This document shows positions 1-64,000 of a stretch of 64,000 nt of DNA, one piece after another (the stretch's first letter is position 1; each line of letters opens with the position of its first letter). The notes under the pieces are model-generated. The model worked only from the letters and a program-made list of their open reading frames with translations. It had not been told where the DNA came from and searched no databases. Source of the stretch: Punctularia strigosozonata HHB-11173 SS5. Its lineage: Eukaryota; Basidiomycota; Agaricomycetes; Corticiales; Punctulariaceae. The DNA lies in the NCBI RefSeq assembly GCF_000264995.1, contig NW_006767445.1, forward strand, positions 66,851 to 130,850, in the 5' to 3' direction. The translations under genes and the position numbers were made by a program.

Positions 1-240
1 ACTATACAGATACATACCAAATCTATGGGTGCTATATTGACTGCACTTATGAGCTATATATCACTATGTAGCTAGTACTTTGAACTATATTACCTATAGT
101 TACTATATAGCACTATATAGCAACTGACCTACTTCTACATAGCAACCATAGCACTATATAGCAACTGGGCAACTTCTATATAGCAGCCATAGCACTACAA
201 TAGTGTCCATAGTTCTGAGGGGCAGCTATATAGATCAAGA
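1..240. repeat. AT-rich tandem repeat array
   Basis: Short words such as CACTATATAGCAACTG recur throughout this stretch. Two adjacent copies of a 41-42 bp unit are plain at 121-161 and 162-203 (each begins CAACTG, contains ACTTCTA and AGCAnCCATAGCACTA). More degenerate copies fill 40-120. The array abuts the 3' side of the divergent mobile-element-like gene that runs leftwards (308-4078), so it may be 3' or terminal sequence of that element, or an intronic minisatellite if the gene continues beyond the window edge. Confidence 0.7.
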
Positions 241-307
241 TTTTTTCAGATGTGCATCTGGAACAATGAAGAGCTCCAGAATAATCACAGTATCATCTTG
301 TGGACGA

Positions 308-3300
308 TTAAGTGATGAAGATGCTGTGAGGATTAAGGCAATCCTCCCTGCAATGATATTGCTCTAAAGCACCGTCAGTAACTGATAATGTATAGGGAAT
401 GTAATTCACCTCAGTTTGAGCAGCAAAAACCCATGAGCCTTCATGACATCGGTCGGATGATTGGGCGGTGATGTATTTGCTCTTGACCCAGTTCAGGCCT
501 GTCTTCCCTGTTGGCTCGCTCAGCTGAGAGAAATGTGCACCCAAGGCTTGTGCCCATGTTGATATGTCCCGAAGAGATTGTGGAAGCAAGCCCACGTGAC
601 CTGATTTCCAAATGGGAATTGATTGAATGAGGAGTCAAGTGATAACGTACCAGGTGACACCTCCGCTGTATCATTCCAACCTAGCCGTCCCTGAAGAGCA
701 CGATTCTCTTGGAATAAATCCCGAATTTTCTTTCCCGCTTGTATCCAATCTCCTTGATCATTCTTCCAAAATCCACCACTAGCTTGATGTTTGAACCGCT
801 CCATATCAGCTGTGGTAGCTGCGATATCATGGCTGGGTGCATGATGATTTGACAGAACACTACACAGACGAAAAATGCTGTTCCAGCATTCAAAAACTTC
901 AGTGTGATAGAGGATAGCAGGACCGTGCCGTTGCACATTGGGAACCAGGTATGTGAGGATACGGAGCTTGATTTTGTTGACAATTCTTGATGGATCCAAC
1001 TCCGCCCAGTAGTCCAAAACATTGGCAATGAGTATGGTCAAGTCAGCCTGAAGGTTCAGATCAGTTTTACTTATTGGAAATGTAGAGCCACGTACAATAT
1101 ACAAGCTCATGTTTCTAATCTCTGTATACCAGATCAAGGCACCTAGCTCGCAATTTGCAAGCCATAGCTTAAACACTGTATCAGGGCATAAGTTTCCGTG
1201 CAAGTGGAACGATCCCAGCTGTTGTAGAGTCTTGAAATGCTTGCCGATGAGGGAATTCTTATACTGAGCGATGTAATATGCCCGTATGGACGGTATAGTG
1301 AGTCCATCCATAGATGATGACTGGAGACGTATCGCAAATGTCTTGTCCTTCTGTTTATCCCAGGTATTGCTGGTTGCATGCCATAGGTATTTGTCGGTGC
1401 CCAGCAAGACTGTATGGAGGATCTCCACAGGAGTGTCTTGATGAACATCAAGACCTATAATATCTTCAGTGTGTATTTCCAATGATCTTACATATAGCAT
1501 ACCCTCTACAGATAACATCCGGTTGTAATGATCACCAGGTCGGATCTTGCTCCGTAGCTCTATAACCAGAATGTTAGTATTTGTATCACTCATAAGCAGA
1601 TAAGTATTGACCTGAACCAATTGGTAGTGCATGGTAGCGCTCAGGGGGCTGGAGCACCAGCCAATCATACAGTTCTTGCTGAATATCACAAACAATCTGA
1701 GCCCTAACTTCTCTCCTTGCATCGCCTTTGAGGCTTTTGCTTCTGAGCCTCACATCCATAGTGTCTGTATCATGAAGTCGCTCCCTCTGTAGCTGGCGAG
1801 CTTGATGTATTAAAACCCCGATCCAATGTTGTGCAATTTTATCCTTGACCCCTGTTGCTGTTTGCAGAGCATCCACAGTAGATTGAACACCTAGGCATGC
1901 AGCCCACAACTGTTCTTGGATTGTGTTAATGGTATCCTGAGGTGTGCGCAATATGCCCGGCTATGCATAGCAATATATCAGTAACAATCCCTTCATGTAG
2001 GAGACATCACCTACATAAAACAGCTTTTCATATCCTGCATCAGTTTCCTTCTCTGCTTTAGTGCCACCGGTAGTATCCACTCTTGAGTTAAAGTTTGCAT
2101 TGACACCAATATGAGAGCATGTTTCTGACTGCTGAGGATTGTCGGCTGGAAGTACATGGGTCATAATCCGAAATATGACTTCCTGCATCAGCTCGCAGTC
2201 ATAGGCAACATGCCGCGCTGGTGAATCACTGGTGACTAATTCAGTGACGGTTGGAAAAACCCAGCGAGGTACACACATCTGCTGCTGCATAGCATCGAGC
2301 TGTTCACTTGATGATGCGTGAGGTGACGTTGAGCAGAAGTGAATGAAGTATTCCTGAGATAGCTTGGTGTGTGGTAGACTTGCGTTTGCAAGATACACAT
2401 TGGTGTGGGGGTTATACTGCTTGCTGACATTTCCTGATACATCATCACTCCAAACCATAGCAAGGAGTGTGAATGCAGGACAATTATTTGCAATTTTACG
2501 GATAGCATTTGGCATTGTGTGTGCCCATGCCGGTGCTCCATCTCAAAATGATATTAGTCCTACCCCATACAAAGTTATAGTGAACATACCTGTGAACGCA
2601 ATCTCGCCATGTAATGCTATGAGATCTGGGTAATTTGCCTTGAGCCGTTGACATCTGACTAGCTGTGTATCTGGATCATAAAGTCCGAATCGGCCATCCT
2701 GTATTATTTACATTGGGATGTGAGCTATATCCGAGCTCAAACATGGATTAAGTACCTCCATTATCTGAGCCTGATACACCTCTGCATACTCTGCATTTGA
2801 TTTCGTGACCCAACGCTTGGGGATCACATACCGCCCGTCATCTAATTGTGCTAACTCCTGGATATAGAAGTGTCGATGCCCAGCCAATTTCCAGTCAGCC
2901 CACATGGGAGAAAGCAGTGTGTCATCGATGTGTTTCAGTGCCTTTCCAGCTTGCCAAGCCTCTGAAACTGGTCCAGTAATGTCAACATATGGATGAATGA
3001 AAGGCCGAACTCGGGGATTCGCCCAATCCTACCACTTATGAGTATTGATCATATTATAGTAAGTAGAGCCATACCATTGCAAATAGCGATGCGGGGCTAT
3101 TCATGTAAAATTGGTTGCCCAGTGATGACACATGACATTTTGTTGACACAAGCTGACATGCGAGTTCTGCTTGCTTCTTCCGAAGTGCATAGAAGGATGG
3201 CACGTCAGGTGTTCCGCATTCACGCATTACCCAAATGATGGCTTTCAGATGGTCGTCAGAAAGACGGAGGCGTGGCAGGTTATCTAGCATGTCCAGCATA

Positions 3301-4078
3301 AACATCTGTGTGTCGTTAACAATTACAAGTCATTTATACCTAGGTAACACATACCGTCTTACTGCCATGGGGAAACCAGTCTTGGGTAGTTTCATGTGGC
3401 TGATAAGTGTATCCATCCTCATCGTCCTCATCCAACATTTCTAATATAGTGATCAGAGTATGACTAGCCAGATAAAATAATTACGTACCAATCTCACGTA
3501 TTGCACGCATGACATTGGACTCAGTGGCATCACCCGCTCCGGAGTCATCAGGGTCATAAGGTTGCCACTGCTTTGCATACAGAGCATGGTTGATATGCTC
3601 AAGATGCTTCAGTTGTAAGGCAATGTGGTCACGGTGACTATCTGGTTCGACATCACCAACGGTAAACAATATCAGGGTACCATCGGGGTTTGCATATCCT
3701 TCGTCCATGATCGAAATGCCTTGTAATGCAGTGGACAACAGTGGTTCTGTAGATGAAGTACTGGGAGTAGGAGGCCTAGTTTCAGGATAGGATAGTTGTG
3801 CAGCAGCAATGCTAGGAAGCGTAGGCATTAGCCTGTGAGATGACGAAGACTTGCGAGCTTTAAGCTGAACCGCTTGACTGTGCTGCTTGGTTTTCATGTG
3901 GGCAGGCAACCCTGCACGCTTGAAAGGTTTACCATAACGCGGATCAACTGTCCTGCATACAAGACAAATAATGTCACCATTCTCCTGAGTCTCAAACTCT
4001 GTGTATGACTCAATGAAGTGTAGCAAGATATATGAAAGAAATGCACTCACCTGTCTCATCCAAAACAATCTTGGGCAT
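308..4078 (-). CDS. Large multi-exon protein of a multi-copy, transposon-like basidiomycete family
   Basis: Starts at the ATG at 4078 (MPKIVLDET); a short first exon splices at 4050 to 3998, giving an N-terminal zinc-finger-like segment (CLVC...HMKTKQH, about residues 16-45). An acidic linker follows, then family blocks: FYALRKKQAEL (near 3190), WADWKLAGHRHFYIQEL (near 2870), DVSGNVSKQYNPHTN and STSPHASSSEQ (2280-2450), GGTKAEKETDAGY (2050), PVEILHTVLLG (1410), YIAQYKNSLIGKHFK (1240), KIKLRILTYL (960) and LSNHHAPSHDIA (830). From memory this block order marks a very abundant, unnamed agaricomycete protein family found in high copy and near transposons; no catalytic motif can be assigned. At least seven introns. 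A last segment (from 595 down to about 240) looks coding in two frames that do not join cleanly by eye, so the C-terminus is uncertain. It could be a transposase or an accessory protein of an element. It shares a 243-bp divergent promoter with the + strand gene at 4322. Confidence 0.6.
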
Positions 4079-4321
4079 GGCTATTGCAGACTGTTGTCGC
4101 TGCAGTGACAGTGAGTGTCTGAGGGAGAGATGTGTTATCGTGATTGAGATCAGACCCCGTTGCTGTCTATCATGTGACCGTGGTAACTCCCTCTGCTGCA
4201 CTCGCTGGCAGACTCGTGTTCATCCTCTGTCTCCCTCTTTCTTTCTTCCTTTCGTTTTCCCTGCCTTCTCGTCTCCTGGAGGCACTACGATACACTTCGC
4301 ATACTTTAATTTGACAGAACA
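4079..4321. promoter_or_regulatory. Shared divergent promoter region
   Basis: The 243 bp between the two outward-facing start codons must contain both promoters. It has a strong pyrimidine tract on the + strand (about 4220-4275, CTCCCTCTTTCTTTCTTCC), typical of fungal core promoters, followed by ACAATGG at the + strand start. No TATA box is evident. Confidence 0.4.
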
Positions 4322-5651
4322 ATGGCTACTCAACTCACTCTGGCACAGAGGGCAGCACGCCTCCCTGTCCCCACCCGCCACTCACTTTTTCAGAGACAAG
4401 TATCTTCGGATGATGGTGAGGATAGGGACAACCATGAGCTCCCTGATCAGGTGTCCCAGCCGCAGCCATCACGAACAAGCCGAAAGCGGACTGCGGATGA
4501 CCTTGGTCAGCTTGCAACAGCGGAGGCACGCCGCCTCAAGTTGCCAAAGGCCGAAGGTGATGAACTCGTGCAGTTCGCACAGGTTATATGATACTGTACA
4601 TGGTGTATTCCAGCTTCCTGACATGCCCTTATAGGCTCCCGATGGTGACCATGTTATTCGACTCGCGGCAATGATCCTGGATCTGCAGAGAACTATCGGA
4701 AGACTCACCCCTCCCGACGCTGTCTGGCCCATGCCAGAGTCACTCCGTGTTTGTTTGTATTACTTACTTTGCACAATCCTTCTGATGGCTCATATCGCAG
4801 AAGAAGATTGACTTACACGCAGTCACTCTTTTGCTCTCGCCCAACATCCCTTTCTACCGTGACGATATCAAGGAAACCCTATTGGTAAGGAGTTTCCGGA
4901 ATATACAAGCACCGTATTGAATTTGCGCAGACATTGCTGGAGAATCACCCAAGTTGGGGTGTCCCAATAAATGCCCGCAATGACGAATCTCAGTGGAGCA
5001 CAATCGTGTTGCGTGTTGCTCGTAAGCTTACGGATGCCCGTCACAAAATACGCAGTCATGTCGGCCGTTGTACGCTCATCATGGCATCGTCTACTCACTG
5101 TCGTATGTGACCAGATCCTCAAGTCCCTCGGGGATCAGCAGAAGGATGCCCAAACGGGCACGGTAACATTCACGAACAGCACCAACATCTACGACCTCTG
5201 CAAGCTGCTCTGCAAGATTGTCCCGCAACACAAACTCGTTGTTACTCTGGAGATGATGGCCCGAGTCTCCGTTTTGGTAAGCAATCATTGCGCTGCCCCT
5301 TGTTCAAACCTGACCACATTTTTACGCAGAGGAACATCCTCGCCTGCAACTTGGAACACCCGGATTTCTGGATTTTCGCTGATAAGGAGCTCGAAGGATT
5401 ACGGAATGGGGCTCAGGATGCGAAGGACCTCAGCGAGTACGCTATCGTGTCCTGTTTTCCGTTCTATGTTGACTAAAACCCACTATAGCAACATCAACAA
5501 GCTCCTCTACGAAGATATCGCGAGCTATGGCCACTTTGACCTCGAAACCATCATCGGCGTTCACCCATCCACCATTCAAGACACTGCCGACAGCGCAGCA
5601 TTGGACGCGACCACCGCCATTGCAGCTACTACCGCCGACTCTGAAGCTTAG
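4322..5651 (+). CDS. Hypothetical protein paired divergently with the transposon-like gene
   Basis: Six exons can be joined by frame: the ATG at 4322 (MATQLTLAQRAARLPVPTRH), a basic/acidic linker with RTSRKRTADD, then APDGDHVIRLAAMILDL after an intron ending about 4633, KKIDLHAVTLLLSPNIPFYRDD, NHPSWGVPINARNDESQW, TNIYDLCKLLCKIVPQ, NILACNLEHPDFWIFADKEL, and a terminal exon NINKLLYEDIASYGHFDLE ending TADSEA at the TAG 5649-5651. About 340 residues. No enzymatic motif and no membrane segment; probably alpha-helical. Proteins with this pattern (Arg-Lys-Arg tract, LSPN segment, HPxWGxP, DLC) recur in many copies in wood-rot genomes, from memory, with no assigned function. The head-to-head arrangement with the 308-4078 gene suggests both belong to one mobile unit. 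The last exon region is duplicated just downstream. Confidence 0.55.
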
Positions 5652-5915
5652 TTCGGACCACCAGAAGGTTGCGGAATGGGGCTCAGGTTGTGAACGACCT
5701 CAACGAGTGCGTTATCGCTCCATGTTTGCCGTTCCGCGTTAACTGATACCCATTATAATATCATCGACAGAGTTCTCTGTAATGAGATCATGCACAATGG
5801 CCACTTGAACCTCAAAACCGTCACCGTTGCCCACCCATCCGACGTCGAAAACACCGCAGACAAGGCAGCATTCGATGCTGCTGCCACCAATGCAGCTACC
5901 ATCGCGACCTCCGAC
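5393..5915 (+). repeat. Tandem duplication of the terminal intron and exon of the 4322 gene
   Basis: The segment 5393-5645 (end of the penultimate exon, last intron, last exon) recurs diverged at 5664-5915. Shared landmarks in order: CGGAATGGGGCTCAG, GACCTCA(A/G)CGAGT, a short intron with GCTATCG/GTTATCG, then (C/A)ATGGCCACTT and CACCCATCC. The second copy has one base missing early (GGTTGCGG against GGATTACGG) and no link to an upstream exon, so it is probably a non-coding relic of a local duplication, though it could act as an alternative terminal exon (NGHLNLKTVTVAHPSD). Confidence 0.7.
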
Positions 5916-7519
5916 CACCAATCTGCACTACCAGTCACTCATCTGTCGATATCCATTGCCAGGCATCTCGCATCCTCGCATTCTCCTCAGCGCCATAGCA
6001 CCGTATCGGACTATACACACTCTTTAATCTACGAACCAGTTTTATTCACTGTCTGTACTGTTTCCTACGCGCAGTACCAGTCGCAAAAAAACAGTGCATT
6101 CATCCTCAGTCGTGTTCGTGTCCGAGTCCCCTGAAGATGTGGTCCACCCGGTCCCTTGTCAATCGCATCCGATGAACTCCCTTCAGGACCTGACGCTGTT
6201 CACCTTGATGACCCGACACGACCACCTCCGATGAGCTCGTCGTCTCTCTGCTGTCACCAAACTGATGCAACGTCCAGAATATCTTCGTCGCACCCGTGTT
6301 GATCTCGCGATCAGTGAGCACTCTCTGTATGCTATATGTTACACGCCATATCGACTATGATACGCACGTCCCAATGTTACTTCGTCAACCGCTCCCCTGT
6401 CACATCTGCGAGCTCAAACTGACATCCTGCTGGACCTCCCATGAAGTCGTCTCATCGGAGCCTCATAAAACGAGGATTGGATTGCCGATCGGGCATCACG
6501 CTGGTACCTTGTGTCATCAATCGGGTCATGAGTGATGATCCCTGTCTGACTCTCACCAGGAGAACACGCTCGACAGGGGGTGTAGTATCGGATTGTCGAG
6601 CTAGTTTGAGACAGCGTGACATTGTAGGTGTGAGAACGCTTACATGATGTATTGATATCGTTCTTTCCATGTGATGTATCAGTGGGCCGAGCCGCCGAAG
6701 TCTCTCTCCCTCTTATCGGGATCAGTTATATAATTGTAGTGCGCTTTACTTTCTCTGCGTAATGACACTTTCGTGACTTTCCGTGTCTGGACCGAAATTT
6801 GAGCGCTTGATAAGATAGACCAGGGTAACGGCCGCTCTGCTGACCGTGAGAAGTAATTCGTGTTCAGACAGATCAACCAAGAAACATCCCACGGTCAGAA
6901 AGGGTCAATTCGTGAGTGCCCGTTCAGAATGCCTACAGTAGGGTCAGGCCCCTCTCGACAGATCATTCCCTTCGACAGCTCGGATAGCTGTTGGAAGCCT
7001 CTCGATATGCCCACTAAATTCCCACAACGCTCACGCTATGCGCATGAAGATTGAATACTGACCTTCAGTAGGCCATACAGCAACAAGGCGTTGGAACAAG
7101 GACTTATCCATTCCGAGCCTTATCATGTGGTTGGCGTTGATAGCTTGGCATGCATAGTGCGCTAGATGTCTGTGCAAACTCTTCCTTCCATGGAATGCTG
7201 CGTAAGAAGATCCTTTCGTTGTTCCTGACCCTGGCTCAGACATCCTGTCATTGCGCATCGCCAAGCGCAAGTGGACCGTCTTACCTTCACCCGATACGCA
7301 CAGGGATTTGCCCTCCAGGTATCTCGCATTTTCATTATAGACTTTGCTAGTCACTGAAAAATGACAGCGTGGTTGGGATTGCGCACAGCAATGATACACA
7401 CACGTCCAAATTTGCGCGACATGCGGAAGAGCGTCCCAAGGCCGTGTAGCCGCATATAATAGAAGCCCAGCTCAAGGCCCTTCCCCGCTGCTTCTCGACT
7501 CCACATCGCCGCTGATTGC
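5916..7519. other. Long stretch without a recognisable gene
   Basis: Only short open frames of biased composition occur and no splice-joined reading produced a recognisable protein. No RNA gene, inverted repeat or terminal repeat was found by eye. It separates the mobile-like unit from the GPCR gene and includes that gene's promoter. Confidence 0.4.
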
Positions 7520-9149
7520 ATGGACAAGACCTCCGTGCCCTACATCGTCGACCCACGTCTTGGGACGTTCTGCGATGCGGACGAGCTCGCTTTGTCCGAT
7601 ACGAAGGGGCCCGACGTGAGGATACATTGCTTGACGAGAGGACAGGCTATTGGAGTCTCTGTGCGTTTCCATTTGTTACGACTACGTGTGGCTGTCTCTA
7701 GTGCTAACCGAAGGCTCGCTGCGCAGCTCTCTGCGGAGTCCGGCTTCATATCTTTTATCGCCCTCCTCGTACTTGCCTTCCTCGTCGTCGTACGCTGCCA
7801 GTTGGTTTTCCATTTGAGTTCTCTCGCTGAACTGGTTGTTTCTCAGCGTAACAGACTTCGTGGGCGCAGGATTGTCAAAGCCCCGTTGGACGTACACATG
7901 TTGCACCTCTTCCTCGCCGAGCTATTTCAGTCTGTTGGCATCATGATGGATACACACTGGGTTGTGAAGGGGAAAGTTGAAGCTGGGATGTTTTGTAATG
8001 CTCAAGGTGAATGGTCTCTATGACATCTGCGAGTCGTTGGACTGACAGTTTCCCCTACCTCCTACAGGTGCGATCAGGCAGATAGGGGAAGCTGGCGTCG
8101 CGATGATCCTACTTGTAAGCATCACTCCTCGTGGCATGGGCGGAGATCACTCAATTACGTTCTCGTCGTAGATAATCGCAATCCATACGTTCATCGTCGT
8201 ATGGTTTCGCCCCAGACTATCTAATAACCTACGTGGCGCGTGGATCGCAATGTTAGTAGTATGGCTCTATCTCGTTCTCTTCGTTGCTATCTCCATCAGC
8301 ATCCACTCAGGCGATGAGAGGCCCTTTGAGAGTCCCGCACCTGTACGTCTTCTCGTCACTCGTCACCTTCCTCTCGTCGGATTACATGGACTGAAGAGGA
8401 CACTTATCTCCAGTTCTGGTGTTGGATCGGTTCCTCGTACACCGCCGAACGCATACTTGGCCAGTACCTGTGGTTCTGGACTACTGTATTGGTCTCGCTC
8501 GTGTTGTACTTGTTGCTCTTCCTCCTCGCGCGAGGCAACGTGAACACGGACCCGGAACGCTGGTGGAGGTTCAGCTTCCAGCGACGCACTCATTGCGTTA
8601 GTCAGGGGAAGGACGGTAGCGAGACGGTGAATAGAGCAGCGTTTGGAATGATTTCGTGAGTTCTCCGAGTACGGTGTTCGATGGTGTTGTTTCTGATGGT
8701 GGCTCCTGGGCATAGTTACCCTGTGGTGTATTCCCTCACCGTTTTGCCACTTTCTATCGCTCGATGGACGACATTTGTGAATGGTGAGCCACGCCACTAT
8801 CGCATCATGGCCAGCAGGCTATCAACACGCGCTCATCTCTATCACAGGTCCCGTGCCCTCAGCCGCGACGTTCTCTACCGTCGTCATTCTCGGCCTTTCC
8901 GGTTTGTTCAACGTCCTCCTACTTCTGTATGCTCGCCCAAACCTCCTCGGATTCAATACGCTGGATAGCTATGCGTCCCGCGCGCGGAGAAGCGATGAGG
9001 AGGCGAGCCATGTGACGGGCGGCGCACCCAGTGTCGTCGAGTCCGATGCCACGTCGATTGAAGCGCGCGTGTACGAGGAGGATCACCTTGCGTCGTGCGA
9101 TGCTTCTTTCCGAGCTGCGAATAGGTCATCTGCTGATCCTGAGCCATGA
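7520..9149 (+). CDS. Seven-transmembrane GPCR, Git3/cAMP-receptor-like fungal family
   Basis: Starts MDKTSVPYIVDPRLG at 7520. After an extracellular N-terminus, helices appear in order: FISFIALLVLAFLV (7744), VHMLHLFLAELFQSVGIMM (7895), AIRQIGEAGVAMILL (8070), IIAIHTFIVVWF (8170), IAMLVVWLYLVLFVAISISI (8245), ILGQYLWFWTTVLVSLVLYL (8453), YPVVYSLTVLPLSIARW (8720) and ATFSTVVILGLSGLFNVLLL (8868). The FCNAQG loop motif and the YPxVYxxxVLPLxIARW helix are hallmarks of the fungal carbon-sensing/cAMP-like receptors. A hydrophilic acidic tail of about 65 residues precedes the TGA at 9147. At least six short introns split it (donors near 7661, 7788, 8006, 8116, 8344, 8658). About 420 residues, plasma membrane. 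The ligand is unknown; by family it would signal through a heterotrimeric G protein to cAMP. Confidence 0.85.
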
Positions 9150-9929
9150 GAGGTAGGTCTTCGTGATCCTTACAATCACACAAAAAATGAACATCTCTGC
9201 ACATTGATTGCCTTGTATCGTGTCTGCACTTGAGTCATAGATGGCTATATCTGCGACTTAGTTGGGGGCATCTTAAGGAGCATCTATTCCGAGAAGCGCT
9301 ATGAGGTGCGCACTCTGCACTCATGGGCGGAAAGTGTTGAGCGGTGGCAAAAAGCAAGGTTCGCGGCTGCGGAAAACCGGACACACTGATGACATCACGT
9401 GACTCAGTGAACAGCATGACCACCTGGTCATTCGTGAATCGACGACAGCAATGCTATGGGCACTACGGAGACCATCGATATTCAAGTCGTCTACGCTCCC
9501 TGCCCCCCGAGCTACAGCACTCAGGGGTCTGTGGAGGGATTCCCGCTGGTGGTCAGTGTCAGCCTGGGTCTTTGTTGGATAACTGCACACACTGCGCATA
9601 TGCACCCGGCGTTGCTCCAGCACATTCCCCAGCGATGGCACAATCTTAATATCACATATCGCAGTTGGCGGGCGCGTTCCATCTTTACTCACGAGATGCT
9701 GACAGATAATTCGCGGCCTAAACAACGAGATTCTCGCTGAGGAGCCACTGAGCGGGCCTTCAGAAGACACGAGACCCATCAGGATCTGTTCACGGAAACG
9801 CTCGCCATTTGCGCCCGTTGGTGAGTTTCCATGGCCTGCGCGTAGCTTTGCAGGCAGCGGTACGCCTGCCTACTAAACGAGTGCGAGTGCAAGATCGTGA
9901 TTCCGTGTTTCTAATGTTTCCGTAGACAC
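9150..9929. other. Intergenic, no gene recognised
   Basis: Overlapping open frames on both strands (9235-9779) show no family motif and no consistent splicing. The missing 5' half of the P450 relic that follows was looked for here and not found. Confidence 0.4.
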
Positions 9930-10769
9930 CACGAGCGCCTCGCTAGCACGAACGCTCGAGATGTTACGTGCGCGCCAGGACATCCAAGAAGGCTGCGGGA
10001 CGAAGTCGCCGCGGCTTTTCCGGAAAGTCGGTCGCTGGAACACGACCGGCTTCTAGCGCTGCCCTACTTGGACGCGGTCGTCAAAGAGGTCCTGCGCTTG
10101 TACCCTCCGGCCCACGTCTTCTTCAGGAACGCGCGAGAAGACGTCATCCTCCCGCTGCGGTTTCCGGGGTCCGGAACGGACCGACGAGCGATAGACGAGA
10201 TCCCGGTGCGCAAGCATCCAGGGGATTTTGCTAGGTATCGCTGGTTGTAACAGAGACGAACGTGTCTGGGGCGCGGACGCGAAGGACTTCAACCCGGGGA
10301 GGTGGCTCGAGGGACTGTCGGAAAGCGTATCGCAGGCGCAAGTGCCGAGCGTTTACGCAAACCAGTTCAGCACATTTTTTACTTGTCCTTCGCTGACTTG
10401 GCGCATTAACATTTCGATATGGGTGCTTCTATACAGGATGGCGTTCCTCAGTGGACCCCGGTCATGCTTGGGATTCAAGTTTGCAGAGATAGAGATCAGT
10501 AAGTCCTTATCCCCCCAGCCCGTGTTGACCACTCGATTCCTTCCTGTTAACGTCATTAAACCGCGTGTGCAGAGGTGGTGATAGCTGCTCTGATGCGGGA
10601 TTTCGCATTCTATCCTTCTTTCAAGGAACGCGTTGTCTGGAAGCTGTCGTTCGTGAGTCAGCCTTGCACCGCAAGACGGGAGGACGAGCCACCTCACATG
10701 TCGATACGTGTCGAGTTGGTGCGACGGACGCGAGGGGATACGCGCGTCGACGAGAAGGAGGTGTATTGA
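9930..10769 (+). pseudogene. Cytochrome P450, C-terminal half, relic
   Basis: The segment reads as the second half of a P450: DTTSASLARTLEML (I-helix oxygen-binding threonine pair, after the acceptor at about 9926), then RLRDEVAAAFPESRSL, the K-helix ExxR as KEVLRLYPP (10086), the PERF-type FNPGRWLEG (10290), the haem loop FLSGPRSCLGFKFAEIE with cysteine ligand (10443) and a final exon ending in RVDEKEVY at 10769. The N-terminal anchor and helices A-H are absent upstream. The frame must shift between the I-helix and RLRDEV (about 9990) and again after PVRK (about 10215), where one base appears lost or gained each time. It is therefore best called a truncated pseudogene. Introns at 10362 and 10500 remain intact, so it decayed from a gene and is not a retrocopy. 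Confidence 0.75.
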
Positions 10770-12331
10770 AGATATACGCATGCGTTTTGCCTCGTTCTCG
10801 GCGCTCGCTGATATCGAGTCTGACGGATCGCCGACGGTGAAGGCAAGGACTGCATATCGGATGATGTTTGGGATATTTTTCATATATACACGTAGGATCT
10901 CGTACGACGACTTGGAAATAGATATGGTCGTCGTCGCGCTTCCCGTCGGAGCACCGCTTGGCACAGGGGACTGACTATCCCAGACCGCCAAGCGTTCATG
11001 TCGAGGTTTCTTCGGCTGCTTGACTGGGAAGAGCGGGTTCCCAGCTAGCACGTGAAGACAAGGGAAGGAGGTTGGTCCAGTCAACATCGGTCGGCGGGTG
11101 TAGGAAGAGAAGAGGAGAAGAGAAGACTAACCCTCCTTCCTTCAGCGGCGTGCTCCAATCGCAGAGCTCGCATTTCCAGGTGTGTGAGGTGTTGCCGACG
11201 GGAGCGACGGAAACAAACAGGACGACTAGGGAGGAGGTGGTCTGTACGTTGTCGGTATTTGAGAGCCTGCGACGGAGCGATCTCGGGGCCTAGAAACGAA
11301 CCTTGGTTTGGAAGACGGCGGCTGTACAAGGGGGCAGAAGGGTATGAGCCAATGGCTTGCGCCGTGGAACACGCTGATTGTGGATGTGCTTACCTTGGTG
11401 ACATTTCGGGCAGACGCGCGGGGACTCGGATGGGTCGCCTGAGCGAGCGTCTTTGCTGACGGAGCCGACTGGGATAGCGGGTGAACACATGCGATCGTCG
11501 CCGCGGTGTTGGCCACGTACGAATGACCGGGGCAACTGGCACCGGCGGGCAAGGAGTCCGTTCAAACGAGGAGAATATTATACGCGTCAGGGTCGGACTC
11601 ACAGGTAGAGTTAGCGGACGATGGCATGATGGGAGGCAGCAAGGCGGTTATGTGGTATGGATTCGGCGTTCGTGATATATATCACGATGGGCCTTGGCAG
11701 CTTGTTCGGTCCAAGCACGCAGCAGCCAGTGTGACATGAGACTCGCCATAGACTGCGATCTACTGCGACCTGATCAGGCGAGGTTGACGATCCCACGCTG
11801 GGGTCGATCCGGCTCTTTCCGGGGTTTGCTCGCGTGGGCGCCGCGTGGCCGAGATTCGAATTCCAACCCCGCGCTCGTATGATGCAACCGCACCGTTTGC
11901 GCGCGCCACCTCCAACTGGCAACTGCAACACCAACTGCAACCCATGTGTTTTCGTGTCTCGCATCGCCTGCACGCCCCCGCAACTCCAAGGGGGCCCCCT
12001 GTCGATCACTTTATCGACGCTATTGGCCGAACCTTCGCAGCCAGTGCCGCCACCGCCGTCGACGTGACGTGCGTCATCCGACCGCCGCCGTATCGGTATT
12101 AGAACCCTCCAACCCCCGTCCGCGATGTCGTCTCATCGCTCTCTCCCTGTCTCACCGACGACGACGACGAGCAGCTCTCTGTAATCTAAGCCTAGTCTAA
12201 GTATACCACGCACGCACGGCCGACGCGCGCACCCCGCCTGCCCACCACGCCCCTGCCCGTCTCTCTATAAGTAAAGCACGCGCGGACGTACATCCCACAC
12301 GCACCGAGAAGTCGGCCCTTTCCCTCCCAGG
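10770..12331. other. Intergenic region and HAM1 promoter side
   Basis: No supported gene. Short GC-rich open frames overlap on both strands (11050-12010) without family motifs. A T-arm-like string near 11855 was examined as a tRNA and rejected. The last 250 bp become pyrimidine-rich, as expected for the HAM1-like gene's promoter. Confidence 0.4.
12266..12275 (+). promoter_or_regulatory. TATA-like box of the HAM1-like gene
   Basis: TATAAGTAAA lies 57 bp before the ATG at 12332, after a CT-rich tract. The distance fits a fungal core promoter. This is a sequence match only. Confidence 0.4.
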
Positions 12332-15300
12332 ATGTCTCTCCCCCCCGCGACGAAAGAGATCTCGGACCACCCCGCGAAGAACACCGTCACCGAGCCCGTC
12401 AACCGCCGCCAGAAGGAGGAAGATGTCAAGCGCAAGGTGATCCTCTACACACACACACCCCTTCGACAGGCGGAGATAGAGCAATGCTGACGCTTACGGG
12501 GGGTTTTTTTTTGTGGCAGTTGAAGCTCTACGGCGTGGTCCAAGCCCTGCGCGACGGCCGCATGCCGTCCAACACCCAAATCGACGCCGCGCTCAAACAC
12601 CTGCTCGCGAGCGAACCTGTGGACGTTGACGCTGTGCGTCTTCCTTTTCTTAAAAATTTTCATCCATATATGCGCCTTTCCCCTCCGTGGATATATGCGC
12701 CCGCGCGCCTTCTTATATCATTCTTTCGTATGTCGATTGATGTGCTCATCGTCGCAACGATCACACAGCTCAGCGTGGACGGCAAGAAGCTGATCGCCGA
12801 TGCGCGCGACATCATCGAGACCGCGCGCCTGCTCGTCTCCGACAAGAACGCGGACGAGCTCTTGCAGAACTTTATCTGGCACACGCGCGACGTCGACTAC
12901 GACCGCGTCAAGGTAAAACTTTCTCCCTTCCCTCCTCCCCCCGCTTATCCGAATTCGGCGGGCTGACGATGACGTGGCCCGATAGAAGGACCCGACGGAG
13001 AACGTCGACAAGGACGCGCTGCAGGAGAAGAACAAGCAGGCGCCGCAGCACCTCCGCACGCTGCTCTCGCTCGTGCTCACCAACTCGGAGGCGCGCAAGC
13101 TCCTGAGCGACTTTGCGCTCATCGGCCGCGACCTGCTCGCCAAGGGCGCTATCAAGGTAACTTGCTCGCGATTTCCTCCGTTTTTTTTTTTTTCATGTCG
13201 ACGTCGAATGCTGAGGATGGGGTCGGTTTTTGGCAGGCGGCGGAGCAGATCAGGCCGGACGAGGAGCGGCTGAGGCGCGTCGACGAGCCGGCGCCGGAGA
13301 ACGAGTTCGTGTCGAAGGACGGAGAAAGGCTCGGCCCGCACGACGGGACGCCGGTGCCGCAGGTACGGGTGCCTGGCACGGGCGTCACGGTCGAGCAGCA
13401 TCCGAAGGAGAAGTTGGGGGACGGTGCGTTTTTTTTCTCTTTCCAGATTCGCGGAGGAGCTGATGGGCGGATACGTGAGCAGGCGCCACGATCAAGACGG
13501 GAGATGGGGACGCGGTGAGCGGGGCGGAGGCAAAGGGGAAGGTGAGGCAGAAGGCGGGCGAGACGAAGGAGGAGGCGAGGGCGAACGCCGACGAGGTCGC
13601 GCAGTGAGCGTCTTATTTCTTTTATTTACGTGCGCGGACGCTGATGGAGCGAAACGATGCGTAGGACGACGAACGGCGTGCCGCAGACGGAGGATGAAGC
13701 CGAGGCCGGGAAGAAGACGCTCAAGAGCAGACTGTTTGGGTTCAAGGTGGGGTTTGGTCGTCAACGTGATCGTGGTTTTGCTTCTGCTTCCGTATCTGGT
13801 TCTGTTGCTGGCGCTGGACGCCAGCGAGGCGCTCCTTCTGCGTTCACGTTTCCGTTCAGACGCGCTTCGCGCTCCGTTTCGTCTTTTATTTCTGGTTCTG
13901 CGTCGATGGATTCTTCGGCTGTGGATATGTCGTCGCCTGGGTTTCGGGGGAGCCCCGCGGGCGGGTATGGAGTCGGCGTGTCCCCGTTCGGCACGCCGGG
14001 TGCGGGTGGGACGCCTCGCGAACACGACGGGGTGGATATCGGCACGAAGGAGTTCGTCGAGGGTGCGCTGGCTCGCGCCGGATTGTCGAGTTCGCCGCTG
14101 CATACCCCAGGAGAGGAGCGCATACGAGCGAGGGGGGGCCGCGGCCGGTTTTCGTACTTTGCGAGAGGCGCGAGAGGTCGGAACGGGACTAGGTCAAGGG
14201 AGGGCAGTCTTGGCCTGCCGCCTGCGTATACACCACCATCGAACGACGCCGAAAACGATACCGCCATGTCGCCAAGTTCCGCCGCCTCTCGAGCACGCGA
14301 ATCGTCACTCTTGTCTTCAGCCCCGTCGATCGGCGCTTCCGATCCACGCTCATCAAACACGCAACGCGCTTCGGTGCTGGCGCCGACCCTGCCGAAACCA
14401 CTGCCATCGCCCCCGCTGAGCGAGGTGCTCGAAGAGGGCTTTTGGACGCCGGCGCTGCCGCCCAAAGGCTCGCCCAACCCGCCGAGCGCGTTCCGGTTCG
14501 GGACGAGCCTGTCGTCGCCCGACCTGTCTTCGCGTTCGCCGCGCTCGATCCCGTCGTCGGGCTCGGAGGGCTACTTTTCGCCGCTGTCGTCCTTTGCTCG
14601 GCCCGGTGCGGAGGGGGAGGAAGGAGCGTCGCCGGAGACGTCGCGCTCGGCGTCCCCGTTCGTGCTCAGCTTTCCGCCGAGTTTTCCCAGTCCGGGGAGC
14701 TCGTCGAGCGAGACGGGTGCGTCGGCGGTGACCGTCAGGCAAGTCGACTACGCGGCGCGGTTGAGGGGCGGTGGGGATGATGAGGGCGTGGGGGAGAAGC
14801 GAATCAGCAGGGCGGTGGAGAAGGCGCTCGTGGACCAGCATCGGTCGCAGCTGTACGGAGCAGGCGATGAGAGCGGGGGCGAGGAGGAGGCATCCTCCGA
14901 TTCGGACGAAGAAGACGACGTGGCCGATCAGCGGGCGGACTTGATGTCCCGCCGCGGGACCATTGGGCACGTCGACGTTCCGGACAGCCCGACGCGCGAC
15001 CTGCTCGCGGAAGCCGCGGAACGCCGGATCGCGCTCTCGCCTCCCGCCAACGGGCGCCCTCTGCCTCCTATCCCACCGCCGTCTCGCGCGTCGTCGGTGC
15101 TGAGCTCGGCGTCGCGCCGATCGCCGCCGCCTCTGCCACCTAAAGACGCGCGCCGTCTTGCGGCGTCCTCCCGCTCGTCCTCGCCCGTGAGCCCGTCCGT
15201 CGTCCATCCGAGGGAAGGCACCCCGGCTCACCCCGGTCCTGCGCGACGTCCGAGCGGGCAGGCGCACCTCGGCTCGTTCACGCTGTCGGCTGGATCGCAG

Positions 15301-17605
15301 CGCGGGCGACTTTTGCGGGCGGAGACGTCGTATTTCGTCGCGCCCGTGGTGAACGGTCCGGACGCTTCTTCGACCTCGACTTCTTCTTCTTCTTCTTCAT
15401 CTTTAGCAGGGTCGCCTCCTTTGGACTCCACTTTGGCTGCTTCTCGCCCTTCTTCTTCAAGTTTTGCTTCAAATTCTCGTTTCGTTTCGTCTTTTATGGT
15501 GCTTCTTCCTTCCTATTCGTCCTTATTCTTTGCACCTTTGCCTCGCTCCCTTGTTTCGTTCGTTGGGATCCCCTGCTAACGTGTTGCTATTTCCCTTTGT
15601 TTCGTGACTTAGGACGCTGTGTCGAGCAAGGTTCCCGACGAACACAAGGAGAAGGTCCGCGAGCATCGCGACCGCGCCAGGGAGTTCTTCACGGAAGAGT
15701 ATTTCCCCGAGGAGAGGCGCGATCAGTTCATCTTCCGATTGAAGAAGGTTCGTCTGTCGCCCTGTACGAACCTCGCGTGTCGCTTATCCTGGTGGGGTCG
15801 ATGATCGGACAGGTGGTTATCGAGTGTCAGAAACACAAGGACTACCAGGAGTCGATCCGGTGGTTGATCGGCTATGTGGAAGACTACGCGAACCATGGGA
15901 TCGGCGTCGCCAAGACCGGCAAGGAATCTACTGGACAGTTGAAGGAGGTGAGATCGCATGTGCGCAGTGAGGAGAATTTGACGTTGACTAGCCTCGGTCT
16001 TCCAGGACGGGTCGCTTCAGCAGGCCACTACTGAGCTCCGCACGCTCTTGGAGCGGTTCGCGAACAACCAGAAGATGACCCCGATCTTCGATGCTGTCAA
16101 TGCGCTCGTTCAGGACTCGAAGAACGACGAAGAGCTCAAGGGGTGGTTCAAGCGCGTCGATGCGTACTTGCGTAAGGTGTGTGGTGTTCTTGATGAGGCG
16201 TGGGTTGTCATTGAGCCCGCTACAAGGTACTGCTGGAAGCCGGCTACGTCATTCAGCAGGAGTCCACGGACGACGCGAACGCGTTGAAGGAAGACGGGCG
16301 CCGGTTCTACGACGACAAGTACAAGCAGCACTTTGACCACTTGTTCAGGAACATTGGTGACTTCTTCAAGGCGATGGGCGATGATCCCCTGAACAAGAGG
16401 TAACACTGCTCGTCCCGCGGTTCCCTAACGGTGACTCACGCACAGTACAGGTTCGGGCAAGACTGGGCGAGCCTGACGAAGGATCTGCTTTTCGACAGCG
16501 ACGGCAGCCTGAAGTTCAAACCGCACTTGTGGCGCGATATCCGTACCGTTATCGCTCCGGCCCTCGTGGATCAGGTGCGTTAGCTTTCGATTCAAGGCAT
16601 CGACATTGTGGTCACGATGCGACACGTCATCCCTTCCAGGTCGGCTACATCCCCATCCCGCGCGTGGAGTATACGGACGCGCAGTTCGATATGATCATCG
16701 AGAACTTGACCCTTTCGGGCCGCAATCTGCTCCCAAACATCATTGCCATAGAGACGGATAATTTCCTCAAGTTTAGCCCGTACGAGAAGATCAAGGATGA
16801 GCATCATCACGAGTACGTCCAGCTACTACACAGTATGAACGATATCACTGACGGCTGTCCACTAGGCTCACCATCACACTTGCTCAAATCCAGGCCGACA
16901 TGCGCGATGTCGCCTTCTGGTTCCGCAAGAAGAGCGGGTTCCCCAAGCTCCAAGACTCTGGTCTGGCCGATGTCCTCCTCGGTGGCGAAGGCTTGACCGT
17001 GACCGTCCACCTCGTCTCCGCTGACAAGGACCCGAGCTCGGTGTTCAAGGTCAAGAACGTCGCCGTCAAGGTCGACACCTTGAAGTTCTCGATCCGCGAC
17101 TCGAAGCACGATTTGCTGTACAAGACGCTCAGGCCGCTCGCGACCGGGTTGGTGAAGAAACAGATACAGAAGGCGATCGCGGACGCCATCACGACCGGGC
17201 TGGAGTACGTCGACGGGCAGCTCGTCGGCGTGCGTGACCGCATGAGCGAGGCGAAGGCCTCTGACGGCACTAGTCGCAGGGAGGTCCTCAAGCAGGTGCG
17301 TCTGCTTTTGTCACGGATACGAGGCGGCCGCCTGACCTCATGCGTCGTACAGATGTTCCAGGATAAGAAGCAGACCGCCAAAGCGGAAGCTCACAAGGAG
17401 AAGGGCTCCAAATTCCAGGTCGTATCCAAGCGCGATTCGGTGCTTCTTCCAAACCAGGGATCCCCTGCCGGATGGATCAACCGCGTGCAGGAGCGAGAGG
17501 AGGCCGCGTCGAGCGGCAAAGACTGGCGTTCGGACGCGTAGGTCACTGTCCTGCATATCTGAGGACGATCGCTTACCAATGCTTGGCAGGTTTGATGTTC
17601 TGTGA
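12332..17605 (+). CDS. HAM1-like protein (hyphal anastomosis / BPI-like lipid-binding fold)
   Basis: Starts MSLPPATKEISDHP at 12332 (ATG after CCCAGG). The N-terminal domain runs LKLYGVVQALRDGRMPSN, IETARLLVSDKNADELLQNF, SEARKLLSDFALIGRDLLA. A charged linker (IKTGDGDAVSGAEAKGK, ETKEEARANADEVAQ) follows, then SRLFGFK at 13740. The C-terminal part resumes at 15613 with DAVSSKVPDEHKEKVREH, WLIGYVEDYANHG, LWRDIRTVIAPALVDQVGYIPIPR (16525-16665), ENLTLSGRNLLPN, ADMRDVAFWFRKK, and ends SDAFDVL, the TGA at 17603 being reached by splicing 17539 to 17590. These are the HAM1-like N- and C-terminal domains (Pfam families linked to Neurospora HAM hyphal fusion genes); the fold resembles tubular lipid-binding proteins and a role at membranes is inferred. 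At least fourteen introns. A continuous 534-codon segment (13747-15348) lies where a single intron would otherwise run; see the separate entry. Confidence 0.85.
13747..15348 (+). other. 534-codon in-frame segment inside the HAM1-like gene (exitron or extra exon)
   Basis: From the end of the SRLFGFK exon (13746) the frame stays open to a TAA at 15577, with no stop for over 600 codons. The region 13747-15348 has G/C-rich third positions and encodes a disordered Ser/Pro/Gly-rich chain with SPxF, PPPLPPK-type and acidic (SDSDEEDD) stretches. At 15349 composition turns T-rich and intron-like, with donor GTGAAC after GTG, a branch site CTAAC at 15576-15580 and acceptor TTAG at 15612. Using donor 15349 the segment adds exactly 534 codons in phase 0. 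Using the weak donor GTGGGG at 13747 it is removed as part of a 1,866-nt intron, also phase 0. Both options keep the frame, which is what an exitron looks like. Other introns here are 50-110 nt. A nested independent gene is less likely, as there is no separate promoter or terminator. Confidence 0.6.
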
Positions 17606-17951
17606 ATCCAACGATGAATCCGTGTTGCGAGTGTACGATATGGATTGACAGCCCTCCCCGTCTGATCGCGAGATTCATGTGATTAACTGCTATATTCTCG
17701 TCCACTCTGAGTACACATGAAGAAGACGAACCATACATAGTATCAGTATACAAGTATCCGGACGTAAATATGAATAAGAATACAAGGAGCGTGTTGATTT
17801 TTATGAGCATTCGCTTGACTGATCTGGCGTAGCGACGTCGGATGCAGGAAAGGGAAACAAAGGAGGGTGTAGTCGCTGAACTAAAGAGAGTGAGGATCAA
17901 CGAACGAAGCGACCAGCGCACCACGGCATGGGGTAACAAGAGACAACAAAG
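17606..17951. other. Convergent 3' spacer between HAM1-like and RasGEF genes
   Basis: The 346-bp AT-richer spacer holds the 3' ends of both genes. Polyadenylation signals are not certain; AATAAGAATA-type strings occur near 17770. Confidence 0.35.
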
Positions 17952-20900
17952 TTAGGACCGTGTTCCTGAGAGGCCTCGAACGAGCCGGGTGATACTGGGT
18001 CTGCGGCCTCGACCCTGGGAACCGCGCTGTCGTTGTTGATCTCTGATTAAATCGCTGGGTTGAAAATTAGCAAAATACGCAAGGCGGAGTGGAGTTAACC
18101 ATTCACCTCAAAGGGCGATAATAGTCCATCCATTTCGAGTTCATCAATGTGTCAACATGTCGATCCATCACTTCTTTAAGCTTCTCCTGGATTGGTTGTC
18201 GTATGGTGTCCATGACGGGGAATTTGTGGCGGCTTCCCAGTGAGGTTTCGAGGGCTGTCCGTATATCAGCGGACATCTGGTATGGCGGACTCAGTACGAA
18301 CCTCGAGCAGTTTCACCGACGGCCATGAGACGCGGAAGGTGCAACTCGTCGGCCTTCTGGTTTATCACGCCCATGTGCGCCGCCAAGTACGAGCTTACTC
18401 GGACTATAATAAACTATATCAGCAGCCTTCACTGACGATGCGCAATACGCCACTCACCAAGATGGGGTATCGTCGGTTTTGTCGCAGTCAGCAATGCGTC
18501 GATATCCCTCGAAGTTGACACGTAGTCTCCATAGAAGTTAGTGACGTAAGTCTGATTCATATGCTGTGTTATCAACCACTGGCGCCATCGGTCGTGAGCA
18601 AAGATGACCCACTTCAGGGATGCTGTAGAAAGCAGCAATCAGCGTCATTTTCAGAGAGTTGACGATCGCCCCCGCGGTAAAGTAGTCGCCATGATCGAAG
18701 CATTGCTGGAGTTCATGGATGAGCCGGTTTCGATGCTTGATATGAGCAACTGTACTCGCCTTGGCCACCTGGAACCATCGCGTGCATGCCTTGCAAGCTG
18801 CGTCTGGATCCCTCAGAGAAACAATGGACTCGACCACAAGGATTGTGGTGCAGTTGAAAAGGAAAGCCAAGCTCGACCGCGCACGCCATGTTGCTTCCAA
18901 TGCAGCGCGATAGGATAAGGGCAAGATAGGCTTGAACGTTTCGGTGGTCACGTCGGTCCCAAGGCCGAACACCGCCATCAAGGGTGTTGCCGATATCGAG
19001 TGCCAATACTCGGACGCAATGAGAGTCATTTGATGCGCCAATGCAAGCCCCTTCTTGTCTTCGTCGAATTGGAGGATGTTAAAAGCTGGTGTCTCCAGGG
19101 CCATGGATGAAGCAGCGGAGACGCTATCTATGCCGAGTTGACCCTGGGAGGCATTGCTGACGTGCGACGGATCGAGCGCATAGCTGTCTCGGAGAGCTTC
19201 GCGAATGGTTGTGTCTACGCGTTGTAGATTCTCGATCAGTTCCTTTTGCTGGGGACGAATCCGCCTCCCCTCCTGACCATGTACCTCCGGGCATTGCGCT
19301 TTATGGCGAACGAGGGTGATCCAATGTCTGAGGTGCGGCATGGCACTATTTTCCGCCCGGTCTGCGGACTCGAGGCATTTAGGCACCTTTGTCCAACAAA
19401 GTGGCCAATCGCGTTCGAGGTACCACCAACGTCCAATCCATAAATTGAGCAGCTTCGCAACGACTCCGCGGAGGGCCCAGGACTCTTCCGGTCCGGCGTA
19501 GTTCGCTCTCGTGCGCCTATGCAACGTAGCGTCCTCTACGGATTTGGCCTTGGCCGTGGCCTTGATTAGACGAAGCGGAATGTCGGGTCTCTGTCCCTTG
19601 ACCTCCGACAAATTTGGATATATATTTTCAAATTCATCACAGCAGGCCGTGGTCATTAACGCCATCGAACGTTCGTACTCCTTTTCGAGGGCAATTGCGA
19701 GCGAGGCAGCATCACGAGTGGAGATGATGCCGAGAAAGAAGTCTTCGATGTCTTTGTCACTGTCGCAGTGCTTGCGTCCGAGTTGTCCGAGTTCCGTCAG
19801 CGCGTTGTGGAGATCGACGCCTACAGATGGATATCGATTCCACCGGCGCTCAGCTCCCGCTGTGGTACAATTGCCATCCAGCGATGCAGTCCGACGTATC
19901 GCGCTCAGCGTGTTACGGATGACACCAGCGCCACGATCGTGACTCTGGGATCGGCCTGGTGGACGGTAGCGGGTCATGCTTCGCCCACGGGGTTTGATGA
20001 GCTTCGACGAGCTATGGTGGGCTCGTCTGACGCCGGATGATGGACCATGAAGTGCCCCGGGAATATTGATGCGAACGTGACTGCCCGTGTCGGCCGACTG
20101 GATGGGGTTCACTGAAAACTTGGAAGAGCGTTCCCCACGGATGGCAATGTTGGATGCAGTACGCTCTGCGCGAGTCGGGGGCGAAAACACTGAGTGGTGG
20201 GTGCCCTCGATGGAGACCGGATCTTTTCGAAATGGATCCCGATCGTGCAACCGTACCCACGATTCCACTTGGTTAAATAGTCAACCTCATCAAATAGGAT
20301 CCGCGATGAAGGACTGCTCACCGGCATCGCGTTTGAGTGCGGCCCATTGCGCATCTCCTTGACCTTCGTCGTCGCTATCGGATAAATTCGGTGGTTCGTG
20401 ATCGCCGATAGGCAATTGGTTGCTATATGACGAAGACGTGGGTTCGACCTCTTTCGCTCCAGGTGGCGCAGGCAGACTAGAGGCTGCAAGAGGGCGTTCC
20501 AGGAAAGGCACAAACTTTCGCTTGCTTGGATCCGCCTTCGCCGCTTCAACGCCATCTGGAGAGCCTACGTCCCGCAGGGCTCGGGTTGATACAGCCGTTC
20601 TCTGCCGGCGCGACGGTATGAATACATAAGACGCGTCGTCGATCAACGTATCGGAACCGGATCCTGACCCCGACCCGGAGGTCTCACTTCGATAGGACGA
20701 TGGGCCTTCATCTGAAGCCGATATAGAAGACGCTTCGACGTCGGCCGGAACGTCTGGTACCTTACCGTTTCGAGCTTCGAAATCGGCGGGGGATGAAGGA
20801 TATAAGGCATGCATCATAGAGGCGCCTTCCGGTGTAATGCGGGCCATGGTCAGTGTGCCATCCTCAGCGAGGACCAACCCGCCTGGGCGGGGGCCACGAG

Positions 20901-23524
20901 CCTTCGCGGACCGGGGGATAGGCATGGGGCGGGGTGACGTAGAAGCACGCTTGGATTTCCCGTGCGCACGAACGCTGGAAGACATCCCTCGTCCTCTGGA
21001 CCTGGATCGCTTCGTGGTGGGGGAGGGTGGCTTGGGGGCTTCCTCCGTGTCGTTGCCATCGTCATTGCGAGTAGCTAACCCCATCATTTCTGCGGCGGGC
21101 GAAGGGAGCGGTGGTAGCTCAGAAGGAGAGACCTTGGCAGTAGGCGGCCGACTGCGAGAGCGCGCTAGCCTCACAGGGGGACTCCCATCGGCGTCCGCCT
21201 TCGTTGGGTAAGAAGCGAGGTGAGGGTTGGCAAACTTGTTTCGAGCTTCTTTGATGATACTGGCTGCGGTGCGGCGAGAAAGGTTCGCTGGCGTAGATGC
21301 AGAGGTGAGCGACGCAGGGTCGCTCGCGTTGGATGAGCTCGACCTTCCCTGAGACTCCTCGGCACTTCCCTTGCTTGGTTTCGCTGCAGGGGGCTCTCCA
21401 TGAGACAGTTTGAGGCTTGCATGCGGTTCTCGAATGCGGGGCTTCTGGCCGGCGATGCTTGCCGTCGTGGAGCGCGGTGTGAAGACGTGCGCCGAAGTCG
21501 ATCCCGTACGAATGGAACTCAAACTCTCGCAGGATTCTCGATGGCGTAGCTCCCTCACGATCCACTCCACCAAGGATAGGGAGGGATCAGGAGATGAGAC
21601 CTCGGACTTCATGGGAACGGCTGTTCCCGCCGCGAGGGTATCCGAGGTTGAACGAGGGACCGCCGGGGGAGGCTTAGAGGAGGAATTATCCGCCGATACA
21701 GGTCGCATCACCGCGGCCGCTGGTGTTTTCGACTCCGTGGGAGTGACGGACGAGTCCGAGTTGGAGCGCTTCATCCACAGCAGGGGAGCAACCCCTCCAA
21801 AGCCACGACCTGAGGTAGTCGGCGTTGGCTTTGTTTGCGTGAGCGTCACCGAGGTGTCGGAGCTCGAGCGCGACATCGAGGAGGGCAACTTGCTAGAGCT
21901 TCGACCCGCCGCGTACGGAGGAGACAGCAGCGCCGATGACGACTTCAATACGGTGGGCGTAGCTGATGAGTCCGAGCTCGCTCGAGACATTGACGATGTC
22001 GCTTTGCTTGAGCTTCGACCCGCAGAGGACGGGGTACGCATCGGTGTCGATCTCGTATACACGGAGGTCGGGTGGTTTTGGGAGACCGACGAGTGGGCGT
22101 TGCTGACGCTCGATTTGCCCGTGGTAGCAACGGCAGATGGAGGAGGACGCGCAGACGCCAACATAGGTTTGGATGGCGTGGGGAGAGCAGAACCTAGGAC
22201 AAATGAATTCGGGCTGGATCGCGGCACCGGCGGTAAAGGCTTACCGGACGAAGCAGCGACAGCGGACACGGACGTAGACTTTGAGGATCCACACGACATC
22301 GAGCCAATACCCGAGGAGTTCGAGTGGGCGCGCGATACCGGGGGAGAAGGTTTCTTGACTGGGAGAGCTGCTACGGGCGTAGAACGTATCGACGACGACA
22401 TCAACTTCGAGATCGTAGACGGCACCGTATCCATACTCGATCCCGATACGGATGGTCGGAGCGTCGCGGCGCTTGCGATGCTCAGCGTCGCAGCAGGGCG
22501 TTTCGACGTCGACATAGACGGTGTGACGGATGATAACGAGCTCGCGGTCGACGAGTCGGAGTTCGAGCGAGAGACGGGCGGGGAGGGTTTATCCGCCTTC
22601 CTTGCGGCCGATGCCCCTGCCGAGGACGAGGTACGATTCGGTGTTGCAGTAATCGTACGCATTGAGACCGTACTTGACGACGCGGCCGACGATCGCGGCT
22701 TGCTCGCCCCAGGGGTAGGCGGCGAGGGTGCTACAATGTAATGACGCGTCGTCGTCGTCGTCGTCGAGTTGGTCCTCGCCATTCTGGATCCCGGGCGCGG
22801 CGGTGTCGATTTGGGCGGGACCGGAGGCGGGACGAGAGGCGGGGAAGAACGCGTCGACGCCGATCTCGCTGTGGCCGGCATCGCGGGAACGGGAGGCACA
22901 GACGGAGTGCGAGTAGCGGTGGACGATTTGGATCTTGTTGGGGTGACCGGCCGCGAGCGCGTAGGAACGCTCGCACTCGCGCTCGCGTGTGTGTGTGCGT
23001 GCGAGATCGATGGACGCCGTTTGCTCGCAGTGGATGGACCTTGAGCGATGCCGGCCGAGAGAACGGGAGGAACGGCAGGCGTGGCTTGACCAGGACGAGT
23101 GGAAGTAGACCGCATGCTTGCCTGCGACGCCTCCGACCGAGGTTTGGTCGTGATTGCACGCGTCTGAGGGACTGGAACCGGAGCTGGAGCTGGACAACGT
23201 GCGTCAGGGTTGAGTGAGTACAGCAGGTGGCAAGGACCTACCTGAGCCGCGTGAATCGACAGGGGCGGCAAGCGGCTTCGCTGGAGGCGTAGGCGCCGAC
23301 TTAGTTGGAAGAGACAAAGAGACCGGGGTGGCTTTGGACGACGTAGACGGGTTGACGAGCGCGGACGCGTCGGGCTTCGCGTTGGCGCGTACGGAAGCGT
23401 TCGATGCAGCGATGAGAGAAGCCTTTGCCCTGCCTGTCGTGCTGTGGTTGGTATCGACGCGTCCGGACGCGCTGGGAGGAGGGTTGGGAGGTATGCTCGG
23501 TAGTTTGAGTGGTTTGGGCGGCAT
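17952..23524 (-). CDS. RasGEF-domain protein with long Ser/Pro-rich N-terminus
   Basis: Starts MPPKPLKLPSIPPNPPP at 23524. Exon 1 ends at about 23242 and joins near 23190 to a 2.9-kb exon encoding about 950 disordered residues; a 56-nt intron (from about 20321) then leads to ESWVRLHDRDP. The N-terminal half carries a degenerate repeat (SSKPPPxVxRSxSDSSxTPT-like). The C-terminal half has a REM-like segment (LRGVVAKLLNLWIGRWW, near 19480) and a divergent Ras guanine-nucleotide exchange domain: ILQFDEDKKGLALAHQMTLI (19075), FNCTTILVVESIV (18870), CFDHGDYFTAGAIVNSL (18690), NFYGDYVSTSRD (18530), TATKPTIPHL (18475), MGVINQKADEL. It ends in a basic tail GRGRRPSITRLVRGLSGTRS at the TAA 17952. About 1,750 residues. 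By family it activates a Ras/Rap-type GTPase. Divergence from the core motifs makes the target uncertain. Confidence 0.75.
21400..22750 (-). repeat. Degenerate protein repeat in the RasGEF N-terminus
   Basis: At least seven units spaced 30-55 residues apart share a Lys-Pro-Pro-rich entry and an Arg-x-x-Ser core: KPSPPVSRSNSDSS, KPSPPVSRAHSNSS, KPLPPVPRSSPNS, ATSSMSRASSDSS, LPSSMSRSSSDTS, LWMKRSNSDSS, KPPPAVPRSTSDT. The R-x-x-S cores fit basophilic kinase sites and the PPxVxR parts fit SH3-type ligands. Function is inferred from composition only. Confidence 0.6.
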
Positions 23525-24888
23525 TATTACGTTGAGATTATGGTAAGTCTGATGGAAATTGGAAATGGACAGATGTTGAGACGGATGGAGCAGTCTTTGG
23601 GTCGAGATGGCCGGTTGGTATCGATGGATTGCAGATTTAGCGATGTATGTCGATAGTGCGGCGTGTTCTCGTGTGGCAGAGTACGGGTTCAAGAGAGGTG
23701 GGGTACATGAGAGTGGGATGACACGTTTTTCAGCGTCTGCGCGTGCAAGGCCACCATGGTCGCGTGCCTTGGGTGGCGCCTCGGCTAGGTGTTGGCGTTG
23801 TGCTGGCCACGGGGCGATTAGGAACAGAACTCCGCCGAAGCCTTATTAGAGGAGCGCAAACGACACTACTCACCTTCAAGTCTGATGGGTTGCGTTAGCT
23901 AGGCTAAGCCCATAGCACTACCAGTCCTACGTCGAATACCGATGGAAGAATCCTGGCGAAAGGCCGCGAGTGAGGCCACTGAGATAAAGTGGCGTTTCGC
24001 GTCGCGCACGAGTGGGCTTTGTCTGCCGAGTACGGGTGCTAGATCCAGAATGTCGAGACAAGACGACACATCAATCTTCTTTACTTGTACTGGCACATTG
24101 CCATAGTATCTTGGAGGTACGATGTGAGGGAGAAATGCAACGGGTTCAGCAGGAACATCCTCGCATTGTCCTGACGTCGATATCGGTTGTACCAATGCGA
24201 CGGGCTTATAATCCGGTTTATTACCCGATAGCACAAGATACACCCGGTTTGGCGTATTGTTAAGGGATAGTATCGGCCAGAGAAACAGGGGAATTTCGCG
24301 TTGATCCATTCGTGGTGGGCCCTCGACCAACGGCTTCAGTCCTTAAACGAGCCGGCTTCGTCGCAAACAGGGTAAAATTCCGCCAAGATGCTTCGCATGT
24401 ACTGGGCCAGAGACATTCATGGGTAACATTCTGCACCGATCGGCTGCTGAGGATGCGAAGTGCGACGAGGACGAGGTTGGAGAGCAAACGGCAGGCGGCG
24501 GTTGCCGGGGTTCTCCGTTCGTATAGTGAGCCAAAAATAGCATGGTCCTTCTGTCCCTCCAGGAGCCACGACGGCCATGCAGCAACTTGGACGTGGACTT
24601 GAATCATCTCATCTCTCATGACACAGCGCTGAACATGAAAACGCCTCTATGGTCATTCTGAACAGCAGTTGACCCTTTTCGCATCTTGTCGAAGGACTTG
24701 AATGAGTACTAACTTCAGCTGACCTCCGGCTATCGAAACGCCGGCGCGGGCAGATTGATGGGCTCTCATCCTCGCAGGACTCCCCGGTCTAGTTATACCT
24801 CCGCTTATTAGACTTGCACCACGATCGGTCTGAAGCAAAATATCACCCGTGGACTCTCGGCTCTGACCATTGGCAAACTCGTCCCGCA
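23525..24888. other. Divergent intergenic region, RasGEF and DUF2855 promoters
   Basis: The 1.36 kb separates two outward-facing genes. It contains the doubtful 23899-24309 frame listed separately. No TATA box or repeat was identified. Confidence 0.35.
23899..24309 (-). CDS. Doubtful hypothetical ORF, 136 residues
   Basis: An uninterrupted frame from the ATG at 24309 (MDQREIPLFLWPILSLNN) to the stop at 23899 has a plausible protein-like composition (VYLVLSGNK, SCLDILDLAPVLG, RHFISVASLAAFRQD, ending SIGIRRRTG). A further open frame upstream (24260-24619) could be an earlier exon, but no clean junction was found. I do not recognise a family. It may be a real small gene, a decayed 3' exon, or chance. 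Confidence 0.25.
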   Translation of the reverse strand: MDQREIPLFLWPILSLNNTPNRVYLVLSGNKPDYKPVALVQPISTSGQCEDVPAEPVAFLPHIVPPRYYGNVPVQVKKIDVSSCLDILDLAPVLGRQSPLVRDAKRHFISVASLAAFRQDSSIGIRRRTGSAMGLA

Positions 24889-26236
24889 ATGTCTTCCCCC
24901 ATGTCCACGGCGGTTGGCACGACCCTCTGCGTCCCGCGCCCATCTTCCGGGCTTAACCCCAACCAACCCATGCTGGTGAAAGCTGCGCCTCCTGCGGGCA
25001 TACCGCCGCACCACGTCTTGATCGAAGTCGACCGCTTCGGCTTCAGCGCGAACAACGTCACGTACCAGGCGCTCGGCGAAGCGCCGCACTTCAGGTGCTT
25101 CATGATGCGACCTTCTTTCTTTGCTTGATTTCTAACCTCCATTCATTCTGGTTAGGTATTTCGAATACCATTATCCGCCCACAACCGATGTCGTATCCTC
25201 AAAAACACACGGCCTCATCCCCGTATGGGGCTTCGGCACCGTCGTCCTCTCCACCTCCCCCTCGCTCCCCGTCGGCGAACGTGTCTACGGCTACCTCGCA
25301 CCCACCACCCACCTCCTCGTTCCCATATCACACTCTTCATCCCCATCCTCTCCCAACGTCTTTATCCCGCGCCCGCACCTCCCGCCCGACCGCCGACCGT
25401 ACAACACCCTCACCCTGTGCTCTCGTGACCCGCAATATGTATCCTCCGACCCGCACCTCGAGGACCTCACGATGCTCTACCGCCCGCTGTTTTGGACCGC
25501 GTTTTGGTGCGAGGACTGGTTGCACGCCTCGGGGTATCGTGGCGGGGCAAGACGCGTCCTGATATCCTCCGCGTCGGCGAAGACGGCGTTCTGTCTGGCT
25601 TACTTGATCCGCAAGCGGAAGCTGCAGGGGATGAAGGTGGTGGGGTTGACGTCGAAGAGGAACTTGGCGTTCACGAATGGACTGGGGCTGTACGACGAGG
25701 TGTCGGAATACGACTCGTTCGCCTCGTCTAATGCTCTGAACTTGAAAGATGGAGACGGCGCCCAGGAGGAATGGATATACATCGACGTCGCCGGGAACGA
25801 CGACCTGAACAACAAGATATTCGCTCATTACAAGGGAAGCGGCAAACTCACTGCAAGCATCCAACTCGGGCTCAGCACGTTATCACCTTCTTCCCCCGAA
25901 GGCTCGTCCACCAAGTGGACGACCAACACCGCCCTTGAGGTTTCACATGCTCAGACCCCAAAAGACGCGCCGACTCTTGAACAATTTTTCATGCCAGAGT
26001 GGCTCACCCTCCGCCGGCGCCAGCTTCCTACCCCCACCATCCTCTCAATGCAAAACAAGGCCTGGGCGGAGCTTATGCAGGATGGCAAGGGCTGGGTGCG
26101 TATAGAGAGGACTCGTGGGGAGAATGTGCGAAGGGCATATGAGCGCGTTGCAAGCAACGGCGTAGGGGCCGAGGTGGGCGAGGTGTGGAGTCTGTGGGAT
26201 GTGGAGGAGAAAGGAGTGGCTGTAGCAAAGTTATGA
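24889..26236 (+). CDS. DUF2855 family protein
   Basis: Starts MSSPMSTAVGTTLCVPRPSS at 24889. One intron (25095-25155) splits Arg in PHFRYFEYHYP; the protein is 428 residues. Family landmarks: VLIEVDRFGFSANNVTYQALGE (about residues 44-65), a GFGTVV segment, ERVYGYLAPTTHLLVP, MLYRPLFWTAFWCEDWL (190s), VLISSASAKTAFCLAY (about 225), and VVGLTSKRNLAFTNGLGLYD. The arrangement of a GroES-like first part and a Rossmann-like second part resembles the medium-chain reductase superfamily, but the reaction is not established for DUF2855. No signal peptide. Convergent with laccase 1, 415 bp away. An upstream in-frame ATG at 24814 exists, but the chosen start gives the family-like N-terminus. Confidence 0.8.
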
Positions 26237-26651
26237 TGTGTATCCATACAACTCGTCTCTCGGGAATGTAAGCGGGGCTAAGCCTCCCGTTGTGCATCAT
26301 TGTTGTCGACGGCGTCACGATCGACCCACCTTGTACGTTCCCGGTAACATCAAACCTGAGAACCTCAGCTGCACTGCAAAGGAGGCACGCTCAAACAATC
26401 TGATAGCAGATGATTCAAAACTTCTTTCATTTATGTCTCCTCTATGCTGCATTACTGCTTGTAAACCTACCCCTCCAAAACACTGTGGACGACTGCGAGA
26501 ATTATAGATAATGCAAGAAAGCCCTTCAGCTCCAACAAACCCCAAGCCCCATAGAAAGAACTGATGTGTATGTATAAACGATGACGATAAAAGTTACAGA
26601 TTGAAAAGAGTCCGCAGTTCCCTGGAGGGAGCGCATTGTGCATCGCTTGGT
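26237..26651. other. Convergent spacer, DUF2855 gene and laccase 1
   Basis: 415 bp of 3' sequence of both genes. AATGCAAGAAAG and ACGATGACGATAAAAG strings occur. No gene seen. Confidence 0.35.
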
Positions 26652-28616
26652 TTAGTCCTCGCCGCCGAGCTCGTCGGCAGTAAGGTCGTCGTAGATAGGG
26701 CACAGGTTGCTCCACGCGTCGGGGACCGGGACGTTCGCTGAGACCTCACCGGCGTCCTCAGCGAACACGACGGCGAAGCCGTTCTCGAGATGCCAGTCGA
26801 TGTGGCAGTGGAGGAACCAAGGACCGTAGTTGTCAGTGACGAAGCGGATCTATGCACACCGTCACGTCAGAAGACCGAGAATCAAGGACGATCACGGTGA
26901 AGCTTACGGTGACGTTGTCGCCAGTCTGGCCGGTGCTGATGACATCACGGCGGGGCGGATTGATCCAGTTGTAGTCAGACTGGCCCGACGCCCGCACGAC
27001 GTCGAAGGTGTGCTAAGGACGATATGAGCACTGCCGACCTCGGAGAAACGAGGGAGGAAAGGAACTGACTCCGTGCAAATGGAAGGGGTGCGGGCCGCCC
27101 GCAGCAGGGGCAGTCGAACCAGCCGGCAACGAAATCTGGATCGTGCTGTTCTTCGGGAGAGAGTAGACGCTGCCACTCGGGAGCAGGTCCGTGGCGGACT
27201 GGGCACCGGACAGGATTTGTAGCAGCACCGGAACGGTGGGAGAGACGTAGCTGATACCGTTGATGTTGAACTGGAGGTCGCCGTTGAGGTTGAAGTCGAG
27301 CGCGAGGTTGATGTTCACGTCTGCGCAGTCGACGCAGCGCTGGTCAGCGGGAATGGGCGCGCCAGGGTTCTCGGCGGGCACGAGGCTCGTCTCGACGAGC
27401 GCCGCAGACGGGGTGTCCTGAGTCGTGGTGGGTTCAACGGCGTCGGCGCCGACATAGCGCAAGATTGCAGAGTTGATGCCGTTAGCGAAGCCCTGAGCAG
27501 CACCGATGTTCGGGTTGGCGCGGATCCAGTAGTTGTCGACGGGCTGGTCAGCGGCCATGACGATCGAGTAGCGCTGACCGGCGAAGATCTGGAGTTGGTC
27601 GACCTCGAGGGGCTCGTGGTTGACACCGTCAACTTCGATGATCTGATAAAGATATCAGAAGCTATGCCGGACTGATTGTGGCGCTTTACGAACGGTGAAC
27701 GTGTGACCATCAATCTGGAAGGTGAAGTTGGGGTCACAGCTAATAGACACCAGGCGGAACCTGTAGCGCGTCCCAGAAGTGACGCTGATCACCGCCAAAT
27801 CCGATGAGGGTCCTCCGGCGTAACGTCCCCTGGAGGAAGTGCGTCAGCCAGAATAATACCGCCAGAACGAACCGACTAACAGCCCGTTGATCAACGTAGA
27901 GTCGGCAACACCGAAGACGAGGGTGGGAGCCACTGCGTGATACCAGTCTGCGAGCGTGATGACGGTGGACTCGTCGTCGACGTCGTAGAGGTCGGCATTG
28001 GGGTCGTTGGGATCGTAAACTACCAAGTGTCACCATCAGCGTCCCTTCAAGCACGCCCTTCGATTATACTCACCAACGAACGCGCCACGCAGACCATCGC
28101 AATACTGGGTTTGCAAGTGAGAGTGGTACCAGAAGGTGCCGGCCTGGTCCGGGACGTTGAAGTCGTACAAGAACGAGTTGCCGCTCGCGATCGGGCACTG
28201 GTTGACGAAGGCCGGACCGTCGGCCCAGTTGGTACCCTTCTGGAAGAAACCGTGCCAATGCTGCGAATATTGAATTAGGTACCGCCCTGTGGCTGGTGTA
28301 AAGCAGAACGCTTACAATTGTGGTCGTCTTCAACATGGTGGTGTCCGTGAGCTGGTTGTTGACAGTCAGCTGAAAGTTATCACCCTTGTTTCCGGTGATG
28401 AGAGGGCCGGGGAAAGTGCCTCCAGCGAGAACCGTCCTACGTGCTGGTCAGCGACTGCAAAACTATGAGGAAATGATGACCTTACGAGCGGTTAAAGCCA
28501 TCAGGAGCAAGCTCGAGATTGACTATGTCGATGGTAGCAGAGGGCCCGATGGCGGCGAGACCGCCGACGGCCATGGACAAAGCCACAAAGGCAGCGAGGG
28601 ACTGGAAGCGGGCCAT
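26652..28616 (-). CDS. Laccase 1 (multicopper oxidase)
   Basis: Starts [22 protein letters not shown] at 28616, a clear secretion signal. All four copper signatures are present: [15 protein letters not shown] (28240), [16 protein letters not shown] (28110), HPFHLHGH (27090, interrupted by an intron) and [12 protein letters not shown] (26800). The residue ten after the T1 cysteine is Phe, as in high-redox basidiomycete laccases. It ends [12 protein letters not shown] at the TAA 26652-26654. About 520 residues, usual for the family, with roughly nine short introns. Family function: extracellular oxidation of phenols with reduction of oxygen to water (EC 1.10.3.2), in lignin or pigment chemistry. 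Laccase 2 (38663) is a close paralogue with a near-identical signal peptide. Confidence 0.95.
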
Positions 28617-28727
28617 TGCGAAGAAGGTCGACGTTCCCTAAAGCAAAGGCTGGAAGTCGGACAATGAGGAGGAAACCCTGGACAGATGTCGCTGAGCGGG
28701 TTGGGGACTCCAAGCATTTCGCGCACT

Positions 28728-28735
28728 CCTTATAT
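28728..28735 (-). promoter_or_regulatory. TATA box of laccase 1
   Basis: TATAAGGA on the - strand, within GCATATAAGGAGTGC, lies about 112 bp before the laccase 1 ATG. Confidence 0.5.
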
Positions 28736-31163
28736 GCCTTCCTCCCCCTGACATCTCTTTGTCCGTGTCTCCGTAGAAGAAGTCACTGGGACGTCAGTCA
28801 GGCACGACCGAATCGTCACGACTTTGGCGCTCTCATCCCTCCTGGAGGAAAAAATTTGGCGCAAATGATGATCAACAGAGTTGTACGTGAGAGACAGCTT
28901 TCGCCGGATACTGCGTTGCACATGGCGCAGTTTGCCTGGCCGGAGTCCCTGCAGTCGCGCCGATAGCTGCGTGCGACAGAAAAGGTAACGAGCGCCGTTC
29001 ACATCCGGGCGTCGGGAGAGCGCAGATGGAAGCAATATCTGAGAACACCCTGTTGCGCAATCATTCAGTAACGCGATCTTCGGACGGCACAGTCGGGGCC
29101 GTCAGTGGCGGCAAACGGATGAGAATAACGAGAATAACGCGTCAGTACCGAGCTCGGCGATGGTGGGAGCGCGCAAGTTTAGCGCGAATCCGGAGGAGTG
29201 GGTCCGCGGACAAGGGAAAACGGCGGGATTGATCCGCATATGTGGCTGTGGAAGCATCAGGGACTTGTTTTTTGAATGTTGCAGGTGTGGTCGGAAGTGC
29301 CGCAGCAAGCAGTCAGACGCGGTTTCAGGGAGTCACATCCTGGAAATCGACAAGCTCAAGCTCTCAACGAAGCTGTTCAGTTCCTCCCGCTGTGAATGTG
29401 CGAGTACGACTTTACCTTCGGTGACGTGTACAACAGTCCAGAGCACCCCAAAGAGCGCGGGTAAGCAGCGGGCCCGATATCACTCGCGCCGAAGCTGCCA
29501 CTCAATTGTGGTCGCTCTAACGCCCTCCTCTGACGCGTAGATGTCTCGGGATGCGGGAATCTGCGCCGACCGTTCTGAGCGGTGATCGCGTGAAGTCCAG
29601 CTCTGCCTCCTCAGCCGTTTTCTGTTCGAACGTTCATTGGTACATTGCGGTGAGAGCCGAAGACCGTCTCTTTGTAACAGAGCATCGATTGTGCCTCAGA
29701 TATCTGCGTATCGCAAAGAGGAAAGGTCCGGAGTTGGTGACAGAGGTCGTTCGTTGCCAGTGATTGCCACGAAAAAAGCAAAGAAAGATCCGTGGGAGAG
29801 TGTTCGGCGGGACCGCCGGATATCGAAAATGCTCACTGCCACCTCGACGAATCACGTCCACCATCGTCTCGTTTCGTCCTTGTGAAGCACGTACTTTACC
29901 CGCGAATACCGTGCGCTTTGGTAGGGCTCGAGTCTAACCTTCTTTGTGCCTGCGCGGCGAGCCGACTCAACAGGATTACGATGTATCAATCAACCTGGTA
30001 TAGCGTGACGCTTGTTCCGCAACGGCATCGAACTCTTTGTACCCACCATCCACCCACCTGATCTGCTTCGATTCAGCGTTGACCCAGCTCTGATCAGCAA
30101 ACTTCGACAAAGCGCTCTGCCGCGCAGCCGACGTCAGGTACTGAAAACTGGGCTTCCGGCAATCTATGTATACTCACGGCCGGCTTCTTCGGTGACCAAT
30201 TGGTTTTTGTAGTGATGTAGAGATGTCATCCTTTCCCCGCGCCCGCGGGTCCGGTCAGGTTGCGCTGGCGTCAGCGTCGGGATCCAACCGTAATAGGTCA
30301 CCCCGATCTTCGGAGCGCGACTCTCGTTCCCATCCCGAAAGTCCGAACGTCAACGCAATGGTTTGTCGGCCAATACCATCGCCACATCTCTCGGGCACAA
30401 CGCGCTGATCTGCAACGCAGAGCTTCCCATGCAAGGCGCCCGACGCAGCGATGGACAGGATCTCTCAAGACCGTGGGCCGAAAATGGCAAACTATGTCAC
30501 TGCTGCGTTTTGGGTTGCGTGGTGAAGCTGATGGTGGATTTCTTACCGAGCACAGGCGACGCGGAAGTCTGACCATTTGTTGCTGACAGCCTCTGCAAGT
30601 ATGCAGACCCAGCCACCTCCAGGTTCGCAAGGCACAGAGAGGTTAAACTTGGCGGCTCAGGGTGCTGCATACTTACGAGGTGCGTACGGCCATCACTCCG
30701 AACTTGCCCTAGTCGGCTTCACCATAACGAGTGTTCACAGGCTGCTTCACCGTGCTGTATGCCGCGACCTCGGCTCGCATTTGACTGATCATCGTCTTTC
30801 TGAGTCCCCTGACCCTTGCCTCATCCAGTTGGTAAGAACGACCGGACAACCCGGAGAGGCATCCCCGAGCGCGAATGACTAGTGACTCCCGGTCGTCGGC
30901 CCTCCACAATGATGTGCTTCTTGCGCTTGACTGCGACTTTCCCATGGCGGCGATACCTTCCACTGCCGTCTTTCGCGCCCTGGCACGCGTCCTCGCGTCT
31001 CCATTGCATCTGTTGCTCAGAAGCCCGTCGCCGTACCTGGCGAGAACTGTGCGCAGGTCGGGCGCCGACATGCGGAAAGGTCTCGAGCGATTACGCGGAG
31101 GTCGTACCTGATGGTTGGTAACCTCAGCACGTTTGGTCAGCTCATGCATGCTACGAGCGTTCA

Positions 31164-31170
31164 TATAAGC
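31164..31170 (+). promoter_or_regulatory. TATA box of the small secreted protein gene
   Basis: TATAAGC about 100 bp before the ATG at 31271, followed by an ACACATCATCG-type leader rich in C and A. Confidence 0.4.
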
Positions 31171-31270
31171 CCAACACATCATCGTCTCGACTTCTTGTGC
31201 GCACCATATAGCTCACCCTTACTCGCGCACACATCCTCACGGACTCGTCATCCTCGACGCCGAACACACA

Positions 31271-31569
31271 ATGAAGTTCTCCTTCGCCTCCCTCCTCGCC
31301 TTGGCCTCTGTCGCCTTCGCTGTCCCTGTAAGTCGTGCTCCACTTCTCCCCTTTCTTAATCCTGTCTGAAGCGCGTCTTTCTCGCAACTTGTCAGAAGCC
31401 GACTGCGACCGTTGAGGCCTCTGGTACTATCACGGACACGGCCATCCCGGCGACGTTCACGGCAACCAAGAAGTTCTTCACCCTGACCGACCACGCGCCG
31501 TGGATGATTGAGCATACCAGCGTCATCACCTGGACCGTGACCGCTCTCCCGAGCTCCACTGGTGTATAA
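31271..31569 (+). CDS. Small secreted Thr-rich protein
   Basis: Exon 1 (31271-31327) encodes MKFSFASLLALASVAFAVP, a typical signal peptide. The intron (31328-31395, GTAAGT donor, CAG acceptor) falls at the cleavage region, and exon 2 encodes KPTATVEASGTITDTAIPAT through WTVTALPSSTGV, TAA at 31567-31569. The total is 76 residues. The mature chain of about 57 residues has no cysteine, is rich in Thr and beta-branched residues, and has one aromatic-rich segment (KKFFTLTDHAPWM). A TATA box, Kozak-like context and phase-matched intron support a real gene. I do not recognise the family; it is neither a hydrophobin nor a cerato-platanin. Confidence 0.7.
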
Positions 31570-32026
31570 GCCCGCCATAGATGCGGTACGATTTCTCGAT
31601 TGAAGTAAACACCATCGTCCGGCTCATGAGCTCGAATGCAGCGCATCATCGCAAGGACTATATATTGATCGATAAATTCGTTTGCATATTGTATCAACGG
31701 GTTTGATGCTGCCGCGTTCTGCATAGTAAGGAAATGCTTGCTGTTCGTCTTGTCAACCCGGTTTTGCCAGCGAACGTTCCGAGGCTGCAAGTTGTCAGCA
31801 GGCATGCCGGGCATGCAACCATGAGTGAGAAATCGGTTTGTCTGAAAAATATCGTCCCACGGGTCGCCAAATCCCAAAAATTCAATACAATTCGTTGAAA
31901 ACATGCGCTGAGCACGCAATGGTTGTAATAGATTCATTGTACACGGTTTCAACATGCGATGAGAGATAGCGATATCAAAAGCAATACGACTGGCATCTCA
32001 CGTGTTGTCCTCGCTCATTGTACACG
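31570..32026. other. Spacer between small secreted protein and P450 genes
   Basis: 457 bp of AT-richer 3' sequence between convergent genes. Short frames only; nothing supported. Confidence 0.35.
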
Positions 32027-34500
32027 TCAATGTTTAAGCAAGCTGACCTTCAACGGAAGCTGCCCACGGTCGTCGTCTCTACCCTTGATGTACGGGATCA
32101 TGACAGGCGTCAACTTCCACGATATCGTATCGGCTCGGGGCTCGAACTTGAAGTTGCAGAGAAGCATATAGAGCACCGTCTCTGCGATGCAAACCGGTTT
32201 AGTCCATGATACGATACAAGGTATCAAGGGACGCGGCTCACTGATCTCGAGCTCCGCGAAGGTGAACCCACTGCGGATCGTTCAGCACATATCAACATCA
32301 CAGGGATAAGACCATCTTACATGCAAGCGCGCCCTCCGCCGAGGAACGTGAGTCTATGGCAGATATTGGATGAGAAAGCATCACAGAGAACCGCAGCGTC
32401 GTACTCACTGGTTAGAGTATACACCGGGGATCTTCGCCTCGGAAACGCTCGAAGGAAGTGGGGAACGCCATCGTGCGGGTTTCCATTCTTCAGCGTCCGG
32501 GCCGTATATGGCACGACTTCGGTTGATGCTCGCGATACCGATATAGAGGCCTTGACCTTTACGTATGGGCACCTCACGAATCGCGTTGCCGTCCGTGCCA
32601 GGCATGGGCATGGCAAGAGGCAGCACGTTGTCCCTCTTCGCGCTATGATTTGAATCCGGTCAGTCGAGTTTGACGACGGAGATGAATAAGGACATACACT
32701 CTGGTCATGAACGGGGCCGGGGAGTGCCTAGGCCACGCGTGATTCAGTCATGCATACCGTGGAAGGAGGAGGAAGTACCACTGACAAACGGAGCGTTTCG
32801 CGCACGACGCTGTCCAGCACCGGCAACGACATCAGCTGATCGTATGATGGGTCCGCGTCGCCGTGATGTTCGTGCACCTCCAAGACCTCGGCACGAAGTT
32901 CGTCCTGCACGGTCTGGTTCTTGGAGAGTAGATATAAGATGCGCGACAAGGACGACGATCTGCGAACGAACGCTGCGTCAGCTCAACGCCTGGTATATCT
33001 CAGACAGAACAAACATACGTCGTATCGTATGCAGCAAATATGAGAGTTCTGTAGTTGGGTTGAGTGGCGTTACGATGCGAGGTGAACTATCGCCGTTGCA
33101 CAAGCTCACGTCATTTGACCAAGGACTTCATGCTCCGGCATCCGATCAGCCTCGGATACTTGCATATTGGCCCGCACTATCACGGGCAATCAGACAAGGA
33201 ACGAGCGGGAGACGGGAAGAACGCTCTCACTCAATATGGTGAGGATGTCCTTTCCGTTCGTCAACGTGTCTTTCATATCGCCTTCGCCGTCTTCAAGCGC
33301 ACGCTTCTTGGCCATATAGATATCCTTCGCGGTCTGGGCCATGGTATCAATGACCCATTTTAGCTCTTTGATCACTCCGACAGGGGGCAGCAATTCCACG
33401 ATGCGTCTCCTGGTCTTAGCGGAAAGCAAGGTCGTCACCATTGGCAAAATCGGTAGAAAGGGGAAGTATGGGGCTGCCGTAGGCCTGCGTAGGATAGTGA
33501 CCAAGAGCCTAATGCGGAATGCAAGGGATGCACGCACAGCAAGTTTTCGGCGGCATGGCCGTAAACGGTGTTCGGGTTTTCGCCGAGCGCTCCAAAGGAG
33601 TAGCCCAATCCTCCGATCCCGATGTACTCGAGCGCCGCACGGGACAACCAGTCCAAAATATTGACAACACCGTCGCCTTTACGCACAGCCCCTGCGATTC
33701 CCTCGCGTAGCTACCAGTGTATGCGAGTTAATATGTGAATGAGTGCGATCGGGAAAGAGGGACTGGCCTGCTTTGTCACTTGGGAGAAGACGGGCTTGAT
33801 CTCCCGAAGGTTGGCGGTCGAAAAGACCGGGTTGAGCATCTTCCGCTGCCTGTGCAGGTTCCGTCAGATGCCAAAAGAGAATGAAGTCCCAGTTCTACGA
33901 ACTTCTTATGGTCGTCGCCTACCGTGATTGTGAGCGACGGGAGGAGAGAAAACACAACCCTACATACCGACGCTCCCAATCAGCCCCTTTCCCCAGAACA
34001 GCTTAGTCGCCCTATTAGGAGACGTTACGGCCTAATTATGAGCGCAGTGTAGTTCGGTCTCACTCGGTGAGACCCATACTCTCCTCGAATCCATCTTGGT
34101 CCTTAACGAGGATGTGATGCAATGCACGAGGATCGGAAACATACAGGTGTTCGTCCTGGGTTAGATCGCCCCGTGAGCGGTTTATGCGAAGGAGGAAATT
34201 CGGGCAACACTCACTCCGGCCAGGCCGTAGACTTTGACAACTGAGCCGATGTTTCCAATCTCTTCGTGCACCTTCCCTCCCTCGAAGCCCCAAAGCTGCT
34301 GCGTATTGCCTGTCAAGAGGGTTCTCTTGAGTGGAAACAAGCTCCGAGGTTACGAATACGCCTCACCGTAGAACAACGTCGCTCCTGGCAGGCTCGGTAG
34401 GGTCTTGATTGTTGATTTGACCACGCCCAATCTGTATAGTTTCGACAGGCCGAATAGGGCGAAGCCCGTTACTCCTAGCCACGCAGTCTCATTCATCATG
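32027..34500 (-). CDS. Cytochrome P450 monooxygenase
   Basis: Starts MMNETAWLGVTGFALFGLSK at 34500, an N-terminal membrane anchor. Segments in order: LPSLPGATLFYG, DEHLYVSDPRALHHILVKD (34150), GDDHKKQRKMLNPVFSTANL (split by an intron, about 33910-33800; C-helix WxxxR-like region), LSRAALEYIGIGGLGYSFG (33600), KWVIDTMAQTAKDIYMAKK, I-helix LIFAAYDTTSSSLSRIL (split by an intron near 33010), ExxR in VVRETLRLS (32790), PERF-type WKPARW (32480), the haem loop FLGGGRACIGFTFAELEI with cysteine ligand (32340, split by an intron), and a tail ending KVSLLKH at the TGA 32027. The order is complete and the length (about 520) is normal. By family it is a microsomal monooxygenase using a P450 reductase. The family number and substrate cannot be given. 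Confidence 0.88.
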
Positions 34501-34550
34501 AGCCCACTAAAGCAGGAATAATGTGTCATAGCGCGTCTGGGGCAGAATGC

Positions 34551-34558
34551 TCTATATA
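34551..34558 (-). promoter_or_regulatory. TATA box of the P450 gene
   Basis: TATATAGA on the - strand about 50 bp before the ATG at 34500. Confidence 0.4.
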
Positions 34559-34995
34559 AGCTCACCTCGACACGAATGAAGGTCAGAATAGGTAGAGCGA
34601 CGCAACGGAGCCGGTCTTGTCCTATATGGGTGAACAAGAGGAATAGCCCTGTCTTCCGCGTCGCACGAGAGTACAGTCATATCGCCAGCCATAGATGAAT
34701 GGAAATGGACCTCTCGTGTCAATGAAACGGACACTGGGAAAGCGCGGCCGTCTTTCACCCAACATGGCACGGGCGCTCACTGTTCACTGTATCGCGTGAT
34801 GTCATTAGTTTGAACTCCGATCCTCGCGGAAACGTCTTCTCGACCATCTCTCCTGCTCATGTATCATCGTTCATGACTGAGTTAGTCTATTGGCCCGAAG
34901 ACTGAAGTGTTGCTATTCTGTAGCTGACAAATGGTTCTTGGCAAACGTGAGCTCCAATCCTCGATGGACGATTCAAATATCAAGAACTTATCTTA

Positions 34996-35244
34996 TACTG
35001 TAGTTTTACGACCTTAGGTTCGTCCCCTGTCCCCTGGCAGCCCGAACTGAACCTAATTTCCCGTGTTGTCCCCTGTCCCCCGCCAAAATCCAGGGCCTGA
35101 GCTGATCGTGAGAATTATGTTACTTACTGTGAGAATATATCTAACTGACTCCAGTCAGTTTGCGAACTTCCCACGGCCCCGAACTTGCAGCTGTCCCCTG
35201 TCCCCCGGAAGGCGGACCGAACCTAAGGTCGTAAAACTACAGTA
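34996..35244. mobile_element. MITE with 27-bp perfect terminal inverted repeats
   Basis: The left end 34996-35022 (TACTGTAGTTTTACGACC...) is the exact reverse complement of the right end 35218-35244 (...GGTCGTAAAACTACAGTA) over 27 bp. The unit is 249 bp and has no coding capacity. Its ends fit a TA target duplication (TA|CTGTAG...CTACAG|TA), as left by Tc1/mariner or pogo-type transposases. Inside, GTCCCCTGTCCCC occurs three times (35022-35034, 35068-35080, 35193-35205). It is non-autonomous. Perfect ends suggest a recent insertion. Confidence 0.85.
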
Positions 35245-35513
35245 AAACTCCTTTGGCAGACAACACATTCAGGCCTAGAGCACGACATCGTAGCGGGTGA
35301 TTACAGAGCCCACAACAGTGACTATGCTCCCAATGAAGTTGGAGCCAGGTACAAAACGCGCCAAGTATTAAAGTGCCAGATAGTAACGTGCTATCGTTGA
35401 CGATGCACAATAATATATCAGAAAGGGCATAGTGATACGCTGAATGCAGAAAAAATGGCGTGAAAATGCTGCGCAAGTCGTACAGCACGACAGGAGGGAA
35501 CTGAATAAATAAC

Positions 35514-37097
35514 TCAGTACTCTGAAATCACAAGTCCGGGACGTCCAGCCGCTTGGGAAAGGCTGGCATATATTGTCGATTCCACATCTCTGTTGATGCT
35601 AAGCTGGAGCTCCGGTGCCGAGACACCATTTCTATCTGCAAGAACGGCCTTCAAGTCCGTCATCACCATTTCCGGGAGGTCCCGCCAGTGCAGATGAATC
35701 CGCATCCGTCTCAAATCCGGGAGCAGCCGCACCATATTCGACTCTGCTTGAGGAACCAACGTGGGCAGGATGACCTCGCACGTGAGCACTCCCACGAGCA
35801 GCAGCTCGGTCGCGTTCGTGCAATGTTCTAAGAGGTGTCTGGAGAACATCGCGTCGTCCTCCTTGAGCGACACATCGAGGCAGCCAACGGCGGCAAGGCG
35901 CATTGCGCCCAGGATCGGGTGGCCAGCGCTTCTCCAGGTGACTGGTACGGCTACTCGCAGTAAACAGGGGTGATCTTCGTCTGTGATTGAGTCCTTGTAC
36001 TCCTCGATCTGAGAAGGACCGCCGACCGAGATTGGGTCCGCGTGAAGCTCGATGACGAGCGAGCCGTCCAAGGGGCTAGTACCTTTTGTATATGCTAAGC
36101 AACGAACGGGCTCTTGGGCTGGATTTAGACCCTCGAGGAAGTCCTTTAATGGGGTAAGGTCGCATGAATCCCCAAAGAGCTCGATGGACACCGAAGTGGT
36201 TGGCGGAACCCGAGTAAAGGGTAGGTAGCTACAAAGACGGTTTGCCTCTTCGCGTATCTTCAAAGTCGTTAGGCTGCACAATTCGACGTCGACATCCGCA
36301 ATCATGTTTACGTCGTCCATCGGAGCAGTCCGCGCCTCCTGATACCACAGTTTCTCCATGACGAGGTTCTCCAGTGCGGGCGTTGCCCTTAGCGTCGCGA
36401 TAACGTCCCGAACCGACAAAGACGAGGATGAGATGCGCAGTGTCAAGCTTGTCAGGCTCCGTACGAGCCCTGGTTGACACAAGGCGCGCCATGGGAGATC
36501 TAGACCGCAGAGATGCAGGTTTCGCAGCCGCGGCGCATACAGACCAAGGAACGTGTCTGGGAGCGGTACCTTCCGTCCGTAGGATGTCCAGATAATCGTG
36601 CATTGGACAAGTGATGGGGCAGGCCGTGATAGGCGATCTACGTAATCCCCGATTTTGTTGGTCGAAGCGCGATGATACAACGTTTGAGTGCGGTCCATAT
36701 GATCAAGGGCAATGTTGATTGCGGCGTCCTCAACATGCTTGTCATTCTTCACGCAGAAGGTCAACGGGATCCTTTGTGACCGCTCCAAGAACATCGCGGT
36801 CAGTTCGTGTGTGTTCCGAGGTACATTCGACCAGAGCAAGGGACTGTCTACCGCGAGATAACGCCAGTATTGGCAAACGTGCGAGAAGTTGTGGCTGGAA
36901 GGAAACAGACGTTTGCCCTCCTCGGGCATGGACAGGCGGAATATTGATAGCAGGACATCCGGGGGGATTCGGGAGATCGGTGCCAGCTGATTGCGATGCC
37001 CGCGGAGGACCCGTACACGCTCGGCTAGGACAAATATCTCTTCCAACAAAGTATCGATGTCGCGATCTATGCTTTGACGTCTGTGGAAGGCCGACAT
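35514..37097 (-). CDS. F-box domain protein
   Basis: A single-exon gene of 527 residues from the ATG at 37097 (MSAFHRRQSIDRDIDTLLEE). After a coiled-coil-like start (VLAERVRVLRGHRNQL) comes the F-box: ISRIPPDVLLSIFRLSM, then FSHVCQYWRYLAVDSPLLWS (residues about 42-90). The rest shows leucine-rich-repeat-like spacing (LRNLHLCGLDLPW, LTSLTLRISSSSL, LENLVMEKLW, LRRMRIHLHW). Such large agaricomycete F-box/LRR-like families are thought to be SCF ubiquitin-ligase substrate receptors; the substrate is unknown. It ends PGLVISEY. Confidence 0.85.
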   Translation of the reverse strand: MSAFHRRQSIDRDIDTLLEEIFVLAERVRVLRGHRNQLAPISRIPPDVLLSIFRLSMPEEGKRLFPSSHNFSHVCQYWRYLAVDSPLLWSNVPRNTHELTAMFLERSQRIPLTFCVKNDKHVEDAAINIALDHMDRTQTLYHRASTNKIGDYVDRLSRPAPSLVQCTIIWTSYGRKVPLPDTFLGLYAPRLRNLHLCGLDLPWRALCQPGLVRSLTSLTLRISSSSLSVRDVIATLRATPALENLVMEKLWYQEARTAPMDDVNMIADVDVELCSLTTLKIREEANRLCSYLPFTRVPPTTSVSIELFGDSCDLTPLKDFLEGLNPAQEPVRCLAYTKGTSPLDGSLVIELHADPISVGGPSQIEEYKDSITDEDHPCLLRVAVPVTWRSAGHPILGAMRLAAVGCLDVSLKEDDAMFSRHLLEHCTNATELLLVGVLTCEVILPTLVPQAESNMVRLLPDLRRMRIHLHWRDLPEMVMTDLKAVLADRNGVSAPELQLSINRDVESTIYASLSQAAGRPGLVISEY

Positions 37098-38662
37098 GTC
37101 TAAGCATACACAGTAAAACTTCCAAGCTAGGAGAGGTCAGTGAAGTCATCAGGTTTTCGCCCTAAAGAGAGGACTCACGCGTTGGTGTGCGTGCAATCTA
37201 ACCGCGGTGCTTTGCCCGATGCACACGCGACTGGAGCACGGCAATAGAGATGGAAACTTGGATCTCAGGGTTTGGGGGAATTATCTAAGCAAGCAAGTCT
37301 CACACGGCTGTCCAGTCCTGGTCGACGGCGAAGGCGTGGAAAAGGGCAAATACGAGTCTGAAGTTTGAGCGCTTCCTATACCTATAGCTGCCTTCAAACT
37401 CTCGTCTCTCATCTTCGGAAACCGGGCACTATGCCTCGGCTACAACTATTGGACTTCAACCGACCGATTCTCGTTGTACCATAGTCACGCTATGACAAAC
37501 GCGTTGAGTTCAATTCGTTTCGGAGGACTCTCCAGGTTTGCCAATGGCCTAGGGGTTGAAAGATCCCGCGCTAGCATGCGAAGGACAAGAAGTAGTACGT
37601 ACATGCATTCAGCCAAGGTCGTGCCATGTTCGCACAGACTGGGTAACGGTCTTTCATACCCACTGCATTGCTGATGCACCTCCATTGCTCATGCAGTAAA
37701 CCGCTCGCTGCTGACGGTCCGACTCGGCTTGGGAGGTTGGCGTGATCCTACATTGGCACATGACATCGTGCCCGGGGCGCGACCACGATCTGTCCAAAGA
37801 CACATTACATAGCTCGCAGCATGAACAACGGAGGTCTCAGTACTGACACGGAGCAAGCAAGCCGACTTGGGAAGCACAGGAGGCCTCCGTTGTCGCCGGT
37901 GCGATGGAGGCCGAATCGTGAGTCGACCAGGTAAGCCAGCTGTACAGCCCGAAGCGGGATTTTCCCTTTTAGATCTCCGAAGGTGGCGGTCCGTACGACA
38001 GGTTTCCTACTCATCGAATGCCATCCCCGTACACATCGCACGCTGGTTGGTCTAGAGCGCATCGAAAATCTCTCTGTTCTTGCTGATTGAATTCATATCG
38101 CTCCCACTCCGGCTTATTTGTCTGCTCGTGGTCGCTTGCCATCTGACACGATACCACTGCATCGTCTCCTGGGAATCCGTCGTGCCCTGTTCCTGCCCAA
38201 GAGCAAGCATTCTATTCTTGTCTGTCCGTGAGGTGACACTGGCACTACACTTCACGGGATGGCCTAGTCTCTTCTGCACGTTTACAACAAACAGAACACT
38301 AGAGAGGGTGCAAAAATGCATTACCATGCACTCGCATCTGGGCGCTCACTCTCGTGGTCTGTGCTTTGCCAAGTCCCGTTAGGCAGGTCCATCCTCCCAT
38401 GCGTTCAGTATTCCCGTTCACGCGGAATTGCCGCTGATTCCGAGAGAAACGTTCTCCCGAACGCTACCGTGTTTGGCACTAGGCCGCTTCGGATGTGTCT
38501 GGCCGGAACACTGAACGTCCGTGCTACACTGGTCGAAGCGTGCGCAGCGGTAGACCCTCTGGAGTATAAAACACCAATGATGTTGCCCATCTCCCCAGGC
38601 ACTTCTTTGGTGACCGCTCGAGGCCTTTGTGCGTCACTCCTTCTTGAGGACTGCTCCCTGTT
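37098..38662. other. Divergent intergenic region, F-box gene and laccase 2
   Basis: 1.56 kb between outward-facing genes. No gene supported. The laccase 2 TATA box is at its right end. Confidence 0.4.
38565..38571 (+). promoter_or_regulatory. TATA box of laccase 2
   Basis: TATAAAA about 92 bp before the laccase 2 ATG at 38663. Confidence 0.55.
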
Positions 38663-41067
38663 ATGGCCCGCTTTCAATTGCGCGCGACATTGGTCGCATT
38701 GTCCATGTCACTGGGAACGTTGGCCGCGGTAGGCCCCGTTGCCACTCTGGACATCGTGAACGTCCAAATGGCGCCCGACGGCAACAGTGTCACCCGCGAG
38801 TAAGTCCTCTATTCGACTCTCGAACAGGCTGTCTGAGCATGTTTCGCCTCACCTAGCACTGTCGTTGCTGGTGTGAATGGTGTCGGCACTTTCCCCGGCC
38901 CACTGATCACAGGCAAGAAGGTAATTTGACGCCTTTTTGGTCTACGACTTGCTTACCGAACTACGTCAAAGGGTGACAACTTCCAGCTGACAGTGAACAA
39001 CCAGCTCTCGGATGTCGCAATGCTGAAGTCGACCTCCATTGTCAGCGATCCCCTCTTCGTTACGCCGTCGAATTCTGACGCCATTTCCAGCACTGGCACG
39101 GCTTCTTTCAGAAAGGCACCAACTGGGCTGATGGCCCCGCATTCGTGAATCAATGTCCAATTGCCACTGGGGACTCCTTTTTATACAACTTCAATGTGCC
39201 CGATCAAGCCGGAACGTTCTGGTATCATTCCCATCTCTCTACGCAGTACTGCGATGGTCTCCGTGGTGCATTTATTGGTAAGATACGACGCTGTGCTACT
39301 ATTCGAATAAAGTTTGAAGCTCACTCACGATGCAGTGTATGACCCGAATGATCCACATGCGAGCCTCTATGACGTGGATGATACTACTACTATCATCACT
39401 CTTGCTGACTGGTATCACGCTCTCGCACCGACTATCACTGGCCGCGCGTACGTTTGCGTCTTCTAGATGCTCAGACAATTGTTCTCATGATTCTTATAGG
39501 GTTTCTGATTCCACCCTCATCAATGGGCTGTGAGTAAACCAATCTCTCGCGTGCCACACTCAGAGCTTTTCCTGACTGTGTCTCGCAGTGGTCGGGTCTC
39601 TGGTGCCACTTCCGATCTCGCCGTGATATCAGTCGAGCAAGGCAAGCGCTACCGATTCAGACTGGTACGTTCCAAAACAGTGCTTTTCGAGACATGATCT
39701 CACCTACCCTTGCAGGTATCCATCAGTTGCGATCCTAACTACGTCTTTCAGATCGATGGACATAAATTCACCGTATGTATACTGTTATTTTTGATCCTTC
39801 ATATCTTACTGGCGTTGTAGGTTATTGAGGCCGACGGCGTCAACACACAACCTCTAGTAGTAGATTCCCTCCAGATCTTCGCTGGTACATTCCATCCTTG
39901 CTCTGACGATTTACCTTTACTCATTTACTTCCAGGCCAGCGATACTCCCTTGTAATGACGGCTGACCAGACGGTCGGAAATTACTGTAAGTTGCTACCAT
40001 GGCCAACATCTTGCGATCTCATCAATCAACGTCGTTAAGGGATCCGTGCAAACCCAAGCTTCTCTGCCACAATCGGGTTCACCGGCGGGACGAATAGCGC
40101 GATCCTCCGGTATGCAGGTGCGGATGAGGTTGAACCCACTACTTCTCAAGATACGTCTACGGCGCCTCTGGTCGAGACTTCCTTGGTGGTAAAGCCATAC
40201 ATACATTGAATTGGTTTCCTTGTTTGATACATCATCCAGCCGCTCGAGAACCCGGGCGTCGTTGGTCCTGCCAGTCAGCATTGCGTTGACTGTGCGGATG
40301 TCAACCATAACTTGAAACTTGGATTCGTGAGTGTGCGTCGATACATCGGAACATGCGTAGCTCACCACGTCTACTACAGATGGCACCGAACTTCACCATC
40401 AATAACGTGTCATTTATACCCCCCAACGTTCCGGTGTTGCTGCAGATCCTCAACGGCGCACAGGCCGCTTCCGACCTTATGCCAAAAGGTAGCATCATTG
40501 AGTTGCCTGCTGGTAAGACTGTCCAGATCTCCCTCCCTGTCGATACCACTTCTGCTCCAAGCGGGCCCCACCCTTTTCATCTGCACGGCGTGAGTGGCCA
40601 TTCTGTTTCTGCGTACCTTGAGCATCCCTGACATAATTTGTCAGCATAATTTTGATGTCATCCGTGCCGCCGGGCAAAGCGACTACAACTTCGACAATCC
40701 CCCTCGTCGCGATGTTGTCAGCACGGGCACCATAGGGGATAACGTTACTGTGAGAAAGTTTATCGGTGCCGTTGAACATTGAAGTCTCACACGAACTTCA
40801 GATACGGTTCTTCACGGACAACGCGGGGCCTTGGTTCCTCCACTGCCATATTGACTGGCACTTGGAGGCTGGTTTTGCTGTGGTGTTCGCGGAGGACATC
40901 GGCGACGTGGCTGCCCAGGATCCGGTTCCCGAAGCCTGGAGTGCCCTGTGCCCTAAATACAATTCGCTCACCCGTACGTCACAATCATCTTTGAAATTCG
41001 AGTCTCTGGCAACGAATCGGTATGCTCATGTCGTTCTGCAGCAACCCAGCTCGGCGGTATTCACTAG
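38663..41067 (+). CDS. Laccase 2 (multicopper oxidase)
   Basis: Starts [22 protein letters not shown] at 38663, a signal peptide close to that of laccase 1. Copper motifs: [15 protein letters not shown] (39092), [16 protein letters not shown] (39222), HPFHLHGH (40571, split by an intron) and [12 protein letters not shown] (40841), again with Phe at the axial position. The chain ends NSLTPTQLGGIH after a final intron (40976-41040), TAG 41065-41067. More than ten short introns, several with short exons between (for instance 39535, 39666, 39775, 39885). One donor (GTCAGC, after KSTSI) is unusual but the frame requires it. All ligands are present, so it is likely active: extracellular phenol oxidation. 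It is a paralogue of laccase 1, on the opposite strand 10 kb away. Confidence 0.93.
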
Positions 41068-41411
41068 TCCGGATTGTGCAGCGGTAGGATGGGTGTCCAG
41101 AGGTTCCGTGTCAATGTCCGTCAGACGAAGAACACTGGTGGAATTGTCTTTCTTTTCATTGGGAATGAACAGCAGTCTTGGGATGTCTGGTAATAACACG
41201 TATGAAAGAGCGTCGATAACGCAATTATCCTCCAATCGTTGCCATTCAGCCCTTCTGAACCTGATTACACAGAGATTCTGCGCGAAATATACTATATGCG
41301 CTCCTTTCAATATTTCATTCAATGATGTCGCTTATGACTATACATTGCCTACATAGTATACACGATCTCTCGTGATCAAACAAACATGCGAATTCCATAT
41401 GAGAACAGGAA
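41068..41411. other. Convergent spacer, laccase 2 and reductase A
   Basis: 343 bp of 3' sequence; no gene seen. Confidence 0.35.
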
Positions 41412-42951
41412 TCACCAACCCCTGGCCTTGAAGTCCGCGAGGCTGTCCCTGGTGGAGGCTTCGAGGCTCGTGTACTTAATTCCCAAAATACGATCTGCTT
41501 TCGACACGTCGTAGCGCACGGGGTACACGACGCCCGGAGCCTTGCCTGCGCCAGGTTTGCCCTTGGGGAGGTTATCGTACAGTGGCGGCGTGAGCGCGTT
41601 GGCGGCGTCGACTACAGGAACAGTAGGCTTTAGCAGCGATAACAGATTTCCAAGAGAGAGACGCGTACCCCAGTCTTGCCACTTGAAAGGCCCTTGAATG
41701 AGAAGATAAAATTACGTCAGATTCATAAATCACGCGGGCCTTGCAGAGGCGAGGATGAAGGACGCACCTGGAGTCACGATGAAACGCTCGCCGCCGGCGG
41801 CCTCCTTCTCGATCGCTAGCCGATGCGCCTCCGCAAGGTCGCGCACGTCTACCCAGGCATTTCCAAGTGTCGCCAGAGTCTCCGCGTCCTTCGTGCCCTT
41901 GACCACCGTATTGTACCAATCGAGCACGGAGGTGTTCAACGCGTCAGGCGACGACACTTCATGGATGACAGGCTGTCGGTGACATATGTGATCAGGCCCA
42001 TCGTCTAACTCATATCAATACGCTAGACGTACCCCAAAGACCTGAATTACTCTCTGTTAGCAACTGCGTGGGACCGATACTATGATGAATACTCACGTAT
42101 GGCGGGTTCAGAACCACGAGGTCCCAGGCCACGGATCCCTTGTGCTTGTTGTAAAGGTCCCAGGCGGCTGGAATTATTGATCCAATTGGCCTTCGCCTCT
42201 ACCACGAATACTAGCAGCTTACTTACCTTTCTCAGCGAGCACCTTCGATGCACAGTACTTGTGCAATGGAGCAGCGTTTCGTCCCTTCTCTTCGATCTCT
42301 CTGGGACTCGTCTCGTTGAAATCCTTCTCGGTATAGATTGTGGGCTGTGGCAGGAAGTTCTGGACGGAAGCGCAAGACGAAGTGACGACAATCCTTTTAA
42401 CGTCCTTCCTGGATTTGTGAAATGGCTCTCATTAATGAGCTGAGCGATATGAGCCGATGCGCCATCGTACCCGTATTTCAGAACGCTTTCGATCACAGAT
42501 GTGGTGCCCTTGATGGCTGGAATGAGGTATTCCTAGTAAGAGAGAGCATGAGTTCAAACCGTCTCGAAGACCCGGGGCACATGAAAACGCACATCTGGAT
42601 GATCACCCGCAAAGTGGAAGGGTGAAGCCGTGTGCTCAACAGCATCCACGCCCTGCACGGCGCTATCAAAGGCCCCCTCCTAAACGACGCGTTAGGATTA
42701 TCACAGGCGCGGATTTGCATCACGGAATGCGACGGGCATCGCACCTTGGTGATATCTTCCACTACAACAAATTCAAGCTTGCCCGCGTATTTGTCCGCGA
42801 ACAACTTCTTCAAGTGTGCTGACTTGGCTTCGGAGCGGACCGTCCCGCGGACAGTATAGCCGTGCTCGAGAAGGTTCTTGACGACCCAGACTGCGATGTA
42901 GCCATTCGCGCCAGTAACGAGGACTTTGCTTCCAGGGAGGACTGCGGGCAT
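41412..42951 (-). CDS. NAD(P)-dependent epimerase/reductase A (extended SDR, Gre2/DFR-like)
   Basis: Starts [20 protein letters not shown] at 42951; the glycine-rich TGANGYIA is the nucleotide-binding motif. Then [44 protein letters not shown] (42640), [29 protein letters not shown] (catalytic Ser region, 42390), [10 protein letters not shown] (YxxxK, 42240), [28 protein letters not shown] (41860), ending [11 protein letters not shown] at 41412. About 340 residues, cytosolic. By family it reduces aldehydes or ketones (cinnamyl/dihydroflavonol-type or methylglyoxal-type). The substrate is unknown; in wood-rot fungi aromatic aldehydes are a reasonable guess. A TATA box (TATAAAAC, 43003-43010) lies 52 bp upstream. 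Intron positions match those of reductase B. Confidence 0.88.
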
Positions 42952-44034
42952 GGTTGGGAACACGTTCAAAGTAGATGCAAGGGTTTGCGAGCAACCGGGA
43001 GAGTTTTATACGCGCAGCTGATTCATCGCGGAGCGTTGATAAGCAAGTTGCGGGGAACGCTTCCACGAAAGTGGGTCGAATGCTGAGTACCGGGAGGAGG
43101 CAGCCAGAGCGTGGGACATCGAGGAGCCAGAACGTATCGCGATTTTCTCAACTCGCGTCCGGTTTGTCAAGATGCGTTCCCTTGACCGATGTGGGCACTG
43201 GATTGGGGACCACCCACTTGATGGACGGCGATAGAGGCTTTCTATCGCGTCACGAGACTGCGATGCAACATCGATGGCACCCTGGGCAAAGTCACGGACA
43301 ATGTCAGCGTTTAAGACGCGCGACATACGAGGTGTCTCAGGCTGCGTACCGCGTGAGTAGTACTGTGTCATGTGTTCGGCATGAGGGTAGTAGTGTCAGT
43401 GGGAGTATTGCCATGACTCAGGGCAACTGTTGAGCAGGTTTTTTCAGAGCAACGAAGAAGTCAGATTGTATGCCGGTACAAGAGGGGTACAGATGTCCCC
43501 ACAAGAGGTACGAGGGGCGGCGTACATAGTCATGCAGTGCCCCTGGGGAAGATACCCAGGTGTGGGATTGACCGAAGCGACCCACGTCTGTTCCAATGTT
43601 CGAGGTTCAATGTTCAACGTTCAACATCCGTGTTGGCCCACGAGGATTCGTCTGCTTCACCTTTGCCTCGTACGCGTCGGGACGTCACGGTCGAGGGCTC
43701 TGGAAGGCGCGTGGCCACGCGGCGGGGGCGCCCCACGTGCAAGCGGCATCTCAACCCCAAATCGGCAAGATCGTTTCCCCATCTGGGTTGTCCATAGCTT
43801 GCCCCCAGCCCGGCGCGAGTTTTTCACCTTCAAGGTCGACAGCCTTGCATGATGTCGCATTTGCTCTGACGTCGGCCTGGAAGTATTGAAATCGTGCTTA
43901 TGAACCACTGTAATATGCGGCATCTCAATCGGTAAAGAACATATAGCGATCGTGCATTGTGCGGAATACTGTTCGCGTCGGACACGTACTATACTACATG
44001 CCTGTTTGATACCGAGAAGTACAAAGAGGTGGAC
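42952..44034. other. Spacer between tandem reductase genes
   Basis: 1.08 kb. It contains the promoter of reductase A (TATAAAAC on the - strand at 43003-43010) and the 3' end of reductase B. GC-rich open frames around 43500-43900 show no family motif. Confidence 0.4.
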
Positions 44035-45512
44035 TCACCAACCCTTGGCCTTCAAGTTCTCGAGCGTATCCCTAGTGCAATCTTCCATGCCTGTGTACTT
44101 GATTCCCAAGATACGACCAGCCTTCGACGTGTCATATCGAATCAGGTGCTCCACTTCCAGACCCTTTCCTGCTCCAGGTCGGCCCTTCGGCAGATTGTCG
44201 TAGATCGATGGTGTGATAGCATTTGCGGCGTCAACTGCACACAAAGAGAGCGACACGTGAGTGATGATAACACACATCGAGTTATGCGAACAACACGCAC
44301 CGAAGTCTTGCCATTTGAAAGGACTCGCTGTTACGAGGAAACGCTCTCCGCCTGAGGCGTCCTTCTCAATCGCAAGCCGGTGAGCGTCGGCGAGGTCCCG
44401 CACGTCGATCCAGGACCAGTGTCCCTGCAGGAGCGCGTCGGCATCCTTCGTGCCCTTTACCACGGCATTGTACCACTCCAGCATGGAGGTGTTCAGCGCG
44501 GAGGGTGACGAGACCTCATGTATGACAGGCTATAAGGTACACGGTCAGTCTTCTTGTGATATCAAACGCTACCTTGGTCAACGTACTCCAAGAACCTTGA
44601 TCGCTCACGGTCAGCTCTCTATTCAAGGAACACTCGGGAAATGACTCACATATGGCGGGTTGAGGACGACGAGATCCCAACCGACAGTCACCTTGTGTTT
44701 GTTGTACAAGTCCCAGGCCGCTACAGCGATGATTCTTGTCAACCGGTGTCAATCAAGCCGAAGATCGGGCCGAAAGACCGACCTTTTTCGGCGAGAACCT
44801 TCGACGCGCAATATATGTGCATGGGAGTTGCACCTCGTCCTTTCTCCTGGACCTCTTTCGGGCTTTCCTCGTTGAAGTCCTTCTCGGTGTATGTAACCTG
44901 GCCCGCGCCTGTGCTGAAATCCGTAACGGCTGCGACCGACGAAGTGACGACGATCCTCTTAACGTCCTTACTACATGAAACAGATCAACCAAGGTCCTCA
45001 AGACGAAGCTGCCGCAAGCCTATATGTAGGACGCACCCGTGTTTCAGGACGCTCTCGATGACAGACGTCGTACCCTTGATGGCAGGCAGCAGGAAGTCCT
45101 ATAGGAAGTAAGATCAGCGCCGTTGGGTACACTAAACGCGGAAGGCCGGTTTACATCTGGGTCATCAGACTTGAAGTGAAATGGCGACGCCGTGTGTTCA
45201 ACCGCGTCGATACCCTGGACAGCATTGTCGAATGCGCCTTCCTGTCATAAATGTCGCATGTAAGTACAACGAGCAAGAGAAAACGACAGGGTGCGGGTGC
45301 GCACCTTGGTGATGTCCTCGACGACGACGAACTCGACCTTGCCTCCGTATTTGTCTGCGAAGAGAGCCTTCAGATGAGCGGCCTTAGCCTCAGACCGGAC
45401 GGTCCCGCGGACGGAGTAGCCGTGATCGAGCAAGTTCTGGACGATCCAGACGGCGACGTAGCCGTTCGCGCCCGTCACGAGGACTTTACTGCCAGGATTG
45501 ACGGCGGGCATT
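44035..45512 (-). CDS. NAD(P)-dependent epimerase/reductase B, tandem paralogue of A
   Basis: Starts [20 protein letters not shown] at 45512, same motif order as reductase [29 protein letters not shown] (45230), [29 protein letters not shown] (44960), [19 protein letters not shown] (44790), [29 protein letters not shown] (44400), ending DTLENLKAKGW at 44035. The intron after VVVEDITK and the one between PFHF..DPD and the LLPAIKG exon sit at the same codons as in A, so the pair came from a tandem duplication. All catalytic residues (Ser, YxxxK) are kept in both copies. An AT-rich ATATATATG string at 45570-45580 may serve as the TATA element. Confidence 0.88.
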
Positions 45513-46358
45513 GGTAGCAATGCGTTCAAGCGGTTGCGGCAGGACACGCTTAGCGAGAGGACGGGATATCGATATATATGCACGCTCCTTCCCCGACAAA
45601 AGTTTATCACCAAGCTGGTGGATCGAGATGTATAAGGGCATGACAAGTTTTCACGACGGGGAACCGCAGAAGTGGGTCGAGCATCCACTAGTGAAGGGCG
45701 CCAATCCACAAGACTAGATGTTGAAAGTCTGTGCGTGAGACGAATGCGCTCTGCAGGGAGGAGACAGCACATCCCGGGAGCGCTTCAGCACACGGCGTCT
45801 GACAATGCGACTCATGGAAGAAGGCAGCGAGTTGGTTCCCAAGACCATAGCGGTTCTCTCTGAGGATAGGATGACGGAGATGCTACTGTCATTGGTAAGA
45901 TATGCAGGGCATGGTTCACCTTACGGTCCATGTAAAATGGCTGCGAGCGGGGCGTCAGCACACGAGACGCAGTGAACGGTAGACGCAGTGCTATGCGCAC
46001 TCAGTTGTATCACAGATTCGAGGTTCGAGTGCAGAAACTCCAAGAACGAAGTCCATTGGCAGCGGGGACCACTGGAATCGACAGCACTAAGGTTGTGACC
46101 GTCGGGATGAACGTTGGTCAGGAGGGATGCGCGCGGCGAGGTGACGATGACGCGTCGCGTGCACGTGAGAGGCGGTTTGAGTCCAGAAATGGAAGGAAAG
46201 GCGGCCCAAGTACCGAAACGGAAGGATTGCGTCCCAATCCAGAGAAGGCGCGCCCCGATCCCGTCGTCCCCAGTTGCAACAAGTTCAACGAATGGACATG
46301 TCCATATCATACAGTGAACGCAAGTGCATCATCGTTTCACAATGTTCAGCGAAACAAC
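45513..46358. other. Spacer between reductase B and F-box-like gene
   Basis: 846 bp with no supported gene. The left 100 bp holds the reductase B core promoter. Confidence 0.35.
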
Positions 46359-47390
46359 CTACGCAGACCTGATTAAGTACTCCTCTACAAGAGCGGCTGT
46401 CTCTCGCTCAGCCCGCTTCCATATATCTACCCCATCCTCGAACCCTTCTCTCCACTCCTTCACCGCGTTCTCCACAGCATTCTTGACCGGACCCGTGCGC
46501 ATCACAAACCACCGCCTGTCTCCGTGCTTCAAGCGCCTATCAATGACATGGGCCTCCGCGCGGTCCGTCTCCTTCTTCGGGTACCTAAGCGGCGGGTCCT
46601 CGCAGCTGAAGACGAGCACGAGCATCTCGAGTGAGCGAAGCGAGAGCAGGTCGGCTAAGGTGTGGTGCATTTCGAGGCCGGGAATGAGGTGCGGCACGGC
46701 GATGCGGGTGAGGTTGGGAATCAGCGGGAGGTCGAGCGTCCAGAGCACGCGCAGGGACATCACGCGCAAATGCGTCACGCGCGCGTACAGATCTCCCAGC
46801 CCGCGCACGCCGGCGGGGAAGAAACGGGGTTCGGCAAGGGAGGGCGGGAACAGCGTGAGCCGCAGCGGCGCCTCTTTGGGGACGATTGTGAGTTTGTCCG
46901 CGAGGAACTCGGAGAAGTGAGGGAGCCAGGCCTCGTGCAGGGCGAAGTCAGCGAGGTTGGGACAGACGCGGAGCGCGGCTTTGAGAAAGCTAAAGCGCGT
47001 TTGTCCGAGCCTAGATTCGGGAATACAGATTCCACGAACGTGGTTCGGTCTGCCCCACGGGACCGCGCCGGAGGGTCGCCGCCGTCGCGCGTCTTCGAGA
47101 ATCTCGGCGCGGAGGCTGCGGATGCGCACAGGGACCTTGGAATCGAGGACGATGTGCTCAAGCCGCAGGCGTGGCTCGGCGAGCTCGCGAACCCAGTGAG
47201 CAACGAGGCAAAGGGTAGCGCCCATATGCGGAGACGACACCGCCACGAAACTGAGGATGTGGACGAGGATCTCGGTGGGGAGAGTGATCGTCCGCGGGGA
47301 GCGGCGGAGGCCAAGCCAAGGGCATGGCCGGGGCCGTTCGCCGTCGGCGCGTTCTTTGCCTTTCGACCGAGTATGTGGGACCAGTGTCAT
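46359..47390 (-). CDS. F-box-like protein
   Basis: A single exon of 343 residues from the ATG at 47390 (MTLVPHTRSKGKERADGERP). An F-box-like start LPTEILVHILSFVAV (about residues 37-52) and LCLVAHWVRELAEPRL follow. The rest has leucine-rich segments (LADFALHEAWLPHFSEFL, VTHLRVMSLRVLWTLDLPLI, LADLLSLRSLEMLVLVF) and a charged C-terminal helix ending ETAALVEEYLIRSA. By family, a possible SCF substrate receptor. Shorter than the 35514 F-box protein and not a close copy. Confidence 0.7.
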   Translation of the reverse strand: MTLVPHTRSKGKERADGERPRPCPWLGLRRSPRTITLPTEILVHILSFVAVSSPHMGATLCLVAHWVRELAEPRLRLEHIVLDSKVPVRIRSLRAEILEDARRRRPSGAVPWGRPNHVRGICIPESRLGQTRFSFLKAALRVCPNLADFALHEAWLPHFSEFLADKLTIVPKEAPLRLTLFPPSLAEPRFFPAGVRGLGDLYARVTHLRVMSLRVLWTLDLPLIPNLTRIAVPHLIPGLEMHHTLADLLSLRSLEMLVLVFSCEDPPLRYPKKETDRAEAHVIDRRLKHGDRRWFVMRTGPVKNAVENAVKEWREGFEDGVDIWKRAERETAALVEEYLIRSA

Positions 47391-47476
47391 GGTAAGACCG
47401 ATTATGGACTGGGTCGAGAGAGAAGGTTCGCTATCGGGCTGCCGGGATGTACAGTTTGAGCTTCTTGAGACAACAG

Positions 47477-48201
47477 TCAGTCTAACAGCCTTAATGTGAG
47501 TGATGGGACGAACAACAGAGCAAGACCTGATGTGACATCTCCCAAATCATCACTTGTTGAGACCCATGGGTGTTCGTCCTCGTCGTCGCTCACGTCACCG
47601 TCTTCGTCCTCGTCCTCGTCTTCGTCCTCGTCTTCGTCCTCGTCTTCGTCTTCATCCTCGCCTTCTTCCTTATCATAGCATGCGTTCACGGGTGGTCGCT
47701 CATAAACTGCACCAGAAGTGGTGGCTCGAGACGAATCGGCGAGTACAAGTCCGACAACGTTGGCGAGACGCTTAGAGCCGTACCCAACCACCCCTTCCAA
47801 GACGCGCGCCATCTCGAGAGATACGTCGTCATCGTCGGAGGAGGCAAACCACAGGTGTGCGTCAGGATATTCCGCCACATCTGCGCTAAGCAAGGTCAGC
47901 GAAGAATCGGTGGTGGTTCAGGATAGGGCGCACCGGAGACGAGCAGGCGAACTCTAACCAAGGGCGTCTCGTCCTCCTTTTGTATCAGAAAGATTATGGT
48001 GGTCGTACCATCTGAATCATCAACCTCGACATCTGGAAGCAGGAATGATGGCTCATCAGTATTGCCCTCCCATCTCGAGTCTGGCTGTGACGAACCGGTA
48101 ACACCCATGCGGTGAGTCTGTACGCCGTTCGTGGTGGCGTATACGAGCTCATCCAAGTCCCTCTTGAAGAGCCTTCCGCCCCTCAGACGTTCTCCGCCCA
48201 T
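47477..48201 (-). CDS. Small protein resembling the UBE2Q N-terminal (RWD-like) region
   Basis: Exon 1 starts at the ATG at 48201 (MGGERLRGGRLFKRDLDELV) and runs to TPLVRVRLLVS; it splices (donor GTGCGC, acceptor CGCAG) to DVAEYPDAHLWFASSDDDD, then MARVLEGVVG, RLANVVGLVLADSS, a run of about ten Asp-Glu pairs and a short tail ending LTLRLLD. The order RRF-like start, IIFLI strand and VAEYPDxH motif resembles the N-terminal half of fungal UBE2Q-like ubiquitin-conjugating proteins, but the catalytic UBC core is not found. It may be a truncated member or a stand-alone RWD-type protein. The frame is intact. Confidence 0.4.
47584..47672. repeat. Microsatellite (CTCGTC/TTCGTC) encoding an Asp-Glu run
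   Basis: Imperfect 6-bp repeats of (C/T)TCGTC on the + strand, interrupted by CACGTCACC near the left end. Read on the - strand they give alternating Asp and Glu in the UBE2Q-N-like protein. Confidence 0.85.
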
Positions 48202-48555
48202 AGTCTAGTCGCAATCGATGAACTTCGGGACCGGGTCACCGCAGAGAAGTCGAAACCGACTAGCGAATCTGTGTCCTCGCCCTCCGAAAGTCAAGGATGA
48301 TTCAGAAGGGGATACACAGGGTGGGATCCCTTAGGCGCCGGTGTTGGAATGTAAGTATCATATATCATCTTGCATCTGGTCGTGGTTGTCGGAGGAAAGC
48401 TATAGATATTTCGCACTCCGACTGATCTGTTTCCGAGCACTCAACACCATGTAGGTTGCTCACAAGTAGATACCGAGCGACCTTCTCGGTCGTCCTCCGT
48501 TCATCGTAAGTTACCACGAGTGTTGTGTTGACGACGTGGACGTTGTTGCAGGCAC

Positions 48556-49274
48556 AATACTATGGACCCACCTGATGTGAAACACTTTCGTGATGTGAAA
48601 CATTCGCGAATATACCATGCTCCCGGACATTCAGAGGTTAGTTAGAAATTCCATGACTCGCTCAAAGTACAGGATACATGGTCGTAGAATATTCAATCTG
48701 TAGGATGAGAGGACGATTATAGAAAAAAGAAACAAGGCCGATTTGGACGAGTTGATCGCGCCTTAGAAGTTGAGATCAGTCTCGGGTGAGAGGATCGTGT
48801 GAGCTGATGAGTGAGTACCTCGTGAGGTGGTTCAAGAACATATACGGGTAGTTAATATCCTGCCCGATTGTCTGCAAAATGTCTACAAACCTTTGCACAC
48901 ACCAATCCTTTGAATGAGCAGCTCACGAAGTGACAACAGATTTACAGCTCCGACCCAGATGCCAGTGCGCCGGGTTGTGGCTGTCGAAGGAGCTCGGGCA
49001 GCTGCCGTGGCTCGGCCGACGGTCAGAGTTGCATCCGGCAGACCGGCTTTACGTGACCTTCCGTGACCGACTGGAACTTTTGGCGGGGGTCAACATCCCT
49101 CACCGGCATCTCTCTGGCAGAGTCAACACTGGATAGAAATAATAACGGCTTCACTATATTTTACAAAATATGTATATCTATCTATCGCCGAGTTTTCAAG
49201 AGAATTGAACGCGGAATAAGGGAGAGCGTACAGAAGTGAAACGCGCGTTTCACATCAGGTGGGTCCATAGTATT
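48556..49274. mobile_element. Non-autonomous TIR element, 719 bp, 28-bp perfect ends
   Basis: 48556-48583 (AATACTATGGACCCACCTGA...) is the exact reverse complement of 49247-49274 (...GTGGGTCCATAGTATT). The subterminal word TGATGTGAAACA repeats at 48573 and 48591, and an 18-bp palindrome GTGAAACGCGCGTTTCAC lies at 49236-49253 next to the right end. Likely TA target duplication (AATA|CTATGG with CCATAG|TATT). The interior has no transposase; a 68-codon frame at 48930-49136 is not recognisable. Perfect ends suggest recent movement. Confidence 0.8.
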
Positions 49275-49365
49275 ATTGGATGTCGGAAGCTTTTTAGCAA
49301 TTGGACCCGCATCTAAGGATCTAGGGTCGACGTCGCTTAGCTAGCGTCGTGATGGCAATAAGTTC

Positions 49366-49392
49366 AGGGCTGGTTCAGCCTGAACCAGCCCT
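49366..49392. repeat. 27-bp perfect palindrome
   Basis: AGGGCTGGTTCAG, one central C, then CTGAACCAGCCCT: two 13-nt arms pair perfectly. It stands two bases before the larger hairpin and about 59 bp before the DUF6533 start codon, so both could form in its mRNA leader. Confidence 0.9.
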
Positions 49393-49394
49393 CC

Positions 49395-49460
49395 ACGCAC
49401 TCATGACGAGGAAGAGAAATGGAAAAAGACCTCCATCTCTCTTCCTCGTCATGAGTGCGT
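49395..49460. repeat. Long hairpin overlapping the DUF6533 start codon
   Basis: The left arm 49395-49422 pairs with the right arm 49433-49460 (28 bp with one mismatch; the outer 23 bp are perfect, ACGCACTCATGACGAGGAAG... against ...CTTCCTCGTCATGAGTGCGT). The loop is AAAAAGACCT. The right arm includes ATGAGTGCGT, the first ten coding bases of the DUF6533 gene (ATG 49451-49453). The left arm is thus an inverted copy of the gene's start. Confidence 0.9.
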
Positions 49461-51565
49461 CGGAGGCTGCGAGCCTTGAGCATATCGTTTCGGTTGCGCA
49501 GGTTAGTGCTGGCACATGCGACGCTCGTCGACGTTTAACTTATCGACGTTGCTATTGCAGACCTATGTAGCATGTGAGACATCTCCTCGGTTTGCCAGCG
49601 TTGTGCGGTATGTACTGAAGACGGCGCCGGCGTTAGGCACTACTAGCATCTTGGTTTGGGACTGGTTGGCGTGTTTACCGCAGGAGGTGCGCCGTGATAT
49701 CGATGCTTGATCTCATCCAACTATGCACCAGAGCTGATCTCCGATTTCTCTCTGTGTGCGCATACAGTACCAATATATTTGGAAATCGCGATGGACGCCG
49801 ATCAAATTCCTGTACATGATGGTCCGGTACTATACGTTCGTCGTGTTGATCGGTGAGTCCACACTGCACAGCTGGATGACTCGTCGTGGGCTGACCGGTG
49901 GCATCTGCCGAACAGTGACAGACATTTGTGAGTTATCGTTCCCGGAGATATCCGCATGCCATCCAGCTCACATCAATCGGCACTCCTCCTGCAAGGGTTC
50001 TTCGGGAACTGGTCTGAAGCGTACGTGTGCCACCTGCGCGGTCGAAGGGGTAGAACGCGTTCATCTAACTTCCGCCACCCATACCTCGCAGAGATTGCGC
50101 GCGGGACCTACCCATATTACCGGGCATGGCCGTCCTCAGCGACTTTTGCGTAGAACTGGGCGAGTAGATCACCGTTGCTCCCTTATCTCGTTTTTGCTGA
50201 CGATGGTCAACAGTACTCGCTCTTCGGTGAGATCGCTCCCCTCCCGACGCGTCTCGCTCTCTACCGTCGCTCATGCCATCGTGTCGCACAGAGTCTTCGC
50301 GCTATACGACCACGACTTGCGCGTCGCCGCGATTCTCGGAGTTCTCCTCGCCGGCTTCCTCGGGACCATGATAGCAGTACCGGTCCTCGCTTTCGATTGT
50401 GAGCTTTGGGTTTCGATCCGCGAGGAGAAATTCGTGCGCTCACGCCATCTCGGCATCTCCTGTAGACGTCAGATTACCTTCGTGGCCGGGTCCATGTTTA
50501 GGTACGAGCACGGCGTTCGCAGGCCTGGACTCTTGGAAACGAATACTCACTACGCGTGGGTCCTGTTGGCAGTCACGGGCAAGGCGTCGATAGCCGGCCC
50601 TAAGTTCATCATCGCGTTCTACGCCGCGCCCATGTCCGTCTTCATCTCGTCTTCTCCATACCTTGATCGAGATGATGCACGGCTGACGGCGTATATGATC
50701 AGGGCGTTCGACTTTATCGTCACGGCTCTCACCCTTTATCGCGCGTTCTTTTATATCAATATCAAGCAGACCAGATCGTCTCTTATCACGACTTTCATCC
50801 GCGACGGCGTGTTCTATTACGTCGCGATCTCCGCCCTCAATCTGTGAGTACCTCAGCACGGCGTCGACTGGTTTTATGATCCTTACCGAACGTATACTGC
50901 AGTATCAACGTGATTTTCTTCGTGTACGTGACGATTCACCCCTCCACTCCAGGTGCGGGGCACTGACGAAGCGTATTCGTCCACCAGCCAAGCAAACAAG
51001 TTGATAGAATCCATCAACGCGCCCATGAGCATCCAAATCTCCATGGTCCTATCCTGCCGACTGTAAGCCCGCTCATCCGCTCACCATCTCTTCCTCTCGC
51101 CGTTTCCGCTCTCTCCACGTACTCACACTTGTCGTCTCCTCGACAGCATCCTCAGTCTGCGCGCGACGCGCGACCGCCACCCGTCCGCCAAATCGTTCGG
51201 CAGCACGCTCCACAAATGGTCAGACGATTTTCACATCACGCAGCCGTCCGACACGATGGCGTCGAGCATGACGCTCTCGAGCCCAGCCCGCGCCCGCCGC
51301 GCGCGCGACCGGAACGAGACCGAGACCGCCGGTGAGCCCCTCCCCCGCCGGCCAAACTCTTCTCCCCTCCCCCCCTTCTGTGACCGACGTGATGATGTGA
51401 CCGTACGCAGGCGTGATGGTGCGCTTCGACGACGACGAACTGCTGCACGCCCCGGATCCGGAGATCGACGACTCCGAGCGCGGCTCGCAGAGGTGCCACT
51501 CGAAGGACCGCGTGTGGGACGGGTCGGCGGATACGGCCCCCGGCTACGTGTCCGACACGAAGTGA
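49451..51565 (+). CDS. DUF6533 domain membrane protein
   Basis: Starts MSASEAASLEHIVSVAQ at 49451; intron 49502-49558 leads to TYVA, then after a second intron TTSILVWDWLACLPQE and, after a third, YQYIWKSRWTPIKFLYMMVRYYTFVVLI. The DxLxxLxxEVxxIW...RY pattern is the DUF6533 signature of basidiomycete multi-pass proteins. Further helices: AAILGVLLAGFLGTMIAVPVL (50330), FIIAFYAAPMSVFI, FDFIVTALTLYRAFFYI (50710), FIRDGVFYYVAISALN (50790), then SIQISMVLSCRLILSLR, and a charged cytoplasmic tail (DRHPSAKSFGSTLHKW, RFDDDELLHAPDPEID) ending PGYVSDTK at 51565. Exon limits between 49850 and 50280 and around 50450-50580 are uncertain. Function unknown; often expanded in agaricomycetes and proposed to be receptor-like. 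Confidence 0.75.
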
Positions 51566-52394
51566 CCGCCCCTCTGGCTCGAGAGAATACTCGCCCAAAA
51601 TCGGTCAAACGACACCTCATCTTTCAACCGAACGTAATCATCATCTTGCAAAACCATCGCCCCCGTACAAAAGTTGTGCATAGAAGTGTGTTTGTTTTAT
51701 TGGGACTGTATATAATAACGTACGTTTCTGTAGCATCTCTTTTTGTATATAGTCGTTCCGCATGTTGTTTGGTCGTTTACGTCTTGTCGCAATGCTGTCG
51801 ATTATAGGCTTTTGACCATCATAATGTTCTGCTCATAGATGCACCCGAACGCAGGAGCTGTGTGGATGCAGGTGGTCGGATGAGTCGCAACCATATGTTT
51901 CGTCTCAGTCGGTCGGTCAGACCTAGGCTACTTATAGCTGGGCTCACGGGAAGTTCATCTTTTTTCCAAGCGTATGTCTCCTTGCGCTATATAACAGCAC
52001 AACACTGCGAGCAAAGTAAAGCTAGCCTCTTACGAGAACGTTGAAAGAGAAGAGACGGGGCCGATAGGAACAAAGCGGGCATCGTCGCATCGTCAGGGCG
52101 AAGCGGCCAGACAGGGGCTACTTACCAAATCGGGATGGGGCTCGCTTGATCGCCCCGCTAGTCCGCGCGAGTCATGGTCTCTTGTCCTGCCGTTGCCCTC
52201 CCCAGCGGCGACCACCACCCCATTCACGCATCTGTTACGCACGACCACCATACAATCATATATCTATTGCGCTCCCCAACCTGCATTGCTTTCTTCTTGG
52301 CTCCTTGTACGACCTTATCACGCCCGCCGCCGCCCCTATCTCACATCGCGGGCGACGAGCATAATCAACAGACCCAGGTTTCGACATTCGGTAT
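51566..52394. other. Intergenic, BCAS3 promoter side
   Basis: 829 bp. The first part is the AT-richer 3' region of the DUF6533 gene; the last 250 bp are C-rich and pyrimidine-biased, as in a fungal promoter. No gene seen. Confidence 0.35.
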
Positions 52395-54356
52395 ATGGCC
52401 AAATCCAAGAAGAGATATGTACGGAACGATGCTGCACTGAAGGAACAGCTCCTCGTCGATCTCGACTCGCCCGCCAGCAAGCAGTCGAGTCTGCCCTCCA
52501 GCGCGCCCGACTCGGACGCGCCGATCTACCGCCACCATCACAACCCTCACAGTGACTTTGCGGAGGCAGCACAGCCGGAGGGAGCTGGGGAGGCTACTGT
52601 GCAGGAAGAGGGAGAGTTTGAGCGCGCGCTCGGCGCGCTCCAGTTCGAGCCGTCGCCGGTTGCGGAGCGGATGGGCGGCGGCGCGCCTTGGGAGGGCGGG
52701 GCCGTGGTCGACGCCGACGACGAACAGCTCCAGGAAGATTCTAGCGCGCTCCAGCTGGGGCACACACGTTCGCCCGTGCTCGCTCCGTGAGTACCGTCCT
52801 CCACCTCGTGTCACTCCGCGTTTGGGGCGGCCCCCCTCCATTTCTCGCCCCGAAAGCCTATTTAGGCGTGCCCCCCTTATGTTCTGCCCCCCTCCTCGCC
52901 GTGCCGCACGCTGACGACGATCCTTCGTTTATAGCGTGCAGACCCCGCTCGACTCGCTCTCGCGCACGATCCGCGCCGCGATCCCGAGCCCGCCCCGCGT
53001 CTCGCGCCCGGTCTCCTTCGGCTCCTTCCTCCCGCCCTCCGCCGCGCTCAACCCGTCGCGGAGCACCGCCTCGTCCTCGCGCAGCCCCGCTCTGTCGTCT
53101 TCGCCGGCCGGCAAGCGACGCGGGTCGAGCGCGGCGAGCACCGATCCCGCGGCGGACCTGCGCGGGTTGAGCGTCGAAGAAGACGTGTTCGTGATGGACG
53201 AGGACGGGGGCGAGGAGCAGCGCGAGTCCCGAGGCGGCGTGCGGTACCCCGGGACGGGCGCGCCGGCCGAGGAGGCGGACCCCGTGCTGTGGGCCCGCTG
53301 GGACGAGTCCATTGTAGGCCGTCGGCGCCGGTGCGTATTCATCTCGTGCTCATGCGTGCCAGATTGCTGACGGTCCTTCTATATCCCCTTCAGATCGTTG
53401 CTGCTCCTCGGATACGACACCGGGATACAGATTTGGGACTGCACCGACCTTGGCGCCGTCTCCGAGATGCTCAACCTCAAGTCTCCAACCTCCTCTTCCG
53501 CTGGTGTTGATATCGAACACCCCATTTATGCGACCATATTGCCCCCGCCCTCGGCATTGAGACCTGCAGCGACCTCGAAACGCGATACAAGATCGACTGA
53601 AGATCAATACGCCGACGCGCGACCTTTACTTGGGATGCTGTACGGGGTTTTCCTCTTGATCATAAACAGCCTCTGAAAAACCGCCTTCAGATCATGCAAC
53701 GGCAGAGACTACAGCGACGACGCGCTCGTGATCTACTCCCTTCGCCGTCACGGCGAAGTGACGCGTATCCCGTTTCACGGCCAAGGCGTCGCGCGGGTCG
53801 AAGCCAGCGCGGAATTCGTTGTCGTCGTACGCATCGTCTCCCCTGACTCCACGCTACATCCCGCTCACATCGATCATGTTTAGAGTACGATCTCGCCCCC
53901 GACGCTGCACGTCCTCTGCTCTCGCACCTTCACGACTTTACAGGCCATCCCATCCTCACATCTCGCACCCCCCTTCGCGCACCCGCTCGCCCCGCGCGTC
54001 TCACGCTCCATCTCCATCTCCGTCTCCGTCTCCAACGCGTTCTCCCGCACCCCGCCCGCCGACCCGGCCCCCACTACCGCGGACGACGCCACTCCCTTTC
54101 GCGCCAATATACCCCAGCCTGTCTTCTCGCTCTCCCATCGCCTTCTCGCTTATGCCTCTTCCCCGCCGACGGCGCCAGAAGGACCGAGGCCTTCTCCGCC
54201 GCTTCAGCACCCTTCCTCCTCCGTCTCTGCTTTCGGGATCACGCAGGCTGATATCGGAAATACGGCGTTACGCGTTGGAGGGTCGGTTTTTGGTGGGATG
54301 AAGGCGCTCGGCGGGATGGCGATCAGCGCGATCCAGCAGCGCGCGGCACCTGCAGA

Positions 54357-54388
<32 letters not shown>

Positions 54389-56540
54389 GCCGCGACCGGG
54401 AGAAGAAGGAGAAGGAGAAGGGCGCCGCGGGCGTGTCGAAGAGCGCGCCTAGCGCGATATCCGCGGAGCCGATCGTGGGGATCAGCCGGCGGACGTCGAC
54501 GGGCCCGGAAACGAGCGCGCCGTCGTCGTCGTCGACGGCCTACGTGTCTATCGTGGACCTCGCCTCGTTGACGTTGACGAACGACAAACGCGGTCGGTCG
54601 AGACTCGACCCGTTCTCCCGCTTCGTCGCGTGGCGCGATCAGCCCGTGTCTGAACTCCAGTTCGCGCCGGACGGGACGACGCTCGCGGTCTCGCGCAGGG
54701 ACGGTACGGTCGTGCGCGTGTTCAGGGTCGGCGCGATCAAGGTTGCGAGTCGGGACGCGGAAGACTTCGAACCGGCGGCGGTGTACGAGCTGAAGCGCGG
54801 GCGGACGAGCGGCGTCGTCGAGGACGTCGTCAGCGCGCGGGACGAGCGCTGGATCGCGATCGGGACGAGGGCGCGCACCGTGCACGTGTTCGCGACGAAC
54901 CCGTACGGCGGACCCGCGGACGATCGGAGTCACCTGGAGGGCCGGGTCCGTAACTGCGTCGAGTTGGTACGTGGCCGAATGGACGCGCGTCGCCTTGGTT
55001 TATATTGATCGACGTTTTTCGTGGTAGCAACCCCTGTCGACGGAGCTGTCGCCCCTCGTGCGCCTGCGCGCGCCCAAGCCCGGCGCGCAGGACCGTCCGC
55101 CGCCGCCGCCGCTCGCCTTCTCCTTCGTCGACCGCGCGCACACCGCGCTTCCGGGGCACCTGCTCCCCCCCGCGCTCGCCGTGCCGAGCGCGTCGCGCCC
55201 GCGAACGACGTCGACGGCCTCCGCCGCGTCGCCCGGGCTCCTCCCGCTCTTGCCGTCGCACCCCGCGCTGCGCCGCCCGCGGAACTACCAGGACGTGCTG
55301 CTGTTCGACCCGGCCGACGGCGTGCTCAGCCTGCGCCGCGTCGTCGTCGAGAAGCGCGCGGCGGATCACTATCATCACCGGTTATCGCTCACGTCGCTCC
55401 CCGCCGCGCTGCCCGTTCCCGGCAGCGTGAGCGCGTCCGTCCCGGCCGGGTCGCCGCGCAGCTGGGGCAGCCGCGCGAGCCCGTCTGCGGTGGACGCGGC
55501 GGCGGCGGAGAAGCCGGTCAGGACGGAGCTGTACGCGAAGGAGAGCGTGTGCGCGACGTGGAATCTCAGGCGGGGCGTCGATTGGGGCGAGATACGGAAG
55601 AAGTGGGCGGACGGGAAGGAGGGGGTACCGGCGCGGCGCCGTGCGAGGACGCCGCGATCCGAGTACGTTGTGTTTTCCCTCTGATATAGCGCGTTTACAC
55701 GCTGATGTCTGTTTTTTCTTGGTATGGTGAAGGTGGCTGGCGCAGGCGGAGCTGTCGACGTTCTCGCGTGCGCCCCGGGTGCTGCCGCGGGCGATATATC
55801 TCTCGCACCAGTTCTCGTTCTTCGCGCTCGGCGAGGACTACCACGCACTCGTTCGCAGGTACCAGCTCGATGTGCCAGTGACCAAGGTCAGTGTGCGGCG
55901 CGATGTCCAGATTGTCGGAGGGAGCGGAGGAGGAGGAGGAGGATTCGACCAGACGGCGTTCGCGCAGGACTTCCATGGCGGACCGTCGTCGTCATCCTCC
56001 GGGTTCGACGAGCCGCTAGCGTCCGCGATGTCGGCCGGGCTGGATTACGATAGCAGGAGCTCGCCGCCGGTGCTGCCCATGTATCCCAACGGCCTTGGAG
56101 GCGGCGGATCGTCGCTGCCGAAGGGATATGGCGTCCCGATCCGGTCGATGGCCGCAGGTCTGAGCGATGGGATGAGCGAGGGACTTGGGCGGTTGAGGCG
56201 CGAGATGGGCCGGGTGCGGTCGCCGCGGATGGTGCCGGTACAAGGGTCGGAGGGACCCGTGCCGTTGGAGTTCGACGAGGTTGACGAGGAGGACTTCGTG
56301 GCGCCCTCGGTGGCGAGGAGGCGGGCGCAGACAGCGACGGAGGAGGAGGAGGATGTCGCGTGGAAGGGTTGGGAGGCGGACGATATGCCCACGATCGAGG
56401 AGGCGGAACGGTTCGATGATCTAGTAGTAGGGTTTATGGATGAGGAGCAGGCGCATAGGACGGTCAGGGTACGCGCGCAGCAGCAGACGCCGACCCAGCC
56501 GACGGAGGCGAACAAGAAGGTGAGGAGGAAGAAGTGGTAG
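52395..56540 (+). CDS. BCAS3 / WD40 domain protein
   Basis: Starts MAKSKKRYVRNDAALKEQLL at 52395. A disordered N-terminus (SRTIRAAIPSPPRVSRPVSF) leads to the beta-propeller: ADPVLWARWDE, LLLLGYDTGIQIWDCTDL (53400), CNGRDYSDDALVIYSLRRHG, VSISPPTLHVLCSRTF-type segment, GITQADIGNTALRVGGSVFGGMKALG, YVSIVDLASL, VSELQFAPDGTTLAVSRRDGTVVRVFRV (54650), WIAIGTRARTVHVFATNPYGG (54850), HPALRRPRNYQDVLLFDPADG (55260), and a C-terminal region with RTELYAKESVCATWNLRRG. It ends ANKKVRRKKW at 56540. The CxxGxDYxDDALVIYSLR and TxHVFxxNPYGG motifs match BCAS3, which in animals works with PHAF1 at the phagophore and resembles Atg18-type propellers. About 1,250 residues, longer than usual from low-complexity inserts including an (Arg-Asp)n run. 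Confidence 0.8.
54362..54389 (+). repeat. (GGGACA)n hexanucleotide run, G-quadruplex motif
   Basis: Five G-runs (54362, 54368, 54374, 54380, 54386) are each separated by ACA, in the coding strand of the BCAS3 gene, encoding Asp-Arg repeats. The spacing satisfies the G3N3 quadruplex rule on the mRNA-like strand. Confidence 0.8.
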
Positions 56541-56788
56541 AAGTAGGCAGTAAAGCAAAGATGTACACTCCTTTGAAGAAGCAAATGTAAGCTAGGTGTC
56601 AAATGTCGCGCTCAGCGTGTCGGCGAGGATTGCCTTGCTGCATCTGTCATCAAAAGACGGCAAGCTCTATTTCTCCACAGAGTACATCTAACGATTCCAG
56701 CTACCGCGCGATCACAAATACTGTCCTGAATCCAAAAGCCCAACGATACAAAGGTTACAGTACAACACGAATAAGTTAACGGTACACT
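56541..56788. other. Convergent spacer, BCAS3 and PKS genes
   Basis: 248 bp of 3' sequence; no gene. Confidence 0.35.
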
Positions 56789-59700
56789 CTATTTGGACTT
56801 CTCTAGATGGGATAAAAGATCGTTGAAACTGATGTCCGCGAGCAACTGGACCTGGGTGACATGGAGATACGGCTTCAACGCGAAGGCCATCCTTCCTGCG
56901 GACAGCGAATCCAGGCCGTACGCCGTGAACGGCACCTCGGGCGTGAAGTCCTGAGGATCGACTTCCAGGAACTGGAGCACGAGCTCTCTAAGGGAAACCG
57001 AGGGATCCTCCAGCGCAACCGGGTTCGCGGTTTCCGGTACCTTGACCATGTGGTCGTAGAAGTGTGAGGTGCCGAAGTCGCGCTGCATGTGGTACCAATC
57101 GATGTCCGGAACGTAGAGCCAGAGCTCTCGATCGGCCAGGAGGCGAATCCCGTCTCCGATGCATTCGCAGATGCCTGTGGATGTGATTGATCGTCAGCCC
57201 AGCCACCGCGATGTGGATTCGAATGACAAAGGACGTACGTCGACTGGACATCGCCCAGGATACCCAGTGTTGTAGGCGAGCATCTGGGTCGAAACCATCC
57301 GCGTTGCTCATGATAGAGGTATCGAGGAGCGCCGGCGCGGTGATCGAGAATGCGTTGCGATAGGGCCGGAGTATTTCGTCCACGAGGGTATTCGCACTAT
57401 ACGTTCATGATGAGCGGGGTCCGAACAATCAAGCAAGTAGGTTTGCCTTACCTCCCATAGTTTGTCTGTCCTGCATTCCCGAAAAGGCCAGTCGCAGATG
57501 ATGTCGCGACCAAGAAGTCCAACTGTTCAAGGGGGTAGAGTGCTTGCAATACTTCCAGTGTCTTGACCTTGGGAATCACGGCAGCCTCGTAAGTCTCTTG
57601 CGTGTGATCCCCGAACGGCATGTCCTTCAAGACCATGGACATGAGTATGATGCCGCCAATCGGCGCGGAAATGGAGTCGAGTAACGCTTTCGTCTGGTCG
57701 CTTGAAGTCGAGTCTGACGACTCTAAGCGCAAATGCAGATCCTGGAGACCTTCGAGGTAGCTAAGCACGCGCATAGCGTTGATATCTTTCTGCCGTTCCA
57801 AAGACTTCCGGCCCGAACGCGACGTGATCACAATCTCGCGAGCACCATTCTAAGAGAGGCATCAGATCGCGACAAGCGAAGATGTGTGAGCAGGTACTGA
57901 CCTCGTACATCCACAGGGCGCAATGTATTCCCAAAGAGCCAATCCCACCCAAAAGCAGGTAGACTTTCCTAGGGTCAAAGAGTGTCTCCCGAGGAAGAAC
58001 GACGGCATCCTGGACATAGGATGCTGGAGGTTGTCCCTGAAGCATAAGCTCAGGGGGAGCAGCAGGCAGCCGGGGAAGGAGTTCTGCCAACGAATCAGCG
58101 AAGGCCCATGGTTCGCGGAGGAGATATTGTGGAATCTCGTTCCATAAGAATACCGTTGCTGAGGGAGCGGCAGCGTTACGGAGGACCTGGAGGTCCGCGG
58201 GCGCGGTTGACCCCGATATGATGTAGTTGCAAGTGGCGATGGTCTCCATGTCCGATAAACGCAGCACGCTGCATGCGGTTTCGGTTTTCGCTCCGAGGCA
58301 CCGCAAGGCCCAAGCAACCGTTTGACCCAAGGGAGTATCGCAATGGGTCACAAACACGCGAGAGCGAGCCAGACGTGACGCGTTCTCCAGAGCCCGCGAT
58401 CCGAAGGCAAGGCCCACCACTGTAATTGCGTGTATCAACCCCACCGCCGTCTCAGCAGGTCCGGACGAGATGCGGTCTTTCACCGCGAACACGTTGTCTT
58501 CGTGTGCCAGCACGTGGCTGGCAACTGGGGTCTTGGAGAGTCCTAGCACGACGGTGCCAGCTGGAAGGTGCGACGAACCGGTCTCGACGACCTCTCCGCA
58601 GAAGCTCAGAAGCTCCGCGGTCGCGCTGCAACAGCTGGTGATTTGGACGAGCACCTGGTTCTCCTGCGCGCGAGGGAGGGACACGGGTTGCATACCCTCC
58701 TGTCTGCGTACCCACGAGGTCACGGGTTGTGACGAGCGTCCAGTGGGGGAAGGCAATGATTCGAGTTGCGGGATGAGCACTTTCCCGTCGTCGGTAACCT
58801 TCAGCTCCGGGTGGTCGATGGGGAATATGTCTTCGATGATGGACGGCACCTCTTCCAATGACCAAATAGGGTCGAGAACGACCAAGCGCGTGGTGACCTT
58901 GAACAGCTCCCTGGCGAGTGAGCGCACGAAGCCGCGCGCAGCTGCACCATTCGGCCCTTCGATGGCGTAGAAGAACAAGGTCTTCACTTCAGCGAAGTCG
59001 ACAGCTTTCAGAGCGGTCTGCAATTCCATCTCGTGTCCGAGACGGAACTCGAATAGCTGGGTCTTGTCCAGGGTGCTCGGTCCCGAGTGAAGCTGCAGTC
59101 ACTGTTGAGCTTATGTCGTTCGCTCTGGTCTGAGCCGTAACATACCTTGGCCTTGTCGACGACGTGGCCCGTTTCTTCGAATGTGCAGTCGTAGCGAACC
59201 AACGGCGCACCGGTGATGACCATCTCGTGCCTCGCCACCTCGAACCCGGATAAGGTGATGAGAGGCCGGCCTTCTACAGTGAGAATACTGTAGTCGATCG
59301 TGATATGATCTGACATAACGTGTCAGAATTCCTGGCTGGCAAGATAGACAGCAAAACGTCTCACCTGGTGCCCATGCACGGATCTTAGTGTGAGCGTAGA
59401 CTTGGTCTGGGATCGAAAAGCCGGAGTCTGATTCGTGCAGCATCACACTGGCGACGGCCGAGGGCAGATAGTAGGCGTTGGGATCCCAGTTCCCGATGAA
59501 CGCGGGATGGACCATGAGATGGAGGCCTGAAAGTTGGTCAGTTTGGACGGCGTCATTCCAAGGAGGTCAAGACTTACAGGCGTCGAGAATCGCGGGGTTG
59601 ACAACGTAATCGCTCCACCTGAGGCATGGATCAGCGCCTCGTACATTATATTGGGGGACGATAGTTCTCACTCTGCAAGGTCGTCCCCGAAGCCCCGGAC

Positions 59701-62700
59701 CAGAGACAGCCCTTCGTCTTGACCTTTGTAGCATGCCACAATTCTCCGGTAAAGGGGACCGTACTGGGCGAACGTGGCCAATTGCTCATAGAATCCTATG
59801 GCAGGGTCAGCTGGCGAGTAGTCCTGAGCGTGAAATGTAAACTCGCCTTCCATCTTGAACTCGGAGCAGCGGTTGATGATAGCGGCCACGTCCACGGCCG
59901 GTGCTTCGCCGCATGGCGTCGTGGACATGTAGCCTCCCGCATGAAGACGCCTCGTCTGAAAATGTCGTCAGCTTACTGGATGTGGCCGTGGAGCAAGACA
60001 CAGACCTGACTATAAGACGACTCGTCGTTATCCGATAGCCGGGAGCGGACTTCCCAAAGGTGACCATCAATATCCATGTCGATGTACAGCAGCTTCGAGG
60101 ACAGGATCGGCAGCATGGAGTGGAAGCGCACGTCGCGCAACTCGCGGGCACCAGCCTCAAATGCCTGCGTGAACTTTGTCAGCATAATGCGGAACGATGT
60201 ACCTTGAGAGAACTGTACCATTTCGAGGAAACCGGCGGCGGGCATGATGGGCTCCTCGCGAATGATATGCTGGGCGAGATCCGGGTGGGTCTCCGCGCTC
60301 ACGCGGAGTCGCTTTCCGGTCAAAGGGGCGTGGCGCGCTTTCCTCGACCTGGCCACCATCTTCGAGTCTTCCGGATACAGCGGAATGCGTTTGGGCGCGA
60401 ATGGGTAGGCAGGCAAGGACAGGTCAATGGACGCAAACGAGCGGCCGGTCAAGGCCTCCATGTCGATAGAGTTGATACCGAGCACGGAAAGCTGGCCGAC
60501 GCAGCTCAAGAACGAAGACGCCTCGTCGTACTCCTTGATGATCTTCGACCGGCGCATGGGGCAGACGATGAAGCTCGGGTCGACGCCCGCGCTGATGACG
60601 TACGACGACAGTGCGGGGTGTGGGCTGATCTCGACGAACTTCGCGGTGGGGTACTTGTCGAGGATGGCGGCGATGCCCCGGTCGAACAGCACGGGCTGGC
60701 GGGTGTTCTGCCAGTAGTAGTCCGCCGTGATGGCGCCCCCGTCCCAGAACGCGCCCGTCATGGAGGAGCAGATCTGCACCTGCGTTTGAGGCGAGCACGC
60801 GCCACCATAGCGGGAGAACACGTCCTCCACCTGCTTGACGTACTGCTCCTTGCAGACCTCCATGAGCGACGAGTGCACCGGGATGTGCGTCCTTATCCTG
60901 CGTGCGAAGATGTCCATGCCCTGCGCGACCTCCACCGCCTGGTCGACGTACTTCACGATCCCCGCGAGCGTGACCGCCTCCGGTGCATTGTAGCACGCGA
61001 TCTCGAGCTTGCCCCGCGGGTCTGCGCCGGCCAAGACGCGCGCGATGATCTCGTTCGCCTGGTCCGGGCCGCACGACACCGCGGCCATGGTGCCGTCGCA
61101 GCTCGCGGCGACGGCCATCGCGACGCCGCGGGCGATCGAGAGCTCGACCGCCATCTCGCGCGAGCACGCCTTGGCGGCGTAGAGCATCGTCGTCTCGCCC
61201 GCGCTGTGGCCGATGACGATGTCCGGCCGGACGCCGACGCTCTCGAGCAGGTCGACGAGCGCGACCTGGCAGACGGCGAGGGCGGGGAGAGTGAGCTCGA
61301 TTGGCCAGGTGTCGGGGAGCGGGTCGCGTCCGGCGGCGTCGCCGAAGAGGCCAATGTCGTCGATCAGGGACAGGCCGGTGACCTTCTTGTAGGTCTGGTC
61401 CATGGCGAGGACGCTTCCACGGAAAACGGGGTACTCATTGAAAAGCTGCTTCCCCACTGTGATGCAACCTCTCAGTTTACTGTTTTGCTCCGGATATGAG
61501 GGATCTGACGTACTATTCAGGTGTTGTGGGCCTTGGCCGGTCATGACGTATACAATGGGCGACCTCGCACGCTGTACGAACGTTGGAGCCGCGAAGGGAA
61601 CCTTGACGGAGCCGTCGGGAAGACGGACGGAGAACGACCTCCACAGCATCTGGCGGGACCGGCGAGCGCACAGAGCCGCGAGAGCCTGGACGTCCGAGCT
61701 CTGTTCCGCGAGCTTGGCCACATCCGTCGCGATCTGCGCCGCAGATCGTGGCGTCAGGCCTCCGGTGAGGAGCAGCGTCGGGGTGCGAGCCTTAGCGGGC
61801 ACGCGGTAGGTGGGCGGCGGGGTCGGAGGCGCTTCGAGCACGGCGTGGCCGTTCGCGCCGCCGATGCCCGAACTGCAGATCGAGATCAGGGGAGGTTTGC
61901 CGTTCATCGGGCTCGGGAGGTGCGCGACGTCCGTCGGCACGCGGAGGCGGTACTCGTCCCAGTGGATGGACGGGTTCGGGTTGACGAGGTTGATGCTCGG
62001 CGGGATGACCTTGTGCTTGAAGATCGAGCACACTTTCGAGAGCGATGCGAGGAAGGCGGTGATCTCGAGATGGCTGCAAATACGCGTATCAATAAGACCA
62101 AGCTCGTCGGCGAGGATGGGACAGTGGGGAACGACTTACCCGATGTTGGCTTTGACGCTGCCAACGAGGAGGTCGTCGTCCCGCTTGAAGGCGTCCCCGA
62201 CCCAGTTTGCCTCGATCGGATCGCCGGCCGCGGTGCCCGTCGCGTGCATCTCGACGTAGCTCACCTCAGAAGGCGATCGGGTCGTGCTCTGGTACGCGCG
62301 CCGCATCGCATCGCGCTGGCCTTCCGCGACCGGCGCGTACGCGGGTGCGGCCGAGCCGTTCGCGCTGATCCCGGTCCCCAAGATCTGGTGGCCCACGACG
62401 TCAGCATTTTAGATGGATGACAGGGAGAAAGAAAGAGGGACCCACCGTGGCGTGGATCTTGTCGCCGTCTCGGATCGCGTCCTCGAGAAGCTTGATAACC
62501 ACGACCGCACCGCCTTCACCGCGCGAGAACCTGCGAGAGTGAGTTAGTTAGCGTTGCGGCTCTGTAAACGATGATGGGCGGGCGGGGGCTCTTACCCATT
62601 AGCGGACGCATCAAACGGCTTGCACCGCCCGTCAGGGGAGAGAATGGATCCTTGACTATACTGGAACCACTCGACGAACCTAAACGGGTAGTTCAGTTTC

Positions 62701-63661
62701 CGTCAGTACCGTGAGAGAGCGCGCGCCACAGAGACCGTACGTACCGGACGTTGATCTGGCAGCCGCCCACCACGGCGGCTTCGCACTCGCCCGCTCGGAG
62801 GGACTGCACTCCGAGGTGGAACGCGGTCATGCTCGAGCTGCATGCGGTGTCTGTAGGAAGCGAGGGGCCTGTGCAAAAAGCGAGCGTCAGAGACAGATTT
62901 GATTTTTGCGGCTATTTGTCTTGGAATGAAACTTTACCGAGGAGATCTAAATGGTAGGAGATCTTGTTCGCGGCCATGCACGGTGCGCCGGCAAACGAGC
63001 CCCGGAGTTCTAGCTCATCCTAAACGGAAGATAGCGATTTCAGCGAAAACGAAATGCGAGGACAAGACACCTGGAGCGGGATTATATGAAAGCGGGCTTA
63101 CTGCGTCTCCCAGCGCGGTGATGTCGTATGGAAGGCTGGCGGCGAAGCAGCCCACGTTTCGCCCTCGGTAGTCGATGCCCGAATCGAGGAGCGCGAGGAA
63201 CGCGAGCTGGATGAGCTTGCGGGTGCCGACGGTCATGCTCTTGGCGTCCTTGCCGGTGATTCCGAACTCGAGGTGATCGAACAGGTCGACGTCCTTCAAG
63301 AACGTGCCCGTGTCCGTGATGATCTTTCCGAGACCACGGCCCTTCCATCTGGTACAGGTGTCAGTGATGTGAGACGAAAAAGCGTCCAAGGATCGGTGAA
63401 CGTGATTACTTACGCGTCTACGTTGAATCGGCTTTGAGGTATCTTCTCGTAGGCATCGCAGCGTTGCATCAGGAAACGAAAGAATTCATCGTGGCTTAGG
63501 TTATCTTCAGCGGCCGAGCCACTAGGGAGCTCGGTAGCGATGCCGACCTAGAAGGGGAGATCGGATTGAGAGACGATGCGGGTACATGCCATGTGAGGGT
63601 GACGTACGATGGCGATGGGTTTCTGCGAAGCGGCACTCGTTTGTGAGGAAGAGGAGGCCAT
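56789..63661 (-). CDS. Highly reducing type I polyketide synthase (KS-AT-DH-ER-like-KR-ACP)
   Basis: Starts [15 protein letters not shown] at 63661; the exon joins to [13 protein letters not shown]: active site TACSSS (62840), [14 protein letters not shown] (62240) and SVKANIGHLE (62150). [13 protein letters not shown] (61540) and GHSAGE (61195). [19 protein letters not shown] (60250), where the usual HxxxGxxxxP has Glu for Gly, and DACLH (59575) for the second catalytic Asp. A medium-chain-reductase-like segment (58670-58280) keeps the general ER layout but shows no clear GGVG nucleotide motif, so it may be inactive. [12 protein letters not shown] (57935) and [19 protein letters not shown] (57500-57430) with Ser and Tyr. 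[13 protein letters not shown] (56900), the Ser carrying phosphopantetheine. The chain ends LLSHLEKSK at the TAG 56789. About 1,970 residues, some fifteen introns. No methyltransferase motif and no thioesterase were seen, so release must come from elsewhere. The product is unknown, probably a reduced or polyene chain. Confidence 0.92.
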
Positions 63662-64000
63662 TGCTTCTTTGTTATGTGGGTTGGCAGAAGGGGGAGTGGT
63701 GCACAGGGAATGGAGTACCGAGGTGGATTGAGGTTCGCAGATTATATACGTCTCTTCTCTCTTCCCTAACTTCTTCTCAGCTTTGCATGTATCCCAAGCC
63801 CAGTAGGTCCGGTCAGGAAGGGAAGGCAAAGGGGAGGCTGTGATAACAGGCGCCGATAAGTCTCAGAAGTCAAAGATCAATCTGCCCGCCTTGTGAAGGG
63901 GGGCGGGGGAGCAATATCGGTGCAGAGTTCCGCGCGCGGGCACATCTGTAGATGGGAGACTATTTCTGTCCGTGGACAATTGGCCCCCTCCGGCACTTGG
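63662..64000. other. PKS upstream region
   Basis: 339 bp to the window edge with the PKS TATA box. A GC-rich tract GGGGGGCGGGGGAG lies near 63900. No gene seen. Confidence 0.35.
63741..63748 (-). promoter_or_regulatory. TATA box of the PKS gene
   Basis: TATATAAT on the - strand about 80 bp before the PKS ATG at 63661. Confidence 0.5.

What the first reader, a model, noticed from the sequence alone, without database searches (positions are those of the whole stretch)
13747..15348. A 534-codon exitron-like segment in a HAM1-like gene
Seen: the frame continues without a stop from a HAM1 exon through 13747-15348, with coding-type GC-rich third positions; a normal intron (donor 15349, branch CTAAC, acceptor 15612) then follows in phase 0. 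Skipping the whole piece from the weak donor GTGGGG at 13747 also keeps phase 0. Inference: alternative retention would switch a roughly 850-residue lipid-binding-fold protein to a version with a disordered Ser/Pro/acidic insert between its two HAM1 domains, possibly a regulatory arm for hyphal fusion. I know of no described case in this family.
Basis: partly seen in the sequence, partly recalled or inferred. Interest (0 to 1): 0.75.

Follow-up and report, generated by a model that had tools for sequence, protein, structure and literature searches.

The report
Long in-frame insert in HAM1-like gene
One of the HAM1-like genes of this fungus carries an extra, protein-coding-looking stretch of about 584 codons exactly where a related gene has a small intron, most likely an ordinary lengthened exon rather than a splicing switch.

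Summary
The open frame is real: 13747-15348 has no stop in the frame of the upstream HAM1 exon (0 of 2000 shuffles stop-free) and shows codon periodicity. (1) The segment probably ends at 15498: periodicity persists to there and vanishes in 15499-15612, and donor 15499 outscores 15349, which scores below 18 of 18 reference donors. That gives 584 codons and a 114-nt intron. (2) Donor 13747 scores within the range of real donors. (3) The insertion lies inside Pfam HAM1_N, not between HAM1_N and HAM1_C. (4) It is not exitron-like: no acceptor ends the segment, so skipping would be alternative 5' splice-site choice. A paralogue has a 53-nt intron at the identical place and phase, so 13747 is probably the ancestral donor; the exon grew by a downstream donor shift, and phase-0 skipping is automatic. 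Best explanation: a constitutive, low-complexity Ser/Pro/Gly/Ala/Arg insert. Regulated alternative use is possible but unsupported. No RNA and no orthologues were available.

The parts
12332..13746 (+). HAM1-like gene, upstream exons 12332-12436, 12520-12633, 12769-12912, 12986-13156, 13237-13423, 13483-13603, 13665-13746
   Evidence: Spliced frame open and HAM1_N E 3.2e-263; 7 of 7 of these exons show period-3 signal, 3 or fewer of 300 shuffles reaching it
13747..13752 (+). Probable ancestral 5' splice site AAG|GTGGGG, read through as Val-Gly in the long form
   Evidence: Donor score 4.95, within the leave-one-out range 2.3-10.1 of 18 reference donors; paralogue L004 has a 53-nt intron at the homologous place and phase
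13747..15498 (+). In-frame exon extension of 1752 nt, 584 codons: low-complexity Ser/Pro/Gly/Ala/Arg-rich insert inside HAM1_N
   Evidence: Open frame; period-3 signal in the pieces tested; no Pfam match of the 534-aa form at E up to 1; found only at its own place in the own genome
13781..13904 (+). Left copy of a diverged direct repeat of about 125 nt at the segment ends, including exact 15-mer 13875-13889
   Evidence: Local alignment with 15380-15508 not reached in 1000 dinucleotide shuffles or, with the right side cut at 15498, in 3000 codon shuffles; exact 15-mer
15380..15508 (+). Right copy of that direct repeat, including exact 15-mer 15483-15497 and the CTT run 15380-15403
15499..15612 (+). 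Probable real intron, 114 nt: donor ATG|GTGCTT (phase 0), branch motif CTAAC at 15576, acceptor TTAG ending at 15612
   Evidence: Donor score 3.60 against 1.30 for 15349; only CTRAY motif in 13747-15612; no period-3 signal (292 of 300 shuffles at or above observed; 951 of 1000 for 15499-15576)
15613..17541 (+). HAM1-like gene, downstream exons 15613-15747, 15813-15947, 16006-16176, 16227-16399, 16451-16574, 16640-16812, 16866-17295, 17353-17541 (rest of HAM1_N, and HAM1_C)

Best explanation
The gene 12332-17541 is a HAM1-like gene in which one ancestral short phase-0 intron lost the use of its old donor (13747) and now uses a donor about 1.75 kb downstream (probably 15499). The intervening DNA is translated as a 584-residue low-complexity insert rich in Ser, Pro, Gly, Ala and Arg. 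It lies within HAM1_N, just after a variable charged linker. In most or all transcripts the insert is included, because fungal splicing works mainly by intron definition and should pair the acceptor 15612 with the nearby donor (114 nt) rather than with one 1866 nt away. The product is then about 1401 residues: the two halves of HAM1_N joined by a long, probably disordered loop with SH3-ligand-like and S/T-P motifs. Shown: open frame, codon periodicity and its end at 15498, intron at the same position in a paralogue, intact HAM1 domains. Inferred: actual translation, constitutive use, disorder and any regulatory role.
For: No stop in 534 codons (0 of 2000 shuffles stop-free) or in the 1593-nt core (0 of 5000). 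Period-3 signal, shuffles reaching the observed value: 13747-13824, 0 of 1000; 13747-13889, 5 of 1000; 15404-15498 without the CTT run, 0 of 1000; core, 0 of 300; 15349-15498, 0 of 300; but 15499-15612, 292 of 300. Calibration on the same gene: 15 of 15 exons at 5/300 or fewer, 13 of 13 introns at 26/300 or more. Donor 15499 (3.60) is better than 15349 (1.30), and the only CTRAY motif lies at 15576. The paralogue L004 has a 53-nt intron at the same place and phase. The 13 other introns of this gene are 50-135 nt, so an 1866-nt intron would be far outside. PMC2397502 (passages seen) concludes that fungi splice mainly by intron definition, with cassette exons rare.
Against: The old donor 13747 is still in good shape (4.95, above 92.7% of GT sites in the window) and better than 15499; 15499 itself is at the weak end (two of the 18 leave-one-out scores are clearly lower) and ranks only 10th of 119 GT sites in 13700-15599. 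Codon choice hardly separates the frame: -0.040 bits per codon against -0.069 to -0.192 for the five others, shuffles -0.164 with sd 0.032; trained without the HAM1 exons the open frame scores -0.074 and three other frames score slightly better. Third-position GC is far below that of the HAM1 exons. The flanks 13747-13889 and 15349-15498 have mostly T-ending codons and their position pattern fits the core poorly or only partly (coherence -0.08 and 0.52). A charge-hydropathy calculation put the insert on the ordered side, against disorder, although 70% of its residues are in a disorder-promoting set. No orthologue and no RNA evidence.
Confidence: 0.6

Rival explanations
1. Regulated alternative 5' splice site: the two donors 13747 and 15499 compete for acceptor 15612, giving an 817-aa canonical form and a 1401-aa form with the low-complexity arm.
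For: Donor 13747 is still functional-looking and outscores 15499 (4.95 against 3.60); both products are in frame, and HAM1_N and HAM1_C are found in the short form and in the 534-codon long form; the short form is the one that fits HAM1_N without interruption.
Against: The in-frame skip is automatic given an ancestral phase-0 intron. It needs an 1866-nt intron in a gene whose 13 other introns are 50-135 nt. No transcript evidence.
Confidence: 0.2
2. The whole stretch 13747-15612 is a single long intron that is always removed. The open frame inside is a leftover or a captured coding fragment with no role in the HAM1 protein.
For: Short form matches HAM1_N over profile positions 1-629 of 630 in one stretch; the paralogue splices at the same place; donor 13747 scores well; the flanks are T-rich and A-poor; codon choice is weak.
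Against: Stop-free frame in phase with the upstream exon (0 of 2000) and period-3 signal through 15498; length 1866 nt; no source copy found elsewhere in the genome.
Confidence: 0.13
3. A nested independent gene or insertion: a coding core of 1593 nt (13890-15482) was inserted into a T-rich intron, flanked by a 15-nt target-site-like duplication, and has its own transcript or has been captured as an exon.
For: Exact 15-mer at 13875-13889 and 15483-15497 (0 of 400 dinucleotide shuffles of the flanks; 2 of 2000 codon shuffles reach that length); composition break between flanks and core.
Against: The flanks themselves have codon periodicity, so they look like exon; no other copy found in the genome, no Pfam match, no poly(A) tract at either edge seen by eye; the similarity of the ends extends over about 125 nt, more than a target-site duplication.
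Confidence: 0.05

Closest known systems
Exitrons (introns inside protein-coding exons; definition recalled, papers seen only as a search listing)
   Same: A stop-free multiple-of-three segment whose removal keeps the frame
   Different: No acceptor at the segment's end; the alternative product would use the ordinary downstream acceptor, so it is a competing-donor case. Alternative use is not shown.
HAM1-like / HAM-13 family (Pfam HAM1_N PF19343, HAM1_C PF14613; Neurospora HAM-13, Cryptococcus Ham1)
   Same: HAM1_N and HAM1_C above cut-off; closest paralogue 64% identical
   Different: 584-codon insert inside HAM1_N that the two comparable HAM1_N loci of the same genome do not show. That HAM-13 and Ham1 carry these Pfam domains was not tested here.
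Exon extension by donor shift into intron-derived or inserted DNA, giving lineage-specific low-complexity inserts in conserved proteins (general knowledge)
   Same: Ancestral intron position kept, acceptor kept, donor moved, frame kept, disorder-prone residue make-up
   Different: Unusually large step (1752 nt) for a gene with other introns of 50-135 nt; step-by-step origin not reconstructed

Membership tests
HAM1-like family | HAM1_N domain above Pfam cut-off over its length | tested here: met
   Short form E 3.2e-263, profile 1-629 of 630; long form with 534 codons in 2 stretches, E 8.5e-255
HAM1-like family | HAM1_C domain above Pfam cut-off | tested here: met
   111.7 bits, cut-off 27, profile 1-149 of 162
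HAM1-like family | Role in cell communication and fusion | not testable with these tools
   Only family literature: passages in PMC11218459 and PMC6455062
Exitron | Both splice sites lie inside one protein-coding exon | tested here: not met
   No AG acceptor ends the segment at 15348 or 15498 (sequence); the removal considered uses acceptor 15612, beyond the intron 15499-15612
Exitron | Stop-free and a multiple of three | tested here: met
   1602 or 1752 nt, no stop
Exitron | Both retained and spliced transcripts occur | not testable with these tools
   No RNA data
Constitutive coding exon extension | Codon periodicity to a clear end at a usable donor | tested here: met
   Periodic to 15498, absent in 15499-15612; donor 15499 scores 3.60, low but within the range of real donors
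Constitutive coding exon extension | Codon choice like that of the organism's genes | tested here: inconclusive
   Open frame slightly best of six or not best, depending on the training set
Constitutive coding exon extension | Protein-level conservation among orthologues | not tested
   No relative reached: scans of viral contigs and of genome contigs, collections of viral and of bacterial and archaeal sequence, found none; the genome is said to have no held relatives

The most novel reading that the evidence does not exclude
Donor competition at 13747 and 15499 is developmentally regulated and toggles a 584-residue arm, carrying SH3-ligand-like and MAPK-type S/T-P motifs, into the middle of HAM1_N. 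It would couple a HAM-13-type, MAK-2-associated protein to other partners only in certain hyphal states.
Probability: 0.12. Interest if true: 0.6.

Novelty: new variant of a known kind. Interest (0 to 1): 0.3.

Why it matters
If the insert is translated, a conserved fungal family protein linked to cell fusion gained a large flexible insert inside its main domain through a simple donor shift, with the pre-shift intron still visible in a paralogue of the same genome. That makes it a compact test case for how low-complexity inserts arise in fungi. If both donors are used, it would be a very long-range alternative 5' splice site in a gene of short introns.

Tried and rejected
Rejected: donor 15349 as the normal exit (scores below 18 of 18 reference donors, and periodicity continues beyond it). 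An extra small intron 13747-13824 was considered because the AG at 13824 is in phase, but the stretch is periodic (0 of 1000 shuffles) and there is no CTRAY motif before 15576. The missing motif alone is weak evidence, since only 10 of the 18 reference introns have CTRAY. An acceptor at 13859 was considered by eye and dropped because the frame it opens stops at 14190-14192. An antisense gene filling the segment was rejected: 5, 5 and 10 stops in the three reverse frames, longest reverse open run 331 codons; a spliced antisense gene was not tested. A multi-copy origin was not supported: only the segment itself was found in the own genome by protein and by DNA (both searches score only the best candidates). 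A reading of the end repeat as in-frame throughout was dropped: the offset is 1599 at its left start and 1608 at the shared 15-mer, both multiples of three, but most offsets between them and the one after (1604) are not (alignment).

Led nowhere: synonymous codon model (little power for Ser/Pro-rich sequence); solved-structure search with the short form, 0 of 177635 sequences at E up to 1; viral-contig scans with the HAM1_C part and with the insert, and one genome-contig scan with the two-sequence alignment, no confirmed relatives; literature on exitrons and fungi (listing only), on HAM1-like names (listing only, largely unrelated inosine-triphosphatase and plant-virus Ham1 papers), and on Agaricomycete splicing (two papers listed, one of them then searched for passages). 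Structure prediction of the insert was never accepted because the queue was full. L005 (C8 copy) and L016 were fetched; L005 was compared only by tblastn and L016 was not analysed.

The donor model rests on 18 introns only (13 of this gene, 5 of the paralogue), from gene models made here without transcripts; the intron in question was left out of training. In one search my last exon ended at 17562 by mistake; it was set to 17541 from then on.
Full report
The gene. The window holds a HAM1-like gene on the + strand, 12332-17541. Joining the exons and skipping 13747-15612 gives an 817-residue protein that matches Pfam HAM1_N over profile positions 1-629 of 630 (residues 14-667, E 3.2e-263) and HAM1_C over 1-149 of 162 (residues 679-817, E 4.8e-32). 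All exon borders are my models, without transcripts.

The observation. The frame of the exon 13665-13746 stays open through 13747-15348 and on to 15576. In 2000 dinucleotide-preserving shuffles of 13747-15348 none was stop-free in that frame, nor in any forward frame (mean 8.0 stops in the frame; observed 0, 6 and 6). For the 1593-nt core 13890-15482, 0 of 5000 were stop-free (mean 7.6). The T-rich ends alone would often be open by chance (51% for 13747-13889, 86% for 15483-15576), so the surprise lies in the GC-rich core.

Is it coding? Codon choice scores -0.040 bits per codon in the open frame, against -0.069 to -0.192 in the five other frames; trained on the HAM1 exons alone it is -0.017 against -0.135 to -0.200, but trained without them it is -0.074 and three of the other five frames score slightly higher. 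This is little separation. The 1077-codon open frame nearby, 20293-23523 on the - strand, also Ser/Pro-rich, scores -0.138 (GC .557/.676/.608), so this kind of sequence gives little codon signal here. Period-3 power is clearer. In the HAM1 gene 15 of 15 exons were reached by 5 or fewer of 300 shuffles, and 13 of 13 introns by 26 or more of 300. Pieces of the segment: 13747-13824, 0 of 1000; 13747-13889, 5 of 1000 (2 of 300); 13825-13947, 4 of 1000; 15404-15498, which avoids the CTT run, 0 of 1000; core, 0 of 300; 15349-15498, 0 of 300. But 15499-15612 gives 292 of 300 and 15499-15576 gives 951 of 1000. Of two stretches taken as non-genic, one (42000-43600) gave 102 of 300 and the other (11000-12300, upstream of the gene) was itself somewhat periodic, 1 of 300. 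Sliding 300-nt pieces vary from 0.41 to 6.08 in power, so the signal is uneven. The position pattern of the left flank does not fit that of the core (coherence -0.08 in frame, 0.21 at best); that of 15349-15498 partly does (0.52 in frame, negative in the other two phases).

Where it ends. A donor matrix from 18 introns (13 of this gene, 5 of the paralogue) gives leave-one-out scores of 2.3 to 10.1 for real donors. 13747 (AAG|GTGGGG) scores 4.95, 15349 (GTG|GTGAAC) 1.30, and 15499 (ATG|GTGCTT), also phase 0, 3.60; among 119 GT sites in 13700-15599, 13747 ranks 6th, 15499 10th and 15349 20th. The only CTRAY motif in 13747-15612 is CTAAC at 15576; 10 of the 18 reference introns have CTRAY, so its presence helps and its absence elsewhere proves little. 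Donor score and periodicity agree that the intron is 15499-15612, 114 nt, and the coding segment 13747-15498, 1752 nt or 584 codons.

Where it sits. With the 534-codon insert the HAM1_N match splits in two, the best stretch starting at profile position 273. The site is thus inside HAM1_N and not between the two domains. It follows a charged stretch where the two paralogues differ and one has a 4-residue gap.

Origin. At least four loci of the own genome match HAM1_N (C13, the window; C2 near 1.827 Mb; C2 near 2.788 Mb; C8). The closest, L004 (64% identical), has a 53-nt intron at exactly this place and phase, VR|DQV against FK|DAV. A third (C2:2787214-2787942) matches profile 118-350 in one stop-free stretch of 243 codons, so it has no large insert there (not looked at further). 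The C8 copy was not matched across the site (its matches begin at profile position 320). So 0 of 2 comparable loci carry the insert. The intron position is probably older than the duplication; in the window gene the acceptor side was kept and the donor moved downstream. That skipping 13747-15612 keeps phase follows from this history and is no evidence for a switch. The segment was found nowhere else in the genome by protein or DNA search.

A repeat at the ends. 13781-13904 and 15380-15508 align with gaps (score 31.5; 0 of 1000 dinucleotide shuffles). With codons shuffled, and the right side cut at 15498, 0 of 3000 reach the observed 30.5 (null maximum 28.5). They share an exact 15-mer (13875-13889, 15483-15497); 0 of 400 dinucleotide shuffles but 2 of 2000 codon shuffles reach that length. 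The offset is a multiple of three at the left start (1599) and at the 15-mer (1608) but mostly not in between or after, so the repeat says little about frame. I read it as an old internal duplication or an insertion scar; the data do not decide.

What the insert looks like. The 584 residues are 20% Ser, 11% Pro, 11% Ala, 11% Gly, 10% Arg, with no Cys, and the 534-aa form has no Pfam match. It has 4 matches to [RK]xxPxxP (0.7% of residue shuffles reach this), 3 to PxxPx[RK] (4.5%) and 25 S/T-P pairs (0.5%); a 14-3-3-type pattern had none and PPxY one. The motif definitions are recalled, and five were tried, so they are leads only. The nearby Ser/Pro-rich frame shows similar proline motifs by eye. 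Charge-hydropathy put the insert on the ordered side (0.439 against a boundary of 0.418), a larger margin than for HAM1 residues 1-235 (0.421/0.418) or 309-817 (0.430/0.414), while residues 236-308 fell on the disordered side; residue make-up (70% disorder-promoting, 19% order-promoting, against 50-52% and 30-33% in the HAM1 parts outside 236-308) points the other way. Disorder is my expectation from the composition, not a result.

How it most likely works. Fungal introns are recognised mainly by intron definition and cassette exons are rare (PMC2397502, passages seen). The nearby donor 15499 should then win the acceptor 15612 over a donor 1866 nt away, and the insert should be present in most transcripts. 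Against this stands the well-preserved old donor, which leaves room for alternative use. In Cryptococcus neoformans 10.6% of genes have more than one transcript, by several routes (PMC3990503, passages seen), so alternative use is not implausible. Family function: Neurospora HAM-13 mutants have reduced germling communication and fusion, and HAM-13 came up in a search for MAK-2 interactors, the link being likely indirect (PMC6455062, passages); Cryptococcus Ham1 is palmitoylated and its loss gives more fusion products (PMC11218459, passages including part of the abstract). An arm that docks partners is an inference.

Comparison and novelty. The exitron definition (recalled) needs both splice sites within one coding exon; here no acceptor ends the segment. 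It works, if at all, like an alternative 5' splice site. My searches for HAM1-type names listed no paper whose title or shown abstract start is about such an insert; I saw only listings and the passages named. The find is a new variant of a known kind of event. Interest is modest unless RNA shows that both donors are used.

Noticed in passing
13781-13904 and 15380-15508: Diverged direct repeat of about 125 nt at both ends of the insert, with an exact shared 15-mer; origin (duplication or insertion scar) undecided.
   Followed up: partly
18541-23523, - strand: Two long adjacent open frames: 18541-20280 with a weak RasGEF match (E 4.5e-4, below Pfam's cut-off) and 20293-23523, 1077 codons, Ser/Pro-rich, no Pfam match; whether they form one gene was not tested.
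   Followed up: no
59976-62135, - strand: Polyketide-synthase-like piece (Acyl_transf_1, KAsynt_C_assoc) with a 486-codon open frame on the opposite strand at 60039-61496.
   Followed up: no
L016 (G000:C2:2785500-2790000): A further HAM1_N locus that matches profile 118-350 in one stop-free stretch, so without a large insert at the site discussed; fetched but not analysed.
   Followed up: no
11000-12300: Stretch upstream of the HAM1-like gene with some period-3 signal (1 of 300 shuffles reach it) and overlapping open frames; an unmodelled exon may lie here.
   Followed up: no
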